Origin: Haladaptatus sp. ZSTT2
Lineage (GTDB): Archaea; Halobacteriota; Halobacteria; Halobacteriales; Halococcaceae
Direction: 5' to 3'
Length of the DNA stretch: 64,000 nucleotides
NCBI RefSeq assembly: GCF_037081775.1
Contig: NZ_JBAMHQ010000002.1
Span: 248,001-312,000, forward strand
Shown: positions 1 to 64,000 of the stretch, piece after piece
How the letters are laid out: the number at the start of each line of letters is the position of its first letter
Numbering within the stretch: position 1 is the first letter of the stretch
The notes under the pieces: model-generated
Told to the model about the DNA's origin: nothing
Database searches by the model: none
Seen by the model: the letters and a program-made list of their open reading frames with translations, nothing else
Translations under genes and position numbers: made by a program

Positions 1-1
1 T

Positions 2-103
2 GAACGCAACCGAGTGAGACTCGAAAACAGAACTGCTGCACTTGCGCGCTATATCGTGCACGGATATCAAAACCTCTTGTCGAACTGGTGGAACAATCGG
101 TGA
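2..103 (+). CDS. C-terminal end of an unidentified protein (cut by window edge)
   Basis: An open frame enters from the left edge and stops at TGA 101-103, giving about 33 residues that end in LLSNWWNNR. It is basic and aromatic, as transposase C-termini often are, and it sits beside a mobile-element-rich stretch. I do not recognise the family, so the transposase idea is only a guess. It is convergent with the next gene and nearly touches it. Confidence 0.35.
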   Translation, partial: ERNRVRLENRTAALARYIVHGYQNLLSNWWNNR

Positions 104-104
104 C

Positions 105-1265
105 TCACAGACCCAGACCGGTACTATATTCCAACGTTCCGAATCCGGTACCCATTGACTCGTCGTTGATTGACGTGCCGCCGACGTTTCCGGTGAGTCC
201 GGTCATCCGGAACATGAACTCGTTGTAACTCCAGTGAAACGCAAGCCGACCACCGAGTCTCGAACGGTCGAGCCAGTTTCGCGCATGGCCATAGGTCCGG
301 GCAACGAACCGCACGTAATCGCCCTCCTCGTTCTCGACGCGAACGTTGAAGTCAGGGTGCTCGCCAGTGCCCAGTATTGGCTCGACAGTAACCGTATCGA
401 ACTCGACATGCCCATCTTTTGAACCCCAGTTCCAGAACCCAGATTGTCGAAGGGGTATCGTCAGGCGTTCGAGTCTGTCCGAGGAGAAGAATTTGTAGCC
501 CCGTCGGAAGAGTTGTGGCCCGATAAACGGAATCAATACGGAAAACGAGGTCCCGTCTGGGAAGATTGCCCATACCCACTTCCAGGGTAACAGCGGCATG
601 TCGAAACACACGCGCTGGAAGTAACATGATCCGGACAGCGTCTCGGGGCCGTCGGGCAGATCAAAATCCCCTTCGAACTCCATCCAGCGCCAAGCGACGA
701 CCTCGGCGCCACCAAGCGGTGTGTCGATATCCAGTGAGTGGTGTGGTGAGGTCATCTTCGAGTTCAGGTCGCCCCACGCCTCGAACTCCGCCTCGGCGTC
801 GTCACCGATGACGTGAACTTTCAGACCGAGGGGGCGGTTCGAGAGCGCTGTGATCTCGCTTCCGCGTCTGGTGCCGTCCTCGCGGTCTGCCCAGGCTTCG
901 AGACGCTGGTCCTCTCGAGAGAGCACCGCTTCGGCTGGTTGCCTGACGACGTGGTCGTGGACCACGTCCCCGTCGCCGGTCCAGCCGACCGTCGTCACGT
1001 CGAATCTGTCCACGCCGTCGACGACGGGTCGGTCAGCGTCCATTCCCCGGGGCGGAAGGTCGTTCACACGGGACTGGTCACCCACACAGGCAGCTATCGA
1101 GAACATGAGCTGTTTCGGCCCGTACCCCTCCTCGCCCTCTGGGAACAGGAGAAAGAACCACCAGGACGAGGACGTCCCGTTCTGTCGCTCGGGGTTCTGC
1201 CACCATATCTTCTCGAAAACACGCCGGTGCTCGGCGAGGGTCCTGTCTGCGAACGCGTCGGTCAT
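105..1265 (-). CDS. CrtC/AttH-like lipocalin-fold protein (tentative)
   Basis: A 386-residue soluble protein with no signal peptide or membrane segment. It is rich in Trp, Gly and Asp and contains many short beta-strand-like stretches, such as WRWMEFEGDFDLPDG and GYKFFSSDRLERLTIPL. This recalls the double-lipocalin AttH/CrtC (hydroxyneurosporene synthase-like) proteins, whose members include carotenoid 1,2-hydratases. The match is by general character only; no catalytic motif was recognised. No carotenoid gene is adjacent. Its 5' end lies about 30 bases from the right end of a TnpB element, so its native promoter may have been displaced. It could equally be an uncharacterised haloarchaeal protein. 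Confidence 0.5.
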   Translation of the reverse strand: MTDAFADRTLAEHRRVFEKIWWQNPERQNGTSSSWWFFLLFPEGEEGYGPKQLMFSIAACVGDQSRVNDLPPRGMDADRPVVDGVDRFDVTTVGWTGDGDVVHDHVVRQPAEAVLSREDQRLEAWADREDGTRRGSEITALSNRPLGLKVHVIGDDAEAEFEAWGDLNSKMTSPHHSLDIDTPLGGAEVVAWRWMEFEGDFDLPDGPETLSGSCYFQRVCFDMPLLPWKWVWAIFPDGTSFSVLIPFIGPQLFRRGYKFFSSDRLERLTIPLRQSGFWNWGSKDGHVEFDTVTVEPILGTGEHPDFNVRVENEEGDYVRFVARTYGHARNWLDRSRLGGRLAFHWSYNEFMFRMTGLTGNVGGTSINDESMGTGFGTLEYSTGLGL

Positions 1266-1296
1266 TGACTTACCTCCCGCTGGGGTGCTGAATTGA

Positions 1297-1480
1297 CATC
1301 CTCCCCGCCCTGAAGGGCGAGGATTCCCAACCGCGTTGGGATATTAGGGTTCACGGTTAGCAACCTATTCTCGTGGGGCGAAAACGCCTTCACTGTGGTC
1401 GAACAGACGAACCGCTGGCTGTGCCAACCAGCCGTTATCCCTATCGCCACCATCCGTGGCGAGACTCGGGAGTACCTTTT
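1297..1480 (-). ncRNA. Probable omega-RNA (reRNA) of the first TnpB
   Basis: In IS200/IS605 elements the guide RNA is made from the 3' part of tnpB and the right end of the element, with the guide reading out into the flanking DNA. Here that region contains the end of tnpB and two stable hairpins (1325-1341 and 1300-1322). The RNA would read leftwards, and its guide would come from bases below about 1297. The 5' boundary is a guess. Confidence 0.4.
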
Positions 1481-2618
1481 GCCGAATATTCTCCGCACCG
1501 TTCACGTCCGCATTCGCCACCGTACCACACTTCTCACAGACGTACAGCCCACGTTCAACACGCTGGCTGTCGTCCGTGTGGCCGCACGCTGAACACGACT
1601 TCGACGTATTGCGTTCCGACACCAACTCAACGTTGATGCCTTCTGCTTCCGCCTTGTAGTCGAGAAGCGTCGTGAAGCGGTCGAACGCCCACCCGTGCAA
1701 GTCGAGATTACCGTGGTCGCCCCAATTCCGAGACTCGCCGTTCTCGTCGTTTTCTCGGATGCCGCCAAGGTCACCCACGACAAGCGTACCAACACCTCGT
1801 TCGACACACTCCTCTACGATTGCTTTCGAGAGTGCGTGCAAGAAGTGCGTCCGGCGACCAGTTCGCGTCCGGTCAAGCCGAGTGGCCTCACGGGACGAGG
1901 AATCGTCGCACTTGGCTTTCTTCTTCGTGAAGTAGTATTCGTCTTCTTTGAGTGCGCCACCGGGATACAACACCGATTCACCGCCGAACGAGACAGCGGC
2001 GAAGTTGCAAATCCCGAGGTCAACACCAGCTACTTCGTCATCCGGAGGTTCCGGGTTGATAGTGGTGCGACAGACGAACTGAAGCCGCCACTCATCACGC
2101 TGGTAGACGGCGCGAACCTGTTGAATGTCCCACTCGGTCAGGTCAACATCCGGGCGAATCTCGTACTCACACAGAATGAAGTCCGAACGGTGCTCTTTGA
2201 GGTTGCGGCCTTTCGAGAGGCGAACGCGGGTGAACTGTGCGTCGTGCTTGAAGCCAGCCGCTTTGAACGACACAGTTGAACGTGGGTGGGAATCTCCGTG
2301 TTTGCGGTAGCCGGGCGGTCGGGCACGACCCTCGTCGTTCCGACGTTTGCCGAACCAGCCGTTGAACGCCTCAGCGAGTTCTTCGAGAACGCGCTGACTG
2401 GATTGAGAATGTAAGTCCGTGTAGCGTTCGTGGCTTTTGAGTTCGGCTTTGAGTTCCCCGTCATCAGGAATCTCGTCCGTTTCGTCCCATTGTTCTTGTG
2501 CGTAGTAGCGACCGACGTTCCAGAGTTTTGAGGCGGCCCATCCGAGTTGGTCGAGGTCGTCACGAACCTGTCGCTGGTTCGGTATTGTGGCCTCGAAGGT
2601 TCGGATGGTTCGACTCAT
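1365..2618 (-). CDS. tnpB: RNA-guided endonuclease TnpB, with altered RuvC-II motif
   Basis: A 417-residue TnpB (IS605 OrfB). An N-terminal basic/OrfB helix-turn-helix region is followed by a RuvC-like nuclease with a C4 zinc ribbon. RuvC-I Asp200 (VAGVDLG) and RuvC-III Asp371 (NADVNGAENI) are present. Zinc ligands are Cys342, Cys345, Cys361 and Cys364. The RuvC-II motif, normally hydrophobic-Glu-x-Leu, reads VVGDLGGI here, with Gly282 at the Glu position. A nearby acidic residue, Glu335 in VSERNTSKSC, might substitute. The second TnpB in this window keeps the canonical Glu. The nuclease is therefore either rearranged or inactive. The gene itself is full length and intact. Confidence 0.93.
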   Translation of the reverse strand: MSRTIRTFEATIPNQRQVRDDLDQLGWAASKLWNVGRYYAQEQWDETDEIPDDGELKAELKSHERYTDLHSQSSQRVLEELAEAFNGWFGKRRNDEGRARPPGYRKHGDSHPRSTVSFKAAGFKHDAQFTRVRLSKGRNLKEHRSDFILCEYEIRPDVDLTEWDIQQVRAVYQRDEWRLQFVCRTTINPEPPDDEVAGVDLGICNFAAVSFGGESVLYPGGALKEDEYYFTKKKAKCDDSSSREATRLDRTRTGRRTHFLHALSKAIVEECVERGVGTLVVGDLGGIRENDENGESRNWGDHGNLDLHGWAFDRFTTLLDYKAEAEGINVELVSERNTSKSCSACGHTDDSQRVERGLYVCEKCGTVANADVNGAENIRQKVLPSLATDGGDRDNGWLAQPAVRLFDHSEGVFAPRE

Positions 2619-2947
2619 TTTCTGGCTTCATAACTGGTTATGAACGCCGTTTTGTTAATAGTGTCGGTTGGCGTGGAATATCCGGCCTTGCTATCGACGT
2701 GGATTGTGTAGGGGTTGTCGGCTGTATCCCCGCTCTGAAGGGCGGGGTTTTAGCCTTGTAACTTCCATAAGCCGTGCATCGGTTGCTGGGCGTTCATGTA
2801 CCAACAACAGCATTATTTGGTCTCCGTTGGATAAAATGCTCCCCCGATCGACCCAATCACGCGAGTTCTGACAGTATCAACGAGACCGATTCAGAGGGTG
2901 CATCGGTCATCACTGAGACCATCGAGACGCTGGTAAGTCTGGGCGGC

Positions 2948-3508
2948 TCACTGAATACTAAACAGAGCGAGACAGGTTATCCAGTCATCAGTACTTGGAT
3001 CGGGAACGTTAATCTCTGCAGTGTACGTTCCTGAACCGATGGCCACTGCTTCGTTGATGTATCCCACGGCCTCTTCAAACGACCACGCCACCGTATCTCC
3101 GGGCGCGACTGTTACCTTTCCGCTGCCGGAAGATTTCTGTTCAATCTCAGTCCACCCAGACGAATCTTTGAATCGTATTGTCCACGAGAACGGATTGAAA
3201 TTTAGTTCTGTCACAGAGTTGTTATAGAAGGTCAACGTAAGCGACTCAGGAGATTTACCAACTGTCTGTGAGGGCAATAGATACACTGAGGCAGAATCGG
3301 TCTCAACCGTATGCGAACAGATAATGTTGTTTTGGTCCCCGTATGGAGGACAGTCGTAATCCTCGATTTCTTTTGCTGACGCTGGTGGGGCAGGAGTAAC
3401 CGTTTGTCCGGCTGACTGCTGTGGACTGACTGTATTACAGCCACTTAGGAATACAATCCCTGAACCAGCCAATTGGAGGGCCTCACGACGAGACCAAAAT
3501 CGTGCCAT
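2948..3508 (-). CDS. Secreted lipoprotein of unknown function
   Basis: A 186-residue protein that begins MARFWSRREALQLAGS, a twin-arginine-like export signal, followed by a lipobox ending in Cys24 (LSGCNTV). A Ser/Thr/Pro-rich linker leads into a small beta-rich domain containing WTIRFKDSSGWTEIEQ and paired cysteines. It is probably anchored outside the cell membrane by a lipid. The domain is reminiscent of small immunoglobulin-like haloarchaeal surface proteins, but no family was recognised. It stands alone, with a dispersed repeat just upstream. Confidence 0.75.
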   Translation of the reverse strand: MARFWSRREALQLAGSGIVFLSGCNTVSPQQSAGQTVTPAPPASAKEIEDYDCPPYGDQNNIICSHTVETDSASVYLLPSQTVGKSPESLTLTFYNNSVTELNFNPFSWTIRFKDSSGWTEIEQKSSGSGKVTVAPGDTVAWSFEEAVGYINEAVAIGSGTYTAEINVPDPSTDDWITCLALFSIQ

Positions 3509-3569
3509 GGTAGTTCATCAAAACCAATCTTGTTAGTTTTTCTGGGAATTAGGTAGAACCGTCTGCAAC

Positions 3570-3646
3570 ATACGCGCCTTCTATTCAGCACGGTTGTAGA
3601 AATCTCACCAATCCCTGTCAGAAGGTGCGTGCTGAACTTAGAGGGT
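3570..3646. repeat. Dispersed 77-bp repeat, copy 1
   Basis: This 77-base stretch recurs at 9796-9872 with two mismatches by eye. It contains TTCAGCAC near one end and the inverted GTGCTGAA near the other. The leftward reading frame gives a peptide with KFSTHLLTGIGEI and VLNRRRV in both copies. This could be the left-over end of an insertion sequence or a small non-autonomous element. Confidence 0.8.
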
Positions 3647-3749
3647 GTCTGCAGCAAGAGGCAGCTAGTCATTCTGTTGGATGTCGGGACCGGTTCGCAT
3701 TCCTGCTCCGAAATACTCCCCCCGCTGTTTCCACCTCTTTTCCGAGCGT

Positions 3750-4295
3750 CTACGAGGGCCGTTGCCGCTTCTGTTGAGTATCGACATCGGTCGCGTTTGG
3801 CGGCGAATCAGTCCGCAGCCACTTCGGCACGAGTTCACGGCCGAAGAGGGCACGTTCTAGCGCGAGTCGCCCGCCCCCGAGGAGGATCAGCGCCACGGAT
3901 GCGGCGATGAGGACGAAGTTGTACTCGCCGATCGTGTAGGCCGTCCCGACGCTCTGGGTGGGGAACCCACCCGGGAAGTTGACGAGTAGCATCGCTACCA
4001 GCATCGTGATGCCAGTGAACACGGCCGCGATGCGGGTGAACAAGCCGAGGAGAATCAGGAGCCCGCCACCGAACTCAGCGAGCGCCGCCAGCCACGCGAA
4101 CGCCACGGGGAACGGGACGCTCAGCGAGGCCAGGAACCCTGCGAAAGCGTCGATGGTCACTGCGCGCGGCCCCCAGTTGAACAACTTTCCGGCACCGTTG
4201 ACCATCATCGCGAACCCGATTCCGACGCGAAGGGCCGTCGGGCCCCACTCTTCGAGCATACGTTCCCGGTTACTCTCAGCGATTGGTTGCCACAT
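3750..4295 (-). CDS. DoxX family membrane protein
   Basis: A 181-residue protein with four predicted membrane helices (roughly residues 22-45, 62-85, 88-110 and 125-146). The hallmarks are the N-terminal RVGIGFAMMVNGAGKLFNWG and WLAALAEFGGGLLILLGLFTR, which match the DoxX/DoxD-like integral membrane family. Family members are linked to thiosulfate:quinone oxidoreduction or to respiratory membrane partners, but most are uncharacterised. The C-terminal tail is polar and probably cytoplasmic. It is a single-gene unit divergent from the next gene. Confidence 0.9.
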   Translation of the reverse strand: MWQPIAESNRERMLEEWGPTALRVGIGFAMMVNGAGKLFNWGPRAVTIDAFAGFLASLSVPFPVAFAWLAALAEFGGGLLILLGLFTRIAAVFTGITMLVAMLLVNFPGGFPTQSVGTAYTIGEYNFVLIAASVALILLGGGRLALERALFGRELVPKWLRTDSPPNATDVDTQQKRQRPS

Positions 4296-4343
4296 ATGTC
4301 ATCACCTGCGGTGTATAGTTAGCGATATGCCACTATCAACCAT

Positions 4344-4805
4344 GTGTATTGTTCTCAATTATTGAGATTCGTCATCGTAGATAACGTGACACCCGCCGTC
4401 TTATCATCTGGTGATGTAAGATTGTCCACGAGAGACTCAGTGGTTGTGGATCGCACCCGGGGGCAAGAGTTCGTCGATGCTTGCCGGGCGACGGTCGGAG
4501 ATCAACTCCGGTCGCTGACGTACTTCAGAGACGACGGTTTCGAACAGCTCTATCTCCGATCGGACCTTTCGGCTGAGGCGGATCTGACAGGGTTCGTCGA
4601 GCACGAATCCCTGGGTTTCGATGCGCATACTGCCTACCATGGGTCGGAACTCGGCGAGTACGATTGCACCATCCGGGTCTTCGAACACGGGTTCCTGTTA
4701 CGGGTTACGACGCCCGATGAAGGTATCTTTCTGACGACCGACGGGATTACGCTCGGCGATTTCAAGGAAGCAGCGACGGCTCTCAAAACCCTCCTCGCGC
4801 AGTAG
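4344..4805 (+). CDS. Haloarchaeal DUF7522-like small protein
   Basis: A soluble acidic protein of up to 153 residues. Its conserved-looking core contains DACRATVGDQLRSLTYF, YLRSDL, HGSELGEYDCTIRVFEHG and FLTTDGITLGDF, a pattern I associate with a common uncharacterised haloarchaeal family (DUF7522). The start is uncertain: GTG at 4386 would remove 14 residues and fits the core better, while ATG 4344 is the longest option. It is divergent from the DoxX gene and the two probably have promoters in the 48-90 base gap. Confidence 0.7.
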   Translation: MYCSQLLRFVIVDNVTPAVLSSGDVRLSTRDSVVVDRTRGQEFVDACRATVGDQLRSLTYFRDDGFEQLYLRSDLSAEADLTGFVEHESLGFDAHTAYHGSELGEYDCTIRVFEHGFLLRVTTPDEGIFLTTDGITLGDFKEAATALKTLLAQ

Positions 4806-4976
4806 GTTCTGGGCTACTCCCCGGTGAGTTCACCTGCCATCCTGACGATTCGATCGGCGTTTGAGGGGTTTTCATATTGTTTGTCCCGAGTGTGCGGAAT
4901 CGCCTCCTTAGGACACACGCGGTCAATTCCGATGGCGCAGGTACACAGGGGAGTTCTCGTGCCCGACTCGCGCCCT

Positions 4977-5177
4977 CTATGCAGCACGAACTATTCGAAC
5001 TACTCGGATTGTGTCAGGACCGTCGTGACCGACGCAGAGGGTGTAGTCAGCACGAGTCTCATAGCAGTCGAGACAGGTAATCGCCTCCTTTCAATTCCCC
5101 GTACTCTCCTCGACGAAGAGTCTCTCAAGCAGCTCTCGAAGCTCCTCTGGGCGCATGCGCGGGCCCTCCAGCTCCAC
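4977..5177 (-). pseudogene. Small zinc-ribbon-like gene broken by an in-frame stop
   Basis: Read leftwards, one frame gives MRPEELRELLERLFVEESTG (ATG at 5156, or GTG at 5177) and then TGA at 5091-5093. The same frame continues with KEAITCLDCYETRADYTLCV and ends at 4977 after a GHDGPDT motif. The downstream half has a Cys-x2-Cys plus Cys pattern typical of very small haloarchaeal zinc-finger proteins, and no start codon of its own. The simplest reading is one protein of about 60 residues interrupted by a nonsense mutation. A second possibility is two tiny overlapping genes. Confidence 0.5.
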
Positions 5178-5478
5178 ACGATTTCGAAGTACGACTCATC
5201 TGTCGTATCGCGGGCTGACTCGGGCTTCGAACTGGTGAAATCGCCCACTTCCACACTGTGTGCGTGATCTGGAACCGCCAAACGATTCGCATTCGCCAAC
5301 ACGAACAGTGCCGATGGGGATACTGCCGACGACGGGCCCTAGCACAGAGCAGTCGGAAACACCCACTGCAGGCACACGCGGTGCAGGAAGTCCACCTCGA
5401 GGCTTCGCAGGTGTGGTTTCGGCGTAGGTACGTGAGGGCCGCCAGGATTATTGTTTCAGCAGACCTACAGTATGTACT
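5178..5478. other. Intergenic, no supported gene
   Basis: All frames here are short and of low-complexity Arg/Ser/Cys composition, the usual sign of reading GC-rich DNA out of frame. No RNA gene was recognised. Confidence 0.5.
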
Positions 5479-5889
5479 ATGGCAGGTACCACTCACGTCC
5501 AGACATCTTCACGGGGAAGTAATGGACTCCTCCTGCACGCCTTCATCGGCGCGGTAGTGATGTTGGTCCTCACGATTATCCCGTTATCGCCCGTTCTGGG
5601 CGGAGCCGTCGCCGGCTATCTCCACAAGAGTGAGGGGATGAAAGTTGGGGCACTTGCTGGGCTGTTTGCTGTCGTCCCTGTCGTCGCAGTGATCATGTTC
5701 GGAGTTGCGTTCTTGACCCCCTTCGTCACCAGCTCGGGGGGGAGTACGATTTTCCCCTCCCTCGGCTTCCTCCTCATAGGGCTCGTCTCGCTTCTGCTGG
5801 TCGGTCTGTACACCATCGGTCTTGGTGCTCTCGGCGGCTATATCGCCGTCACCCTCACTGAGTCTCGGACCACCACTCCGTCGGCGTAG
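5479..5889 (+). CDS. DUF5518 membrane protein
   Basis: A 136-residue membrane protein with about four hydrophobic segments (near residues 17-32, 35-48, 53-75 and 92-125). The block SPVLGGAVAGYLHKSEGMKV is characteristic of the DUF5518 family, which is common in haloarchaea and methanogens and has no known function. Further Gly-rich helices follow (GAALGGYIAVTL-like end). It stands alone between a relic and the convergent monooxygenase gene. Confidence 0.85.
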   Translation: MAGTTHVQTSSRGSNGLLLHAFIGAVVMLVLTIIPLSPVLGGAVAGYLHKSEGMKVGALAGLFAVVPVVAVIMFGVAFLTPFVTSSGGSTIFPSLGFLLIGLVSLLLVGLYTIGLGALGGYIAVTLTESRTTTPSA

Positions 5890-5973
5890 CCGGGGTCGTC
5901 GTGGATACGAAACTCCGGTTCATTTTCCCGTTTTGTTGAGATCGTTCGTCGGCTTCCCCACGCTGGCCTTCCT

Positions 5974-7143
5974 TCAGAATCTTCGGATGCTACGTGGTCG
6001 GGGACCGTCCGGAAATCCAGTGTGGCGGTTTAAGGAACGATAGCTCGGACGAGGCTGCTGCTGGCGCGCCCTCGACGTCAGGTGGTCGACGACGTACTCC
6101 GCATCCCTGCCGACGCCGGTGAACAGCCCCGACGTCATCGCGTACAGGAAGAACAGGCCGACGAAGTACAGTCCTGGTTCGTCCGGGACGACACCGCGCA
6201 CGTGAACGGGCTCCGTGGGTTGTTCTGTCCCGTCGAAGATTGGGAGGTCAATCCACGAAAAGTCAGGGCGGAAGCCAGTGCACCAGATGACGTTCTTGAC
6301 GTCGAGGACGGCATCGTCCCCGACGACGGGCCGACCGTCGTGGACGCTAGTCGTGCGAGGCACTCGCTCGATGCCAGCGGCGGCTAACTCACGTGGTTTG
6401 ATTCGGACCAGCTGGATGCCCTGGGACAGCATCTTCGGGCGCTTTCGGCGCCCAATCGGCGTCTCCGTCGTGAGGATCCTGTGAAAGAGCACCCGCATCA
6501 CGAACGGGGCCCCCAGGTGACGACCGACCCACGAGTCGATGTGGAATGGCACGTGACCGACGTCGCGGCCCGACAGCCACGTCTCGTGTTCGTCGACAAC
6601 GTCGAGGGCGATCTCTGCTCCCGAGTTACCCGCACCGACGACGAGCACGCCCCCGTCCTGTAGCTGATCGGGGTTGCGGTAGTCGCTCGAATGCAGCTGG
6701 ACGACATCGTCGGAGAGCTTGGACGCAAAATCCGGAACCTTCGGGGCCTGGTAGCTCGCCATCGCCACCACGACGTTGTCCGCCTCGATCCGCCGGTCGC
6801 CCGCGGTAATGAGGAAGCTATCGCCGCTCCGTTCCAGCCCATCCACGCGGACGCCGAGTTCAACGGGGAGGTCGAACCGCTCGGCATAGGTCTCCAAGTA
6901 GTCGGCTACCTCATCCTTCGTGGGGAAGGCGTATGGTGAGCCCGGAAAATCCATTCCCGGCAAGCTCGAGAAGCGGGCGGGCGTGAACACCCGGAGTGAG
7001 TCCCAACGGGCCCGCCATGCGTCGCCAACGCGGTCGCTCGCGTCGAGGATGACGAAGTCCTGGTGGTGTCGCTGCAGGTAGTACCCGGTCACCAGTCCGG
7101 CCTGACCACCGCCGATAACGACGGTCTCGTATCGTTCGCTCAT
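5974..7143 (-). CDS. Flavin-containing monooxygenase-like NAD(P)/FAD oxidoreductase
   Basis: A 389-residue protein with the FAD-binding Rossmann motif GGGQAG at residues 11-16 (VVIGGGQAGLVTGYYLQRHH) and a second NADPH-binding motif, GAGNSGAEIALDV, near residue 170. The order and size fit the CzcO/YhdN-type single-component flavin monooxygenases, which oxygenate N, S or carbonyl groups. The substrate cannot be told. It lies downstream of and in the same direction as the FilR1-type regulator, with a 155-base gap, so that regulator may control it. Confidence 0.9.
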   Translation of the reverse strand: MSERYETVVIGGGQAGLVTGYYLQRHHQDFVILDASDRVGDAWRARWDSLRVFTPARFSSLPGMDFPGSPYAFPTKDEVADYLETYAERFDLPVELGVRVDGLERSGDSFLITAGDRRIEADNVVVAMASYQAPKVPDFASKLSDDVVQLHSSDYRNPDQLQDGGVLVVGAGNSGAEIALDVVDEHETWLSGRDVGHVPFHIDSWVGRHLGAPFVMRVLFHRILTTETPIGRRKRPKMLSQGIQLVRIKPRELAAAGIERVPRTTSVHDGRPVVGDDAVLDVKNVIWCTGFRPDFSWIDLPIFDGTEQPTEPVHVRGVVPDEPGLYFVGLFFLYAMTSGLFTGVGRDAEYVVDHLTSRARQQQPRPSYRSLNRHTGFPDGPRPRSIRRF

Positions 7144-7298
7144 GTGTTCGTTCCTCGATAAGCGTACGCGCCGGAGGGACGTGATGGTGCCGCGTGCAAG
7201 ATTTCACGCCCTGAAATCTCGGGGAGGCTGGATCCTTGGGACGTCAGAGACTCCCGGCTGGCCGGGTTGTCCGATAGCGGCGGTCGTTCCCAGTGGCG

Positions 7299-8111
7299 TT
7301 ACGATGGCACGCGGGACTCGAAGGCGGTAGGGTCTACCGGGGTCGCCTCCGCGCGAACCTGCTCGAAGACCGAGATGGCCCAGTCACGGGCCTCCGGGGC
7401 GTCGGTGTCGATGACCGCCACGAGTGCCCCAGTCTTGGCGTCATGACAGCAGATGCCGGCCCGATCGTCCACGATACCGAGGCCGCAGCGGTCGCCGTCG
7501 GGGAGGTGATCGTGGACGAGGATGGTCGCGTTCTCGCAGGCGGCGACCTCCAGTATCCGGTCGGGATTCCAGGCAAACATCCCCTCCAGGGCCTCGGGCG
7601 TGAACACGTACTCGAAGGTCATTCCGTCGAGGACTGCGCCACAGGCCGTCTCGAGGTTGCTCGACTTGTAGACGATGTTGTCGAACCCGCGCAACGTCGA
7701 GGTCGACCGAATGAGCTGGCCGAGGCGCTCGACGGGTTCGTAGGGATACCCTGGCCCGGGGTAGGAGACGACCGCGTCGGCGAAGAGGTCGACGGAGAAG
7801 CCCGGCATCTCGACCGGCAGCCACTGCCAGACGTCGCGAAGCTTCTCCTCGACCTCCATCGCGTCCCGGAGAGTGAGGAACCTGTCGGCGACGTACTCGC
7901 CGAGGGGGGTCAGCCCGTACGTTGGGCCGTTCCTGACGATCCACCTCCGCTCTCCGAAGTCGGCGAGCACCCGTCCGACGGTCGGCGAGGAGGCGTTGGT
8001 GGCTTCACATAGCTCTCGACGGTTGGCCGGTCCGTCGCGCAACGTTTCGAGGACGCCGACGCGGTGGGCCGACGTGGCCAGGAACTGGATGTTGTCGATT
8101 CCCGCAGTCAT
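7299..8111 (-). CDS. FilR1-type (DUF1724) HTH transcriptional regulator
   Basis: About 270 residues. The N-terminal winged helix-turn-helix (residues 4-75) has AHRVGVLETLRDGPANRREL and SPTVGRVLADF as the recognition region. The rest is a sensor-like domain of the kind found in the methanogen FilR1 regulators and many haloarchaeal transcription factors. ATG at 8111 was preferred to TTG at 8117. A degenerate paralogue of its N-terminus lies at 15503-15730. Neighbouring genes suggest control of the flavin monooxygenase, but no operator was identified. Confidence 0.85.
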   Translation of the reverse strand: MTAGIDNIQFLATSAHRVGVLETLRDGPANRRELCEATNASSPTVGRVLADFGERRWIVRNGPTYGLTPLGEYVADRFLTLRDAMEVEEKLRDVWQWLPVEMPGFSVDLFADAVVSYPGPGYPYEPVERLGQLIRSTSTLRGFDNIVYKSSNLETACGAVLDGMTFEYVFTPEALEGMFAWNPDRILEVAACENATILVHDHLPDGDRCGLGIVDDRAGICCHDAKTGALVAVIDTDAPEARDWAISVFEQVRAEATPVDPTAFESRVPS

Positions 8112-8838
8112 AAGCAATGTAGGGGGGCGAGTGGCTTAGCGTTTCTACCGTGGGGAGGGACAGGCGACTCGCTATTCGAGGTCCTCGGGAGGATCGAGTG
8201 GTGTGTCCGCCGCCTGCTTCCCAGCCCTCCCTGATGGTCGCGACGCACCTCGTCGCAGTGTAACGTGGAAGTCACCATTGCCACAATCGCACGATATTCA
8301 AGCACGACCACAGAGACTTCCTCAATCGCTGCCACCAGCGATGTGCAACATACAGAGGGTGTGTCCAGCACGCCGGCTGCACGCCCCGAACACGTGGAGG
8401 GGGGTCGAGTGCGGTGCGACGGTCGGTGCCGCTCTCGCCGGGTAGGACTCCTGCGCCGGGTTGCCCCCACAGACAACGTCGCCGACATTGGTGTCGCCCG
8501 AGACTGAACCACGTGCCTTCGACCTACACACCGTTTCGTCATTGCGGCCGACGAGCCCGCCGACAAACTCAGAGCCGGTGCCCCGGCCGCCTGCTTCCGA
8601 ATCGCTCACCGTCGCTCGGTTCCAGCCGACGAGCCCGAGACGGTCATCTCGCTGGCTGAGGCGATCAGAAGGCTCCCCAGAGCGGTCGATACGGAGGTCG
8701 CGTTCCAGAATCTCCGTGAAGGAGTTGTCGCTCCCCGAGACAGTACGCTCCGTCGGAGGAGTAAGCTGGTCACCACCCACACGACGGCAGGCAGATGGGG
8801 CCTGAATACTTACCCTCTCGGACCGCGAGCCTTCCGAT
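8112..8838. other. 727-base gap without a convincing gene
   Basis: The open frames here lack recognisable domains and have the Arg/Ser/Pro-rich composition of out-of-frame GC-rich DNA. CATACAGAGGGTGT near 8350 recalls the AGAGGGT at the edge of the 77-bp repeat and may be IS-derived. A TATA-like GAATACTTAC at about 8804-8813 is correctly placed to start the next gene. Confidence 0.45.
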
Positions 8839-9444
8839 ATGCCCGAGGAGATACTCGACGGCGTGTTCGACATCACCTGCGCCGGAACTGGACAATCTCG
8901 CTTTCGCGCGTTCCTCTTCGCCGACGGAACACTGGTCGATACCGGCCTCGCGGACACTACCGACGCCCTGCTCGACGGCATCGTGCAGACGGGTGTCGAG
9001 GTCGAACGGGTCGCCATCACGCACGCCGATCGTGACCACGTCGGCGGCCTCGATGCCGTCATCGAGACGCACGATCCCAAGGTGTTCCTCCCGGTGGGCG
9101 CGGACCCCGATGTCGCGGGTGAGGTCGATCACTACTACGGCGACGGCGACACCGTCGGGCCGTTCGAGGCCGTCCACATGCCCGGCCACAGCGATCACCA
9201 CCACGTCTTGATAGACGAGGAGGCGGGGATAGCCGTCCTCGCGGACGCGCTCTTTGGATCGGACCAGCGGGGGCTCCCCGCGGGCTACTTCCACCTCCCC
9301 CCGGGGCAGTTCACCGACGACCTGAACCTCGCGGAGGAGTCCCTCGAGAAGTTACTCGACTACGAGTTCGAGGTCGGGCTGGTGTTCCACGGCTCCTCGG
9401 TACTGGAAGGCGCGAGCGACCGCATCGCGGCGTACGTCTACTGA
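8839..9444 (+). CDS. MBL-fold metallo-hydrolase
   Basis: A 201-residue metallo-beta-lactamase-fold protein. The metal-binding signature is ITHADRDHVGG, with Asp in place of the second His of the usual HxHxDH, a variant also seen in the MBL protein at 61291-61953. MPGHSDHHHV supplies the second His, LADALFGSD the bridging Asp, and LVFHGSS the last His. Such enzymes hydrolyse thioesters, lactones, phosphodiesters or sulfur compounds at a di-metal centre. The substrate is unknown. It is monocistronic with a probable leaderless promoter. Confidence 0.88.
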   Translation: MPEEILDGVFDITCAGTGQSRFRAFLFADGTLVDTGLADTTDALLDGIVQTGVEVERVAITHADRDHVGGLDAVIETHDPKVFLPVGADPDVAGEVDHYYGDGDTVGPFEAVHMPGHSDHHHVLIDEEAGIAVLADALFGSDQRGLPAGYFHLPPGQFTDDLNLAEESLEKLLDYEFEVGLVFHGSSVLEGASDRIAAYVY

Positions 9445-9620
9445 ACGCGCTCGGCCACGTCGAGTCTCGAGCGGAGCGCCGCGTGGACCCCTTCCTCGCC
9501 GGCGACCCAGTCGCCGACACATTAGAGGTCGTGCGCGTCGGCGGCCGTGAGCGGGTCACGGTCGATGCCATCGTCGGGGAGCGCCACGCTCAGACCGACC
9601 GCATCCACCCACCGTCGACG
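9438..9620 (-). pseudogene. Relic of an FAD/NAD(P)-dependent oxidoreductase C-terminus
   Basis: Read leftwards, the DNA gives DGIDRDPLTAADAHDL, a stop (TAA at 9522-9524), then CVGDWVAGEEGVHAALRS and AERVQ before TAG at 9438. The second part matches the C-terminal FAD-domain signature of phytoene-desaturase/amine-oxidase-type flavoproteins, where 'GDW..G.GVHAA..SG..AA..V' is typical. The upstream frame just to the right (9590-9690) instead contains AIPVDGGW, a phrase common at SDR C-termini. The area is probably a mosaic of two decayed genes. Confidence 0.55.
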
Positions 9621-9795
9621 GGGATGGCGTCGCCGGCCTCGTCGCTGACGAGTTTCATCAGCTCCGGAGCGGTCCGGTTCACCTTCACCCCCGCGTCGCC
9701 GCAGGCGGCGTAGACCATCTGTGGCACGTCGTAGAGGGCGGTCCTCGACTCACGTCGCTCACTGCACATCCCGGATCGAATGGCGTATCTGCTGA

Positions 9796-9872
9796 ATACG
9801 CGCCTTCTATTCAGCACGGTTGCAAAAATCTCACCAATCCCTGTCAGAAGGTGCGTGCTGAACTTAGAGGGT
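9796..9872. repeat. Dispersed 77-bp repeat, copy 2
   Basis: The same sequence and orientation as 3570-3646, with two differences by eye in the GTTG(TAG/CAA)AAATC stretch. The flanks differ on both sides, so the repeat boundaries are real. GCGTATCTGCTGAATACGC at its left edge is a near-palindrome. Confidence 0.8.
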
Positions 9873-10090
9873 CTATACAGTATCGAATACGACACCGGTA
9901 ATCTGGACTAGTGCACTACCATCGGGGCATTCGGTCACATCGAATATTCTAGCCGTGTACACCGACAACAGCGAGCTGAAGTCCCTAAGACTGACGAATT
10001 GATAGATGAGCGTGGACGCTACTTTCCGGATGCCGAACGGGGCTGAACCAAGAGCGATCAATCAATAAGGGTTGTAACCACGACCACCCA
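9873..10090. other. Intergenic with a possible small leftward frame
   Basis: A leftward frame of 62 codons (9873-10061) contains LIYQFVSLRDFSSLLSVYTA. It has no recognised domain and runs into the repeat. It may be another relic. It is not called as a gene. Confidence 0.3.
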
Positions 10091-10600
10091 CTAAATCATG
10101 GACTGGTCCGTGCTAGGACGAAGAAATGAGTCCTCCACGAGTCCGTCCAGATAGTCGTTGATGCCCTCCGCGATGAGTTGCCGTCGCTTGGCGAGGAACT
10201 CCTCGTAGTTCTCAACTTTCCAGAGCCGTTCACCTAGCGGAATAAACGCGGGTTCCAGCGCACCTAAATGATTCTCACGGACGTTTGGGAGATACTCAGT
10301 CGGTCGTGAATCGAATATGTCGAGGTTTCCCGATTGGGTGAGCGGGACACGGTTCGCGATTTCATTCACACGCTTCCTGTCGTGGTGGTTGTTCCCCGAA
10401 TCGTATCCTGCCCGTTCTAATTGGGCTCGCGGGAAGATATGATGAATTTGAATTTCGTAACGATCTCCACCGTCACAATCCAAACCTTGCAACTGAGCCG
10501 GTATGGATGACAAATCTTTAAAATAATCATTAAGTAAGAGGCGACACCTCAGAAAGAGGATGTTCTCTAATGACCAAACTGACCAACCTGAACTGCAATC
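10091..10600 (-). pseudogene. C-terminal HNH domain of a GmrSD/DUF262-type nuclease, 5' truncated
   Basis: The leftward frame carries YEIQIHHIFPRAQLERAGYD, an HNH-type motif, followed by VNEIANRVPLTQSGNL, STEYLP-like (RPTEYLPNV) and FLAKRRQLIAEGINDYLDGL. This order matches the C-terminal DUF1524/HNH part of GmrSD type IV restriction enzymes and DUF262 proteins. The expected N-terminal ParB-like DUF262 domain (about 350 residues) is absent. The homologous stretch stops near 10600, where the divergent monooxygenase begins. It is a remnant of a defence gene. Confidence 0.7.
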
Positions 10601-10648
10601 GGTACCGACACCCGCTGTAGCGACCACCGCAGCGGAGGAATTGGGCCG

Positions 10649-12475
10649 ATGAGCTCGCCAGAGCAGATGTCCGATGGCGACATCGACCATGCGACCGAGA
10701 CGGCACAGGCGTACCTGGAGGAGCTCGAGGATGCGATGCGCCGGGAGGATGCCGCCGCTGCGGCGGAGATGTTCTGTGAGTCGAGCTACTGGCGCGACCT
10801 GGTCGCGTTTACCTGGAACATCAAGACGGTGGAGAATCCCAGTGGCGTCGAGGACATGCTCGAGGAGACACTCACGCACATCGGTCCGTCGGACTTCGAG
10901 CTTAGCGAGCCGGCGGAGGAGGAAGATGGGATCATCACCGCCTGGTTCACCTTCGAGACCGAGGTGGGTCGTGGTGAGGGTGTCGTCCGGCTGAAAGATG
11001 GCGGTGCGTGGACCTTCCTGACCGCACTGACGGAGCTGAAGGGGCATGAGGAGCCCAAGGGCAGAGACCGACCGATAGGCGCAGAGCCGGTTGCGGACCC
11101 AGACCGCAAAACGTGGACAGAGCGCCGTGAGGAGGAGCTGGAGAACCTGGGGTACACCGAACAGCCGCACACCGTGATCATCGGTGGGGGACAGGGCGGC
11201 ATCGCACTCGGTGCACGGCTCCGCCAGCTCGGCGTGCCCACGATCATCGTCGAGAAGAACGACCGGCCGGGCGACTCCTGGCGCAACCGGTACAAGGGGC
11301 TCGCGCTGCACGACCCCGTCTGGTACGACCACCTCCCGTATATCAAGTTCCCCGACAACTGGCCGGTGTTCTCACCGAAGGACAAGCTCGGCGATTGGCT
11401 GGAAATGTACACGCAGGTGATGGAGCTGAACTACTGGTCGAAGACCGAGGCCACCAGTGCACAGTACGACGAGGAGACGGGCACCTGGGAGGTCGAGGTC
11501 AACCGCGACGGTGAGGAGCTCGTGCTGCGCCCACAAGAGCTCGTGATGGCGACGGGCATGAGCGGCAAGCCCAACGTACCCGACCTCTCCGGTGAGGAGC
11601 GCTTCAGCGGCGAGGTACACCACTCATCCGAGCACCCCGGCCCCGACGAGGAGTATGAGGGCAAGTCCGTGGTAGTGGTGGGCTCGAACAACTCAGCCCA
11701 CGACATCTGTGAGGGGCTCTGGGAGGTCGGCGCGGATGTGACGATGGTGCAGCGGTCATCGACGCACGTCGTCAAGACGGACTCAGTGCTGGAGCACGCA
11801 CTCGGTGATCTGTACTCCGAGCAGGCCGTCGAGAACGGCATCAACACCCACCGGGCGGACATGATCTTCGCATCCGTCCCGTACCGCATCATGCATGAGT
11901 TCGAAAAACCCAAGTATGACACGATCAGGGAGATCGACGCCGACTTTTACGAGGCGCTAGAGGACGCCGGATTCATGATCGACTTTGGTCCCGACGACTC
12001 GGGGCTGTTCATGAAGTACCTCCGCCGTGGCTCGGGCTACTACATCGACACCGGCGCCAGTCAGCTCATTATCGACGGTGAGGTCGCGGTGGCCCGTGGG
12101 CAGGTGACCGAGTTCACCGAGGATGCGATCCTGCTGGAGGATGGCACCGAACTCCCCGCCGACCTTGTCGTGTACGCCACGGGGTACGGCTCGATGAACG
12201 GCTGGGTGGCCGGTCTGATGGATGAGGAGACGGCGCGGCAGGCGGGGAAGGTCTGGGGGCTCGGCTCAGACACGCCCAAAGACCCCGGACCGTGGGAGGG
12301 CGAGCAGCGCAACATGTGGAAGCCGACGCAGGTGGAACAACTGTGGTTCCACGGTGGCAACCTGCACCAGTCACGCCACTACTCGCTGTATCTGGCGCTG
12401 CAGCTGAAGGCACGTTATGAGGAGATCCCCACGCCGGTGTACGGCAGGCAGGAAGTCCACCACGAGGGGATCTAG
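10649..12475 (+). CDS. Flavin monooxygenase with N-terminal SnoaL-like domain
   Basis: A 608-residue protein. Residues 1-140 resemble a SnoaL/NTF2-like domain (AQAYLEELEDAMRREDAAAA, then a WRDLVAFTWNIKT block). From about residue 170 an FAD Rossmann motif appears (VIIGGGQGGIALGARL), with GDSWRNRYKGLALHDP typical of flavin monooxygenases, and an NADPH motif VVVGSNNSAHDICEGL near residue 345. The C-terminus has WFHGGNLHQSRHYS. This architecture is known from bacterial and fungal FMO-like enzymes that oxidise hydrophobic ketones or aromatics. Codon choice (heavy GAG/CTG/GGG) looks different from the neighbouring genes, and it lies on the break of a truncated gene, so transfer is likely. Confidence 0.92.
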   Translation: MSSPEQMSDGDIDHATETAQAYLEELEDAMRREDAAAAAEMFCESSYWRDLVAFTWNIKTVENPSGVEDMLEETLTHIGPSDFELSEPAEEEDGIITAWFTFETEVGRGEGVVRLKDGGAWTFLTALTELKGHEEPKGRDRPIGAEPVADPDRKTWTERREEELENLGYTEQPHTVIIGGGQGGIALGARLRQLGVPTIIVEKNDRPGDSWRNRYKGLALHDPVWYDHLPYIKFPDNWPVFSPKDKLGDWLEMYTQVMELNYWSKTEATSAQYDEETGTWEVEVNRDGEELVLRPQELVMATGMSGKPNVPDLSGEERFSGEVHHSSEHPGPDEEYEGKSVVVVGSNNSAHDICEGLWEVGADVTMVQRSSTHVVKTDSVLEHALGDLYSEQAVENGINTHRADMIFASVPYRIMHEFEKPKYDTIREIDADFYEALEDAGFMIDFGPDDSGLFMKYLRRGSGYYIDTGASQLIIDGEVAVARGQVTEFTEDAILLEDGTELPADLVVYATGYGSMNGWVAGLMDEETARQAGKVWGLGSDTPKDPGPWEGEQRNMWKPTQVEQLWFHGGNLHQSRHYSLYLALQLKARYEEIPTPVYGRQEVHHEGI

Positions 12476-12913
12476 CGGCCGCTCTCCCAAGGATTGTCGC
12501 CTGACAGGCGATACCCCTTCGGAGATCGGATGGCTGGTCGGCATCACCTCAAGTGGTGCTCGCCGTCCGCACTCACCGGCCGAACTGCGCCGCAGGTGGT
12601 GTGTCCATCGCAAGCACGTGCGCCCCGACCAGATTCATTTCCACCTCGAGGCGGGCCGCCAGTGAGATCAGCTCCTCACGGGCGGCCCAGCTCACACACG
12701 CATCGGCACCGATCCGTTCGTTCGAGCGCTCGCCTTAGCCCCGCTCGTCGAGTTCGGCAGCGACCCCGAACTCGAACGTGTTCGTCGCGAACTAGACCGC
12801 GCCGAGAAACTGGAGGCGGCGGAATGACCGCCTCAATCACCGTCGGCGGTCTCATCGACGAACCGTCGCGCCGTGTCGATTACTTTGGGATCACCCCAAG
12901 GGCCTCGACGAGC
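12476..12913. other. Gene-fragment region
   Basis: A rightward frame open from 12666 to the TGA at 12825-12827 contains LAPLVEFGSDPELERVRREL and overlaps an ATG (12824) whose frame starts MTASITVGGLIDEPSRRVDY. The stop/start overlap looks like a real operon junction that has since decayed, and both pieces are too short to assign. Confidence 0.35.
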
Positions 12914-13309
12914 GGTTCCATCTCACCGAGCTGGCCACGGCGAATACCGTGATCAACCACAACGTGATCGAGGATATCTCCAGCGCCGAGACGATCCTGT
13001 CGGAAGCCGTTAAGATCGACGGAGACGGGAGTGGCCTGACGTTCCAGGCGAACAAGTTCCTCGTCGCGGTCGGTCTCAATAATAAAAACGGTACTGATGA
13101 CGGGAGTCGAGACCTATCCAGTGATCGACGCAAAAAACAACTGGTGGGGAAGTGTGGACGGTCCTGAGGAAGCAACGTTCAATCAGGACGCTGATGAGGA
13201 CGGTCGTAGAGATGTTATTGGGAATGCCACGGTCAAGCCGTTCCTCCGCAATCCTCCAGGTAAGGAGAGGCAGGGCAAGGGCAACGGAAAAACAGTGCTA
13301 GCAGGGTAG
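12914..13309 (+). pseudogene. C-terminus of a right-handed beta-helix protein, frameshifted
   Basis: Two rightward frames join to give one recognisable product: FHLTELATANTVINHNVIED up to GLNNKNGT, then, after a shift near 13095, VIDAKNNWWGSVDGPEEATF and DADEDGRRDVIGNATVKPFL. 'NNWWGSxDGP' followed by an Asp-rich loop and PFL is typical of the last coils of secreted parallel beta-helix (NosD/pectin-lyase-like) proteins in haloarchaea. The N-terminal two-thirds and the signal peptide are missing. Confidence 0.65.
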
Positions 13310-13362
13310 GCGACATCGCGCAGCGATTGCGTCGAGTATCTACCCCTTTTGACGACCGCTGA

Positions 13363-15405
13363 CTACGACTGGCCGCGATCGTCGCCGTCTCGTCCCTGGT
13401 TGCCAGACCCGGAGCCGAGTTCCTTGAGGACGTAGAGGCCGCCGTTTCGGTCGGAGGCGTATATCCAGGGTGCGTTGGGCACTTTGTAGATGCCCCAGAC
13501 GTCCTGGATACCACCGTTCTCCGTCTCGAACTCCGGTCCCGTCTCGTTGTACCGCGCAACTTCGACCGGGTTGTACGGATCGCTGATGTCGAGGACCAAG
13601 ACGCCGTTCGAGTACCAGGAGACGTACACCTTGTCACCCTCGACGATGACGTTGTGAACCGAGTAGGTACCACGTTCGTCACAGCTTTCGTCGCCGGGGT
13701 TGGCGCTGCATACCGTATCGAACTGGCTGGCGAGCACCGGGTTCGCCTCGTTGGCGTAGTCCCAGATGCGGATGTTGCCCCAGCGACCGAAGCCGGAGAC
13801 AATCTCGAGACCCACACCGGACGCACCGACCACGAGTTCGCTGTCGTCGGCGACGCCGAAGATGGCGAGGCCGGTCGAGTGGCCGACGAACACGCCGGGA
13901 AGGTTGACCGGGTCGCCTCCCATCGTCACAAGGCCATCACCGCGTGCCTCGTCGTTGAAGACAACGGCGCCGTCGTATCCGGCCGCCTCCGCGTTGTCAA
14001 TCTTTTCGGTGAACGCGCAGACGCCACGCTGGATGACTGCGATGTGCGTTCCGTTCGTGGTGGGTGCTGGCGGAATCGGATCGCCGTTACATGCCAGACC
14101 CACGTACGTGGTAGTTCCGCTCAGTACGCCGCCGGGACGGTTAGCGATCGGTGACGTAATCGCTCCTTCCGCTGCGGGGTACTCGCCGGCGTTGGGGCCC
14201 TCAGCAATCTCGAACGTAAGCGAGTACGGGTCGAAGTCCTCCTCGGTCTCGACCACGACGCTTCCGTCGGCTGTTGGCCACGCCTGGTGACTGTTGACCT
14301 CGCCGTCGCCCGCGCTCGGGTCGATGGCCTGCGAGACGAATTGCGGATTCGTCGGGTCGCTGATGTCAAGGAGGACCAGTCCGGCGTCCCAGTTGGCGAG
14401 GTACGCGTGGGTTCCGTCATCGCTGATGGTGATGTCGTGCAGGAAGCGGTTTTGGGAGGAACCGAAGCCGTCGAACAGGTAGGCGTCCGCCTGAAGGATC
14501 TGACCAAAGTCGGTAGTGGTGAACCAGTTTATACTGGAGTCGAACAGGCTCTCTGCCCCCCACGCGCCTACGAGAGTCGGATTCGTCGGGTCGGTGATGT
14601 CGAAGATTTGGAAGTTGCCCAACTCGCTTTCGACCACGGCGGCGACGTAGTCCTTCGAACCCTGGGTGAAGAGCCACGTATTGTGGACACCGAAGTCGAC
14701 GAAGCCGAAGGCATCTCTCAGGAGTTCGTTGATGTCGTCGGTCTGCACCGACGCGAGGTGTTCGGGTGCGAGTGGATCGTCGACGTTGTAGAGTTCGAAT
14801 CCACCTGGGCCACCGTCACACGGTTCGTTGGTGTGGGCGAGAATCGTCCCCGCGTTCATCGTTGCCACCTTGACGTCGTTCGTGCGGCTGCCCGCAACAG
14901 AAGGGATGCTGCCGACGTACTCTGGATTGTTGTTGTTGCGGACGTCGAAGACGGCGATTCCCGGTCCGACCAGGTTGTCGACCAGTTCACCGCTGCCGAA
15001 GCCGACACCCGTCCCGCAGGGGGTGTTGAACGTCCCGATGTAGGCGTAGCCCTCGTGGGCCCACACGTCGGTGGTTCCTTGGGGGAGTAGTCGCTCGCCA
15101 CGACCCGCGACGGCGAGGTTCTTCGTGACTTTCGCCGAGGGACCTTCGCTGACGATCTCGCTGGAGGTTGCGACGTCGTGTTCCATCAGCGGCAGGCTGG
15201 GATCCGGCGCGCCGTGCCCGTGCAATTCCCCTACATGAACGTCATCCTCGCCGGGTTCGTCCGTGATGGCGCCATCCGGGTGTGCCGAGGCGACTCCGGT
15301 AACGCCGCCGAGGCTGAGGAGACCGAGGGACGCGAGCATCGTTCGCCGTGAGACGGTGAGTCGGGAGTCAGACGACCGTTGTCGAGTTGTAAAGTTTGGC
15401 TTCAT
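13363..15405 (-). CDS. Tat-exported LVIVD-repeat beta-propeller protein with inserted PA domain
   Basis: A 680-residue secreted protein. ATG 15405 was chosen because MKPNF leads into the Tat signal VSRRTMLASLGLLSLGG, which ends at ASA. LVIVD repeats such as GPGIAVFDVRNNNNPEYVG, NFQIFDITDPTNPTLVG, LVLLDISDPTNPQFV and VLVLDISDPYNPVEV indicate a beta-propeller. Between repeats, about residues 400-500 contain a protease-associated (PA) domain: VGLACNGDPIPP, HIAVIQRGVCAFTEKI and AGYDGAVVFND. The likely location is the cell surface or outside the cell. PA domains often mediate substrate or partner binding. No protease domain is present. It is monocistronic. Confidence 0.9.
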   Translation of the reverse strand: MKPNFTTRQRSSDSRLTVSRRTMLASLGLLSLGGVTGVASAHPDGAITDEPGEDDVHVGELHGHGAPDPSLPLMEHDVATSSEIVSEGPSAKVTKNLAVAGRGERLLPQGTTDVWAHEGYAYIGTFNTPCGTGVGFGSGELVDNLVGPGIAVFDVRNNNNPEYVGSIPSVAGSRTNDVKVATMNAGTILAHTNEPCDGGPGGFELYNVDDPLAPEHLASVQTDDINELLRDAFGFVDFGVHNTWLFTQGSKDYVAAVVESELGNFQIFDITDPTNPTLVGAWGAESLFDSSINWFTTTDFGQILQADAYLFDGFGSSQNRFLHDITISDDGTHAYLANWDAGLVLLDISDPTNPQFVSQAIDPSAGDGEVNSHQAWPTADGSVVVETEEDFDPYSLTFEIAEGPNAGEYPAAEGAITSPIANRPGGVLSGTTTYVGLACNGDPIPPAPTTNGTHIAVIQRGVCAFTEKIDNAEAAGYDGAVVFNDEARGDGLVTMGGDPVNLPGVFVGHSTGLAIFGVADDSELVVGASGVGLEIVSGFGRWGNIRIWDYANEANPVLASQFDTVCSANPGDESCDERGTYSVHNVIVEGDKVYVSWYSNGVLVLDISDPYNPVEVARYNETGPEFETENGGIQDVWGIYKVPNAPWIYASDRNGGLYVLKELGSGSGNQGRDGDDRGQS

Positions 15406-15502
15406 AATCACGCCATCTGTGTCCAATGGCTCGGTAACATTTGTTGCATGACAATATAGCTTTATTTACATTAATTATGTCATATGGATATTCCCCGATT
15501 GT

Positions 15503-15730
15503 TCACCGACCGAGCCTCACGACTCGAACCAAGTCGGTTGGGAGTTGCTGGATCACGTCACCGAGACACCCGATGCTCTCGACGGTCGCCAATAGCTCAC
15601 CGAAATCGTCCGCGAGAAGATGGATACTGGTCTCGTCGTGAAGATCGAGGCGAGTCATGGGGCCGTCGGCGAGAAGTTCGAGCACTCCCAAACGGTAGGC
15701 TGACTGGGAGCGAAACGCGACATCATCCAA
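15503..15730 (-). pseudogene. Degenerate N-terminus of a FilR1-type regulator
   Basis: A leftward frame of 75 codons starts with VAFRSQSAYRLGVLELLADG and PMTRLDLHDET, closely paralleling the wHTH of the regulator at 7299-8111 (AHRVGVLETLRDGPANRREL). It then loses the recognition helix and continues as EXGELLATVESIGCLGDVIQ-like sequence resembling a later part. The protein is internally deleted and far too short, so it is probably non-functional. Confidence 0.6.
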
Positions 15731-16043
15731 TGGATGGGGTGTTGATATAGTGGCGCAGTTCGTCTCTATTACGGGCTATAAGGACATTTGATTGGCAGGT
15801 CGTACACAGTTAGTATCGTTGCTCTATCTTTGTATGCGTCGAACTGATCACCGACTCAGGTTCGGATGATTTCGTCCTCGTCTTCGAATTCGACTATTCG
15901 ACGTTACGAGGAGATTCGTTCTCCACCCCCTTGTAGTCAAAACCTGCCACAGGGCCTTTTCTGCATTTCGGTCAAAAAAGAGACGGTAATATTTCGGTGA
16001 CAACACAGCCGCTTTGTGTCTCAGAAGCCCATAGCTCAGTAAG
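15731..16043. other. Intergenic upstream of the proline operon
   Basis: No gene was seen. A TATA-like GGTAATATTTC at about 15988-15998 could start the proline operon with a leader of some 20-30 nucleotides. Confidence 0.4.
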
Positions 16044-16820
16044 ATGGTACACGTCAGCGTCATTGGATGCGGAAATATGGGGAGCGCCCTCGTGCGGGGT
16101 CTCTCCAAGACTGGAACCCATACGATAACAGCCTGTGACGTCGACCCGCAGGCGCTTGCCTCGGTCGAAGCGTACTGCGAAACGACGACCACCGACCTCG
16201 CAATCGCAGCCGAAGCGCCGATCGTTTTCGTCGTCGTCAAACCCGCCCTCACCGCGGATATCGTCTCCGAACTCGACCTCTCGCCAGACCAAACGCTCGT
16301 CTCTATCGCTGCAGGTGTTTCGACGTCGGTGCTCGAAGCGAAGACGGACGCCGACGTTATTCGAGTCATGCCGAACCTCGCGGCTGCGACTGGTGACATG
16401 GCAGCAGCCGTCTCCGGGGCACAACTCCCCGACGACGTGGCCGAACTTCTCAGCGACGTCGGCGTGTTCGTCGAAGTTGATGAGGCACAGATGCACATCT
16501 CGACGGCGGTCAATGGGAGCGGCCCCGCATTCGTCTTCTATCTGCTGAATGCGATGAAACAAGCGGGCGTCGACGGTGGCTTAGACCCCGCGGACGCTGA
16601 AATCCTCGCTGCCCAAACGTTCAAGGGTGCTGCAGAGACCGTCCTCGCCTCTGAGAAATCTATCGACGAACTCATCGACGATGTCTGTTCACCGAAGGGG
16701 ACGACCATCGAAGGGATGGAGGTCCTTCGAGAGAGCACCGCCGAGAAAGCGGTTTCAGACGCAGTGGCGGCTGCAGAACGGCGGTCTGTGGAATTAGCAC
16801 GAGGGACTGACGATGAGTGA
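16044..16820 (+). CDS. proC: Pyrroline-5-carboxylate reductase
   Basis: 258 residues. It catalyses the last step of proline synthesis, NAD(P)H reduction of 1-pyrroline-5-carboxylate. The N-terminal Rossmann motif is [30 protein letters not shown] and the C-terminal signature [15 protein letters not shown] (the family's SPGGTT region) are diagnostic. It is the first gene of a proC-proB-proA operon, with its stop overlapping the proB start by 8 bases, so translation is probably coupled. Confidence 0.97.
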
Positions 16821-17664
16821 ACCGTCAGAGCTACTCGGGTCTGTCGAGGCAGACGAAGCCCAGCACGCACGACAGCTCGCGGCGGATGCCAACCTGGTCG
16901 TCGTCAAAGCGGGGACGAACTCGTTGACCGACGAACACTCCAACCTCGACGACGCGAAAGTCAACAAGCTTGTAACGGACGTGATGGATCTCCGCCGGCA
17001 GGGAAAACAGGTGTTGCTCGTGTCCTCCGGTGCGGTCGGGGCTGGAAAGGGTCTCCTTGGCCTCACAGACGAGACAGTCGAAGAGTCGCAGGCACTTTCG
17101 ACGGTGGGGCAATCACAACTCATGCGACGGTACACCGAGTACTTCGAGCAGTTCGACCAGACCGTCGCGCAGATTCTCTTGACGGAGAACGACTTAGAGG
17201 ACCCAGACCGGTTCACCAACTTCACGAACACCGTCGAAACACTCCTCCAGTGGGATATCGTCCCGATTATCAACGAGAACGACGCCGTCGCAACCGAAGA
17301 ACTCCGCATCGGTGACAACGACATGCTCTCCTCGTCGGTCGCAATCGGTATCGGTGCGCAACTTTTGGTCACGCTCACCGATGTCGGCGGCGTCTATACC
17401 GGAAACCCAAAGAAAGATTCGACCGCGACCCGCATCGAAGCTATCGGCAGTAACTATGCCGCGGTACAGAAGTTGGTCGACGCGAGTTCGACGCACGGAT
17501 TTGGTGGAATTCAGACGAAAGTCGCTGGCGCGCGTGCGGTGAGCGAACACGGCATTCCGGCCATCATCGCCAAATCCACCGCGGACGATGTGTTGGCCAA
17601 AATCAGTGCCGCAGAACCGGTGGGGACGATATTCATCCCGACGAACGGAGACGACGATGACTGA
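16813..17664 (+). CDS. proB: Glutamate 5-kinase
   Basis: 283 residues, the amino-acid-kinase domain only; the C-terminal PUA domain of many bacterial enzymes is absent. It phosphorylates glutamate to gamma-glutamyl phosphate. The substrate loop [12 protein letters not shown], the nucleotide/feedback region [36 protein letters not shown] and [15 protein letters not shown] are typical. Start ATG 16813 overlaps proC, and its 3' end overlaps proA by 8 bases. Confidence 0.97.
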
Positions 17665-18988
17665 GAAAACGACCCAAACGAAAGTTGCAGAGGCACAGAC
17701 CGCAGCGCTCAGAATCGCGGGATTGTCCGACGAAGCACGCGCCGATGCGTTGCACTCGATTGCAGACGCTATCGATGCGAGCCACGAGGAAATCCTAGCG
17801 GCCAACGAGACGGACGTTCGCGAGGCAGAGCAACTCCTCGAAGCAGGAGACTACAGCCAGGCGCTCGTCGACCGCCTCAAGCTCTCCCCATCGAAACTCG
17901 AGAGTATTACGGAGATGGTCAGGAGCGTTGCCGCGCAAGCCGACCCGCTCGGAAAGACGCAGACCGCCCGAAGGCTTGACGATGGGTTGGAACTCTACAA
18001 ATGCACCGTACCAATCGGTGTTGTGGGGACGATTTTCGAATCTAGACCCGATGCACTCGTCCAGATTGCGTCGCTTTGCTTGCGCTCTGGGAACGCCGTT
18101 ATCCTGAAGGGCGGCAGCGAGGCGAGCCATTCGAACCGCGTTCTCTTCGAGTTGATTCAGGACGCGACGGCCGACGTTCCCGACGGATGGGCACAACTCA
18201 TCGAAGCGCGAGCGGACGTAGACACCGTCCTCGAGATGGACGAGGCGATCGACCTCGTCATGCCACGAGGCAGTTCGGAATTCGTGTCCTACATCCAGAA
18301 CAACACGAGCATTCCGGTGCTCGGCCACACAGAGGGCGTCTGCCACGTCTACGTCGACAAAGAGGCAGACCTCTCGATGGCCACCGATATCGCGTATGAC
18401 GCAAAGGTGCAGTACCCCGCGGTGTGCAACGCGGTTGAAACTCTCTTGGTTCACGAACGTGTCGCGGCGGATTTCTTGCCGAAAATCGCTGCGAAGTACA
18501 CGGACGCCGGAGTTGAAATGCGCGGTGACGACGCAGCACGAGAAATCGTGTCGATGGAGGCGGCCAGCGAACTGGACTGGGAGACCGAATACGGCGACCT
18601 CATCATCGCCGTCAAAATCGTCGATTCGCTCGCCGAGGCAACCGAGCACATCACAACCTACGGCTCGAAGCACACGGACGCTATCGTGACCGACGACTCC
18701 GATCGCGCCGGTATTTTCATGCGGAGTCTCGACTCGGCAAGCGTGTTCCACAACGCCTCAACGCGTTTTGCTGATGGCTTCCGCTATGGACTCGGTGCCG
18801 AAGTCGGCATCAGCACTGGAAAAATCCACGCGCGCGGCCCCGTCGGCCTCGAAGGGCTCACCACGTATCAGTACTACCTCGAAGGCGATGGGCAGGTCGT
18901 CGGGACGTACGCGGGGGCCGATGCGAAACCGTTTGTCCACGAGGACTTCGACGGTTCATGGCATCCCGGCTCGCTTTCCAATCAGTAA
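17657..18988 (+). CDS. proA: Glutamate-5-semialdehyde dehydrogenase (gamma-glutamyl phosphate reductase)
   Basis: 443 residues from ATG 17657, which overlaps the proB stop. It reduces gamma-glutamyl phosphate to glutamate semialdehyde with [37 protein letters not shown] and the catalytic-cysteine motif [13 protein letters not shown] (Cys257) are characteristic of ProA. The C-terminal block with [20 protein letters not shown] is also conserved. The three genes encode the complete route from glutamate to proline, a compatible solute and amino acid. Confidence 0.97.
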
Positions 18989-19695
18989 CCAATATCCAGT
19001 ACTCAAATACTCAATTTTCTTCCGTAAGATACCGGTTTCTGATGGCGTTTGAACGGTAGTACGATACCGCCATTGAGCGAAATAGTCCGTTTCGTCCCCA
19101 GTAATCTGGAATGCCTTCGACGGAATTCTTGCGCTCCTCTTTTCCTCTGTTGGCCAGTTTGGCTGGTAGAAATGGTTTTGCTAGTTTGTATGGTTTGTCA
19201 AGTTTGGACATTTTGGCGACTCCTTCTCGGAATCGAGGATTTGCTTCGAGCAGCAGTTCACCTGAGCCGCTCCCAGGAGCGCCGAGGTTCGAGAGATGTT
19301 CGACAAGCCTTAAATAGTTGGCCTGCTGGACTATCTCAAATCGATTACATTGACGGCATCAGCTCAATAATCCATTTCTCCGCTGTTCTCTCCACCGTTT
19401 TCATTCGTATCGAAGCTGCTTGATACACAAATTGAATTGAGTCTACTCGCCTCTTTGACGCCGAGACACTTGGCGGGCTCACGCAATTTCTTGAGTAGTC
19501 TTTCCCTAAAGAACTCTCATGCGCTGAGGGTAGATTCCAGTTCAACAATCGTATCGATCATCGAACATTGGCATTACTGTTTGTAGAGTGGGCCGGCAAG
19601 CGTGGGAAGTAGCAAGCCAAAACTGACAGGGCTATCGCTATTGAAACGGCGAGTTTCCATTAAAACTATTTACCCATACCATCTCTACACAATTC
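18989..19695. other. 707-base gap, AT-richer, no supported gene
   Basis: No domain was recognised in any frame. At 19150-19215 the words TTTGG, TTTGCTAG and TTTGTATGG recur, so that the leftward frame reads SKLDKPYKLAKPFLPAKL. A related word pattern occurs near 53020-53065. TTAAAACTATTTA at about 19659-19671 is a possible TATA element for the next gene. Confidence 0.45.
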
Positions 19696-20115
19696 ATGGA
19701 TCACCTCACGGATATTTCTGTCACGGATCTCCAGTCGGCCTTAGCGGAAGTGGAGGGTAAGAAGCCCACTCAAAGACTCATCGCGGCAATCGCGTACAAG
19801 AACGGTATCACACAGACTGAACTCGCAGACTGGTACGGAGTTGAGCGTCGCACGATTTATTCGTGGCTCAAGCGCCTAGAGCAGGAGCCACTGGTCGAAG
19901 CTGTCCACGATAATCATCGCTCTGGAAGGCCACGAAAACTTACTGACGAACAACGAATGACGTTGAACGAAACCCTTCACCAACCGCCGCACAAATCGGG
20001 ATACGCTGAACGAGAATGGACACCATCCCTCGTTAGAACCTATATCCTCGACGCGTTTGACGTGTCGTATTCGATTCCAAGCTGCAGACGGCTGATGAAT
20101 GAGGCTGGTCTGTGA
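19696..20115 (+). pseudogene. IS630-family transposase N-terminal part (OrfA-like), partner missing
   Basis: 139 residues with a helix-turn-helix (TQTELADWYGVERRTIYSWL) and the linker HRSGRPRKLTDEQRMTLNET, followed by EWTPSLVRTYILDAFDVSYS and CRRLMNEAGL. This is the DNA-binding half of haloarchaeal IS630/Tc1-type transposases. The catalytic DDE half normally follows in the next frame and is absent within the following 400 bases. The element is therefore a remnant, although this reading frame itself is intact and could still make a DNA-binding protein. Confidence 0.85.
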
Positions 20116-20543
20116 CCACAATTCGCGTTACCTGTTTGATTCGTACATTCGAGTAATTGATTTTGACTACTGGGTTCCTTATTGATTGATCAAGAGCTAT
20201 CAGTTAGCGACGTCGTTCGGAAACCGGTTCGGTTCGCGTTTCAAAAGAGATTCATTTTACCCACGCGTGGTTCTCGGATGAATCTTTCAGCTGAAACTCG
20301 ATTGCTTTGACCCACACAGAGGCTGGTCGAGAACTGAAACCTAAACTGAGAAAAAACGTTGTCCTCAGAACTGAATTCCACGCTCTGTGCATACACCCTC
20401 TGTATGCAGCCAACGGGTTGCATCTGTTTCACATCGTTGGTAGTGGGATACAGAAGGCGTTGAGTGAGAACTTATGATGGCGGACGAAACGGGAGCATCG
20501 GCTCCTCAATATTTATCACTGCGTCTGGTTGAATATTCAACAA
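20116..20543. other. Gap after the IS630 fragment
   Basis: No gene was seen. GCATACACCCTCTGTATGC at 20389-20407 is an inverted repeat around CCCTC and may be an IS end or a protein-binding site. A TATA-like AATATTTATC lies at about 20507-20516. Confidence 0.4.
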
Positions 20544-21383
20544 ATGTCCCTCGTCGCGATTGTCAGAAAAGACGTTCACGACTCTATTCGGTCGGGATCG
20601 TTCATCGCTATCACGCTGTTGTTCGCCCTCGTCGCCGGGTTCTGGGCGGCGATGAAGCACATTCCTCAGATGTATTCTGATACGACTACCCCGACGAGCA
20701 CGTTGGCACTGCTCAATAGCATGGGTCAGCCGATGGCCTTCTTCGTCCCGCTGCTGGGATTGCAAATATCCTACGGTGCTATTTCCCGCGAGCGGGATAG
20801 CGGGAGTCTCAAACTAGCACTCAGTCTGCCTAACTCGCGGAGTGACATCGTTCTCGGGAAGTTTATCGGACGGGCTGCTGTTCTGTCTACCGCCATTCTT
20901 AGTGGCTATGCGGTCGTCGCTGGCATCGCTCTGGTCACATACGAGTCGTTCGCAGCTGTCAAATTCATCCTATTTACCATGCTAACGGTTTTCTACGGGA
21001 CGGTCTATGTCGCAATCGGGATTGGGTTCTCTTCGGCGATGACGTCTCAACATAGGGCGTTTATCGGTGCGACGAGTCTCTTCGTCTTGTTCCAGTTAGG
21101 ATGGGACTTGGTGACGGCAATTCTGCAGACGATTACCGTTGGGTACGTTCCCCCAGAGTCCGGTGTTCCTCCCTGGTTAATCGTCGCTCACGCGCTCAAT
21201 CCAACAGCGGCAGTCGGCTATGCAACGCGTACGATTATCCCCACGTTCGACGAGATAATGTCGTATCCGGTCTCAGCCTCGTTCTACCCACCGAAGTGGG
21301 CTGGGTTCGCCATTCTCACGGCGTGGCTTGTTCTCTCACTTGGGTACGGCTATCGTCGGTTCCAGGCAGCGGACATTGAGTAA
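20544..21383 (+). CDS. ABC-2 type transporter permease (orphan)
   Basis: About 280 residues from ATG 20544 (ATG 20529 is an alternative five codons upstream). Six hydrophobic segments are visible. The block LGLQISYGAISRERDSGSLK and LSLPNSRSDIVLGKFIGR is typical of ABC-2/NosY-like permeases. These usually partner with a cytoplasmic ATPase to export lipids, polysaccharides or drugs, or to handle copper-enzyme maturation. No ATPase gene is adjacent, so the partner must be encoded elsewhere. It is convergent with the chaperonin gene. Confidence 0.9.
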   Translation: MSLVAIVRKDVHDSIRSGSFIAITLLFALVAGFWAAMKHIPQMYSDTTTPTSTLALLNSMGQPMAFFVPLLGLQISYGAISRERDSGSLKLALSLPNSRSDIVLGKFIGRAAVLSTAILSGYAVVAGIALVTYESFAAVKFILFTMLTVFYGTVYVAIGIGFSSAMTSQHRAFIGATSLFVLFQLGWDLVTAILQTITVGYVPPESGVPPWLIVAHALNPTAAVGYATRTIIPTFDEIMSYPVSASFYPPKWAGFAILTAWLVLSLGYGYRRFQAADIE

Positions 21384-21459
21384 ACTGCGTGGTGTCTACC
21401 ACCCTACATAATCTACACCCTCATGTTCGAAATACACGTCATGCGGGGTGGGAAATTTC

Positions 21460-23139
21460 TTACGAACTTGCTGGAAGAACGTCGTCAATTCGGAGGATTG
21501 TCGTCGCGACGCTCGCTGCGGCTTCGAGTGCATAGCGCTTGCTCGTCGCTGGTTCGAGAATACCGTGTTCGACGACGTTACCGACAACCCGGTCCTGTCC
21601 GAGAACGCCGGTCGCCTTCCGGCTATTCCAGTGGGCCGCTCGTAGCGTGGTGAGCGTATTGACTAGGTCCATTCCGGCGTTACGAGCGAGTGTCTTTGGG
21701 ATGCCTTCGAGGGCATCTGCAACCGCCTCGATGACAAGCGACTCTCGGCCACCAACTGCTGGTGCGGACTCTCTAAGCTGTCGAGCGACGGTGATTTCAA
21801 TGGCACCACCACCGGGAACGACCTGCCCGCTCTCGACTGCAGCGCTGACAGACCGAATGGCATTCATGATGTTTCGTTCGAGTTCCCACCCGGACATCCA
21901 TGTACTGCCATGGGCCAATACTGAGACGACCTGTTCACCAGCGCCACCCCAAAACAGGAGTGCATTCTGTTCGATTCCTGGGTACCGCCGTCGCTCAAGT
22001 CGGGCCGTTTTCCCGGTATCGGTGCTGTCGAAGTCGCGGAGATGGGTGTTGATGGTCGCGCCAGTGGCGCGGGCAACCTTCTGCATTCGGTCTGTTCGTG
22101 CGTTTCGTACGACGGCAATCTCTGCGGCATCGAAGTATGGGAGTAACTCGTCTTCAACGCGATCCCCGACAAGCACCACGTCTACGTCTGCAGCGATGAG
22201 TGGTTCGAGCAGTTCTGTAACGTGTTCGACTTCGAAGTCAGCGAAGGCATCGACGCTATCCGGATCGGAGAGCTCGTAGGTCACCGTTTGGGTGCTCGAA
22301 TGACTATCGCTACTGAGCCGGTGGCGAATTGCCTCTGCTCTGGCGAATCCTTGGGTAACGACCGCGATGTTGGGATTGTCCAAGTTGGTTGGCTCGTAGT
22401 TTCCGGCGAATGATTTTTTCAAAACCATCCCGTCGACGAGTTCCGTATCGGTGATTGTCCCAGAGCGAAGCGATTCGATTTGTACGAGGTCTGTGTTCAC
22501 CCGAACCTCACTCTCATGTTCCTGTGCGAGCGTTCGGACGGCTTCGACCGACCACTGGCTCAGGGTGTCGAGAATCGGCTCTGCCGTTTTCCCTTGGAGG
22601 GTTGTTTGGGCAACTGCTGTGAGCAGTTCGTCATCGGACAGCGTCACCGGCCGTGATTCGGCGTGGATAGTTTCGGTCGCAATGGTGACCGCCTCCTTGA
22701 TTCCACTAGCGATAGTCGTCGGATGGAGTCCCTGTTCGATGAGTGGTTCGACAGCTCGGAGTATCTCGCTTGCATAAATCGCCGTTGTCGTTGTGCCGTC
22801 GCCGCATCGCTCCTCTTGTGCAGCTGCCACGCGGGCGATAACCCTGCCTCCGGGCGATTGAAATGGGAGGCGTTTGAGCAAGTACGCTCCGTTATTCGTC
22901 ACTTCGAAATAGTTGCCAAGGCCATCGTCTGCATCGTCGGTATCGTACAGGAGTTTGTCCATCCCTCGCGGTCCCAACGTCGTGGCAATGAAATCGCCAA
23001 CGATTTTCGCCCCAGTGATATTTTGTGATAGCACGTCACCAGAACCACCGGCCGACTCTTGAGAATCCGCCTGCTCTCTTTGCCTAAGAGAACTACTGCT
23101 CGTCTCACTGCGTGAAGCCATACCACACGAATGGTGCAT
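21460..23139 (-). CDS. Divergent group II chaperonin (thermosome-like) with substituted catalytic residues
   Basis: A 559-residue chaperonin with equatorial, intermediate and apical regions in normal order. The nucleotide loop TTLGPRGMDKLL (residues 53-64), the GDGTTT motif (Asp114), VPGGGAIE (441-448) and IPKTLARNAGMD (480-491) identify it. Two of the three acidic residues for ATP hydrolysis are changed: the canonical NDGATI is NNGAYL (Asn83), and the canonical hDAL is MNAI (Asn426). Asp114 is retained. The usual DPID after NAGMD is replaced by DLVNTL. An extended Ser/Gln-rich N-terminus (about 40 residues) precedes the fold, with an alternative start at Met7. It probably binds ATP but hydrolyses it poorly. 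It may assemble with other thermosome subunits. Confidence 0.93.
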   Translation of the reverse strand: MHHSCGMASRSETSSSSLRQREQADSQESAGGSGDVLSQNITGAKIVGDFIATTLGPRGMDKLLYDTDDADDGLGNYFEVTNNGAYLLKRLPFQSPGGRVIARVAAAQEERCGDGTTTTAIYASEILRAVEPLIEQGLHPTTIASGIKEAVTIATETIHAESRPVTLSDDELLTAVAQTTLQGKTAEPILDTLSQWSVEAVRTLAQEHESEVRVNTDLVQIESLRSGTITDTELVDGMVLKKSFAGNYEPTNLDNPNIAVVTQGFARAEAIRHRLSSDSHSSTQTVTYELSDPDSVDAFADFEVEHVTELLEPLIAADVDVVLVGDRVEDELLPYFDAAEIAVVRNARTDRMQKVARATGATINTHLRDFDSTDTGKTARLERRRYPGIEQNALLFWGGAGEQVVSVLAHGSTWMSGWELERNIMNAIRSVSAAVESGQVVPGGGAIEITVARQLRESAPAVGGRESLVIEAVADALEGIPKTLARNAGMDLVNTLTTLRAAHWNSRKATGVLGQDRVVGNVVEHGILEPATSKRYALEAAASVATTILRIDDVLPASS

Positions 23140-23201
23140 GCCTCCCTTAATCTTCCGGTGGGCTGTCTATACAGTCGGGTGTATTGACAGCAGTAGCTCG
23201 G

Positions 23202-24182
23202 CTACTTCGTTTCCGTGAGCGAATCACGGTACACCGCCAGCTGGGCGAACAACGATTCATCGCGCGCTGCATATACGCTGTCCATATCTTTTCCCTCCCA
23301 GTTGTAAACCCCTTGTCCGGTTTTCACGCCGTAGTTTCCCGCTGTGACTAACTCAGTGAGAAACTCGTGGGGCTCAGTGCCCCGGTCGAGGTGGGGGAGG
23401 AGATGCGAGATTACGTCGTGGTGGACATCGAGTCCAGAGTGGTCGGACTTTTCGAAGATGCCGAGTATCGGCAAGCGGAATCCGAGGCTCCCTTTCACTG
23501 CTCGGTCGATGTCTTCGGCACTCGCAACCCCGCTGTTAAGCAACGATTCTGCCTCGTACGCCATCGCAGTCTGGATACGATTTACGATAAATCCGGGGAT
23601 ATCACGCTCGACGACGACCGGCGTCTTATCGATTGTTTCGAACAGCGCAGCGAGCGTAGTGACAGTCGAATCGGCAGTTTCGGTGCCTTTTACGAGTTCG
23701 ACAACGGGCACGATGTACGGAGGGTTGAAGTAGTGGGTACCGACCACTCGCGATTGATTATCGACGACGGATGCAATCTCGGTAATCGACAGTCCGGACG
23801 TGTTCGTTGCCAAAATGGCTTCCTCGGGAGCGTGTGTACCGAGTTTGTCGAACACGGTCTGTTTCAATTCCATGTCTTCAGAGACGGCCTCTGTCACGAG
23901 GTCTGCATCCTGGACTGCCGTTTCGAGCGATGACTCGTATGAGATTCGTGCTTCGACCACCTCCGTCTCATCCTGCGTCAGCTCTCCGTGCGCGTGGAGT
24001 GTCTCAACGGTCTCGTGGATATTCTCGGCTGCCGTTTTCAACGCTGTTTCATCAATATCGAACAGGACGACGGATTTCCCTCCAAGTGCGAAGGTGAGTG
24101 CGATTCCGTAGCCCATCGTTCCCGCACCGACAACTGCAACCCGCGCTATCTCGGTCTCACTACTCGCTAATTCTGCTCCCAT
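23202..24182 (-). CDS. 3-hydroxyacyl-CoA dehydrogenase-like / L-carnitine dehydrogenase-like enzyme
   Basis: 326 residues. The NAD-binding Rossmann motif is VAVVGAGTMGYGIALTFALG (residues 14-33), and the VTEAVSEDMELK and LATNTSGLSIT blocks are conserved. The catalytic His lies in GTHYFNPPYIVPVVELVKG, and PGFIVNRI follows. The NPPY phrase differs from NPVPVM of true hydroxyacyl-CoA dehydrogenases and resembles relatives acting on free 3-hydroxy acids (carnitine, gulonate). It is the last gene of the leftward transporter operon and lies in the same locus as a BKACE enzyme. Oxidation of an imported 3-hydroxy acid is the inferred role. Confidence 0.88.
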   Translation of the reverse strand: MGAELASSETEIARVAVVGAGTMGYGIALTFALGGKSVVLFDIDETALKTAAENIHETVETLHAHGELTQDETEVVEARISYESSLETAVQDADLVTEAVSEDMELKQTVFDKLGTHAPEEAILATNTSGLSITEIASVVDNQSRVVGTHYFNPPYIVPVVELVKGTETADSTVTTLAALFETIDKTPVVVERDIPGFIVNRIQTAMAYEAESLLNSGVASAEDIDRAVKGSLGFRLPILGIFEKSDHSGLDVHHDVISHLLPHLDRGTEPHEFLTELVTAGNYGVKTGQGVYNWEGKDMDSVYAARDESLFAQLAVYRDSLTETK

Positions 24183-24235
24183 AGCACTGTGGTCACAGGC
24201 AACACGAAAGAACGTTGCCCTTGTCAGAAGACACC

Positions 24236-24772
24236 CTATTCAAATCGACCGGTCTCCTTGTACTGGCTGCCGAGTTCAACGTAGTGTTCGTGAACTCGCT
24301 CGATTTCAGCTCGTTGTCCCTCAGTAAGCGGTTTGGTTTTTGCGGGTGCCCCGTAGGCAAGATGGCCTTCTGGGATTGTCTGGTCCTGAAGCACGACGCT
24401 TCCGGCGGCGACGATGCAGTTCGATTCGACAGTGGCCCCTTTGAGAACTGTACTTTGCATCCCGATGAGCGAATGGTCCTCGACCGTTGCGTAGTCGACG
24501 ACGACGTTGTGGCCAATGGTGACCGCGTCTCCAAGAAGCGCACCGTGGAGCATGGAAAACTCTTGGACGTTCGTTTCGTTTCCAACGACTGTTTCGCCGC
24601 CGTCACCGCGTAGACAGACAAACGGCCAGAGGCTCGCTCGCTCACCGACGAGAACATCCCCTATCAGGTATGCCATCTTCGAGACGAACGCTGACTCAGC
24701 AACCTGTGGTTTCGCGCCAAAGAGCGGTTCAGGAGAGAGGAATGACTGATTCTGACTCATGATTCGATGCAC
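24236..24772 (-). CDS. Gamma-carbonic-anhydrase/PaaY/CaiE-like hexapeptide-repeat protein
   Basis: 178 residues, forming a left-handed beta-helix from hexapeptide repeats (AYLIGDVLVGERASLWPFVC, VVGNETNVQEFSMLHG, VTIGHNVVVDYATVEDHSLI). It keeps His/Asn positions of the gamma-carbonic anhydrase metal site. PaaY acts as a thioesterase in phenylacetate breakdown, and CaiE sits in carnitine operons; their exact roles differ. The C-terminal helix GQRAEIERVHEHYVELGSQY is typical of the group. It is 53 bases upstream of the dehydrogenase and 143 bases downstream of the permease in one transcription direction. ATG may be 24772 or the internal Met at 24760. Confidence 0.88.
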   Translation of the reverse strand: MHRIMSQNQSFLSPEPLFGAKPQVAESAFVSKMAYLIGDVLVGERASLWPFVCLRGDGGETVVGNETNVQEFSMLHGALLGDAVTIGHNVVVDYATVEDHSLIGMQSTVLKGATVESNCIVAAGSVVLQDQTIPEGHLAYGAPAKTKPLTEGQRAEIERVHEHYVELGSQYKETGRFE

Positions 24773-24915
24773 GCAGACTGCTGTGGTAGGTGTTGTGGTC
24801 TACGCGATATCTGGCAACGAGGGTTTAGCAGTCGCCAATGCTGCTGACGTATCGGATTCGAGTCGGGAAAAGAGAGGACAGACATTCGGGTGCAGAAAGG
24901 GCCGATGTGGCGTGA

Positions 24916-25815
24916 CTATCCTTTCACACCTCCGGCACCGAATCCCTTCACGAGGTGATCCTGGACGAAGATGTACAGAATCAACACTGGTAGGGTCACA
25001 AGCGTCGTTGCGGCCATGAACTGCCCCCATGGTGGGTTCGCAGAGGTGAGCATCTGACTCAATCCCACCGGAAGCGTCTGCATCTGACTCGACGTCATGA
25101 TGACCGACGCCCACAGATAGTCGTTCCAGGCGAGCGACCACGTGAAGATGGACGTTGCGATGATTCCGGGAAGTGCGTTCGGTAACACGACGTGGTAGAA
25201 CGCCTGCATCCGCGAGGCGCCGTCGATCATCGCAGCCTCCTCTAATGAGTAGGGGATCCCGTTGAAGAACTCCCTGAGCACCCAGATGCTAAACGGCAGG
25301 GAGAACGTCAGATAGACCAATGACAGGCCAAACCAGGAGTTGTCCAGCCCCATATCGTTCATCAGCACGCTGAGTGGAATAACGAGCACGATCGCGGGGA
25401 ACATGTAAATCAACAGAATCGAGCTGTCGATGAACTCCCTACCCATGTACTCGAACCGAGAGATGCTATACGCGCCAAGCGTCCCGAGCGTAATCGTCAT
25501 CACCGTCGCAAAGGTGGAGGTGATGACGCTGTTGCGGTAGTAGAGGAAGAACTCAGAGTTCGTCTCGATCAGATCCGCGTAGTGGGTCAACGTCCACAGT
25601 TCCGGACTAATCTGTGGGGGCCAAGAGAACAACAGTTGTTCTGGCTGGAGTGACGTAATACCCATCCACAGCAGCGGAAACAGCGAGTAAACGACAGCGA
25701 TTGACGCGAGCAGGTACAACAAGATGCGATCGCTCCGATCTCGAATCCGCTTTGGGACGTGTTGTTGTAGCCACTTCTCGACGCCGGCTGACGGATTGAC
25801 TGAATTAAGCTTCAT
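24916..25815 (-). CDS. CUT1-family ABC importer permease, MalG-like
   Basis: 299 residues from ATG 25815, chosen because an AAGGAGG sequence lies just upstream and the start overlaps the stop of the preceding permease by 11 bases. Six membrane helices are visible. The EAA loop EEAAMIDGASRMQAFYHVVLP, which contacts the ATPase, is intact. The C-terminal FVQDHLVKGFGAGGVKG is a common signature of MalG/UgpE permeases. The importer family takes up sugars, glycerol phosphates and related polyols. Confidence 0.95.
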   Translation of the reverse strand: MKLNSVNPSAGVEKWLQQHVPKRIRDRSDRILLYLLASIAVVYSLFPLLWMGITSLQPEQLLFSWPPQISPELWTLTHYADLIETNSEFFLYYRNSVITSTFATVMTITLGTLGAYSISRFEYMGREFIDSSILLIYMFPAIVLVIPLSVLMNDMGLDNSWFGLSLVYLTFSLPFSIWVLREFFNGIPYSLEEAAMIDGASRMQAFYHVVLPNALPGIIATSIFTWSLAWNDYLWASVIMTSSQMQTLPVGLSQMLTSANPPWGQFMAATTLVTLPVLILYIFVQDHLVKGFGAGGVKG

Positions 25816-26758
25816 TTTTCGTTCCTCCTTGCTTGTAGAATTTTTGTAGATACAAGAAGCCAGCAACCATCATGATGACGAACATCACGTTCGCTATCGC
25901 GGCTGCGTAGCCGAAGTTGAGCCCCTGGTAGGCCTCTATGTATGCGTAGATGGGGAGAATCTGGGTCGAGATTCCTGGCCCCCCGCCGGTGAGCAGATAG
26001 ATGGGTGCGAACTTCTTGAACATCCACACACTCCGAAGCAACACAACAATCACGAGGATGTTGTACAGTTGCGGGAGTGTAACGTATCGGAACTTTGCGA
26101 ATTTGTACGCGCCATCTAGCTCAGCCGCTTCGTAGAGGCTTGGTGGAATCGTCTGGAGGCGGGCGAGCACGGTGATCACCACGAATGGGGTAAACCGCCA
26201 GACACCAAGCAAGATGGCCGTCGTCATTGCGTGTTCGTACCCGAAAAACACGATTGGTTCTTCGACCAATCCTGCCGTGACGATGAGGTAGTTGAACACC
26301 CCATACGTCGCGTTGAATATCCACCGGAAGTTGAACACCGCGACGATGGTTGGCACCATATACGGGAACAGAACTGCTCCACGGAAGAGCTTCCGTCCCT
26401 TGAATTCGCGGTGTAGCAATAGCGCGATTGCAACGCCGAGAACCAGCTGTAAGAACATGGTTCCAAACGCCCAGACCACGTTGTTCTTCAACGACACCCA
26501 GAAGTCGTTTGTCGAAAAGAGTCTGGTGTAATTACTCAAACCAGCCCATTCGAGCGTCATACTGAACCCTGACGAAGAATGGAAACCCAGGTAGATGGCG
26601 AACAAGAGTGGGAAGATGACGATCACTGCGAAAACGAGTAATGTGGGGACGATTAACGAAACGCCCAACTCGCTTTCAGTGATGTCTCTTCGCACCACTC
26701 GGGAGGCAAATCCTCTGATGGATTGCCAACTCCGTTTGTTACGTTCCATTATGCTCAT
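25805..26758 (-). CDS. CUT1-family ABC importer permease, MalF-like
   Basis: 317 residues with six membrane helices. Conserved blocks are LFAIYLGFHSSSGF, the EAA loop YEAAELDGAYKFAKFRYVTLP, and PIYLLTGGGPGISTQILPIY, the last typical of UgpA/MalF-type permeases. The N-terminus is basic and cytoplasmic. It follows the binding-protein gene by 66 bases and overlaps the second permease. Confidence 0.95.
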   Translation of the reverse strand: MSIMERNKRSWQSIRGFASRVVRRDITESELGVSLIVPTLLVFAVIVIFPLLFAIYLGFHSSSGFSMTLEWAGLSNYTRLFSTNDFWVSLKNNVVWAFGTMFLQLVLGVAIALLLHREFKGRKLFRGAVLFPYMVPTIVAVFNFRWIFNATYGVFNYLIVTAGLVEEPIVFFGYEHAMTTAILLGVWRFTPFVVITVLARLQTIPPSLYEAAELDGAYKFAKFRYVTLPQLYNILVIVVLLRSVWMFKKFAPIYLLTGGGPGISTQILPIYAYIEAYQGLNFGYAAAIANVMFVIMMVAGFLYLQKFYKQGGTKNEA

Positions 26759-26824
26759 CTGTAGTGGTTCCTACGAACTCATAGCGGTCAGTACCTTGTT
26801 CTGATTCACGCCAACTCTGCCACA

Positions 26825-28246
26825 TCAGTTTCCGCTGCCATAGTTGGCAACCTCCTGTTCTGCTTTCTTTGCCATTTCTTTCGCCGCTTCGTCGACGCTG
26901 ATGTTGCCCGCAAAGTAGCTGGAACCAGGCCCGCTCATCACCGGTTTCTTGATGATGTTTGCCAGTTCCGGGAACGCCTCGAACTCGGGGCCAGCACGGC
27001 ACTTCGGGTGCGCTTTCCGGGTGTCAGCCACGAGATTATCACGGATCTCCGTTCCGTGTTCGTAGTCAGTCCACACGTCGAACTCATCCCATGCGTCCTG
27101 GTGTCCTTCGTACATCGGAACGGTGTTTCCGGGCGTTCCTTTCATGAACTTATCGACGAAGAATTCTGGCTTCACGTAATTCTTCCACCATTCGACGGCT
27201 GCCTCCTTGTTTTCACCTCCTTTGATGAGCTGGCCACCGTCACCCGACATGAGCGATTTCTCGTCGGGACTCGCCTTGTCGTTGTCTGGTTGGGCGTGTG
27301 AAAATGTCGTCACCTTGTCCGCGATGTCGGGTGTTTGTTCGATGACGTTGATGTACGTCCGACCCCAGTACTGACACGATGCAACCTTGTCGGCTGCGAA
27401 GTTGGTGTAGATGTCGCCGTAACTGAACGACTCTTTGCCCGGTGCGCCGTATTCGGCCATCGCGTTCCAGTGTTCTAAGGTGTCTCTCGTCACTTGAGAG
27501 TCGAACGCGACGTTCTTTTCGGGGTCGAGTGCGTTTCCGCCAGCACCACGGAGACGCGAGAAGAACACAGTGGCCATGTAGGCATTTTTCGCTGTCGAGA
27601 TGGCGGTACCGTGGAGGTTCGGGAACTCGTCCGATTCGTGCGCCTTCTTGAGCACTCGCAGTTCGTCGTTCCACGACTCTGGGTACTCTTCACCGATGGC
27701 TTCGAGCACGTCTGTGCGCATCCAGGTGGTGTTCGATTGACTGTTCGACTGCATCGTGTAGAACGACCCGTCTTTATCGAGATAATGAGTCTCGGGGACG
27801 TCAGCGGCAATCTTCCCAGCAGACTCCTCAGCAGCATCCATCAACCGTTTCGGATCTTCGATAAACCCTTGGTCTTTCAACAGGAGATTCAATTCGTTGT
27901 CGAGGAAGAACACGAGGTCTGGCCAATCTTCTGTCCGCGCAGCCTGAACCAGCCGGTTGTAAATTTTCTCCCAGCTCGTGTACCCCATCTCAATCTCGAG
28001 GTTTTCGTGATTCGCTTTGAATGAATCGTTCGCTTCGTTGTAGGAGCGTTTCGAAGCTGATGAAGTGTACGTCGTCAGCAGTTTTAATTTCGAGCTTTCC
28101 GATGAGCCATCTCCTGAATCGGACTCAGACCCACCAAGACATCCAGCAAGCGCTGCAGCGCCGGCAGCCCCTGCGCCCGTGAGAAACATGCGGCGATTCC
28201 ATTGTTCATCACCGTTAGGTGACTCTGTGTTGGTATGACTAGCCAT
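26825..28246 (-). CDS. Extracellular solute-binding lipoprotein of the CUT1 importer
   Basis: 473 residues. The Tat signal NRRMFLTGAGAAGAAALAG ends in a lipobox Cys followed by an acidic Ser/Gly linker, so the protein is lipid-anchored outside the membrane. The mature part matches family 1 solute-binding proteins (EIEMGYTSWEKIYNRLVQAA and a C-terminal segment with ELANIIKKPVMSGPGS). It delivers substrate to the two permeases downstream. An inverted repeat GTTAC-N10-GTAAC lies at 28283-28302 in the promoter region. Confidence 0.95.
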   Translation of the reverse strand: MASHTNTESPNGDEQWNRRMFLTGAGAAGAAALAGCLGGSESDSGDGSSESSKLKLLTTYTSSASKRSYNEANDSFKANHENLEIEMGYTSWEKIYNRLVQAARTEDWPDLVFFLDNELNLLLKDQGFIEDPKRLMDAAEESAGKIAADVPETHYLDKDGSFYTMQSNSQSNTTWMRTDVLEAIGEEYPESWNDELRVLKKAHESDEFPNLHGTAISTAKNAYMATVFFSRLRGAGGNALDPEKNVAFDSQVTRDTLEHWNAMAEYGAPGKESFSYGDIYTNFAADKVASCQYWGRTYINVIEQTPDIADKVTTFSHAQPDNDKASPDEKSLMSGDGGQLIKGGENKEAAVEWWKNYVKPEFFVDKFMKGTPGNTVPMYEGHQDAWDEFDVWTDYEHGTEIRDNLVADTRKAHPKCRAGPEFEAFPELANIIKKPVMSGPGSSYFAGNISVDEAAKEMAKKAEQEVANYGSGN

Positions 28247-28282
28247 ACTCTACCTTGACCGTTGAATCACTACTACATTAAT

Positions 28283-28302
28283 GTTACTCATACTTCCGTA
28301 AC
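28283..28302. promoter_or_regulatory. Inverted repeat upstream of the importer operon
   Basis: GTTACTCATACTTCCGTAAC has perfect 5-base arms and lies 37-56 bases upstream of the binding-protein start. It is a candidate operator for the IclR regulator of the locus. No TATA box was clearly identified beside it. Confidence 0.35.
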
Positions 28303-28470
28303 AATCAAGACGGATTATTGTCACAACGACTAACCTCTGTCTGCAACCGTAGTGTGGCTCTTAACGCAATTTTCGAGAGCTGAAACGGTGCGTTCATTCT
28401 TCCAGTTTCATCGTGGTGGTTGCGGTCCCCCTACAGGAAATTTTAACAGGAGTTGCATGCAGGAGATAGT

Positions 28471-28698
28471 ATGGCTCGAAGATATGCTCGGCTGAAACGC
28501 GCTGTCGTTTTCCTCGAAGTGCTCTTCGGGTCACTTGCTACCGCGATCGCATTCAGTCTCTTCTTTCAACTTGCGAGCGGGGAACTTGCGCTTACGGGTG
28601 CCGAGCTTGATGAGCGTGTCCGTGCGGTGCTCGTCTTGCTTATTGCTGGGTTGGTGTTGTTCGCAGATGGACTCCGACGTGGGCGTTTGTGGTGGTGA
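28471..28698 (+). CDS. Small two-helix membrane protein
   Basis: 75 residues from ATG 28471, which has AGGAGA eight bases upstream. Two hydrophobic helices (about residues 13-35 and 52-67) flank a short acidic loop, with basic ends, the last being LRRGRLWW. It runs opposite to the transporter genes on both sides and separates the ATPase gene from the rest of the importer operon. No family was recognised. Confidence 0.6.
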   Translation: MARRYARLKRAVVFLEVLFGSLATAIAFSLFFQLASGELALTGAELDERVRAVLVLLIAGLVLFADGLRRGRLWW

Positions 28699-28716
28699 AA
28701 AGTCAACCCGTCTCTT

Positions 28717-29835
28717 TCAGACCACAGCCCGACCGTCTGCAGCGTCAAAGAGGTGCATCCGCTCAGGGATAAATTCGATTTCGATGGTGTCGCCGCGCGC
28801 GACCTCCGTTCCCTCATCCACGACAACAATCACCCGTTCACCGTTTTTCTCGAGATGTAAGATATACTCGTCACCAGCTGTTTCGACCATGATAACCTCC
28901 ATTCGAGCCGTGCGCGACGTCTCGCCTGTTGCCCCTCCTTCCGCGTTAACGTTGAAGTGTTGTGGCCTGACACCGAGAGTATAGTTGGCTCCATTGGTCG
29001 TTTTCTCTTGCATCGATACCACCGATTCTTCACCTGTAGGGAGCGTAATTTGGTGTATTCCTGTATCGAGAATCACCGAATCACTCTCGTGGGTCACCTC
29101 ACAATCGAGGAAATTCATACTCGGCGTTCCGATGAAGTCCGCCACGAACTGGTTGGTGGGGTTGTTGAACAATTCCTGTGGTGCTGCCAGTTGTTGTATC
29201 TCTCCCTGATGGACGACAGCGACCCGGTCACTCATGGTCATTGCTTCGATCTGGTTGTGCGTGACGTACACGGTCGTCACACCGAGCTTCCGCTGAAGTT
29301 CAACGAGGGTTGCACGCATGTCCACGCGCAACTTCGCATCGAGGTTCGCGAGTGGCTCGTCGAGCAAGAATACCTCAGGGTCTCGCACGAGGCTCCGACC
29401 GAGAGCCACACGCTGTTGTTGTCCCCCAGAGAGCGCCTGGATCTCTCGGTCGAGCAGATCTTGAATCTGAAGCATCGCGGCCGCTTCCTCGACGGCCTCC
29501 GCTCGTTTCTGTTTTGCCATCCCCTGCATCTTCAACCCGAATTCCATGTTCCCTCTGACGGTCATGTTCGGGTACAGGGCATAGTTCTGGAACACCATCG
29601 CAATGTCACGTTGCTGTGGGGGAGTGTCGGTGACGTCGTGTGATCCAAACGAGATTGTACCGTCGGTTGCGGAAACGATGCCGGCGAGCATGCGTAGAAT
29701 CGTCGATTTTCCACTGCCACTGGGGCCAACCAGTGTGACAAACTCACCATCTTGGATATCTATGGAGACGTCATCCACCGCGACGACGTCTTTACCGTAG
29801 ACTTTCGTCAAATTTTCAATGCTAACTCTGGCCAT
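28717..29835 (-). CDS. ABC importer ATP-binding protein, MalK/UgpC-like
   Basis: 372 residues. Walker A GPSGSGKST (residues 38-46), the Q-loop NYALYPNMTVRGNM, the signature LSGGQQQRVALGRSLVRDP and Walker B VFLLDEPLANLDAKL are all intact. The C-terminal TOBE/regulatory domain (residues about 240-372) is of the MalK type and contains LGVRPQHFNV. It energises the CUT1 permeases. It is transcribed separately from the binding-protein operon and follows the SDR gene by 153 bases. Confidence 0.96.
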   Translation of the reverse strand: MARVSIENLTKVYGKDVVAVDDVSIDIQDGEFVTLVGPSGSGKSTILRMLAGIVSATDGTISFGSHDVTDTPPQQRDIAMVFQNYALYPNMTVRGNMEFGLKMQGMAKQKRAEAVEEAAAMLQIQDLLDREIQALSGGQQQRVALGRSLVRDPEVFLLDEPLANLDAKLRVDMRATLVELQRKLGVTTVYVTHNQIEAMTMSDRVAVVHQGEIQQLAAPQELFNNPTNQFVADFIGTPSMNFLDCEVTHESDSVILDTGIHQITLPTGEESVVSMQEKTTNGANYTLGVRPQHFNVNAEGGATGETSRTARMEVIMVETAGDEYILHLEKNGERVIVVVDEGTEVARGDTIEIEFIPERMHLFDAADGRAVV

Positions 29836-29988
29836 GGTAACAACCAGTATACCACTCTATTACATAAATCATGTGTTAGGGGTGGCTGGAGACATATTAT
29901 TGCTCAGCCACTGCTCTTTCCACACCTACGAGGCGGATTATGTCGGACGGGTCGTTTAGGCTCCTGGCGATGCGGGCTGTCCTCTGTC

Positions 29989-30765
29989 TCAGTACATGAC
30001 CTTGCCAGCCGAGACGTTGATGTCTTGACCAGTAATTCGGTCTGACCCACTCGAACTGAGGAACACAGCGACTTTGGCGACATCTTCTCGTGAGACCAAT
30101 TCGCCACGTGGGCTTGCCTCCTCTGCTGCCGCTCGAACATCAGCGTACTTCTGTCCAGTCGCATTCGCCTTCTCCTCGAACACCTTTGTGATTCGAGGGC
30201 CGTCGACGGAACCGGGACAGATGGCATTTACGTTGATATCGTGTTCGCCGACTTCAGCAGCGAGCGTTCGAGTAAAGCCGATTAGTCCCATCTTTGTCGT
30301 CGCATAGGGGAGTCGTTGTTCGAGTGGCCGCTTCCCGCTTACGGACGCGATGTTAACGATTCTGCCATAGGACTGGTCTTTCATTATCGGGAGAACCTCC
30401 CGACACATGTAGAACGGACCTCGAAGGTTGACGTTCATCGTCTGCTCCCATTCGTCCTGCGTTATCTCCTCGCAATATCGAGTCGGACCGGCGATTCCCG
30501 CATTGTTCACCAGAATCTCGATTGAGTCGAACGCTTCGAGCGCCTGGTCAACGGTGTGTTTTACGTCTGAAAGTTGCTGCAAGTCTGTTTCCACGGTAAG
30601 GGCTCGTTGCCCTTCGTCTTCGACGAGCTGTTTTGTCTCCTCCATCGCTTCTTCGTTGATGTCGGCGATTACAACGTCGGACCCACTTCGTGCGAGTTCG
30701 AGACAGATTGCTTGGCCGATTCCACGACCGCCGCCGGTAACGACGGCTGTGCTATTCAGGCTCAC
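29989..30765 (-). CDS. Short-chain dehydrogenase/reductase
   Basis: 258 residues starting at GTG 30765; the ATG two bases upstream is followed directly by a stop. Cofactor motif TGGGRGIGQ (residues 10-18), VNNAGIAGP, catalytic Ser (NIASVSG) and Tyr-x3-Lys (YATTKMG) are present. The NAD-preferring Asp follows strand 2 (VVIADINEEA). It probably oxidises a secondary alcohol, here plausibly a 3-hydroxy acid feeding the divergent BKACE enzyme. A TATA element at 30785-30795 indicates a leaderless mRNA. Confidence 0.95.
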   Translation of the reverse strand: MSLNSTAVVTGGGRGIGQAICLELARSGSDVVIADINEEAMEETKQLVEDEGQRALTVETDLQQLSDVKHTVDQALEAFDSIEILVNNAGIAGPTRYCEEITQDEWEQTMNVNLRGPFYMCREVLPIMKDQSYGRIVNIASVSGKRPLEQRLPYATTKMGLIGFTRTLAAEVGEHDINVNAICPGSVDGPRITKVFEEKANATGQKYADVRAAAEEASPRGELVSREDVAKVAVFLSSSGSDRITGQDINVSAGKVMY

Positions 30766-30784
30766 ATGTTACGATGTGACTATC

Positions 30785-30842
30785 TAATATATAAGCATAT
30801 TGACGGCGGGAGTGGCACTCTGCGCCTCGCCAAAAGTATAAG
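30785..30842. promoter_or_regulatory. Divergent promoter pair for SDR and BKACE genes
   Basis: The leftward TATA CTTATATATTA (30785-30795) is about 25 bases from the SDR start. The rightward TATA GTATAAG (30836-30842) is about 30 bases from the BKACE ATG. Both mRNAs should be leaderless. CGATGTGAC at 30773-30781 is the reverse complement of a word in the iclR upstream region. Confidence 0.65.
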
Positions 30843-30868
30843 TAGTAGCTTCCCACCATTCTACTGGT

Positions 30869-31717
30869 ATGGTATACAGTGGCTACCAAGACTACTTCGA
30901 TAAGAAAGTCATCATCAGCGTCGCCACGACTGGTGGACTTCACGGAGAAGAAGCGAATCCGAACCTTCCAACGCAACCAGACGAGATTGCAGAAGACGTC
31001 CGCGAATGTGAGAAACTGGGTGCTTCGATTGTCCATTTACACGCTCGAAATCCTGATGGGTCTGACACCAAGTCCGTCGAACGATTCCAGGCGATTCGCG
31101 ACGCAATCGACGAACGGTGTGAGGATATTATCATCAACTTCACCACCGGAGGTGGCCAGTCTCGCGAAGACCGTATCCGCCCTGTCTTAGAGACTGATCC
31201 GAGTCCCGATGTTGCGACGATTGATTTAGGTCCACTCAATTTCGGGCCGCGAACGGTTCGGAAATACTGCCGAGAGCAAAACGAAGAGTTCGCAACCCAG
31301 ATGGCAGAACACGGTGTGAAACCAGAGATGGAACTGTTCCACCCCGGCCATTTTACCGAAGTGAACCACCTCATCAAAGAAGGCTATCTCGACGAGCCAT
31401 ACTGGTGTACGCTCATTCTTGGGATGCAGACGGGGACGATTCCGAATCCGCGAAACCTGCTTAATCTCGTCGATAATCTCCCCGACGGGGCTGAATGGCA
31501 GTGCCTCGCAGTCGGTAAACACCAGCTGCCACTGACTACGATGGCGATGGCAATGGGTGGGCACGTCCGAGTTGGGCTCGAAGATAACGTCTACTATCGC
31601 AAAGGCGACCTCGCAGAGAGCAACGCCCAGCTCGTAGCCAGAGCCGTTCGAATTGCAGGAGAATTAGAGCGTCCCGTCGCGTCACCGGCCGAGACCCGCG
31701 AGATTCTCGGGCTCTAA
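30869..31717 (+). CDS. Beta-keto acid cleavage enzyme (BKACE, DUF849)
   Basis: 282 residues. The enzyme family condenses a beta-keto acid with acetyl-CoA and splits it into acetoacetate (or a relative) and a new CoA ester; members cleave 3-keto-5-aminohexanoate or dehydrocarnitine. The zinc-binding HxH is in IVHLHARNPDGS (His56, His58), INFTTGGG lines the active site, and RVGLEDNVYY supplies the third ligand Glu238. All key residues are intact. Its divergent partner is an SDR dehydrogenase, and a CUT1 importer is nearby. The true substrate is unknown; I infer an imported 3-hydroxy acid after oxidation. Confidence 0.95.
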   Translation: MVYSGYQDYFDKKVIISVATTGGLHGEEANPNLPTQPDEIAEDVRECEKLGASIVHLHARNPDGSDTKSVERFQAIRDAIDERCEDIIINFTTGGGQSREDRIRPVLETDPSPDVATIDLGPLNFGPRTVRKYCREQNEEFATQMAEHGVKPEMELFHPGHFTEVNHLIKEGYLDEPYWCTLILGMQTGTIPNPRNLLNLVDNLPDGAEWQCLAVGKHQLPLTTMAMAMGGHVRVGLEDNVYYRKGDLAESNAQLVARAVRIAGELERPVASPAETREILGL

Positions 31718-32135
31718 CTGGCGGAGAATCTACGTAAACAACGTTTTTCGTGGCCGATTGGTAGGTGACCGACATCTGTCGGTGTTCGACCTCGCTCGAT
31801 AGTAGGGGACTCATCGACTGCTGACCACACATTTGAAACTGTGTGATTCGTCACATCGAAATTCAAGGGGGAAAATTGGTGGCGTTTTCAAGAGTATCTA
31901 TGTCCTATATCGAATTTCGACGTTGCGCTATAGAGCCCTCATAACGCTTGGAAACGGACATTCCATCCGTAATGTATATTGCGTGTCGGTTAGACAAATT
32001 CGACACTGGCGTATTTTATAACGCAAACCGAACTGGGAATCCATGGCATTCAATAATTCCCTTCGAAATTCTCAGAATCAAATAGGGTTTTCGTGAGAGC
32101 CGAATTTTATATGTTGTGGGTGTGAACCAGTGGTT
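31718..32135. other. Intergenic region upstream of iclR
   Basis: No gene was seen. TGTGATTCGTCACA at 31842-31855 is a perfect 5-base-arm palindrome and a possible operator. TTTTATATGT at 32105-32114 is the TATA element of the regulator gene and predicts a leaderless transcript beginning near the ATG at 32136. Confidence 0.55.
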
Positions 32136-32903
32136 ATGACCACGCACAAACCGCGCCGAACGTTGCAAACCACCGAAACGACACTGGACGTGATAGAGCT
32201 ACTCAAAGAGAAGGATGGTGGACGAGTAACAGAGCTTGCAGCGGATTTGGATCTCGCTCCCAGTACGGTTCACAGCCATCTAACAACGCTTCACGAGCGA
32301 GATTACGTCGTTAAATTTGGCGATATCTACTATCTTAGTCTGCAGTTCCTCAATCTCGGTAACTACGTCCAAAACCGTCTGAAGAGTTATCAAATTGCTA
32401 ATTCATACACGAAACAGATGGCCGAAGAGACCGATTGCCGTGCCATCTTTGCTGTCGAGGAGAACGGACGTGGCGTCTATATGTACACCGAATCCGGGAA
32501 GCATGCCGTCTGGAAGTACTCAAATGTAGGGCAGAAATTTTATCTCCATCAGACGGCTGCCGGAAAGGCGATTCTTTCGCAACTCCCACGGAGCCGCGTT
32601 CATGAAATCGTCACAACTCACGGATTGCCAGCGGCAACTGAAAACACGATCACTGACGTTGACGTGCTCGTAGACCAACTCGACGCTATCAAATCGGAAG
32701 GCGTGTCGTACAATTACGAAGAACAACTCGATGGTGTGAAAGCAGTTGGTGTCCCTGTGAAGGGTCGGGATGGACGAATTATCGGGGCCTTTAGTGTGGC
32801 AAGCCCAGCGAACCGTATGACGCCAGACCGGTTCGAGACCGAACTCCCGAAAATTCTGCTCGGAATCGCGAACGAATTCGAACTGGAGATCTCGCTTTCT
32901 TGA
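32136..32903 (+). CDS. IclR family transcriptional regulator (BKACE locus)
   Basis: 255 residues from ATG 32136, preferred over GTG 32130 because of the TATA spacing. The N-terminal winged HTH (VTELAADLDLAPSTVHSHLT) is followed by the IclR effector-binding domain (FYLHQTAAGKAILSQLPRSR, GVKAVGVPVKGRDGRIIGAF). IclR proteins bind a small metabolite and switch catabolic operons. Its position at the end of the importer/BKACE locus makes it the likely controller. Confidence 0.95.
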   Translation: MTTHKPRRTLQTTETTLDVIELLKEKDGGRVTELAADLDLAPSTVHSHLTTLHERDYVVKFGDIYYLSLQFLNLGNYVQNRLKSYQIANSYTKQMAEETDCRAIFAVEENGRGVYMYTESGKHAVWKYSNVGQKFYLHQTAAGKAILSQLPRSRVHEIVTTHGLPAATENTITDVDVLVDQLDAIKSEGVSYNYEEQLDGVKAVGVPVKGRDGRIIGAFSVASPANRMTPDRFETELPKILLGIANEFELEISLS

Positions 32904-33683
32904 ATTTTCTTTGCTTGGCTTTGTTTTCCGCCCAACGCAGGGGGGCCACCCCTGAAGATAACAGAAGTACCTTTGTGATGGATATGGCTTTCCGTTGTTC
33001 AACGTCTCAATAAAAGTGCGCGAGTAAACCTCATTTATCAGATTTTGGGATGCTAACCTTCAAGAACTAGTTTTCGCTGAGAAACAGATTTCAACGTAAT
33101 CCCGATTGACACAGTTTCGGATGGAATCGACTGTGGCCGTCGATTGAACTTCTACGTTTATTCCCCTTCAATCGCCCAAGTCAAGGACTCAAGCAGTACT
33201 GCCATAACGATAGTACCCTTGTTATGGTTGGGGTTTGTCTTCACCACTGGATTTCAGGATTTGAGCCCCCCTATGGACGCTCCCGACGGGAAACTATCTC
33301 TGATTGAATAGCTGTCTGCCCGTCCAAAATTGATGGAACGTACATTATCGTAGTATGATTAGCACAACGGATACGTTACTGATGCGAGGTTGAATCCTGC
33401 TGATAGAGACTGTCCGGAGGATTAAACTGTAGATCGATATTGATTGTTCAATCATCGATGACGTGTTCGCGAGAGACACTACCCGCAGTACGCTGTATCG
33501 ATAACAGATGGGGTAATTTGGCGGGACTGTGCCTCTACTGTGCATCCACAAACTCATTTCCTCACCACGAAAGGCGCATCATCAACTCGGTCATCCCACA
33601 CAGCACACCGTTTGATAAACCGAATTTTCAACAAGATTTCAACAACATCGCACCCCGTCCAACACTGTTGGACACGTCCGGAA
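32904..33683. other. 780-base gap without a supported gene
   Basis: Short frames only, in AT-richer DNA. A rightward segment near 33250-33320 reads FQDLSPPMDAPDGKLSLIE and then stops, which may be a decayed gene, but no family was recognised. Confidence 0.45.
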
Positions 33684-34445
33684 TCAAGAATATGAGACGG
33701 TAATCTCGACAATATTCGCGGCGTTCTTGACCAGTTTCGGAATCTCCTCTTCGAACCGCTTGCCGTGTATTCGGCCAACAGGCCCCGAAACACTCACTGC
33801 ACCAACAACCTGACCGTCACGAGTAATTGGAGCACCGATACAGCGAAGCCCCTTTCGAAGTTCTCCGTCGTTCACGGCGTAACCCTGCTTCGAAATTTTC
33901 TCAAGTTCTGCCCAGAGTTCGTCTCGGCTTGTAATCGTTTTGTCCGTTCTGCGAACCAACCCTCTTTCGTCTATTATTTGTTCGACTTCATCTCTCGGTA
34001 GTGCTGAGAGGATGGCTTTTCCCGATGCCCGACAGTGGAGATCGACGTGCTTTCCGATGTGGGATTTCACAGGCATCGCTTGGTCTCCCCGCTTTCGGTA
34101 AAGGTATACACCATATCCGTGTTCGGGTATCATCATGCTCGCTAACTCACCTGTCTCCTCTGCTAGCCGGTCCACCTCCTCGCAGCCGAGTTCGTAGAGC
34201 CGGTTTTGTGATCTGGCGTTCTCGCCAATCTCGAGGAATCGCATTCCAATTCGGTACGTCCCATCATCGTTCACTGCGTACCCGACTTCCTCGAGTGAGG
34301 ATAGATACACGTGTGCGGTACTCTTCGGAATCGAGAGCTCGTTTGCGACATCTGTGACTCCTGACCCACCCGACCGCTGTAGGAAGTCGATGACTTCAAA
34401 GGCTGACCGTAGCGATTTGAGTGGCTTAGTTTTTGCACCAGACAT
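33684..34445 (-). CDS. IclR family transcriptional regulator (creatininase/Dpp locus)
   Basis: 253 residues. The wHTH region is SGVTDVANELSIPKSTAHVYL, and the effector domain has HIGKHVDLHCRASGKAILSA and GLRCIGAPITRDGQVVGAVS. A TATA element at 34469-34478 (ACATATATGT) gives a leaderless mRNA. A TTGACAAT half-site at 34501-34508 lies just upstream. The same half-site recurs at the creatininase and dpp promoters, which supports autoregulation and control of both. Confidence 0.95.
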   Translation of the reverse strand: MSGAKTKPLKSLRSAFEVIDFLQRSGGSGVTDVANELSIPKSTAHVYLSSLEEVGYAVNDDGTYRIGMRFLEIGENARSQNRLYELGCEEVDRLAEETGELASMMIPEHGYGVYLYRKRGDQAMPVKSHIGKHVDLHCRASGKAILSALPRDEVEQIIDERGLVRRTDKTITSRDELWAELEKISKQGYAVNDGELRKGLRCIGAPITRDGQVVGAVSVSGPVGRIHGKRFEEEIPKLVKNAANIVEITVSYS

Positions 34446-34765
34446 GAGTTACCGTGTGAACTGTACACACATATATGTTCCTCCAATAGTCGCTATCTCG
34501 TTGACAATGTCCGCGAATCAAGGGAGTTCGAGGCTGTTGGAGGTTCCATATCCTGTCCAACAGTCTCAGACAACTCTGTTCAGTGTCATAATGTGGTTTC
34601 TCGAAGGAGGTGTCTCGTAGCATCGCGGAATTGTTGCGCCTCCACTCCATCATCCGGAATAAATCAAGTCAGGACTGTTGGTCGAAGGCAAATTGCGGAA
34701 AAAACACTGCAATAGAAACGCCAACCACGACGCTATCGGAGTATATCGAGAACTTCGTTCAGTGA
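34446..34765. other. Intergenic between iclR and creatininase genes
   Basis: It contains the iclR promoter (34469-34478) and one TTGACAAT half-site (34501-34508). The rest shows no gene. The creatininase gene ends at its right edge. Confidence 0.5.
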
Positions 34766-35551
34766 CTATGAGGTTTGTTCGAGTGTATTGACACCGTCAG
34801 TCGTCTGTGCAAGATCCCCCTCCAGTGCATCTAGGATGCGGTCGGTCGTGTCGGCAACTACCTTTTTCATGAACTCGGCGTCTGAATTTCTGGGGTCTCC
34901 ACGGCCACCTTGGACTGCGATGTCGGTGTACCACGTGTATTGTCTTGCTTTGAATTTGGCCTTACGCTCTTGTTTCTCCTTTTTCTCTGTCCGAACTAGC
35001 TCTGGGTGGAACAGTTCAGTGACGCTCGTCTCGTGTTCGCCTGCATGGCTCCAATCTTCTCCGAAGCGAGTCTCCAGTTGATCTCGAGCGAACGAGGTCC
35101 AGTTTACGAGATACACTTCGATATCGTGCTCTCGCTGGAGCCGATCCCCCGCGAGCTTCAGTGGTGGGTTATTGCCACCGTGACAGTTGACAATAAGCAA
35201 TCGCTTGGCCCCGTGTTGTGAAATCGAGGCCCCGAGCTCTTCGATGACTTTCTGATACGTATCTGGCATCAGTGTCAGGGTCCCTGCCCGGGTCATGTGA
35301 TGTTCCGAGTATCCGAATGGAAGCGTGGGCAGGCGGATCATTGAGAGATCACGGTCTGCTGCGGTTTCGACGAGTATCCGGGTTAGGTTCTCCGCCCGGA
35401 GAGTATCGACCGAAACTGGGAGGTGGATCGAATGTTGCTCGATTGCACCGGTTGGTAAGACGAGGAAATCCGCATCCTCAATGGCCTCTTCGGCGTCTTC
35501 CCACGTCATGCTCCCGAGGTCGTAGCTGTCGTAGCTAAGCGAGACGGTCAT
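34766..35551 (-). CDS. Creatininase-family amidohydrolase
   Basis: 261 residues. Metal-binding signatures are LVLPTGAIEQHSIHLPVSVD (Glu-x-His), LPFGYSEHH, IVNCHGGN and AGEHETSVTELFHPELV. They match creatinine amidohydrolase and relatives such as the riboflavin/F420 formamide hydrolase ArfB. These Zn/Mn enzymes open cyclic or formyl amides. The adjacent peptide-type ABC importer suggests that an imported amide is hydrolysed. The 385-base shared upstream region carries repeated half-sites. It could also be an ArfB-like biosynthetic enzyme, but the context speaks against that. Confidence 0.93.
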   Translation of the reverse strand: MTVSLSYDSYDLGSMTWEDAEEAIEDADFLVLPTGAIEQHSIHLPVSVDTLRAENLTRILVETAADRDLSMIRLPTLPFGYSEHHMTRAGTLTLMPDTYQKVIEELGASISQHGAKRLLIVNCHGGNNPPLKLAGDRLQREHDIEVYLVNWTSFARDQLETRFGEDWSHAGEHETSVTELFHPELVRTEKKEKQERKAKFKARQYTWYTDIAVQGGRGDPRNSDAEFMKKVVADTTDRILDALEGDLAQTTDGVNTLEQTS

Positions 35552-35585
35552 ACTGCCACCTCGTTTTTTCGTCCACCGAAATGTG

Positions 35586-35922
35586 GTGACAATGCCGCTA
35601 CTACTTCTCCTTGAGTCGAAGACTCTGTGTTAATGGCTAACATCGAAAGTCTACGAGTAGCCAAGTGTATCTACTATTTATATCTTTGTACAAGCGGCGA
35701 TATTGTCAGATGAAAATCGAACGTTCCTGTGAACGATTGTGCACTTTGGGCAAGTACGACAGATAGTTTCCAGCCAGTTCCAACAAGAACCAGAGGATTA
35801 GACACCTGAAACACTCGTCTCCATCGTTTTCCAAAGGCTATAAGGAACATTGACAATATTGACAATAATGAATAGATTTAAATGATGGTGGTCCTTTGGA
35901 TGGATTGTCAAACGTTGGCAAT
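35586..35922. promoter_or_regulatory. Divergent control region with repeated TTGACAAT half-sites
   Basis: Half-sites: GTGACAAT (35586-35593), ATTGTCAG (35702-35709), TTGACAAT twice in tandem nine bases apart (35850-35857, 35859-35866), and an inverted pair ATTGTCAA-ACG-TTGGCAAT (35904-35922). The dpp TATA box TTTAAAT lies at about 35877-35883, so the inverted pair covers the expected transcription start. A leftward TATA-like ATAAATA near 35670 could serve the creatininase gene. Confidence 0.6.
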
Positions 35923-35936
35923 AGGTAAGCATACAC

Positions 35937-37658
35937 ATGGCTAGAGACATCATCGAGTACGACATCAATCGACGACAGTTCCTTGCAATGACCAGTGCAC
36001 TCACGGGTGCATCGCTTGCTGGGTGCGCGGGTGATTCGGGAGGCAACGGTGGCGAAGGAAGTGACAATGGCAGTGGTTCTGGCTCCGCAGGTGGGACAGT
36101 TCGGCTAAACGTTGCAATTGCCTCAGAGCCGTGGAACTTCGACCCGGCGTTGTGGGCTGACACGGGCTCGAGTGCGATTGGGAGTCTGATCTACGACGAA
36201 GTGATCGAGCTAACTCCCGACTCGGAGCTCGCACCAGGACTCGTCAAAGAGGTACCGAAGCCGACAAACGACGGACTTGCGTTCGACTACACGCTCCGTG
36301 ATGGCTTGCAGTTCCACAACGGAGACGACGTGACCGTCGAGGATTTCAAATATTCCGTCGACTGGATTCTGAATCCCGACAACAACTCCCCGATTCGACG
36401 CCGGATTCCGAACGTTGAAGGGACAGAGATCGTGGATGACCGGACGCTCCGGATGAATCTGACGACCGAGTTCTCCACCCTCAACTGGTGGCTGACTCGG
36501 GGACTCGAAGGAATCGTCCAGAAGGGGTCTCGTGGCTCTGCCAGTGAACGAGAAGGGCCGACAGGAATCGCAACGAACCTCACGACCGACCCGAGTGGTG
36601 CCGGCACTGGCCCCTTCGAATTCGTCGAGTGGAACACAAACGAGAACGTGCTACTGAAAAAGAACGAGAATTACTGGAAGGACGGCATTCCGAAGGTCGA
36701 CGAGATCAACTTCCAGATCATGCCGGAGGATTCGACGAGGTTGGCAAATCTCCGATCTGGAACCACCGACCTGACGACCTCGATTCCAGACAAGGACTTC
36801 GAGTCGCTGCAAAACGACCCAAACATCAAAACGGGAGCAGTCCCGGGGAACACGACCGAAGTGCTCTACATGAACCTCATGGAAGCGGACGGAAACCCGA
36901 TGTCCAACGTCAACAACCGCCGGGCAGTCCAGTGGGGCATTGACGCAGAAGAAATCTTAGACGAGATATTCTACGGGAGAGGTGTTGCCCAGCATGGGCT
37001 CTGGTACCCGGACAGCGAGTGGACGTCGCCCAAGCTGAAGGAGATGGAGATGTACGACCCCGACAAGGCCCGGCAAGAACTTGAGAAGGCCGGCAACCCC
37101 GACGGGTTCACCTTCGAGATGCTCGTCACGAAGGGCTCTCATCTCAAAGACCAGGGTGTCGTCATCCAGAACCAGCTCTCGAAGATTGGCATCGACGTCG
37201 AAATAACCACGCTCGAGAAGTCCGCACTGTTCGACCAGGTGTACAACACGACGACGTGGCACGCAGCCTTGGAGAACTGGACGAACGCCGTCCCTGTCGT
37301 AACTTACTGGCTCAGCACTGGGTTCGTTCCAAACGACCGTAACCACAACAACTGGCACCACGCGTCTCCCGACCTGCCAGACCGATACGCACCAAGTGGA
37401 CCGCCAGCGCCGGAAGACGCCGAAGGTGACTTCTCTAACGGACACGACTGGTACGTCCAAACGGTGAAGAAAGCCCAACGGACGGTTGATGAACAAGAAC
37501 AAAAAGAGATTGTCTACCGGCTGCAGGAGTACCTCGTCGAAAATGCGATCCAGCTCGACATCGCTTACTCGAGTCGGCTTGCTGCATGGAGTGATGCGGC
37601 GTCCGGATACGAGATGGGGTCGTTCTCGTCTGACCTCCGTCCCGTGACAAAAGACTGA
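35937..37658 (+). CDS. Peptide/nickel-type ABC importer solute-binding lipoprotein (SBP_bac_5)
   Basis: 573 residues. A Tat signal with NRRQFLAMTSALTGASLAG and lipobox Cys29 is followed by a Gly/Ser/Asp linker. The mature part has the family-5 pattern: NFDPALWADTGS, DYTLRDGLQFHNGDDVTVED, GTGPFEFVEWNTNENVLLKK and RAVQWGIDAEEILDEIFYGR. Family members bind peptides, nickel chelates, opines or glutathione. The operon's creatininase neighbour suggests a cyclic or amide-containing compound. It is the first gene of a six-gene operon. Confidence 0.96.
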   Translation: MARDIIEYDINRRQFLAMTSALTGASLAGCAGDSGGNGGEGSDNGSGSGSAGGTVRLNVAIASEPWNFDPALWADTGSSAIGSLIYDEVIELTPDSELAPGLVKEVPKPTNDGLAFDYTLRDGLQFHNGDDVTVEDFKYSVDWILNPDNNSPIRRRIPNVEGTEIVDDRTLRMNLTTEFSTLNWWLTRGLEGIVQKGSRGSASEREGPTGIATNLTTDPSGAGTGPFEFVEWNTNENVLLKKNENYWKDGIPKVDEINFQIMPEDSTRLANLRSGTTDLTTSIPDKDFESLQNDPNIKTGAVPGNTTEVLYMNLMEADGNPMSNVNNRRAVQWGIDAEEILDEIFYGRGVAQHGLWYPDSEWTSPKLKEMEMYDPDKARQELEKAGNPDGFTFEMLVTKGSHLKDQGVVIQNQLSKIGIDVEITTLEKSALFDQVYNTTTWHAALENWTNAVPVVTYWLSTGFVPNDRNHNNWHHASPDLPDRYAPSGPPAPEDAEGDFSNGHDWYVQTVKKAQRTVDEQEQKEIVYRLQEYLVENAIQLDIAYSSRLAAWSDAASGYEMGSFSSDLRPVTKD

Positions 37659-37763
37659 TAATCCAGGGTAATCCACAAAAAGAGTCATTATCAATCATCT
37701 GCAAGCGATTGACGTCACAACCATGGAAATCATTACCAACATTTTGTTTCATACATTGAACCT

Positions 37764-38732
37764 ATGAGCATCGGACGATTTATCCTCAAACGATTATTGT
37801 TGATCATACCGGTACTGTTCGGTGTGAGTGTGAGCGTATTCGGCTTGCTCCACATCGCACCGGGGGGTCCGGCAGCGGTCATGCTGGGGCCGCTCCAGAA
37901 CGAACAGATCATTCAACAGGTACGCCAACAGCTCGGACTGAACCAGCCGTTTTACATCCAGTACTGGCTGTGGGCAAGCAGCGCGATTCAAGGTGACCTT
38001 GGTACCTCGTGGACTGTCCAGCAGGGGACGCCTGTCGTGACGTTGATCAAAAGCCGCCTTTTGCTCACGTTCGAACTCGCTCTCCTCGCCCAATTTCTCG
38101 CCGTACTCATTGGAATCCCGGCAGGAATCATCGGTGCGGTTCGACAGAATAAACCCGCAGACCACCTGTCTCGTATCGGGGCGCTTTCGGGCATCTCGAT
38201 TCCGAATTTCTGGTTAGGCATCGTCCTGATCATGGTGTTCGGCGTCACCTTCAACTTCGATTGGGGGACGGGCGGCTGGATATCACCGTTCGAAGATCCG
38301 ATTGCAAACCTTCAGCATCTCCTCCTCCCAGTCATCGCGCTCGGAACTGCTCGGGCAGCGATTATCCAGCGTATGACTCGGTCTGAGATGCTCGAAACGC
38401 TCAATCAAGACTACGTTCGGACGGCCCGAGCTATGGGAATTGGCGAAGTCGAAGTTGTGCTGAAAGACGCGACGAAAAACGCACTCATCCCCGTTGTAAC
38501 CGTTATTGGAATTGGAATCGGTGGATTGCTGAATGGTGCAGTTCTGACAGAGACAGTGTTCAATCTTCCCGGACTTGGAAAGTTGTTTATCACAGCGATT
38601 GCCCGCCGGGACTTCGAGGTTATCCGTGCACTGGTATTGTTCATCACGTGTGTGTTCGTCTTCGCAAACCTGAGCGTGGACGTCCTCTATGCGTACCTCA
38701 ATCCGAAAATCCGCGAAGATGGAGGGAACTGA
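37764..38732 (+). CDS. Dpp/Opp-type ABC importer permease, DppB-like
   Basis: 322 residues, six membrane helices. The N-terminus FILKRLLLIIPVLFGVSVSV, with HIAPGGPA, is the classic DppB start. The EAA-like loop ARAMGIGEVEVVLKDATKNA and the C-terminal VLTETVFNLPGLGKLFITAI are conserved. It forms the channel with the next gene product. Confidence 0.96.
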   Translation: MSIGRFILKRLLLIIPVLFGVSVSVFGLLHIAPGGPAAVMLGPLQNEQIIQQVRQQLGLNQPFYIQYWLWASSAIQGDLGTSWTVQQGTPVVTLIKSRLLLTFELALLAQFLAVLIGIPAGIIGAVRQNKPADHLSRIGALSGISIPNFWLGIVLIMVFGVTFNFDWGTGGWISPFEDPIANLQHLLLPVIALGTARAAIIQRMTRSEMLETLNQDYVRTARAMGIGEVEVVLKDATKNALIPVVTVIGIGIGGLLNGAVLTETVFNLPGLGKLFITAIARRDFEVIRALVLFITCVFVFANLSVDVLYAYLNPKIREDGGN

Positions 38733-38733
38733 A

Positions 38734-39732
38734 ATGGCTACAAAAGAGACACGCACGATGGAGCAAGAACCGAAGACCAGTGAACACCGGAGCCAGTTCG
38801 AACAGTTTTGGCGGGAGTTCCGGAAGAACCGTCTTTCGATAGTCGGCGCGGTAATCATCGGTCTTACCCTCTTTGCTGCGATTTTCGCGCCGGTCATCGC
38901 ACCACACGACCCTGCCACCCAGTTCGATGCCCCCGACGGAGAGCATAATCCGCTCCCACCGGGCTCTACATTGCTCGTCGAGGGTGAATCGAACGCAGAG
39001 ATTACAGCGTATCTGGGGACGGACAATCACGGTCGCGATCTCCTTTCGAGGATGATCTTCGGGCTTCGGACGCTCATGATGATCTCGATTGGCGTCAATC
39101 TGGTCGCGATGACCGTTGGCATCACTCTGGGTGCGATTGCGGGTTACCTGGGTAATTCTTGGGTAGACGAGACCATCATGCGAGCGATGGATATCATCCT
39201 CTCGTTCCCGAGTCTGATCTTAGCCATCGCGATTATCGGTATCCTCGGCGCGGGCAAGACAGATTACGGATGGGTTGTCGTTCCAAACCTCGCGAAAATA
39301 ATCTTCGTCATCGGGTTCGCGTACATTCCGAGATTCGCACGGGTGATGCGGAGTGCGGTGCTCAAAGAGATGGAAGAAGACTACGTGGACGCGGCAAAGT
39401 CACTCGGTGCGAGCAATTCACATATCCTCACTCGTGACATCCTCGTCAATACCATCCCAATTGTCGTCGTCCAAGCGACGCTCTACATGGCGACTGCAGT
39501 GTTGGCAAGTGCGGGGCTGTCATTCCTTGGACTCGGCTTACAGCCACCGACCGCGAGCCTCGGACTGATGTTGTCGAACGCGCGGAGCTTCGTCTACAGC
39601 GGCCAGTGGTGGTACCCAGTCTTCCCGGGATTGGCGCTCATGATCATCATCCTTGGGTTCAACCTACTCGGTGACGGACTGCGTGACGCCCTCGACCCAC
39701 GGTATTCTCAGGAGGGTTCCAATGACCAGTAA
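38734..39732 (+). CDS. Dpp/Opp-type ABC importer permease, DppC-like
   Basis: 332 residues from ATG 38734, chosen because GGAGG lies ten bases upstream and the start directly follows the dppB stop. A long cytoplasmic N-terminus precedes six helices. GTDNHGRDLLSRMIFGLRT and YVDAAKSLGASNSHILTRDI (EAA loop) are typical of DppC. Confidence 0.96.
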   Translation: MATKETRTMEQEPKTSEHRSQFEQFWREFRKNRLSIVGAVIIGLTLFAAIFAPVIAPHDPATQFDAPDGEHNPLPPGSTLLVEGESNAEITAYLGTDNHGRDLLSRMIFGLRTLMMISIGVNLVAMTVGITLGAIAGYLGNSWVDETIMRAMDIILSFPSLILAIAIIGILGAGKTDYGWVVVPNLAKIIFVIGFAYIPRFARVMRSAVLKEMEEDYVDAAKSLGASNSHILTRDILVNTIPIVVVQATLYMATAVLASAGLSFLGLGLQPPTASLGLMLSNARSFVYSGQWWYPVFPGLALMIIILGFNLLGDGLRDALDPRYSQEGSNDQ

Positions 39733-40762
39733 ACCGATACTCGAAGTCGAGAATTTGGTCACCCAGTTCCACACAGAGGAAGGAGTCGTCAAAGCGGTTG
39801 ACGGCAACTCCTTCACCCTACATAAGGGGGAAGTACTGGGTATCGTCGGTGAATCCGGCTCTGGAAAGAGTGTCACCGCGATGTCGGTCATGCGACTCAT
39901 CGACGAACCGGGATACATCAAGGAAGGAACCGTCCGGTACAAAGGAGAGGATTTGCTAACGAAGAGTAAGGCGGAGATGCGACAGATTCGCGGCAACGAC
40001 ATCGCAATGATGTTCCAAGACCCGATGACATCGCTGAACCCCGTCTACACGATCGGAAGTCAGATCTCTCGGGTCATTCGCAAACACACAGACGCAACGA
40101 AAGCGACGGCTCGAGAGCGGACAATTGAACTCCTCAGTGACGTTGGGATTCCCGAACCTGCGGCCCGCGTCGATGACTATCCACACCAATTCTCTGGTGG
40201 AATGCGCCAGCGAGTTCTCCTCGCGATGGCCATCTCCTGTGACCCGGATATTCTCATCGCCGACGAACCGACGACGGCACTCGACGTCACCATTGAGGCA
40301 CAGATATTCGACCTCATCGACCGACTTCAGGAAAAGTACGGGATGAGTGTCATTCTCATCACGCACGACTTGGGAGTCGTCGCGGGAAGTTGCGACAGGG
40401 TTGCCGTCGTCTACGCAGGCCGTATCGTCGAGCGGGCAGGGGTACACGACCTCTTCAAATCTCCGCGCCATCCCTACACACGAGGATTGATGCGGTCGAT
40501 TCCGAACCTCCGGTCGAACGAGAGCAGACTGACACCTATCGAGGGTCGAATTCCAGACTTGACCGCCCTGCCGACTGGGTGTTCGTTCCACCCCCGGTGT
40601 GTCCACGCGACAGAGGAGTGTTCACAGACGGATCCCGACCTACGTGAGGTTGAGGCGGGGCGTGAAGCCGCCTGTATCCACGCCCTTGGCTACAATCAAG
40701 CGACGATGACTCAAAGCTCAAATAATTCGGCAACGACGGATGGAGGTGTCTCCAATGACTAA
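39722..40762 (+). CDS. Dpp/Opp-type ABC importer ATPase, DppD-like
   Basis: 346 residues from ATG 39722, which overlaps the dppC stop by 11 bases. Walker [27 protein letters not shown], signature [20 protein letters not shown] and Walker [14 protein letters not shown] are intact. The C-terminal [15 protein letters not shown] is the oligopeptide-transporter extension, whose cysteines hold an iron-sulfur cluster in some members. Confidence 0.96.
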
Positions 40763-41888
40763 CCGCGACACGATAATGAGCGTCCATGGTCTCACGAAGC
40801 ATTTCACACAGAACGACAGCTTCATCGACCGGTTGTTCGGTGCGACGCAGACGGTCAAAGCAGTCCAAGACGTCTCATTCGAGATCAGTCACGGAGAGAC
40901 GATTGGGCTCGTCGGTGAGTCTGGTTCTGGCAAATCGACCACTGCTCGAAGCATTCTTCAACTCGATGAACCTACCGCTGGTACCGTCACGTACGATGGA
41001 ACAGACGTGACTTCGCTCACGTCAAAGGAACTCAAGCAGTTCCGAAAGCGTATCCAGATGGTGTTTCAGGACCCTGCTTCGAGTCTCAATCGACGAAAGA
41101 GCGTCGGTCAGATCATTCGACAACCGATGCAGATTCACGGCCTGTACAAGGGCGAACGCGACGAACGCGTCGAGGAACTCATGGAACAAGTCGGCCTCTC
41201 ACCCGAGTACTCAAACCGGTATCCTCACGAGTTTTCCGGCGGACAGCGCCAACGCGTGGGCATCGCGCGTGCACTCGCTGTCGAACCGGAGTTTCTCGTG
41301 TGCGACGAACCCGTTTCGGCGCTCGACGTCTCGATCCAAGCGCAGATCCTCAACCTGCTCAAAGACCTCCAAGTGGAGTACGACCTCACTATCTTGTTCA
41401 TTGCCCACGACCTCTCAGTCATAAGGCATGTCTGTGACCGAGTCGCGGTAATGTACCTCGGTGAAATCGTCGAGATAGCAGAGACGGAACAGCTGTTTGC
41501 GAACCCACAGCACCCATACACTCGAGCACTGCTCAAAGCGATTCCAGAACCAGACCCGGAACTCGCACAGCAGCGAGAACCACTTTCGGGTGAGGTACCG
41601 TCACCTATCGACCCACCGAAAGGATGCTCGTTCCATCCACGCTGTCCGGAGGCGACCGAAGAGTGTCGCTCTATCGACCCGGACCTAGAACAGGTCGACG
41701 GCGCGACAGTCGGTCACGAAACCGCGTGCATCCACGTCGGTTCGTTCGGTGAAGATGGGGGTATTACGCTCGAATCGGCATCCAGAGACCGGTACGCGCC
41801 GGAGAACTTCCTGCACGAAAACGGAGCCATTGAGACCACGTCACCTGAGAATGAGGGAGCGTTCACTACCACGGGGGCAAACGAATGA
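40755..41888 (+). CDS. Dpp/Opp-type ABC importer ATPase, DppF-like
   Basis: 377 residues from ATG 40755, overlapping dppD by 8 bases. Walker [34 protein letters not shown], signature FSGGQRQRVGIARALAVEPE and Walker B VCDEPVSALDVS are all present, and the C-terminal [15 protein letters not shown] extension is complete. A Glu/Asp-rich tail of about 60 residues follows. The stop overlaps the start of the next small gene. Confidence 0.96.
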   Translation: MTNRDTIMSVHGLTKHFTQNDSFIDRLFGATQTVKAVQDVSFEISHGETIGLVGESGSGKSTTARSILQLDEPTAGTVTYDGTDVTSLTSKELKQFRKRIQMVFQDPASSLNRRKSVGQIIRQPMQIHGLYKGERDERVEELMEQVGLSPEYSNRYPHEFSGGQRQRVGIARALAVEPEFLVCDEPVSALDVSIQAQILNLLKDLQVEYDLTILFIAHDLSVIRHVCDRVAVMYLGEIVEIAETEQLFANPQHPYTRALLKAIPEPDPELAQQREPLSGEVPSPIDPPKGCSFHPRCPEATEECRSIDPDLEQVDGATVGHETACIHVGSFGEDGGITLESASRDRYAPENFLHENGAIETTSPENEGAFTTTGANE

Positions 41889-42097
41889 TTCGAGTGCAGG
41901 ACACCCTCCAGTCGCTGGTTCCGCTACTGCTGACGTTCTTGCTCGTCCTGGCATACCAGTCGATAATCTCGACGGTGTTGACGGGCGTCCTTGCGTTCGT
42001 TGTGACGGTTGTGCTCTCAATTGCAACATGGTACGTCATCTGTCGCGTCGCGTTCGATAGCGACGGTCGCCTCGCTCTCGGAAAACGGCCCTTCTGA
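41885..42097 (+). CDS. Small membrane protein translationally coupled to the Dpp importer
   Basis: 70 residues starting at an ATGA overlap with the dppF stop, a strong sign of coupled translation. It is almost entirely hydrophobic, with two helices (about residues 10-27 and 31-52), and ends with a basic tail, LALGKRPF. It may stabilise or regulate the importer. No family was recognised. Confidence 0.7.
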   Translation: MIRVQDTLQSLVPLLLTFLLVLAYQSIISTVLTGVLAFVVTVVLSIATWYVICRVAFDSDGRLALGKRPF

Positions 42098-42188
42098 GGA
42101 GACAACTAACTCTTGGTGCTAATTTTTCCGCGCTGTTCGAGTTGTGATCACAATTGGGCAAGGACATTGATGACGACAGCGGAGGTTC

Positions 42189-43562
42189 TCAATCTGCTGT
42201 CGAGGCTCGGTCGGCCATCAATTGTTCTGCTCTCTCGGCCCAATCACCCCAGAGAAAGCCCGCACTCACAACGAGTGCCCACCAGACGTACGTGAGAACG
42301 ATTCCAAGATAGACCGCAGAGAGTCCGTACCCAAGCCAGAAACCGGCGAGGTAACTGAAGCAAAGCATGAAGCCGAAGGTTCCGGTGAACCGAGCGTAGA
42401 ATGGCGTCCGGGTATCGCTTGCGCCTTGGAGTGCTCCTGCCATCGGGAAGAAGACTCCGAAGAAGAACATCGAAATCCCGGAGATGCGCGTGAAGGTAAC
42501 AGCGTACCCAAGCGTTTCCGGGTCTGCTGTGAATATGCTCGAAAGCGGTTCTGCCATGATCCAGATTGAAGTGCCAACGACCCCGAGCGTGAGTGCGCTG
42601 AGAGCTGTGATGGCCAAGCCCGAAAAGCGGGCGTCGGCCGGCTTTCCCGCACCAAGTCTCTGCCCGACGATAATGCTCGCAGCGACGCTGTACGAACGGT
42701 ACAGGGGGCCTGCTATCTGTTGGTAGATTCGCCGTCCGATATGGTATGCGGCACTCACTTCTGTCCCAAAGACAAGTAACAAGGCGTTGAACGGAAAATT
42801 TGCGACAGATGTACTCATTCCCTCCGCGAAGTTGGGGAGAGAAACTGCGACCAGTTGCTTCGTAACAGTGGCGTCTCGTGGTCGCCTGAGCGACAGTTCA
42901 GTTCGGTTACTCCCTATCATTCCGAGTATCGCCAGGCACTCAAGCCCGCGGCTAAACGCAGTTGCAAGCCCGACACCCACGATACCAAGCCGCGGGAGCC
43001 CCACGAGTCCGAGTCCCAATCCGACAGTTGCGAAGATGTTGACGACGTTCGCGAGCCCGTTTACCACGAGCGGTGTTCGCGTATCACCGGTCCCCTGCAA
43101 GGTGCGTGCACCAACCAACGCAACGATTCGGAGCGGTGCGGCTGCAAAAACGAGCGTGAGATAGCTGGCTCCCATCCTCACGACTTCCAGTTCGGCGCCG
43201 AGAACTGCGATGAGGGCGTCCGCCAGGGTGAACCCAATGACGACGATCGGGAGGCCGACCAGAAATCCGATGAGTAGCGCTTGGGTCGTGGCTTGATCAC
43301 GGGTTTTCGCGTCGCCCCGAGCGGTATCTTGACTTGAGAGAGCAATCCCACCAGTCCCTAGTGCACGCCCGATTCGGAACGGAACCTGCGCATATAGGTC
43401 GGCCAACCCGATAGCAGCAACCGCTGCCGGCGAGAAGAATCCCGTCACGACGATATCGATTGAACGCATCAACGTGTTGAGAAACTGTTGAACCACGATT
43501 GGCCAGGACAGTGCCATCACGGACTGCCAGGTAGCGACAACTCTGTCCCGCGGCTTGGACAT
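42189..43562 (-). CDS. MATE family multidrug/solute exporter
   Basis: 457 residues with twelve predicted helices. It has the MATE halves: LSWPIVVQQFLNTLMRSIDI near the N-terminus and IVGQRLGAGKPADARFSGLA at the start of the second half. ALVGARTLQGTGDTRTPLVV and GALQGASDTRTPFYARF are the paired motifs. It exports organic cations or drugs using Na+ or H+. It is convergent with the dpp operon. Confidence 0.95.
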   Translation of the reverse strand: MSKPRDRVVATWQSVMALSWPIVVQQFLNTLMRSIDIVVTGFFSPAAVAAIGLADLYAQVPFRIGRALGTGGIALSSQDTARGDAKTRDQATTQALLIGFLVGLPIVVIGFTLADALIAVLGAELEVVRMGASYLTLVFAAAPLRIVALVGARTLQGTGDTRTPLVVNGLANVVNIFATVGLGLGLVGLPRLGIVGVGLATAFSRGLECLAILGMIGSNRTELSLRRPRDATVTKQLVAVSLPNFAEGMSTSVANFPFNALLLVFGTEVSAAYHIGRRIYQQIAGPLYRSYSVAASIIVGQRLGAGKPADARFSGLAITALSALTLGVVGTSIWIMAEPLSSIFTADPETLGYAVTFTRISGISMFFFGVFFPMAGALQGASDTRTPFYARFTGTFGFMLCFSYLAGFWLGYGLSAVYLGIVLTYVWWALVVSAGFLWGDWAERAEQLMADRASTAD

Positions 43563-44137
43563 TCGTACATCACCAACAACTAACGAGAGAAAGAATGTGT
43601 CGGTCGCGGCGATTCTGAAGGGGTACTACCTACATAGGTTGCATCAGGAATCGTTTCAGCAAACAAAGCAGGTATCGACAATACCTCCAATCACGTACCA
43701 TGACATTGACGACGATTCAATGCAGTACTACCGTGAAAGACCTCCTTGAGAAAGTCGATTATCACGGGCAAACTGGCGAACACCTAGTGAGCCTGCTTGC
43801 TTACCTTCTCGTAGATTGTGGGCATCCCGTGCCGTGACATCACCGAAAAGTTCCTCTCGGATCTCTACGTTCTCTCTTGTGAGTGCGCGCGTACCATCGA
43901 CGAACTGAATTCTATCTCCGGTTCAATTATCGCTGGAACCTCTCGATATTGTCTAGCATCCCAAAAACCCCGTGAGAGAATGCTACTAGTCTATTACTGT
44001 GAGTATAGATATCCTGAACAAGGTTGCTCAGAATAGACATACACAACTAAAAACAGGTGGATGAGCCACTCAAGCCATAACTCCTCTACTCTCTGTCGGT
44101 TGGATCTATAATTATCATAATACCAAACGTCACTGCG
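43563..44137. other. 575-base gap with a possible relic
   Basis: A rightward frame at about 43733-43837 begins VKDLLEKVDYHGQTGEHLVS and ends after LLVDCGHPVP. It has protein-like composition but no recognised family and could be a transposase fragment. Otherwise only short frames are present. Confidence 0.4.
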
Positions 44138-44929
44138 CTACATGTGCGTGAGGTTCAATTCGAGTTCATTCACGACACTCCGAAGGAGTTCGGGGAGTTC
44201 GCCATCGAGTCGGTCTTGGTTCATTCGGTGGGTCGGACCGGCAACGGCAAAGGCACCGAGGACGTTCCTATCTGGGGCCATGAGCGGAACTGCCACCGCG
44301 CGCAACCCCTTCGTACTCTCCTCGTTGTTGTACGAATAGCCACGCTCACGGATGGCTTCGAGGTCGTCCAACAGTTCATCCTCGTCAACGATTGTTCCCT
44401 TGGTTGCCCGTGGGAGCCCGTTTCTCGCAATCAGGTCGCGGACGCGCTCGTCCGAAAATTGTGAGAGAATCGCTTTTCCAGCGGCGGTTTGATGGATGTG
44501 GAACCGTTTCCCAACTCGACCCTTCGTGAGCACGCCTCGTCGCCCCGTCTCGCGAAAGAGAACCACTGCTCGCCCGTGCTCTTCTGTGGTAAACTGGGCT
44601 GTCTCCTCTGTTTCTTCTGCCACTTCGCGGAGCTTTTCTTTGATGATGCGCGCTCCTTCGATCTGATGTCGGACATGCGCACCAACGTCAAGAAATCGGA
44701 GACCGAGATGGTACTGGTCGGCTTTCTTGGTCACGAGATCGTGTGACACCAGCGTAGTGAGGTGCTTGTACACCGAACTTTTCGAGAGCTCTGTCGCGTT
44801 TGCGAGTTCGGTCACTCGCGCCCCTCCCCGTTCCTGTAGCTCTGTAATGATGGTGAACGTGTTGTCCAAACTTTTCAGTGTTGGAGGGTTGTTCCCACCC
44901 GTTTTCGACCCGGAATTTTTGTTTACCAT
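44138..44929 (-). CDS. IclR family transcriptional regulator (thiolase/TRAP locus)
   Basis: 263 residues. The wHTH is ARVTELANATELSKSSVYKH. The effector domain has KRFHIHQTAAGKAILSQFSD and GLRAVAVPLMAPDRNVLGAF. A strong TATA element (CTTTATATATAAAC, 44953-44966) sits about 30 bases upstream, predicting a leaderless mRNA. It is divergent from the thiolase gene, the likely target. Confidence 0.95.
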   Translation of the reverse strand: MVNKNSGSKTGGNNPPTLKSLDNTFTIITELQERGGARVTELANATELSKSSVYKHLTTLVSHDLVTKKADQYHLGLRFLDVGAHVRHQIEGARIIKEKLREVAEETEETAQFTTEEHGRAVVLFRETGRRGVLTKGRVGKRFHIHQTAAGKAILSQFSDERVRDLIARNGLPRATKGTIVDEDELLDDLEAIRERGYSYNNEESTKGLRAVAVPLMAPDRNVLGAFAVAGPTHRMNQDRLDGELPELLRSVVNELELNLTHM

Positions 44930-45071
44930 GCTTGAGTCACTTGTTTTGAGCGTTTATATATAAAGTTCACTTATACGAGAATTCATTAGGTGACACCACT
45001 GTCACGGTGCGCGATATATCGCCCTGTCCAAATGGTTATTAGTCCCACCTCCAATTCGTGAATACATGTGT

Positions 45072-45095
45072 GAGACTGTGTGTCTCGAAAGAGAC
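45072..45095. promoter_or_regulatory. GAGAC/GTCTC repeat upstream of thiolase
   Basis: Three half-sites alternate: GAGAC (45072-45076), GTCTC (45082-45086) and GAGAC (45091-45095). The first two and the last two each form an inverted pair. It is a possible regulator site or small hairpin in the thiolase leader. Confidence 0.3.
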
Positions 45096-45181
45096 CTACG
45101 TACGACGCCTCGTGTTACTCGCGAGTCCCCCCGAGAACGGTTCGAAAACTCGATTTCTGCGGTAGCCCTCGAGTGATTTCT

Positions 45182-46318
45182 ATGGAGGAAAACCAACCCG
45201 TCATCGTCAGCGCGGTGCGGACGCCACAGGGCAAACACGGCGGCGTGTTCGCAGAGGTGCGAAGCGAAGATCTGTCGGTACCGCTCGTAAACGAGATGCT
45301 TGCCCGGACCGGGCTCAGCGGAGAACAGGTCGATGATCTCCGGTGGGGGTGCGCCCAACAAGAGGGCGAACAGAGCAACAACATCGCCCGCGTCATCGCA
45401 CTGCTCTCAGACCTCGGTCAGACCGTCCCGGCGACGACCATCGACCGGCTCTGTGCCTCCTCGGCGGAAGCCATCATCTCCGCCTCGGACGCAATCCGGG
45501 CGGGCCAACGCGACTGTATCATCGCCGGCGGTGTCGAGTCGATGACTCGCGTGTCGCGCCAGTACGGCATCGGCAACTATCCGGGCATCGCTGCTAATTG
45601 GAACCCAGACGACCTCGAGATGGGTGCGACCGCAGAGGCCGTCGCAGAACGATACGACATCTCACGTGCAGCGCAGGACGCCTACGGCGCGCGCTCTCAG
45701 CAACGGGCGTGTGCTGCCACCGAAGAAGGCAAATTCGACGACGAAATCGTCCCCATCGACAACGGCGAGGAGAAAATCACGAAAGACGAGGGCCTGCGCC
45801 CGGGGACGACCGCAGAGAAACTCGCTGGACTTCCGCCCGCGTTCAAAGAAGGTGGGACGGTTCATGCAGGCAACGCCTCTCAGCTCTCAGACGGTGCCGC
45901 AGGCGTCATGGTCACCTCTCGTGCCTTCGCCGAGGAACACGACCTCGACATCCTCGCGGAAGTCGGCAACAACAGCGTCGCCGGTGTCGACCCCGAAGTG
46001 ATGGGGATTGGCCCTATTCCGGCGTGCAAGGAACTGTTCGAACGCTCTGGGACGACTGCGGCAGACTACGACCTCGTCGAGTTGAACGAGGCCTTTGCCA
46101 GCCAGACGCTCTACTGTCAGCGCGAACTCGGCTTCGACGACGAGCGCTTCAACGTGAACGGTGGCGCAATCGCGATTGGCCACCCGCTCGGGGCGAGCGG
46201 CGCACGCCTTCCGGTCACGCTCATCCACGAGATGCACCGTCGGGGTGCAGAGCGCGGGTTGGCGACAGAATGTGTGGGCTACGGCCAGGGTGCGGCCATC
46301 GAGTTCTTCCTGCCCTGA
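45182..46318 (+). CDS. Acetyl-CoA C-acyltransferase (thiolase)
   Basis: 378 residues from ATG 45182; upstream in-frame sequence is not thiolase-like. The nucleophilic Cys91 lies in [30 protein letters not shown] follows, and the C-terminal catalytic set is [18 protein letters not shown]-like ([17 protein letters not shown]) and [13 protein letters not shown]. It cleaves 3-ketoacyl-CoA to acetyl-CoA, the last step of beta-oxidation, or runs in reverse. It is convergent with the acyl-CoA dehydrogenase gene. Confidence 0.96.
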
Positions 46319-46368
46319 CCGGTGGCACCGCTTTTCGAACGCAAGTCACGAAAAAATTGGCCGACCAC

Positions 46369-47508
46369 TTAGAGCAGCTGTTTCGCGATGATGGTCTTCT
46401 GTATCTCGCTCGTCCCTTCGTAGATTTTGGTGATGCGCGCGTCGCGGTAGTAGCGCTCGACGGGGTGGTCTGAGACGTATCCTGCGCCGCCGTGGACCTG
46501 GATGGCCTCGTCTGCGACCTCGACAGAGCGCTCTGAGGCGAACAGCTTCGCCATACTCGAAAAGCGTGAGGCGAGGTCTTGGTCGCCTTCTTCGACCGCG
46601 GTCGCCGCTCTGTAGACGAGCGAGCGGGCAGCCTCTACGTTCGTTGCCATCTCTGCGAGTTTGTGGCTGATAGCTTGGAACTCAGAGATTGGCTTGCCGA
46701 ACTGCTCGCGCTCCCCGGCGTAGTCAAGTGCGGCATCAAGTGCGCCCTGTCCCGCGCCGACGGCTTGCGCGGCGACGTTCGTTCGACCTGAGGCGAAAAA
46801 CTCCATCAGTTGGTAGAAGCCTTCGTTTACCTCGCCGATGACGTTTTCCTCGGAGATGCGCACGTCTGAGAGGCGAAGTTCTGCGAGGTCGGAGGCGCGG
46901 ATGCCGAGTTTGTTGTCGATTTTATCGGCGGTGAGGCCGTCGACGTCTGTGGGGACGAGGAAGGCGGTGATGCCACGATGTCCCGCGTCGGGGTCGGTTT
47001 TGGCCATGACGACGGCCACGTCAGCGACGGTGCCGTTCGTAATCCACATCTTGTTTCCGTTGAGGATGTACTCGTCGCCGTCCTTCTCTGCGCGCGTCTC
47101 GATGCCTGCCACGTTCGACCCGTGGGCTGGCTCGGAGATGGCGCTCGCAGAGGCGGACTCTCCGGCGGCGATTTTCGGGAGCCACTCTTCTTTCATCCAC
47201 TCGGACCCGAACTCGATGATCATGTCCGTCCCGAAGCCGGCAGAGCCCACCGCAGAGCCGATGCCGGGGTCTGCGCGCCACAACTCTTCGGTCACGAGGA
47301 CCGACGAGAGCTTGTCCATTCCCGCCCCGCCGTATTCGAGCGGGATGTTGGGTGCCACAAAGTCGAACTGTGCGGCCTTTTTTCGGATGGCTTCTGGGTA
47401 TTTCTTTTGCTCGTCGTGCTCGCGGGCGACGGGAACAATCTCGTTCTCGCCGAACTCCCGGACTGCCTGCCGGATAGCTCGGTGCTCGTCTGAAAGGCTG
47501 AACGCCAT
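46369..47508 (-). CDS. Acyl-CoA dehydrogenase
   Basis: 379 residues, the standard length. FAD-binding ASAISEPAHGSNVAGIETRA and KMWITNGTVADVAVVMAKTD, the mid-domain DASASDLAELRL-like RASDLAELRLSDVRI, and the C-terminal HGGAGYVSDHPVERYYRDAR with catalytic Glu in KIYEGTSEIQ are present. It introduces the first double bond in beta-oxidation of fatty or branched acyl-CoA. It lies just upstream of and in the same direction as the ligase, although the ligase is transcribed first. Confidence 0.96.
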   Translation of the reverse strand: MAFSLSDEHRAIRQAVREFGENEIVPVAREHDEQKKYPEAIRKKAAQFDFVAPNIPLEYGGAGMDKLSSVLVTEELWRADPGIGSAVGSAGFGTDMIIEFGSEWMKEEWLPKIAAGESASASAISEPAHGSNVAGIETRAEKDGDEYILNGNKMWITNGTVADVAVVMAKTDPDAGHRGITAFLVPTDVDGLTADKIDNKLGIRASDLAELRLSDVRISEENVIGEVNEGFYQLMEFFASGRTNVAAQAVGAGQGALDAALDYAGEREQFGKPISEFQAISHKLAEMATNVEAARSLVYRAATAVEEGDQDLASRFSSMAKLFASERSVEVADEAIQVHGGAGYVSDHPVERYYRDARITKIYEGTSEIQKTIIAKQLL

Positions 47509-47619
47509 TACACCTTACTCACAGATACACTGTTAAGAAAATTCCGACGGTCGTATCAGATGAGTCACACCCGATGGCGATACTTGCCACAAATTCCCGT
47601 CTGTGTGGCGTCGTAGTAT

Positions 47620-49173
47620 CTACTCCTTGCTGAGTTCGAACTTCTGCACCTTGCCGGTCGTCGTGCGTGGGAGTTCATCGACGATGGCAACCTGGCGGGG
47701 GTGTTTGTACGCCGCGAGGTGTTCGAGGCAGTACGATTTGATTTCTTCTGCGGTTGCCTCAGCACCGCTCGCAAGGACGACGAATGCTTTCACGGTCTCG
47801 CCGCGGCGTTCGTCAGGAATCCCCGCGACGGCCGCCTCCGCAACCGCAGGGTGCTCGTAAAGCAGTTCTTCTATCTCACGTGGATAGACGTTGTATCCAC
47901 CGGTGACGATCATGTGTTTGTCGCGGTCGACGACGTAGAAGTAGTCGTCTTCGTCCCAGTAGCCGAGGTCGCCGGTGTGGAACCAGCGCGTCCCATCTTC
48001 GTCGGTGAACGCCTGCTCGTTCGCCTCGGGGAGGCCGTAGTACCCAAGCATCACGTTCGGGCCGCTCACGACGAGCTCGCCGACGTGGGTGTCGAGGTCC
48101 ACCTCGTTTGCGTCAACCGGCCCACGTTCGACGCGCGGGCGCGTTTCGAAGTCAGAACCGACGATTTTCGAGGAGACGCCGTCGAGCGTTCGACCGATGC
48201 TCCCTTTGCGGCGGGCACCGGGTTTGTTGGCGTGCGTCGTCGGGCTGGTCTCTGTGAGGCCGTAGCCCTCATACAGTGCGACATTGAACCGTTCTTCGAA
48301 GCGTTCCAGCACCTCGATTGGGAGGCTGGCCCCGCCCGAGTTGACGAACCGAAGCGACGTGAGGTCGAACTCGTCTGCGTTCGGTTGGTTTATCATGTCG
48401 TTGAACATCGCCGGAACGCCGTACATTACCGTGAGCCGTTCGCTATCGATGGTCTCCATCACCGTTTGAGCGTCCCATTCGACGATTGGATAGTACGCCG
48501 CGCCGTTGATGATGGCCGCGTTCATCACAGCGGACATGCCATAGATGTGAAAGAGCGGAAGGGTCCCGAGGAGTTTATCCGCAGAATGGATTCCCCCATC
48601 GAGTAGCTCTGCGTTCACCCGGCTGGTCCAGGCGAGGTTGTGGTGGGAGAGGAGCACCCCTTTTGGGGTGCCGGTCGTCCCCGACGTGTAGGGTTGGCAG
48701 GCGACGTCGTCATCGGCTCGCTCGACGGCCGGAATGGTGTGGTCGGCGAGGAACGCCTCGAAATCGGTTGCGTTTGCGGCCGGCTCGCCAACGCTCACGA
48801 CGTGTTCGACGGCGGTATCTGCGATGATTTCTTCGACAGCTGCGGTGTTCTCAGCGAGGGTCACGACTGCGCGTGCCTCGCTGTCTGCGAGGAGGTGCTC
48901 GATTTCGCGGGCTTTGTATTGTGGGTTCATCGGAACCACAACGCCGCCGGCTCGTAGCGTCCCATAGAAGGCGGTGACGAACGCCGGAAGATTCGGCAGG
49001 TAGATGGCGACACGGTCGTCCGCACCAATGCCCCGCTCTGAGAGCGCGGCGGCGAATTGACCGGTTCGCTCCCACAGTGTTTCGTAGGTCATCGACTCCC
49101 CATCGAAGACGATGGCGGTTGCCTCGGGCATGGCCTCTACGGTGTCGCTGAAGTCAGTAACGAGGTTTGTCAT
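47620..49173 (-). CDS. Acyl-CoA ligase (AMP-dependent synthetase)
   Basis: 517 residues. The phosphate loop YTSGTTGTPKGVLLSHHN, EGYGLTETSPTTHANKPGAR, TGDLGYWDEDDYFYVVDRDK, GGYNVYPREIEELLYEHPAV and the catalytic lysine in LPRTTTGKVQK define the ANL family. It activates a carboxylic acid to its CoA ester. With the dehydrogenase and thiolase it forms a minimal acid-degradation set, and the adjacent TRAP transporter may supply the acid. Confidence 0.96.
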   Translation of the reverse strand: MTNLVTDFSDTVEAMPEATAIVFDGESMTYETLWERTGQFAAALSERGIGADDRVAIYLPNLPAFVTAFYGTLRAGGVVVPMNPQYKAREIEHLLADSEARAVVTLAENTAAVEEIIADTAVEHVVSVGEPAANATDFEAFLADHTIPAVERADDDVACQPYTSGTTGTPKGVLLSHHNLAWTSRVNAELLDGGIHSADKLLGTLPLFHIYGMSAVMNAAIINGAAYYPIVEWDAQTVMETIDSERLTVMYGVPAMFNDMINQPNADEFDLTSLRFVNSGGASLPIEVLERFEERFNVALYEGYGLTETSPTTHANKPGARRKGSIGRTLDGVSSKIVGSDFETRPRVERGPVDANEVDLDTHVGELVVSGPNVMLGYYGLPEANEQAFTDEDGTRWFHTGDLGYWDEDDYFYVVDRDKHMIVTGGYNVYPREIEELLYEHPAVAEAAVAGIPDERRGETVKAFVVLASGAEATAEEIKSYCLEHLAAYKHPRQVAIVDELPRTTTGKVQKFELSKE

Positions 49174-49342
49174 CCGTTATCGACGTGATGGGAACTATCA
49201 TGATAAGCGTTCCTCTCGCGGGAGTCGGATGCGCTCACCACCCGTAGTATGCGTCGTGTCTCTGTGGCAAACTCTCCACACGCTTTCGAAAGTTTTGGGG
49301 CAATCAGTGCATTGAAATACTATCGTTTTGTAACGGAATAAC

Positions 49343-50452
49343 ATGAATGACGATAGTAGACAGTCCCACAGCGGACGGCGTAGGTTTCTAAAGACGACGG
49401 CTGGTGTGGCAGGACTTGCGGCGTTGGCTGGATGTACGGGTGGGTCAAGCGATAACGACGGGGGCGGCGATGGTGATTCGGGCGGCAACGGTGGTGGCTC
49501 TGGAGGCTCTGGAGGCTCTGGAGGCTCTGGCACCACAGATATGGTGATGACCACGGCTACCGAAACGACGGCGGCCTACGCGATGAGTCAGGGCATCGCG
49601 GCAGTGGTCAACGAGAACACTGAAAAGGTTCGTATCGACGCCCGCCCAAGTGAGGGAACGAACGCCAACATCGGGCGACTCGACCGTAAAGAAGTGCAGA
49701 TCGCCTACATCCAGAACTGGACTGCGGCGAAGATTAACGCAGGCGAAAAACCCTTCGACAACCTCTCGTTCACCCCAAATCAGGTGTTCCACCTCTACGA
49801 CCTCGGTTGGTTCCTCGCAACGCCGAACGAAGGCTGGGAAACGACCGACGACATCGCAGATGGTGCGAGGGTCTCCCCAACGCCGCGTGGCTCCGGGACA
49901 GCAGAAATGCTTGAAACCGCCCTTGGATATGCGGCTGCTGGCGACTACGAACGCGTCAGCATCGACTACGGCGGGCAAGGCAGTGCCATGAGCGAGGGCC
50001 GCCTCGACGTGGGTGCCTCTACGTTGGTCAACTTCTCCATCGAACCTGGCTGGCTTCAGGAGATGAAGGGGACGGTCGACCTCCGAATGCTCGGATGGAG
50101 CGACGAGGCCATCAGCAAGATGGAAGAAGACCCCGGTCTCCTCCTCACCGAAGTGGACACGTCCAAACTGGAGAACTACGCCTACACTCCACAGCCCACG
50201 ATGATGCCGTCACTTGCGTACAACTTCGTCGTCCGCAACGACTTCAGCTACGACGCAGTGTACAACCTTCTGACGACGCTGTACGAGCATCGTGAAGGAC
50301 TTGGTGAATACCACGGCCTCCTCAACAAGCTCGCAGAAGGCGACTTCTGGGTGAAAAACGCCTACGACGGCATCCCGTTCCACCCTGCCGCGGCTGATTT
50401 CTACGAGGAGCAAGGTCTCTGGTCAGATGAGTTCACTCGCGGAGAGGAGTAG
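49343..50452 (+). CDS. TAXI-type TRAP transporter solute-binding lipoprotein
   Basis: 369 residues. A Tat signal (GRRRFLKTTAGVAGLAALAG) and lipobox Cys are followed by a long Gly/Ser-repeat linker. The mature protein is TAXI-type (TTATETTAAYAMSQGIAAVV, VQIAYIQNWTAAKINAG and DGARVSPTPRGSGTAEM). It delivers an organic acid to the fused TRAP permease, which starts 12 bases downstream. A TATA-like GAAATACTATC lies about 25 bases upstream of the ATG. Confidence 0.95.
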   Translation: MNDDSRQSHSGRRRFLKTTAGVAGLAALAGCTGGSSDNDGGGDGDSGGNGGGSGGSGGSGGSGTTDMVMTTATETTAAYAMSQGIAAVVNENTEKVRIDARPSEGTNANIGRLDRKEVQIAYIQNWTAAKINAGEKPFDNLSFTPNQVFHLYDLGWFLATPNEGWETTDDIADGARVSPTPRGSGTAEMLETALGYAAAGDYERVSIDYGGQGSAMSEGRLDVGASTLVNFSIEPGWLQEMKGTVDLRMLGWSDEAISKMEEDPGLLLTEVDTSKLENYAYTPQPTMMPSLAYNFVVRNDFSYDAVYNLLTTLYEHREGLGEYHGLLNKLAEGDFWVKNAYDGIPFHPAAADFYEEQGLWSDEFTRGEE

Positions 50453-50464
50453 GCACTCCGACCA

Positions 50465-52456
50465 ATGGCTTCCTCCACGCTTTCGCGCGAACGACTCCTG
50501 TCGAGTGCCATCTATCTCATCGGCGTGGTACTCACGATCTATACGTTTTACTACGCATTCGACCGCCCGTTCGTTCGCGTTCGCCATTCGAACATTTTTC
50601 TCGGGGCGGGTGTCGCACTCTTCTATCTCTATGAGACGAAGAAACATGTCTTCGGGACTGATGACTTCAAAGCGTACCGCGACCGCGATATCGACCACGA
50701 CGGTTCGCTCACCGGGCGGCTGCGGTCGATAATAGGGCCATATGACGGCTACCTCACGTTGGTGAGCGCCGCGCTCGCCGTCGTGCTCGCAGCCTACATC
50801 GAATTCAACTTCGAGCGCCTCCAGTTTGACGCGCCCGTCCTCGGCTATTCGGAGGTGGATTTCATCGTAGGTGCACTCATCGTCGTGCTCGTCTCTGACG
50901 CCACACGCCGAGCCTACGGCTTTGCGATCACCTCTGTCGTCATCGCCGCGATTGGGTATGCGATGGCTGGCCCGTGGTTGCCGGGCTTCCTTGGTCACAC
51001 CGGTATGAACTGGCAGGACGTTGCCCGCTTCGGGGCAGTCGGGCTCTCGGGGACGTACGGGTTTATTCTCGGGGTCGGGACGACGTGGGTCGCGGTGTTC
51101 ATCATGTTCGCTGGCATGGCGAAAACCTACGGCGCGCTCGATTACATTCTCGACGTGGGAACCGAACTCGGCAATAAACTTCGCTCGGGCGTCGTACAGG
51201 TTGCCGTCATCTCCAGTATGGCGATGGGGTCGATTACGGGGAGTGCGGCCGCGAACACCGCAACCACCGGGAGCTTTACCATCCCCATGATGAAGCGCCA
51301 AGGTGTCCGGTCAGACTTCGCCGCTGCTATCGAGAGCGTCGCCTCCTCGGGCGGGCAGATGATGCCCCCCGTGATGGGCGTTGCGGCATTCATCATGGCC
51401 GACATCTTGCAGGTGCCCTACGTCCGCATCCTCCAAGCCGGTATCCTGCCCGCGCTGCTCTTTTACTTTAGCGTCGGCATCGCAGTCCAGTTCGCCGTCC
51501 TCAAGTATGGTTGGACGACGGAAAAGTCCGGAGAGTTCGACCGGAGCATCCTGCGCAAGGGCGCACACTTCGCCGTGCCGATGGTGGTGCTCATCTACAC
51601 GCTCGTCGTCCTCAGATTGACTCCACTCAGTGCGGGCTTGTACACCTCGGTCACGATGGTCGTGACGATGTTCGTCCGTGACCTTCTCGTCGGTGGTCCA
51701 TCGGTGGACACGCTTGTCGACACGACTCGGAAAACCTTCGAAGGGTTCAGAGACGGTGCGGTGGACATGGCCCCGCTCGTTGGCGTGCTCGCGTCGATGG
51801 GCGTCATCATCAGCATGCTCACCCAAACCGGCCTCGCACAGAAAATTAGCATCCGGATGGTCGGACTGGCTGGTGGCGTCCTCATCTCGGTTCTGTTGAT
51901 GGCGATGGTGCTGAGCATCCTGTTCGGGCTCGGAATGCCAACGCCGGCGGCGTACATCCTTGTGGTCATCCTCGTCGCCCCGGGTATCATCCAGATTGGC
52001 GTTCCTGAGATTACTGCACACCTGTTCGTGTTCTACTTCGCGATGCTGTCGGCTATCACGCCGCCGGTAGCGGTGGCGGTCGCCGTTGGCTCACGGATTG
52101 CCGATTCGAACTTCCTGCAGACGGGTATGCAGGCGATGCGTATCGGCGCGCCCGGTTTCTTCATTCCGTTTGCGTTCGTCACCAACCCGAGTCTCATCTT
52201 CTGGTCGTTCCCGGCGACGCCGCTCCACGCGATTATCGTCTTCATTGGCGTCGTCGCACTCGTCGCGGCGACAACTGGCTACGACGGCCGCCATGACCTC
52301 GGATTCCCCCACCGTGGGGCGTATCTCGCCCTCTCGGTAATCACCCTCTACGCGCCGATGACCCTCGTTCAGATTGGCGCTGGAGCGCTTGCGTTCGCGG
52401 GTCTCACGCTGGCTCACCTCGACCGGCTCCCCGCAGTCGTCACGCCGGCGGAGTAA
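50465..52456 (+). CDS. TRAP transporter permease, 4TM and 12TM subunits fused
   Basis: 663 residues with about 16-18 membrane helices. The N-terminal part corresponds to the small DctQ-type subunit, and the rest to DctM (AAANTATTGSFTIPMMKRQG, ASSGGQMMPPVMGVAAFIMA, GLGMPTPAAYILVVILVAPG, FYFAMLSAITPPVAVAVAVG). This fused form is normal with TAXI binding proteins. It is a Na+- or H+-driven importer of dicarboxylates or related acids. Confidence 0.96.
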   Translation: MASSTLSRERLLSSAIYLIGVVLTIYTFYYAFDRPFVRVRHSNIFLGAGVALFYLYETKKHVFGTDDFKAYRDRDIDHDGSLTGRLRSIIGPYDGYLTLVSAALAVVLAAYIEFNFERLQFDAPVLGYSEVDFIVGALIVVLVSDATRRAYGFAITSVVIAAIGYAMAGPWLPGFLGHTGMNWQDVARFGAVGLSGTYGFILGVGTTWVAVFIMFAGMAKTYGALDYILDVGTELGNKLRSGVVQVAVISSMAMGSITGSAAANTATTGSFTIPMMKRQGVRSDFAAAIESVASSGGQMMPPVMGVAAFIMADILQVPYVRILQAGILPALLFYFSVGIAVQFAVLKYGWTTEKSGEFDRSILRKGAHFAVPMVVLIYTLVVLRLTPLSAGLYTSVTMVVTMFVRDLLVGGPSVDTLVDTTRKTFEGFRDGAVDMAPLVGVLASMGVIISMLTQTGLAQKISIRMVGLAGGVLISVLLMAMVLSILFGLGMPTPAAYILVVILVAPGIIQIGVPEITAHLFVFYFAMLSAITPPVAVAVAVGSRIADSNFLQTGMQAMRIGAPGFFIPFAFVTNPSLIFWSFPATPLHAIIVFIGVVALVAATTGYDGRHDLGFPHRGAYLALSVITLYAPMTLVQIGAGALAFAGLTLAHLDRLPAVVTPAE

Positions 52457-53095
52457 CGCAACACTGCGTTTTCTCACCATCATCGTTCGTGATTTCCGGG
52501 GTGGTGACGCCCTATTACTTCTGCACAGCGCTCAAAGCTATTGCAGTGAATGCCCAAAATCTATTGGATGACCGCAGCACAGGTTAATGACATAACTATG
52601 GCGGTTAGATGGTTATGAAATATATTTTATGTATGTCGTTCTGTGCCGAGAAGGCAAAAATTTTTATCTGCTTCCGTGAGAAATAATTCGGCAGATGTGG
52701 TTGTTTCGGCGTTAAAACTATTTTTAAGGATAATTGTGAGTGGATTTGGTGCTACCCCGACCCACTTTTTTATGATCACGAGATTTCGAAGATAATGGGC
52801 GATTTGAGTGCGTTGGCGCGATTCTAGTCCACTACTAACGAACGGGTATGCTCTCCCAACCCATCAGACAGATAATTATCATAATATTTCTTCGTATATA
52901 TGGAAACGGGTATGAATTTCGATACAGCACTCAATTTCGCCAGCTACACTGGACACGCAGTCGTCCGAATTATGAATCCACTCGAGAGTGGACACACAAT
53001 CTACCCGAATCGGTTGTGATAGTCGAACTAGTTTGGACAGTTTGGATAGATTGTACAAATAGGCTGCATTGGCTGTCTTTGGTGTGTTGGCCGGT
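52457..53095. other. 639-base AT-rich gap, no supported gene
   Basis: It contains several AT-rich tracts (AAATATATTTTATG at about 52618-52631, AAACTATTTTTAAGG near 52717-52731), suitable as promoters, but no gene starts here in a fitting position. Frames are short and uncharacteristic. GTTTGGACAGTTTGG (53033-53047) recalls a word pattern at 19150-19215. Confidence 0.45.
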
Positions 53096-54016
53096 TCAGT
53101 TCACCCAGTTTGCGTCGAGAAAACTCGTCTCCGCACGAACCGCTGTTTCTGCATCACGGACCTCATCACCGACGAACACGGCAGACCCAGCAGCCACGTT
53201 CAACTTCTCGAAACACCGTCGGAGGGGAGCTGGATGTGGCTTCTGTGCGACAAGGGTCTCTCTGCCGACGATCACATCAACCGCATCGTGGCAGTTAAAG
53301 CGGTCGAGAACACGGTTTGCGGCCGCCACCGCATTGAGCGTGCAGATTCCAACCGGACAGTCGAGCTGTGCGAGGACGTCGAGCAGCGCAAGGGGCTTGC
53401 TTGCTTCGACAGCAGCAGTCTCGTGGGTGGCGAGACATTCATTGAACTCGGCCCGCTTCCCGATTTCGACGGCGAGGCCGTGGAGTTCGTTCGGTGCGTA
53501 CGACCGAACCCCTCCTTCGAGGTGTGCGCCGAAAAGGTCGGTTAACTCGGCTTCGACCACTCGCCAATCGACGGCAAGGTCGATGAGCGTGCCGTCTAAA
53601 TCGAACACGACGCCGTCGAATTCGTCGAGGGCTGTTGGCTCCAGTTGGTTCATGGACGACCCCATCTCGCTTGGTGGAGTAATGTCCACGCAGTCACCAT
53701 CTTCGAGGTCGAAAAGGGTACGCAGGTGGACGGGGGCGAGCACTTCCACTTTGTCGTCTGGGTAGTCGGGGACGTGGGGGACGATAACCGCGCTGCGCAC
53801 GCCGTTTACGCGACAGTCGTAGAGGTCGATGCCTGCACAGTAGTCGTTGCTGACCTCTGGGACGAACTGACTCGGGAGGCGGTCATGGCCATCCCAGTCT
53901 GTGATGTTCAGCGTTCCGTAATACGGCGCAAACGCGAGCGCATCGGCGAGTTCGTCTGCGGCGAATGCGACGAACTCACTTGCGCGTCCCTCGCCTGAAA
54001 CGACGGTCCCGTTCAT
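53096..54016 (-). CDS. CTP-dependent riboflavin kinase fused to a HAD-family phosphatase
   Basis: 306 residues from ATG 54016. Residues 1-118 match the archaeal riboflavin kinase (DUF120) domain: MNGTVVSGEGRASEFVAFAA, PYYGTLNI, SAVIVPHVPDYPDDKVEVLA and LFDLEDGDCVDI. From residue 133 a HAD hydrolase follows, with motif I VVFDLDGTL (Asp139, Asp141), motif II Thr226 (ICTLN), motif III Lys259 (AQKPHP) and motif IV GDEVRD (Asp284, Asp288). Both active sites look intact. The first half would make FMN from riboflavin and CTP; the phosphatase substrate is unknown. It lacks the N-terminal HTH of RbkR regulators. It is divergent from xdhC with a 97-base gap. Confidence 0.88.
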   Translation of the reverse strand: MNGTVVSGEGRASEFVAFAADELADALAFAPYYGTLNITDWDGHDRLPSQFVPEVSNDYCAGIDLYDCRVNGVRSAVIVPHVPDYPDDKVEVLAPVHLRTLFDLEDGDCVDITPPSEMGSSMNQLEPTALDEFDGVVFDLDGTLIDLAVDWRVVEAELTDLFGAHLEGGVRSYAPNELHGLAVEIGKRAEFNECLATHETAAVEASKPLALLDVLAQLDCPVGICTLNAVAAANRVLDRFNCHDAVDVIVGRETLVAQKPHPAPLRRCFEKLNVAAGSAVFVGDEVRDAETAVRAETSFLDANWVN

Positions 54017-54113
54017 ACCTTCACATTGGAACCAGCCGTGATGAACGCTCCGGGGGTACCTGACAAATCGACAGGTGAGAGCAAATAAATAGCGTCGGAT
54101 GGTACGACCTGAC

Positions 54114-55253
54114 ATGGACGGCAGAGACGCCACGCATCCGTGGAGCGTCACCACGATAGACATTTTCGACCAGCTACGCGACCGGGCCGCGGCGGGCAAG
54201 CAATCGGTGCTCGTCACCGTCGTAAACGTAGACGGCTCCGCCTACCGTCGCCCGGGGGCGAAGATGGCTGTAACTCCAACCGGCGAACCGCTCGGTGCAG
54301 TGACGCCGGGCTGTCTCGAAGACCCCGTCATCGACCTCGCACAGGACGTCGCCCGCGAGGGCACGCCCACGATTGAGGTGTTCGACCTGACTGGCGACGA
54401 CGATACGTGGGGCTTTGGCCTCGGCTGTAACGGCATCATCACAGTTCTCATCGAACCGCTTGCTGCATCCTTTGAGGCGGTACTCGACCGACTTGCGGCG
54501 GGAGAGAGCGCCATCTCCGCGACGGTGATAGCAAGCGAAACCTCCACGCTGTCGGTAGGCGACCGGTCGGTCTTCGACGGTGAGGGTACTCCCGTCAGTG
54601 TCGACGACCACGATGTCGCGGACCAGTTTGGCGAGGCACTTCGAAACCGCGTCACGGCGCTCTCACCGAACGGAACCGAACGAGTCACTCTCGACACTGA
54701 TGACGGCGAAGTCACCCTCTTTCTCGATGGGATGACGCCCCCGCCAGAACTCCTCATTTTCGGGCATCATGGCGACGTGGTTCCCGTGACCGAGGTCGCT
54801 CGAAACGTCGGCTTTCGCGTCACCGTCGCCTCTGCCCGCGGTGGGCAGGCAAAAGCCGAAAACTTCCCGGCAGCAGAGACCGTGGTGAAAACTCGCCCCC
54901 CGGAATTGGGCGGGCTGGTTGATGACCCAACGCGCACCTACGCGGTCATCATGTCGCACAACTTCATCGACGACCGCCTCGCCTTCGAATCGCTTCTCGA
55001 CACCGAGATTCCGTACATCGGGTTGATGGGGCCACGAAAGCGCTTCGAACAAATGCGCGACGAGTTCCGCGAGGAAGGGCGCACCTTCACGGAAGCCGAA
55101 CTCGCGCGGGTGGCAACGCCCGTTGGCCTCGATTTAGCAGGCAGCGAACCCACCCAAATCGCCCTCAGTATCGTCGCTGAAGCCCTCGCGGTTGCCAACG
55201 ACCGCGACGGTGGGCGGCTGACCACGAGCAAAGGCCCGATTCACCCTCGCTAA
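54114..55253 (+). CDS. XdhC/CoxF family molybdoenzyme maturation protein
   Basis: About 379 residues from ATG 54114 (an ATG at 54099 gives five more). The N-terminal XdhC domain has DGSAYRRPGAKMAVTPTG, GAVTPGCLEDPVIDLA and GFGLGCNGIITVLIEPL, and the C-terminal Rossmann XdhC_C domain has LLIFGHHGDVVPVTEVARNV and PYIGLMGPRKRFEQM. XdhC proteins bind the molybdenum cofactor, promote its sulfuration and insert it into xanthine-dehydrogenase-type enzymes, such as the one at the window's right end. Confidence 0.95.
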   Translation: MDGRDATHPWSVTTIDIFDQLRDRAAAGKQSVLVTVVNVDGSAYRRPGAKMAVTPTGEPLGAVTPGCLEDPVIDLAQDVAREGTPTIEVFDLTGDDDTWGFGLGCNGIITVLIEPLAASFEAVLDRLAAGESAISATVIASETSTLSVGDRSVFDGEGTPVSVDDHDVADQFGEALRNRVTALSPNGTERVTLDTDDGEVTLFLDGMTPPPELLIFGHHGDVVPVTEVARNVGFRVTVASARGGQAKAENFPAAETVVKTRPPELGGLVDDPTRTYAVIMSHNFIDDRLAFESLLDTEIPYIGLMGPRKRFEQMRDEFREEGRTFTEAELARVATPVGLDLAGSEPTQIALSIVAEALAVANDRDGGRLTTSKGPIHPR

Positions 55254-55398
55254 TCACAAGACTCTGAGGAGGAAGCCCACTCCTTTAGGAGTGGGAGGAA
55301 TCCGACAAGCCACTCTACCAACCACGAGCGATAGCAAGCAGACTCCCCCACGCCAATCCATACCATTATAAAGAGTCTGTTCGATATGTGAATTAACG

Positions 55399-56745
55399 AT
55401 GGAGGTGATTCGTACCGTCAAAGTCAAACTAGACGTACCAAACGAGCGGTTCGACGACCTTCATCAGACCAAAAATCAGTTCCTCCACTGTGCGAACACC
55501 ACCGCAGAGTGGGCGTGGAGACACCCGAACGACTACTGCGTGACCTCGAAACAGAAAGCCGAGAAAGCCCTCTACGAACGACTTCGAACCGAGACGGAAT
55601 TGACTGCAAACCTCGTTCAGAAAGGGATTCGTCGGGCTATCGAGGCCACCAAAAGCGGTGTCACCCGACTCAAGAAAGGTGACAACACCAGCCAACCACA
55701 CTTCGATGCGTGGAGCGTCGTCTACGACAAACGTTCTGCGACGTTCCACCGCGACCACGTTTCCCTCTCAACGGTAAACGGTCGCGTTGAGTGTGACTAC
55801 GTGATTCCCAACGATGCTGAGGGAACACCGATTGGGGAGTACCTACTGAACGAAGACTACGAGTTCCGTATGTCTACATTGCAGTACGACCGCCCCACAG
55901 AGTCGTTCTACCTCCACGCACGGATGCGCCGAGTCGAAAGTGACGAGCAGTCCATGACTCCTTTTGACGTTCATCAGACGGAGTCTGATGCAGCCCATCA
56001 GAACGCTTCGCGTTCTGAGGACGCCAAGCACAGAACAGTCCTTGGTGTTGACCTGAACGTGGATGGCTCTCTTGCTGTGACTTCCACTGGCGCGTTCATC
56101 GCGAACGCCGACGAGATGAATCATAGACGCCGAGAGTTTGAGAAGACTCGCGGGGCGATGCAACAGGCAGGAACGCGGTCGGCACACTTGTCGATTCAGT
56201 CGATGAAAGACCGCGAACACCGCTGGATGCAAGACGAGTTACACCGAGCATCTAATCAGATTCTCGAAGAAGCCCAAGACCACGACTGTACGCACATCGC
56301 CTTCGAGAATCTGACCGACATTCGCAAACGGATGGCTGGTGCAAAACGATTCCACGCGTGGGCGTTCCGACGCCTCTACCAATACGTCGAATACAAAGCC
56401 GAGATGCTCGGTGTCGTGGTCAAGCAAGTGAGTCCCGCCTACACCTCCCGTCGGTGTTCGTCATGTGGGTTTACGCATGAATCGAATCGGCGGTCGAAGC
56501 ACCAATTCGTGTGTCAGAAGTGCGAGTACGAACTGAACGCGGACTACAACGCGAGCAAGAATATTGCTCGTAAACTGCTCAAGAAACTCCACTCGGGGCA
56601 GAAGTCTTCGGGTGGAGGCGCACCCTGTCAGTGTGCGCTAGCGTCAGGGACGCTGAACCTGAATGGCGATTTCCACGCCTACTCCGTTACGGAGTCAGAA
56701 GGGGAGTCCACTGACAAGCCCACGACTTCAGTCGTGGGTTACTGA
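55399..56745 (+). CDS. tnpB: RNA-guided endonuclease TnpB, canonical catalytic triad
   Basis: 448 residues. RuvC-I Asp218 (VLGVDLNVDGS), RuvC-II Glu303 (HIAFENLTDIRKR) and RuvC-III Asp382 (LNADYNASKNIARK) are all present. Zinc-ribbon cysteines are 353, 356, 372 and 375. It is about 30 residues longer than the other TnpB and belongs to a different subgroup. The nuclease is probably active with an omega-RNA made from its own 3' end. The C-terminal region after residue 400 is Ser/Gly-rich and overlaps the element end. Confidence 0.95.
   Translation: MEVIRTVKVKLDVPNERFDDLHQTKNQFLHCANTTAEWAWRHPNDYCVTSKQKAEKALYERLRTETELTANLVQKGIRRAIEATKSGVTRLKKGDNTSQPHFDAWSVVYDKRSATFHRDHVSLSTVNGRVECDYVIPNDAEGTPIGEYLLNEDYEFRMSTLQYDRPTESFYLHARMRRVESDEQSMTPFDVHQTESDAAHQNASRSEDAKHRTVLGVDLNVDGSLAVTSTGAFIANADEMNHRRREFEKTRGAMQQAGTRSAHLSIQSMKDREHRWMQDELHRASNQILEEAQDHDCTHIAFENLTDIRKRMAGAKRFHAWAFRRLYQYVEYKAEMLGVVVKQVSPAYTSRRCSSCGFTHESNRRSKHQFVCQKCEYELNADYNASKNIARKLLKKLHSGQKSSGGGAPCQCALASGTLNLNGDFHAYSVTESEGESTDKPTTSVVGY
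56590..56745 (+). ncRNA. Probable omega-RNA (reRNA) of the second TnpB
   Basis: By family rule the guide RNA comes from the tnpB 3' part and right end. The hairpin at 56719-56738 would lie near the scaffold's 3' end, with the guide reading rightwards into the permease gene. The 5' limit is a guess. Confidence 0.4.
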
Positions 56746-57546
56746 CTCCCACGGGTTCGCGCCGAGGGCGGCGAGCACCGTGAGGACGGCAATCGCAATG
56801 CCGACGAGGATGACGGCGACCGGCAGCGCATTTTCGATACCCAATGTCGTAAACGACACCCAAATCTGGACGGGCATCGTCCGCGGGTAGTATGCGAGCA
56901 TGATGGTCGCGCCGAACTCACCGAGCGACCGCGCGAACGCGAGCGTCATTCCGGCGAGAATCCCACGTTTTGCGAGCGGGAGCGTCACCCGTCGAAACGC
57001 CCCACTTCGGGTCGTCCCGAGGGTGCGTGCGGCTTCTTCGAGCGTCCGGTCGACGCCGTTAAACGCCGTCGTCGCGGTCACGACGACGAACGGTGCGGAA
57101 ACGAACGTCTGGGCGATGACGACGCCGACGAGTGAGCGGGTGAGGGAAATCCCCCCGAGCGAAGCGAGGCTTCCGACCGTCGTGTTCGGGCCGACGAGCA
57201 TCAGGAGGATGATACCGCTCACGATCGGCGGTAAGACGAGCGGCAGGGCGACGATGCCGCCGACCAGTAGTTGCCAGCGAGAGCGCGTCCGTGCGAGCCA
57301 GTAGGCGAGCGGGACGCCGAAAACCGTTGCGAGCAGCGTGCTCACCGTCGCAGTCGTCACCGAGTTCGTCGCGGCATCGACCACGACTGGACTCTGGAGC
57401 TGTCCGAACACGGCCGATGGCGACTGGGTGGCAAACAGTGCAAGGAGCGGCGCGAGAAAGTAGAGTGCGAGGGCTCCGCCGAGCAGGAACGTGACACGAA
57501 GCCAGTCCCAGCCTGCCAGCCTACGCGTCGAGTGCGTCTGGGACAT
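56728..57546 (-). CDS. Tungstate/molybdate ABC importer permease, 3' end rebuilt by an IS element
   Basis: 272 residues from the internal ATG (57546), chosen because MSQTHSTRRLAG precedes the first helix and overlaps the binding-protein gene. Six helices are present. The permease loop RTLEEAARTLGTTRSGAFRR-like segment (TLEEAARTLGTTRSGAFRRV) and ARSLGEFGATIMLA mark molybdate/tungstate/sulfate permeases. The last residues and the stop codon (56728-56730) lie within the TnpB element's end hairpin. No ATPase gene follows, where one would be expected. Confidence 0.9.
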   Translation of the reverse strand: MSQTHSTRRLAGWDWLRVTFLLGGALALYFLAPLLALFATQSPSAVFGQLQSPVVVDAATNSVTTATVSTLLATVFGVPLAYWLARTRSRWQLLVGGIVALPLVLPPIVSGIILLMLVGPNTTVGSLASLGGISLTRSLVGVVIAQTFVSAPFVVVTATTAFNGVDRTLEEAARTLGTTRSGAFRRVTLPLAKRGILAGMTLAFARSLGEFGATIMLAYYPRTMPVQIWVSFTTLGIENALPVAVILVGIAIAVLTVLAALGANPWESVTHD

Positions 57547-58438
57547 CTCCGGTGTAGGTAGGGTAGTTTTCAGGGACGGTGAAGCCGAACTCGTGTAGGT
57601 ACGACCCGGTTGTGTGCGCCGCAAACACTGACGCCACCGACTCGGTTTGCTTCCCGTCGGGTATCGTTGCACCGTAGCTGATGACGCCGCCGCGAACTTC
57701 TTTGCCATCCGGAAGCGTGTACCTTGCCGTCTCGTATTCGCTGGCGGCGGCGGGGTCGCTCAGGTCGATTGCCGTTGGAAGGTTGATGAACGAGTAGTCG
57801 CGTTCGACGGCCATGTTGCGGTAGGTGACTGCGGCGTCAATCGACCCAGTTTCGAACTGGCTTACGAGTTGGGTCTCTGGGTAAATCTGTTCGCGGTCGG
57901 GAATCGCTTCTCGCAGATTTTCGTCGGTGTCGTAGTGGTGGGTGGCGAGTTCGAGCATGAACAGCGTCCGGTAGCCAAGTGGGTCGACGTCAGGGTCGGT
58001 CCGCCCGAGCGACACCTCACCAGAGAGTAGCGGGCGAAACCACCCCTGCTCACCCGCCGCAGCTATCCGCTTGCCTCCTTCTGACGCCGGGTCGTACGAG
58101 ATGACGAGTGAGTTGGTCGCGAACTCAGCGTACCACGCGGGATGGAGCGGGCCATCGAACAAGGCTACGTCTGCAAGGGAGACAATATCGGGGGCCTTCT
58201 GCCCGTCTGCGACGAGGCGGGCGACTTGCGCAGAGCCGTGGGCTTCGATTTCGAGGGGCACGTCGAGACTCGGACGAAGCCCGTTTTCGAGTGCATTGTT
58301 GAGGCTCCCGGCTGCGAGAAGGAACACGGGCGTTTCCCTGTTCGATGTGCCCGAGGCGAGGCAGCCTGCAAACGAGGTCGCAACTGCCGCCCCGGCGGCG
58401 AGCGCCTTCCGCCTCGTGAATCCGTACCGCGTGTCCAT
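57521..58438 (-). CDS. Tungstate/molybdate ABC importer solute-binding lipoprotein
   Basis: 305 residues from the internal ATG 58438 (MDTRYGFTRRKALAAG), which opens a Tat signal ending in lipobox Cys (SFAGCLASG). The mature part fits the WtpA/TupA/ModA type (VFLLAAGSLNNALENGLRP, HGSAQVARLVADGQKAPDIV and SIDAAVTYRNMAVERDYSFI). It binds oxyanions for molybdenum or tungsten enzyme cofactors. It is first in the leftward pair; the permease start overlaps its stop by 26 bases. Confidence 0.93.
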   Translation of the reverse strand: MDTRYGFTRRKALAAGAAVATSFAGCLASGTSNRETPVFLLAAGSLNNALENGLRPSLDVPLEIEAHGSAQVARLVADGQKAPDIVSLADVALFDGPLHPAWYAEFATNSLVISYDPASEGGKRIAAAGEQGWFRPLLSGEVSLGRTDPDVDPLGYRTLFMLELATHHYDTDENLREAIPDREQIYPETQLVSQFETGSIDAAVTYRNMAVERDYSFINLPTAIDLSDPAAASEYETARYTLPDGKEVRGGVISYGATIPDGKQTESVASVFAAHTTGSYLHEFGFTVPENYPTYTGDVPDALDA

Positions 58439-58487
58439 AAAACAACCACTGGTGATTACGGTATAGGTGTTACTAAACCACAAACGG

Positions 58488-59099
58488 TTACGAATGGTCT
58501 GGGCGTTCTGTGTCGAGGTCGCTCGTCGTGTCGATGTCGATTCTGACCCCGGGGTCGTCCGTCTCGACCAGTGCATGCTGGTCAGCGCCTTTGAAAACTG
58601 CTTTGCCACCCGTATCGCCGTCTACCTCACCCAGTGCTTGGAAGTGCTGTCGGTCGAACAACACTGGATTTCCACGAACGCCCTCGTAGGCGGCAGCGAG
58701 TGCCGTTCCTTCGCCCGCTTCGTACGCCGAAACGAGCGATCGGATGGTAGCCACCGAGACATACGGCATATCTCCGAGTGCGAACACGGCGGCATCGACG
58801 GTGTCGCGTTCGGTGAGAACTTGCGCCGCAGCGCGAACCGACGTTGCTTGTCCTTCGCGGTACGATTCGTTCTCGACAATCTCGAAGCCCAGACCGGCGA
58901 GCGCGTCACGAACCTGCACCGATTCGTGGCCAACGACGGCAATCAGCGGCGTAAGCCCGGCCTCTACGAGCGTCGCTGCGCTTCGCCGGACGAGCGGGAC
59001 GCCGTCGATTGCTTCGAGCAGTTTGTTTTTCGCTCCAAACCGGGTGCTCGTGCCAGCCGCGAGCAGCACGCCACAGACTTGTTGGCTGTCGGTCGTCAT
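58488..59099 (-). CDS. MocA-like molybdopterin nucleotidyltransferase
   Basis: 203 residues. The nucleotidyltransferase signature LLAAGTSTRFGAKNKLLEAI, the metal motif FALGDMPYVS and RGNPVLFDRQHF match MocA/MobA-like proteins. MocA joins CTP to molybdopterin, making the cytosine dinucleotide cofactor used by xanthine-dehydrogenase-family enzymes. The gene overlaps the moeA stop by 4 bases (ATGA), so they are coupled. Confidence 0.93.
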   Translation of the reverse strand: MTTDSQQVCGVLLAAGTSTRFGAKNKLLEAIDGVPLVRRSAATLVEAGLTPLIAVVGHESVQVRDALAGLGFEIVENESYREGQATSVRAAAQVLTERDTVDAAVFALGDMPYVSVATIRSLVSAYEAGEGTALAAAYEGVRGNPVLFDRQHFQALGEVDGDTGGKAVFKGADQHALVETDDPGVRIDIDTTSDLDTERPDHS

Positions 59100-60304
59100 T
59101 CGACGGCGGTGTAGGGGACGACGTTGACGGTTTCGCCGCTCGAAACGGCCTCTTCAGTGATGAAAAAGCCATCCGCACGAGAAGCGCGCGTCGAAGACGA
59201 GAGCACGCTTGGATTGTAGACCTCGTTGTATACGGCTAGCGAAGAGTCAACGTGACCGAGCGGCATGGCTTCGCCGTCTTCGAGCGTCACCGGAACCACG
59301 TACTCGAAGCCGGGCGCGCCGAGGCCGATATCGCGAGCGAGGCGGGCTGAGACGGTCGGAAGCGTCGTCTCACCGACGAACAGCGGGCGAGCGACGAGTG
59401 ACGTGATGGTGTGTGCGCCAACTGGCTTCCCGGGTATTGCGAGCGCGACAGCGTCGTAGTCGTCGAGGCGGGCGACCGCGATTGGTTTTCCCGGCCGGAT
59501 GGCGACGCGGTGGAACAACACTTCACCGAGTTCAGTGAGCGCGTTGATGACGTGGTCTTTCTTTCCAACGCTCGTCCCGCCGGTCGTGACGACCACGTCG
59601 TGGTCGGCTGCGAGCGCGGCGATTCGCTCTGTGACCGTGTCATAGTCGTCGGGAACCGACCCTTCGTAAACTGGGTCGTGACCCCACGAGCGAACCAGCC
59701 CCGCGAGCATGGGTGAATCGAGGTCGGGCTGTCGGCCCTCGTGGAACTCCGTCCCGGTCGCAAGGATGCCAACGGAGAACCTCGTGTGCACGGTCACCGA
59801 CTCGTGGCCAAGGTCTCGGAGCAACAGCGCGTCCTTCGGGGAGAGGCGCTCGCCCGCCTGAAACAGCACCTCGCCCGCTCTGACGTTGCTGCCGCGTGCG
59901 TAGGTGTAGGTCCCCGGTGATATCTCCGTGCCGCTAAGCAGTCCGTCTTCGACGGTCGCCTCTTCGACTTTCAACACCGCGTTCGCCCCGTCAGGAAGCG
60001 GCGCGCCGGTCGAAATCCGCATTGCCTCGCCGGATTCGAGTGTCGGTGGGCTATCCTCCGGGAAGATGCCACCTTCGCGCAGGCGGAGGGGATAGGCGTC
60101 GGTCGCGTCGAACGCAAACCCGTCCATCGTCGCCCGCGACAGCGGCGGTCGGTCTGCATCTGCAACGAGGTCGCTTGCGAGGGTTCGGCCGCCGATTTCT
60201 GCGAGCGGGACACGCTCCGTCTCTCGTGAAGACAGCATGTCGCGTCGGAGCGAGCCCACCGTCTTCGCCGCGTCGTCCCGACGCCACATATCGTGGTGTG
60301 TCAT
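59096..60304 (-). CDS. moeA: Molybdopterin molybdotransferase MoeA
   Basis: 402 residues from ATG 60304 (60289 is possible). Domain order is normal: SRATMDGFAFDATDAYPLRL, RISTGAPLPDGANAVLKVEE, GILATGTEFHEGRQPDLDSP, VVTTGGTSVGKKDHVINALT and IRPGKPIAVARL. It inserts molybdate or tungstate into adenylylated molybdopterin. It lies in the same direction as mocA and the importer, forming a cofactor-supply operon. Confidence 0.95.
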   Translation of the reverse strand: MTHHDMWRRDDAAKTVGSLRRDMLSSRETERVPLAEIGGRTLASDLVADADRPPLSRATMDGFAFDATDAYPLRLREGGIFPEDSPPTLESGEAMRISTGAPLPDGANAVLKVEEATVEDGLLSGTEISPGTYTYARGSNVRAGEVLFQAGERLSPKDALLLRDLGHESVTVHTRFSVGILATGTEFHEGRQPDLDSPMLAGLVRSWGHDPVYEGSVPDDYDTVTERIAALAADHDVVVTTGGTSVGKKDHVINALTELGEVLFHRVAIRPGKPIAVARLDDYDAVALAIPGKPVGAHTITSLVARPLFVGETTLPTVSARLARDIGLGAPGFEYVVPVTLEDGEAMPLGHVDSSLAVYNEVYNPSVLSSSTRASRADGFFITEEAVSSGETVNVVPYTAVE

Positions 60305-60394
60305 GATGGGTGGTCTGTGATACCACGACATAATTGTTCGCTCCGCGGATGATTTTGAGAATCGGTAGCCAAAAAATCGCGCACTTCGTCGTGG

Positions 60395-61156
60395 TCAGGA
60401 GTACTTGAGTTTGAGTTCGAGCTCGTTTGCCGCCCCGAGCAAGAGGTCTGGAATTTCGCGTTCGTACCGGTCACCTTTCATGCGGTGGGTCGGCCCGGAG
60501 ACGCTGAGTGCGCCAACGACAGTGCCTTCGGGTCCGAACACGGGCGTCCCGACCGAGCGCAGACCTTTGACGTTTCCTTCGCGGTTGTACGCGACGCCGG
60601 TTTCACGGACGGTTTCGAGTTCCGCGAGGAGCTCACTCTTGGTCACGACGGTGTCCTCGGTGAGTTGTGGAAGCCCCCACTGGTCGAGCACTTCGTCTAC
60701 GCGCGCCGCTGGCAGGTGAGCGAGAATCGCTTTCCCCACGGAGGTCGAGTGCAAGAAGAGCCGCGAGCCAATCCGAGAGTTCGTCTCGACTGCGTGTGGC
60801 CCCGTCGCGACGTGGACGTAGACGCCCTGCCCGTGTTCTTCGACGACGTACTGACAGCGCTCGTTCGTCTCTTGGGCTAACTCCTCTACCTTCGGCTTTG
60901 CGAGACGGTAGGCTTCCTTTCGGTTTCTGACGTACTCACCAAAGTTCAGAAACGAGAGGCCGATGTGGTAGGTGTCACCCTCTTTGGTGACGTGCCCGGC
61001 TTCGTGTAGCGTGGTCAGGTGGCGATGAATCGTGCTGTTCGCATAGCCAGTGTGTTCGCCCAACTCAATGATTCGCGCACCGTCGAGTTCTTTCAGCGCC
61101 GCAAGGATAACGAACGTCCGCTCAACCGACTTAACCCGGCTTTGGTGTTCGTTCAT
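60395..61156 (-). CDS. IclR family transcriptional regulator (molybdoenzyme locus)
   Basis: 253 residues. The wHTH is DGARIIELGEHTGYANSTIH, and the effector domain has SRLFLHSTSVGKAILAHLPA and GLRSVGTPVFGPEGTVVGAL. A TATA element (AATACTATATAGG, 61178-61190) lies about 30 bases upstream, predicting a leaderless mRNA. Position next to MoeA and the hydroxylase genes suggests control of them by the enzyme's substrate. Confidence 0.95.
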   Translation of the reverse strand: MNEHQSRVKSVERTFVILAALKELDGARIIELGEHTGYANSTIHRHLTTLHEAGHVTKEGDTYHIGLSFLNFGEYVRNRKEAYRLAKPKVEELAQETNERCQYVVEEHGQGVYVHVATGPHAVETNSRIGSRLFLHSTSVGKAILAHLPAARVDEVLDQWGLPQLTEDTVVTKSELLAELETVRETGVAYNREGNVKGLRSVGTPVFGPEGTVVGALSVSGPTHRMKGDRYEREIPDLLLGAANELELKLKYS

Positions 61157-61290
61157 GCGTGAGTACTAGCGCGAGACCCTATATAGTATTCTGCATCGTG
61201 GAATCGACATCGCGACAGATGGGAGAGCGGCGCGCTGCCGCATCGTTCGCAATGGTGAACTCTCAAAGCAGGGACAAAAACGGTGTTTGT

Positions 61291-61953
61291 TTATGCGAGG
61301 CCGAGGTCGGAGAGAAGTTTGTCGAGTTCGGCGCGCGCTCCCTCCTTGACGTTGAGGCCGTGGGTCGTAAGCGCCACGTCGAAGTCGTAGTCTGCAAGGA
61401 TCTTGATGTTTTCGAGGGCGAGGTCGTTATCCGCGTTCAGTGACGGCTTGATGGGCGCGAACGCACCCGACCACTCACCGGGTGCGGCCGCGAAGCTGTT
61501 GTGGTGGACGAAGGTGTCGCCGACGAACAGCGTGCCCGTCTCCTCGTGGAGGAACGACATGTTTCCGGGCGTGTGGCCGGGGATGTGAATCGTCCGAACG
61601 CCCCAGCGAACCTCGTCGTGGCCGAGTTCGACGTCTACCTTGATGCCCTTCTCGCGCAGCACGTCGGCTTCCTGTTTTGGGACAGCGACGATGGCATCGT
61701 ACTCTTCGAGCAGGCGCGGCAGTGCGCCGTAGTGGTCGGGGTCTGTGTGTTCTACGACAATGACGTCCGGGCCGCCAAAGCCGTCGAGGAAGTCGATGAG
61801 TCGGTCAACGTCCGCCTCGAATCCGGTGCCGAACAACACCGTCTGCTCGCCTTCTAAGACGTGGACGGACACGGGTTCGTTCGTCATCGGGCGCGGTGGC
61901 TCTGGGAACATCGGCCGAAGCGTCTCGAACGAGTGAATGCCTTCTGGTAACAT
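61291..61953 (-). CDS. MBL-fold metallo-hydrolase
   Basis: 220 residues. The metal motif is VVEHTDPDHYGALP (Asp in place of the second His), IPGHTPGNMSFL gives the next His, VGDTFVHHN the bridging Asp, and TTHGLN the final His. It resembles the MBL protein at 8839-9444. Its gene lies between the IclR gene and the hydroxylase subunits in one direction, so it may act on a product or intermediate of that pathway, for example a lactone or thioester. Confidence 0.9.
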   Translation of the reverse strand: MLPEGIHSFETLRPMFPEPPRPMTNEPVSVHVLEGEQTVLFGTGFEADVDRLIDFLDGFGGPDVIVVEHTDPDHYGALPRLLEEYDAIVAVPKQEADVLREKGIKVDVELGHDEVRWGVRTIHIPGHTPGNMSFLHEETGTLFVGDTFVHHNSFAAAPGEWSGAFAPIKPSLNADNDLALENIKILADYDFDVALTTHGLNVKEGARAELDKLLSDLGLA

Positions 61954-62005
61954 TACTCAACGATTGGGAGAGCGCTTCAAAAAGGTTTCTGATGTGGGAA
62001 CTCGA

Positions 62006-62509
62006 TTAGTCGTCCGCTGGTTTGCTATCAGCGAGTTTTCCCTGTGCATTTTCGAGTGCACAGTGAATCGACTCGTAGCCCGTACACCGACAGAGGTTCT
62101 CGGACATGTAGTGTTTGAGCGTGTCCTTTTCTGGCTCTGGATGCTCTTCGAGCATCGCCTTCGACATCATGATCATGCCGGAGGTGCAGTAGCCACACTG
62201 GAAGCCCTCTTCTTCTAAGAACGCCTCTTGGACGGGGTCGAGTTCGTCGCCCGTGCCAAGCCCTTCGATGGTCTCTACTTCCTTGCCATCGACGTTGACC
62301 GCGAGTTCGAGACAGGAGTTGATCGGTTCGCCATCGACGTAGACGGTACAACAGCCACAGACGCCAACGCCACAGCCTTCGGTCGTTCCGGTCAGTTCGA
62401 GTTTGTCTCTCAGCAGTTCAACGAGCGTGACGTTCGGGGTGATGGCGAGTGATTCGTCATCTCCGTTTACCGTCACGTCAATATCGACGGATTGGTAGGT
62501 TTCGGTCAT
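62006..62509 (-). CDS. 2Fe-2S subunit of a xanthine-dehydrogenase-family hydroxylase
   Basis: 167 residues, the CoxS/XdhC-small type. Plant-ferredoxin-like cluster Cys46, Cys51, Cys54 and Cys66 (EGCGVGVCGCC, NSCLELA). The second cluster uses Cys104, Cys107, Cys139 and Cys141 (QCGYCTSGM, LCRCTGY). It carries electrons from the molybdenum site. The gene overlaps the stop of the large subunit by 4 bases (ATGA). Confidence 0.96.
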   Translation of the reverse strand: MTETYQSVDIDVTVNGDDESLAITPNVTLVELLRDKLELTGTTEGCGVGVCGCCTVYVDGEPINSCLELAVNVDGKEVETIEGLGTGDELDPVQEAFLEEEGFQCGYCTSGMIMMSKAMLEEHPEPEKDTLKHYMSENLCRCTGYESIHCALENAQGKLADSKPADD

Positions 62510-64000
62510 TTGTCTTCTGCCTCCTGAACCGCGTCAAGGACGCGCTCTGGGGTGTACGGAATCGCCTTTACGTCCGCACCGGTCGCGTTGAGGATTGCGT
62601 TTCCGATGGCTGGCGAAACCGCGAACGACCCGGTTTCACCGACCCCTTTCGCGCCGTACGGCCCGTCGGGGTGGTCCACCTCGACGATGTGGTTGCCAAC
62701 CTTCTCGGGCATGTCCCGGAACGACGGCACCTTGTAGTCGAGAAGTTGCTGATTCGTCTGCTGGCCGTAATCGAACACCATCTCCTCGTGAAGCGACTGC
62801 CCGAGGGCATGGGCCGCCCCGCCGAGAATCTGCCCGCGGACGCGGTCAGGGTCAATCGCCTGCCCCACGTCTGCGGCATTCTGGAGTTCTCTCACGTACA
62901 CTTTCCCGGTTTCTGTGTCCACGTCGACAACCGCGCCGGTCGCGCCGAAGAACCAGAACACGGTCACCTTGTCGGCTTGGCCGGTTTCTGGGTCGTGGTG
63001 GCCGCCTTCGGTCGTGAAGTAACCTCGGCCGAGGAGCGTGCCACCCGCTTTCCCGAACTCGGCTTTCACCGCGTCACCGAGCGACATTTCGTTGCCGGAG
63101 TCTGCGTGGCTGACGACGCCGTCTTCGACCGTAATCTCGTTTGCGGCGACGCCCCACGTCCGCGCGGCAATCCCGCGCATCTGGTCTTTCGCGTCATCGA
63201 CCGCGCGCATGACGGCGTTGCCCATGTGGAACGTCGTCCGGCTACCTGCTGTGATGGTGTCGAACGGCGACGTTGCCGTGTCTGGTTGGGCTACATCGAC
63301 GTAATCGATGTCGATACCGAAGCCCTCACAGACGAGCTGGGCGAGCGTGGTTTTCACGCCCTGCCCGATTTCGACGCTGCTCGAATGTACCGTCACCGAG
63401 CCGTCCCCGCTCACGATGACGAGCGCCCCCGACGAGGAGGGCGTGATGCAGGCTTTGTAGCCACACGCAATTGCCCGTCCGCGTTTCAGCGCCGGGTCGT
63501 CTGGCTGTTCGAGCGGTTTGTCCCACTCCATTGCCTCTTCGACGGCTTCGATACACTCGACGAGGCCCACAGATTTGACCGGGACGCTCGTTGGGTGGGT
63601 CGAGCCTTCCTTGTAGCCGAGGCGCTTGCGGTACTCGGTTGGGTCGAGGCCGAGTTCGACCGCGATGGTTTCCATCTGCGCTTCGTAAGCCGTCACGAGC
63701 TGTGGCACCCCGAACCCGCGGAACGCGCCGGCGGGCGGTTTGTTGGTGTACACACAGTGTGAGTCGATGCTCACGTTCTCGATTTCGTAGGGGCCGGCGG
63801 CAGTGTAGCCCGACTTCTTCGTGATGCGTGGCCCGATTTCTGCGTACGCACCCGTGTCGTAGTACACGTCACATTTGCGGCCGAGAATCGTCCCGTCGTC
63901 TGCGACGCCCGTCTTTAGGACAATTTTCGTCCCGTGGCGGGTGATGGTCGAGAACGATTCTTCGATGTCCATCTTGAGCTTCACCGTCTCGTCTGTGAGG
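62506..64000 (-). CDS. Molybdopterin-binding subunit of a xanthine-dehydrogenase-family hydroxylase (5' end beyond window)
   Basis: About 498 residues are visible, and the frame is open to the right edge, so the N-terminal part (usually a further 250-300 residues) lies outside. NKPPAGAFRGFGVPQLVTAY is the substrate/Mo-site loop of the xanthine-dehydrogenase type, not the CoxL carbon-monoxide type (AYRCSFR). The catalytic Glu is in AKGVGETGSFAV. SSVEIGQGVKTTLAQL binds the cofactor. The substrate is probably an N-heterocycle or aldehyde. The FAD subunit gene is not in the window. Confidence 0.95.
   Translation of the reverse strand, partial: LTDETVKLKMDIEESFSTITRHGTKIVLKTGVADDGTILGRKCDVYYDTGAYAEIGPRITKKSGYTAAGPYEIENVSIDSHCVYTNKPPAGAFRGFGVPQLVTAYEAQMETIAVELGLDPTEYRKRLGYKEGSTHPTSVPVKSVGLVECIEAVEEAMEWDKPLEQPDDPALKRGRAIACGYKACITPSSSGALVIVSGDGSVTVHSSSVEIGQGVKTTLAQLVCEGFGIDIDYVDVAQPDTATSPFDTITAGSRTTFHMGNAVMRAVDDAKDQMRGIAARTWGVAANEITVEDGVVSHADSGNEMSLGDAVKAEFGKAGGTLLGRGYFTTEGGHHDPETGQADKVTVFWFFGATGAVVDVDTETGKVYVRELQNAADVGQAIDPDRVRGQILGGAAHALGQSLHEEMVFDYGQQTNQQLLDYKVPSFRDMPEKVGNHIVEVDHPDGPYGAKGVGETGSFAVSPAIGNAILNATGADVKAIPYTPERVLDAVQEAEDK

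Follow-up and report, generated by a model that had tools for sequence, protein, structure and literature searches.

The window, i.e., the whole 64,000-nucleotide stretch of Haladaptatus sp. ZSTT2 DNA that was analysed, encodes a full-length chaperonin that has lost two of the three aspartates used in ATP hydrolysis. We consider it rather probable, if far from certain, that this protein is dedicated to a single module for ABC-type uptake and 3-hydroxy-acid catabolism, and that it binds ATP but hydrolyses it poorly. The gene and its diagnostic codons are listed below.

21460..23139, minus strand: satellite group II chaperonin, 559 aa (open reading frame, alignments and PF00118)
22891..22893, minus strand: AAC codon of Asn83 (Asp in 71/71 canonical thermosomes)
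21862..21864, minus strand: AAT codon of Asn426 (Asp in 71/71 canonical thermosomes)
22798..22800, minus strand: GAC codon of Asp114, in GDGTTT (Asp in 62/62 chaperonins of the tree set)

The open reading frame starts with ATG and has no internal stops, and its product matched PF00118 (Cpn60_TCP1) with 385 bits, far over the cut-off, from position 3 to 488 of the 490-position profile. The protein is unambiguously a full-length group II (thermosome-type) chaperonin, and it scores under the NCBIfam thermosome alpha/beta equivalog cut-offs (382.6 against 450 and 370.2 against 400 bits). Alignments made with HMMER and MAFFT, including solved thermosomes and the genome's own CCTs, placed Asn83 at the position of GroEL D52 (the Asp of NDGxT) and Asn426 at the hDAL Asp, which corresponds to GroEL D398 and Mm-cpn D386. 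The original prediction that Asn stands at these two sites, with GDGTTT (Asp114, the D87 equivalent) intact, was thereby confirmed: the codons read cleanly (that of the adjacent Asn82 is AAT), both residues fall on Asp columns of characterised thermosomes and not elsewhere, and the D52, D87 and D398 columns each hold Asp in 71/71 aligned thermosomes from many archaeal phyla. The genome's own three canonical CCTs likewise keep all three Asp. The loss of two Asp is a confirmed, real pattern, far from chance, and Asp114 alone is left of the three that characterise an active thermosome subunit. In GroEL, double mutation of Asp52 and Asp398 nearly abolishes hydrolysis.

Outside these sites, the window protein keeps GPxG, the sensing-loop Lys184, GGG, NAGxD and Asp491. 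It has an N-terminal extension and, like the rest of its clade, lacks the GGM tail and carries an acidic insertion of 7-8 residues in the stem loop, between GPxGxDK and N[NS]G. The stem loop of group II chaperonins is an intra-ring contact, and the longer loop together with the missing tail may alter the ring contacts and the chamber floor.

Orthologues of this chaperonin were found in only two more of the 392 genomes of the order, G295 and G259, with 46% and 44% identity to the window protein, respectively. A profile search of the 171 genomes of the G295/G259 family gave no extra orthologue, and scanning contigs with the alignment of the three members brought up no relative. The three members come from two genera and two families, G295 and G259 being congeneric, and their reading frames are all intact. 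Both orthologues keep GDGTTT and have Ser in place of the D52-type Asp and Ala in place of the D398-type Asp; hence, the check set beforehand, for Asp at either site within the orthologous group, found no such homologue among its three proteins. The expected conservation across homologues applied to the loss of Asp and not to Asn itself: as the orthologues carry Ser/Ala, the conserved property of the clade is the absence of a carboxylate, the substitute residue being free to vary. Where the window protein has the sensing-loop Lys, both orthologues have Thr, and they may therefore handle nucleotide differently from it. Of seven pairs, three were usable for dN/dS (P0006/P0007, L021/L022 and L042/L044), the other four being set aside because a wrong ORF had been paired (22-27% identity). 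For the orthologue pair P0006/P0007 (83% identity), NG86 gave a dN of 0.107 and a dS of 0.433 (dN/dS ~0.25), while YN00 gave a larger dS and a lower dN/dS. As judged from sequence comparison, the clade is under purifying selection.

These data also bear on whether the protein could still be an active ATPase, with other residues compensating for the two lost Asp. The retention of Asp114, GPxG, Lys184, GGG and Asp491 would fit such an enzyme. However, both lost residues are invariant in the 71 canonical proteins, the Ser/Ala of the orthologues provide no substitute carboxylate, the motif alignment contains no new Asp/Glu beside either site, and D386A alone stops hydrolysis in Mm-cpn, which together make compensation very unlikely.

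The fold of the protein was modelled with AlphaFold2 (mean pLDDT 82, pTM 0.79) from a 72-row alignment made of thermosomes, of which the model is thus not fully independent. The predicted equatorial, intermediate and apical domains are arranged as in solved thermosomes, and the best Foldseek matches in the PDB were structures of Mm-cpn and of thermosomes, with TM 0.74-0.81 over the query; 3j02, an entry of the D386A variant, is among them. Two stretches were not predicted with confidence, residues 1-32 at the N-terminus and residues 270-289 within the apical insertion (pLDDT < 50 for the latter); a segment corresponding to the apical helical protrusion, i.e., the built-in lid, is present with this insertion. 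Compared with archaeal thermosomes/CCTs (Mm-cpn and T. acidophilum; 31-38% identity), the window protein shares the three-domain fold, GPxG, GDGTTT, GGG and NAGxD, but it lacks both non-P-loop hydrolysis Asp and the GGM tail, has the stem-loop insertion, and is module-linked and sporadic. The Mm-cpn D386A variant binds ATP without hydrolysing it and is held in the ATP-bound open state (PMC5019054). The same Asp is removed in the window protein; however, D386A is an artificial single change, whereas in the window protein the D52-type Asp is missing as well.

The chaperonin gene lies on contig C2, a 404-kb replicon in a 3.23-Mb haloarchaeal genome, together with the following genes.

23202..24182, minus strand: HCDH, 3-hydroxyacyl-CoA dehydrogenase-family enzyme (55-56% homologues in both orthologous loci)
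24236..24772, minus strand: gamma-carbonic-anhydrase-like hexapeptide-repeat protein
24916..25866, minus strand: ABC transporter permease 2 (68-69% identical in both orthologous loci)
25805..26758, minus strand: ABC transporter permease 1 (68-69% identical in both orthologous loci)
26825..28246, minus strand: solute-binding protein (59-61% identical in G295 and G259)
28717..29835, minus strand: UgpC/MalK-type ABC ATPase (65-66%; adjoins the chaperonin in both orthologous loci)
29989..30765, minus strand: SDR dehydrogenase (57-60%; adjoins the chaperonin in both orthologous loci)
30869..31717, plus strand: BKACE beta-keto acid cleavage enzyme (related BKACE, 36-37%, in both orthologous loci)

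The minus-strand order is SDR, ABC ATPase, solute-binding protein, the two permeases, gamma-carbonic-anhydrase-like protein, HCDH (62 bases upstream of the chaperonin and on the same strand) and chaperonin, and the BKACE gene follows just past the SDR end of the module. The solute-binding protein, permeases, ABC ATPase, SDR, HCDH and BKACE accompany the chaperonin in 3/3 genomes, two of them of one genus, which is the conserved co-occurrence with one metabolic module that marks an operon-dedicated chaperonin. No gamma-carbonic-anhydrase gene was seen at the G295 and G259 loci, where the chaperonin is flanked by the ABC ATPase and SDR genes and the solute-binding protein gene lies ~10 kb off. 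As for the wider surroundings, proline genes (proC-proB-proA, 16044-18988) lie ~2.5 kb from the chaperonin gene, and homologues of them (58-73%) lie ~6 kb from the HCDH gene of G259; given their closeness to both loci, the shared neighbourhood may be bigger than the module. A short HTH protein of the IS630-transposase N-terminal type (HTH_29/HTH_32/HTH_33) is encoded at 19696-20115 and is possibly a transposase fragment beside the module.

Because ABC and catabolic genes abound on haloarchaeal plasmids, mere closeness is weak evidence, and only the conserved gene sets carry weight. The solute-binding protein and the chaperonin occupy identical sets of 3/392 genomes, with a nominal chance overlap of ~1e-7 if genomes were independent, a figure that overstates the evidence because two of the three share a genus. 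Homologues of HCDH occur in 22/392 genomes, in 19 of which this chaperonin was not found; HCDH often adjoins BKACE, and the 15 further HCDH loci that were read had no such chaperonin near. HCDH/BKACE was therefore rejected as the part of the module to which the chaperonin is tied. Since the solute-binding protein shares its three genomes and HCDH extends to 22, the chaperonin seems to travel with the transporter-bearing module. This co-occurrence evidence is phylogenetically thin, with three members known and two of one genus.

A decaying, functionless duplicate riding with a mobile catabolic cluster would also explain a long branch, a sporadic distribution (3/392), varying residues at the lost sites and a location on a 404-kb replicon. 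Nevertheless, decay should not have left intact frames in three genomes, a dN/dS of ~0.25 or lower, and a P-loop and gene neighbourhood conserved at 45% identity, and we regard this explanation as highly improbable, even more so than compensated ATPase activity.

Given that both Asp are lost while the ATP-binding motifs and constraint are kept, the ATP-binding, hydrolysis-poor character put forward in the original prediction is retained as a prediction, supported by the motifs and the clade-wide Asp loss. For the module-dedicated chaperonin that we favour, ATP-Mg would be bound via GPxG and GDGTTT and hydrolysed very slowly. The rings would then stay long in the ATP-bound state, which would be open by analogy with Mm-cpn D386A, and might act as a holdase or a slow cage with a long dwell time, serving a single protein of the module instead of folding proteins in general. 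The favoured client would be the solute-binding protein, or else some other component that only this transporter has, because HCDH occurs in 19 sampled genomes in which this chaperonin was not found and the solute-binding protein in none of them. A like role is known from bacteria: GroEL-like chaperonins of monooxygenases, namely MmoG and a chaperonin-like protein of a mycobacterial monooxygenase, are each encoded with one catabolic system and reported to be required for it (reviewed in PMC7994243). Such operon-dedicated chaperonins are, however, bacterial and of group I, and the window protein differs from them in its degenerate ATPase centre.

Other chaperonins of haloarchaea were then compared with the window protein. 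About one third of the sampled haloarchaeal genomes (61/193 rows) have more than three PF00118 genes, and PF00118 matches were present in 40 haloarchaeal plasmid records, those examined often lying within catabolic clusters. A tree of 62 chaperonins, 16 of them canonical CCTs, contained the window clade (3 rows, support 100/100), a formamidase clade (7 rows, 100/99; a formamidase gene near in 7/7 loci), a hydantoinase/polyamine-uptake clade (19 rows, 100/100; including P0002/L005 of the window genome) and a mandelate-racemase/DHDPS clade (3 rows; an adjacent second chaperonin in two loci). Further satellite groups were a sugar pair, a GH4 trio and an acyl-CoA pair (L043/L054), whose conserved neighbours encode acyl-CoA dehydrogenase, AMP-binding and SDR proteins; two near-canonical plasmid copies (L033 and L039) lie outside catabolic clusters. 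Several haloarchaeal satellite chaperonin clades are thus each tied to one catabolic setting. The joins between them are poorly resolved, with long branches meeting, and the number of origins is not inferable from the tree. The replicon that carries the window gene also holds another satellite chaperonin (G000:C2:350063-351829; L011:10064-11833), in a hydantoinase/dihydropyrimidinase/amidase cluster, and satellites of the hydantoinase type occur in 15/392 genomes.

Since the rows were picked for their resemblance to the window protein and P0002 from a partly sampled order, residue frequencies in this 62-row set are not a census; within it, all 62 proteins kept the Asp at D87, 55 kept that at D52 and 29 that at D398, the D398-type Asp thus being missing in 33/62. 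The minimum numbers of changes on the tree were 0, 3 and 6 for D87, D52 and D398, respectively. All 16 canonical CCTs were D/D/D. The hydantoinase clade has Lys/Gln at D398 in 19/19 members and xDGVxx in place of GDGTTT, which leaves the Asp unchanged; in the mandelate-racemase clade, Ser replaces the D52 Asp, and Ser or Arg the D398 Asp; and 3/7 members of the formamidase clade have lost the D398 Asp. These satellites, which are often borne on plasmids, resemble the window protein in their catabolic clusters and in the frequent loss of the D398-type Asp, but they form separate clades with different residues and C-terminal tails.

Two adjacent chaperonin genes occur at several loci. On a plasmid of Haladaptatus sp. 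YSMS36 (L040:4803-8250), two tandem chaperonin genes, named thsB and thsA in the record, encode a D/D/D protein followed by an N/D/N one, the latter having the residue pattern of the window protein; this pair might naturally form a ring in which active and inactive subunits are mixed. In the mandelate-racemase/DHDPS group, L038:5929-9276 and L049:4929-8188 each contain two adjacent chaperonin genes that are convergently oriented and divergent in sequence, with unlike residue losses.

Such pairs suggest hetero-rings in the family and are pertinent to the remaining part of the original prediction, namely that the window protein, locked with ATP, plays a structural or regulatory part in mixed rings formed with the chromosomal CCTs, which it would retune. 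Three canonical CCTs in the genome could serve as partners, and the group II fold appears intact in the model. On the other hand, no active partner is encoded beside the window gene, the stem loop is 7-8 residues longer than the canonical one, the GGM tail is missing, and nearly all genomes that have these canonical CCTs lack the chaperonin. Mixing may still occur, but we consider it unlikely; this part of the prediction was not supported, and the transport/catabolic module and the pathway-linked satellites point first to a dedicated chaperonin.

More tentatively, and with somewhat more doubt than belief, we propose that haloarchaea have repeatedly evolved private chaperonins, one for each catabolic or transport module, in which a hydrolytic Asp (above all that of the D398 type) is lost and the Mg/ATP-binding Asp of the P-loop always kept. 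ATP binding without normal hydrolysis would then be a selected state, yielding client-specific cages of slow or single turnover. Group II descendants that have lost ATPase residues are already known, as are dedicated chaperonins in bacteria. For example, MKKS and BBS12 have an altered ATP-hydrolysis motif and a conserved ATP-binding Gly-Pro (PMC2846930). The vertebrate MKKS/BBS10/BBS12/CCT8L proteins are likewise group II descendants with the motif altered in some, but they are eukaryotic, not operon-linked and of independent origin. A search of the open-access literature, which omits most subscription papers, gave nothing relevant on pathway-linked chaperonins of haloarchaea, and the combination of both features, repeated in several haloarchaeal clades, was not found there. 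Group II chaperonins are usually viewed as general, ATP-hydrolysing housekeeping machines. If pathway-linked paralogues have indeed repeatedly lost hydrolytic residues, a specialised chaperonin could do without hydrolysis, and clients encoded next to their chaperonins would provide natural pairs in which to test the need for ATP turnover and the evolution of client specificity.

The C-terminal tails of the satellites also show regularities of their own. Members of the hydantoinase/polyamine clade (L005, L014-L028, L045, L047, L052 and L053) have a long stem-loop insertion, and most of them share a conserved tail, DAIYDEHAExHQxxLE...TIWxQ. In the formamidase clade (L030, L031, L034, L035, L041 and L046), GGM is replaced by a mostly His-rich tail, HDHDH..., followed by GYPWA[IV][GS]H; that of L032 is read in another frame, which may reflect a frameshift. 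The idea that this tail copies a motif of the client was rejected, as GGYPWAIGH is absent from the neighbouring formamidases. Within the cavity, the tail might bind metal or contact the client.
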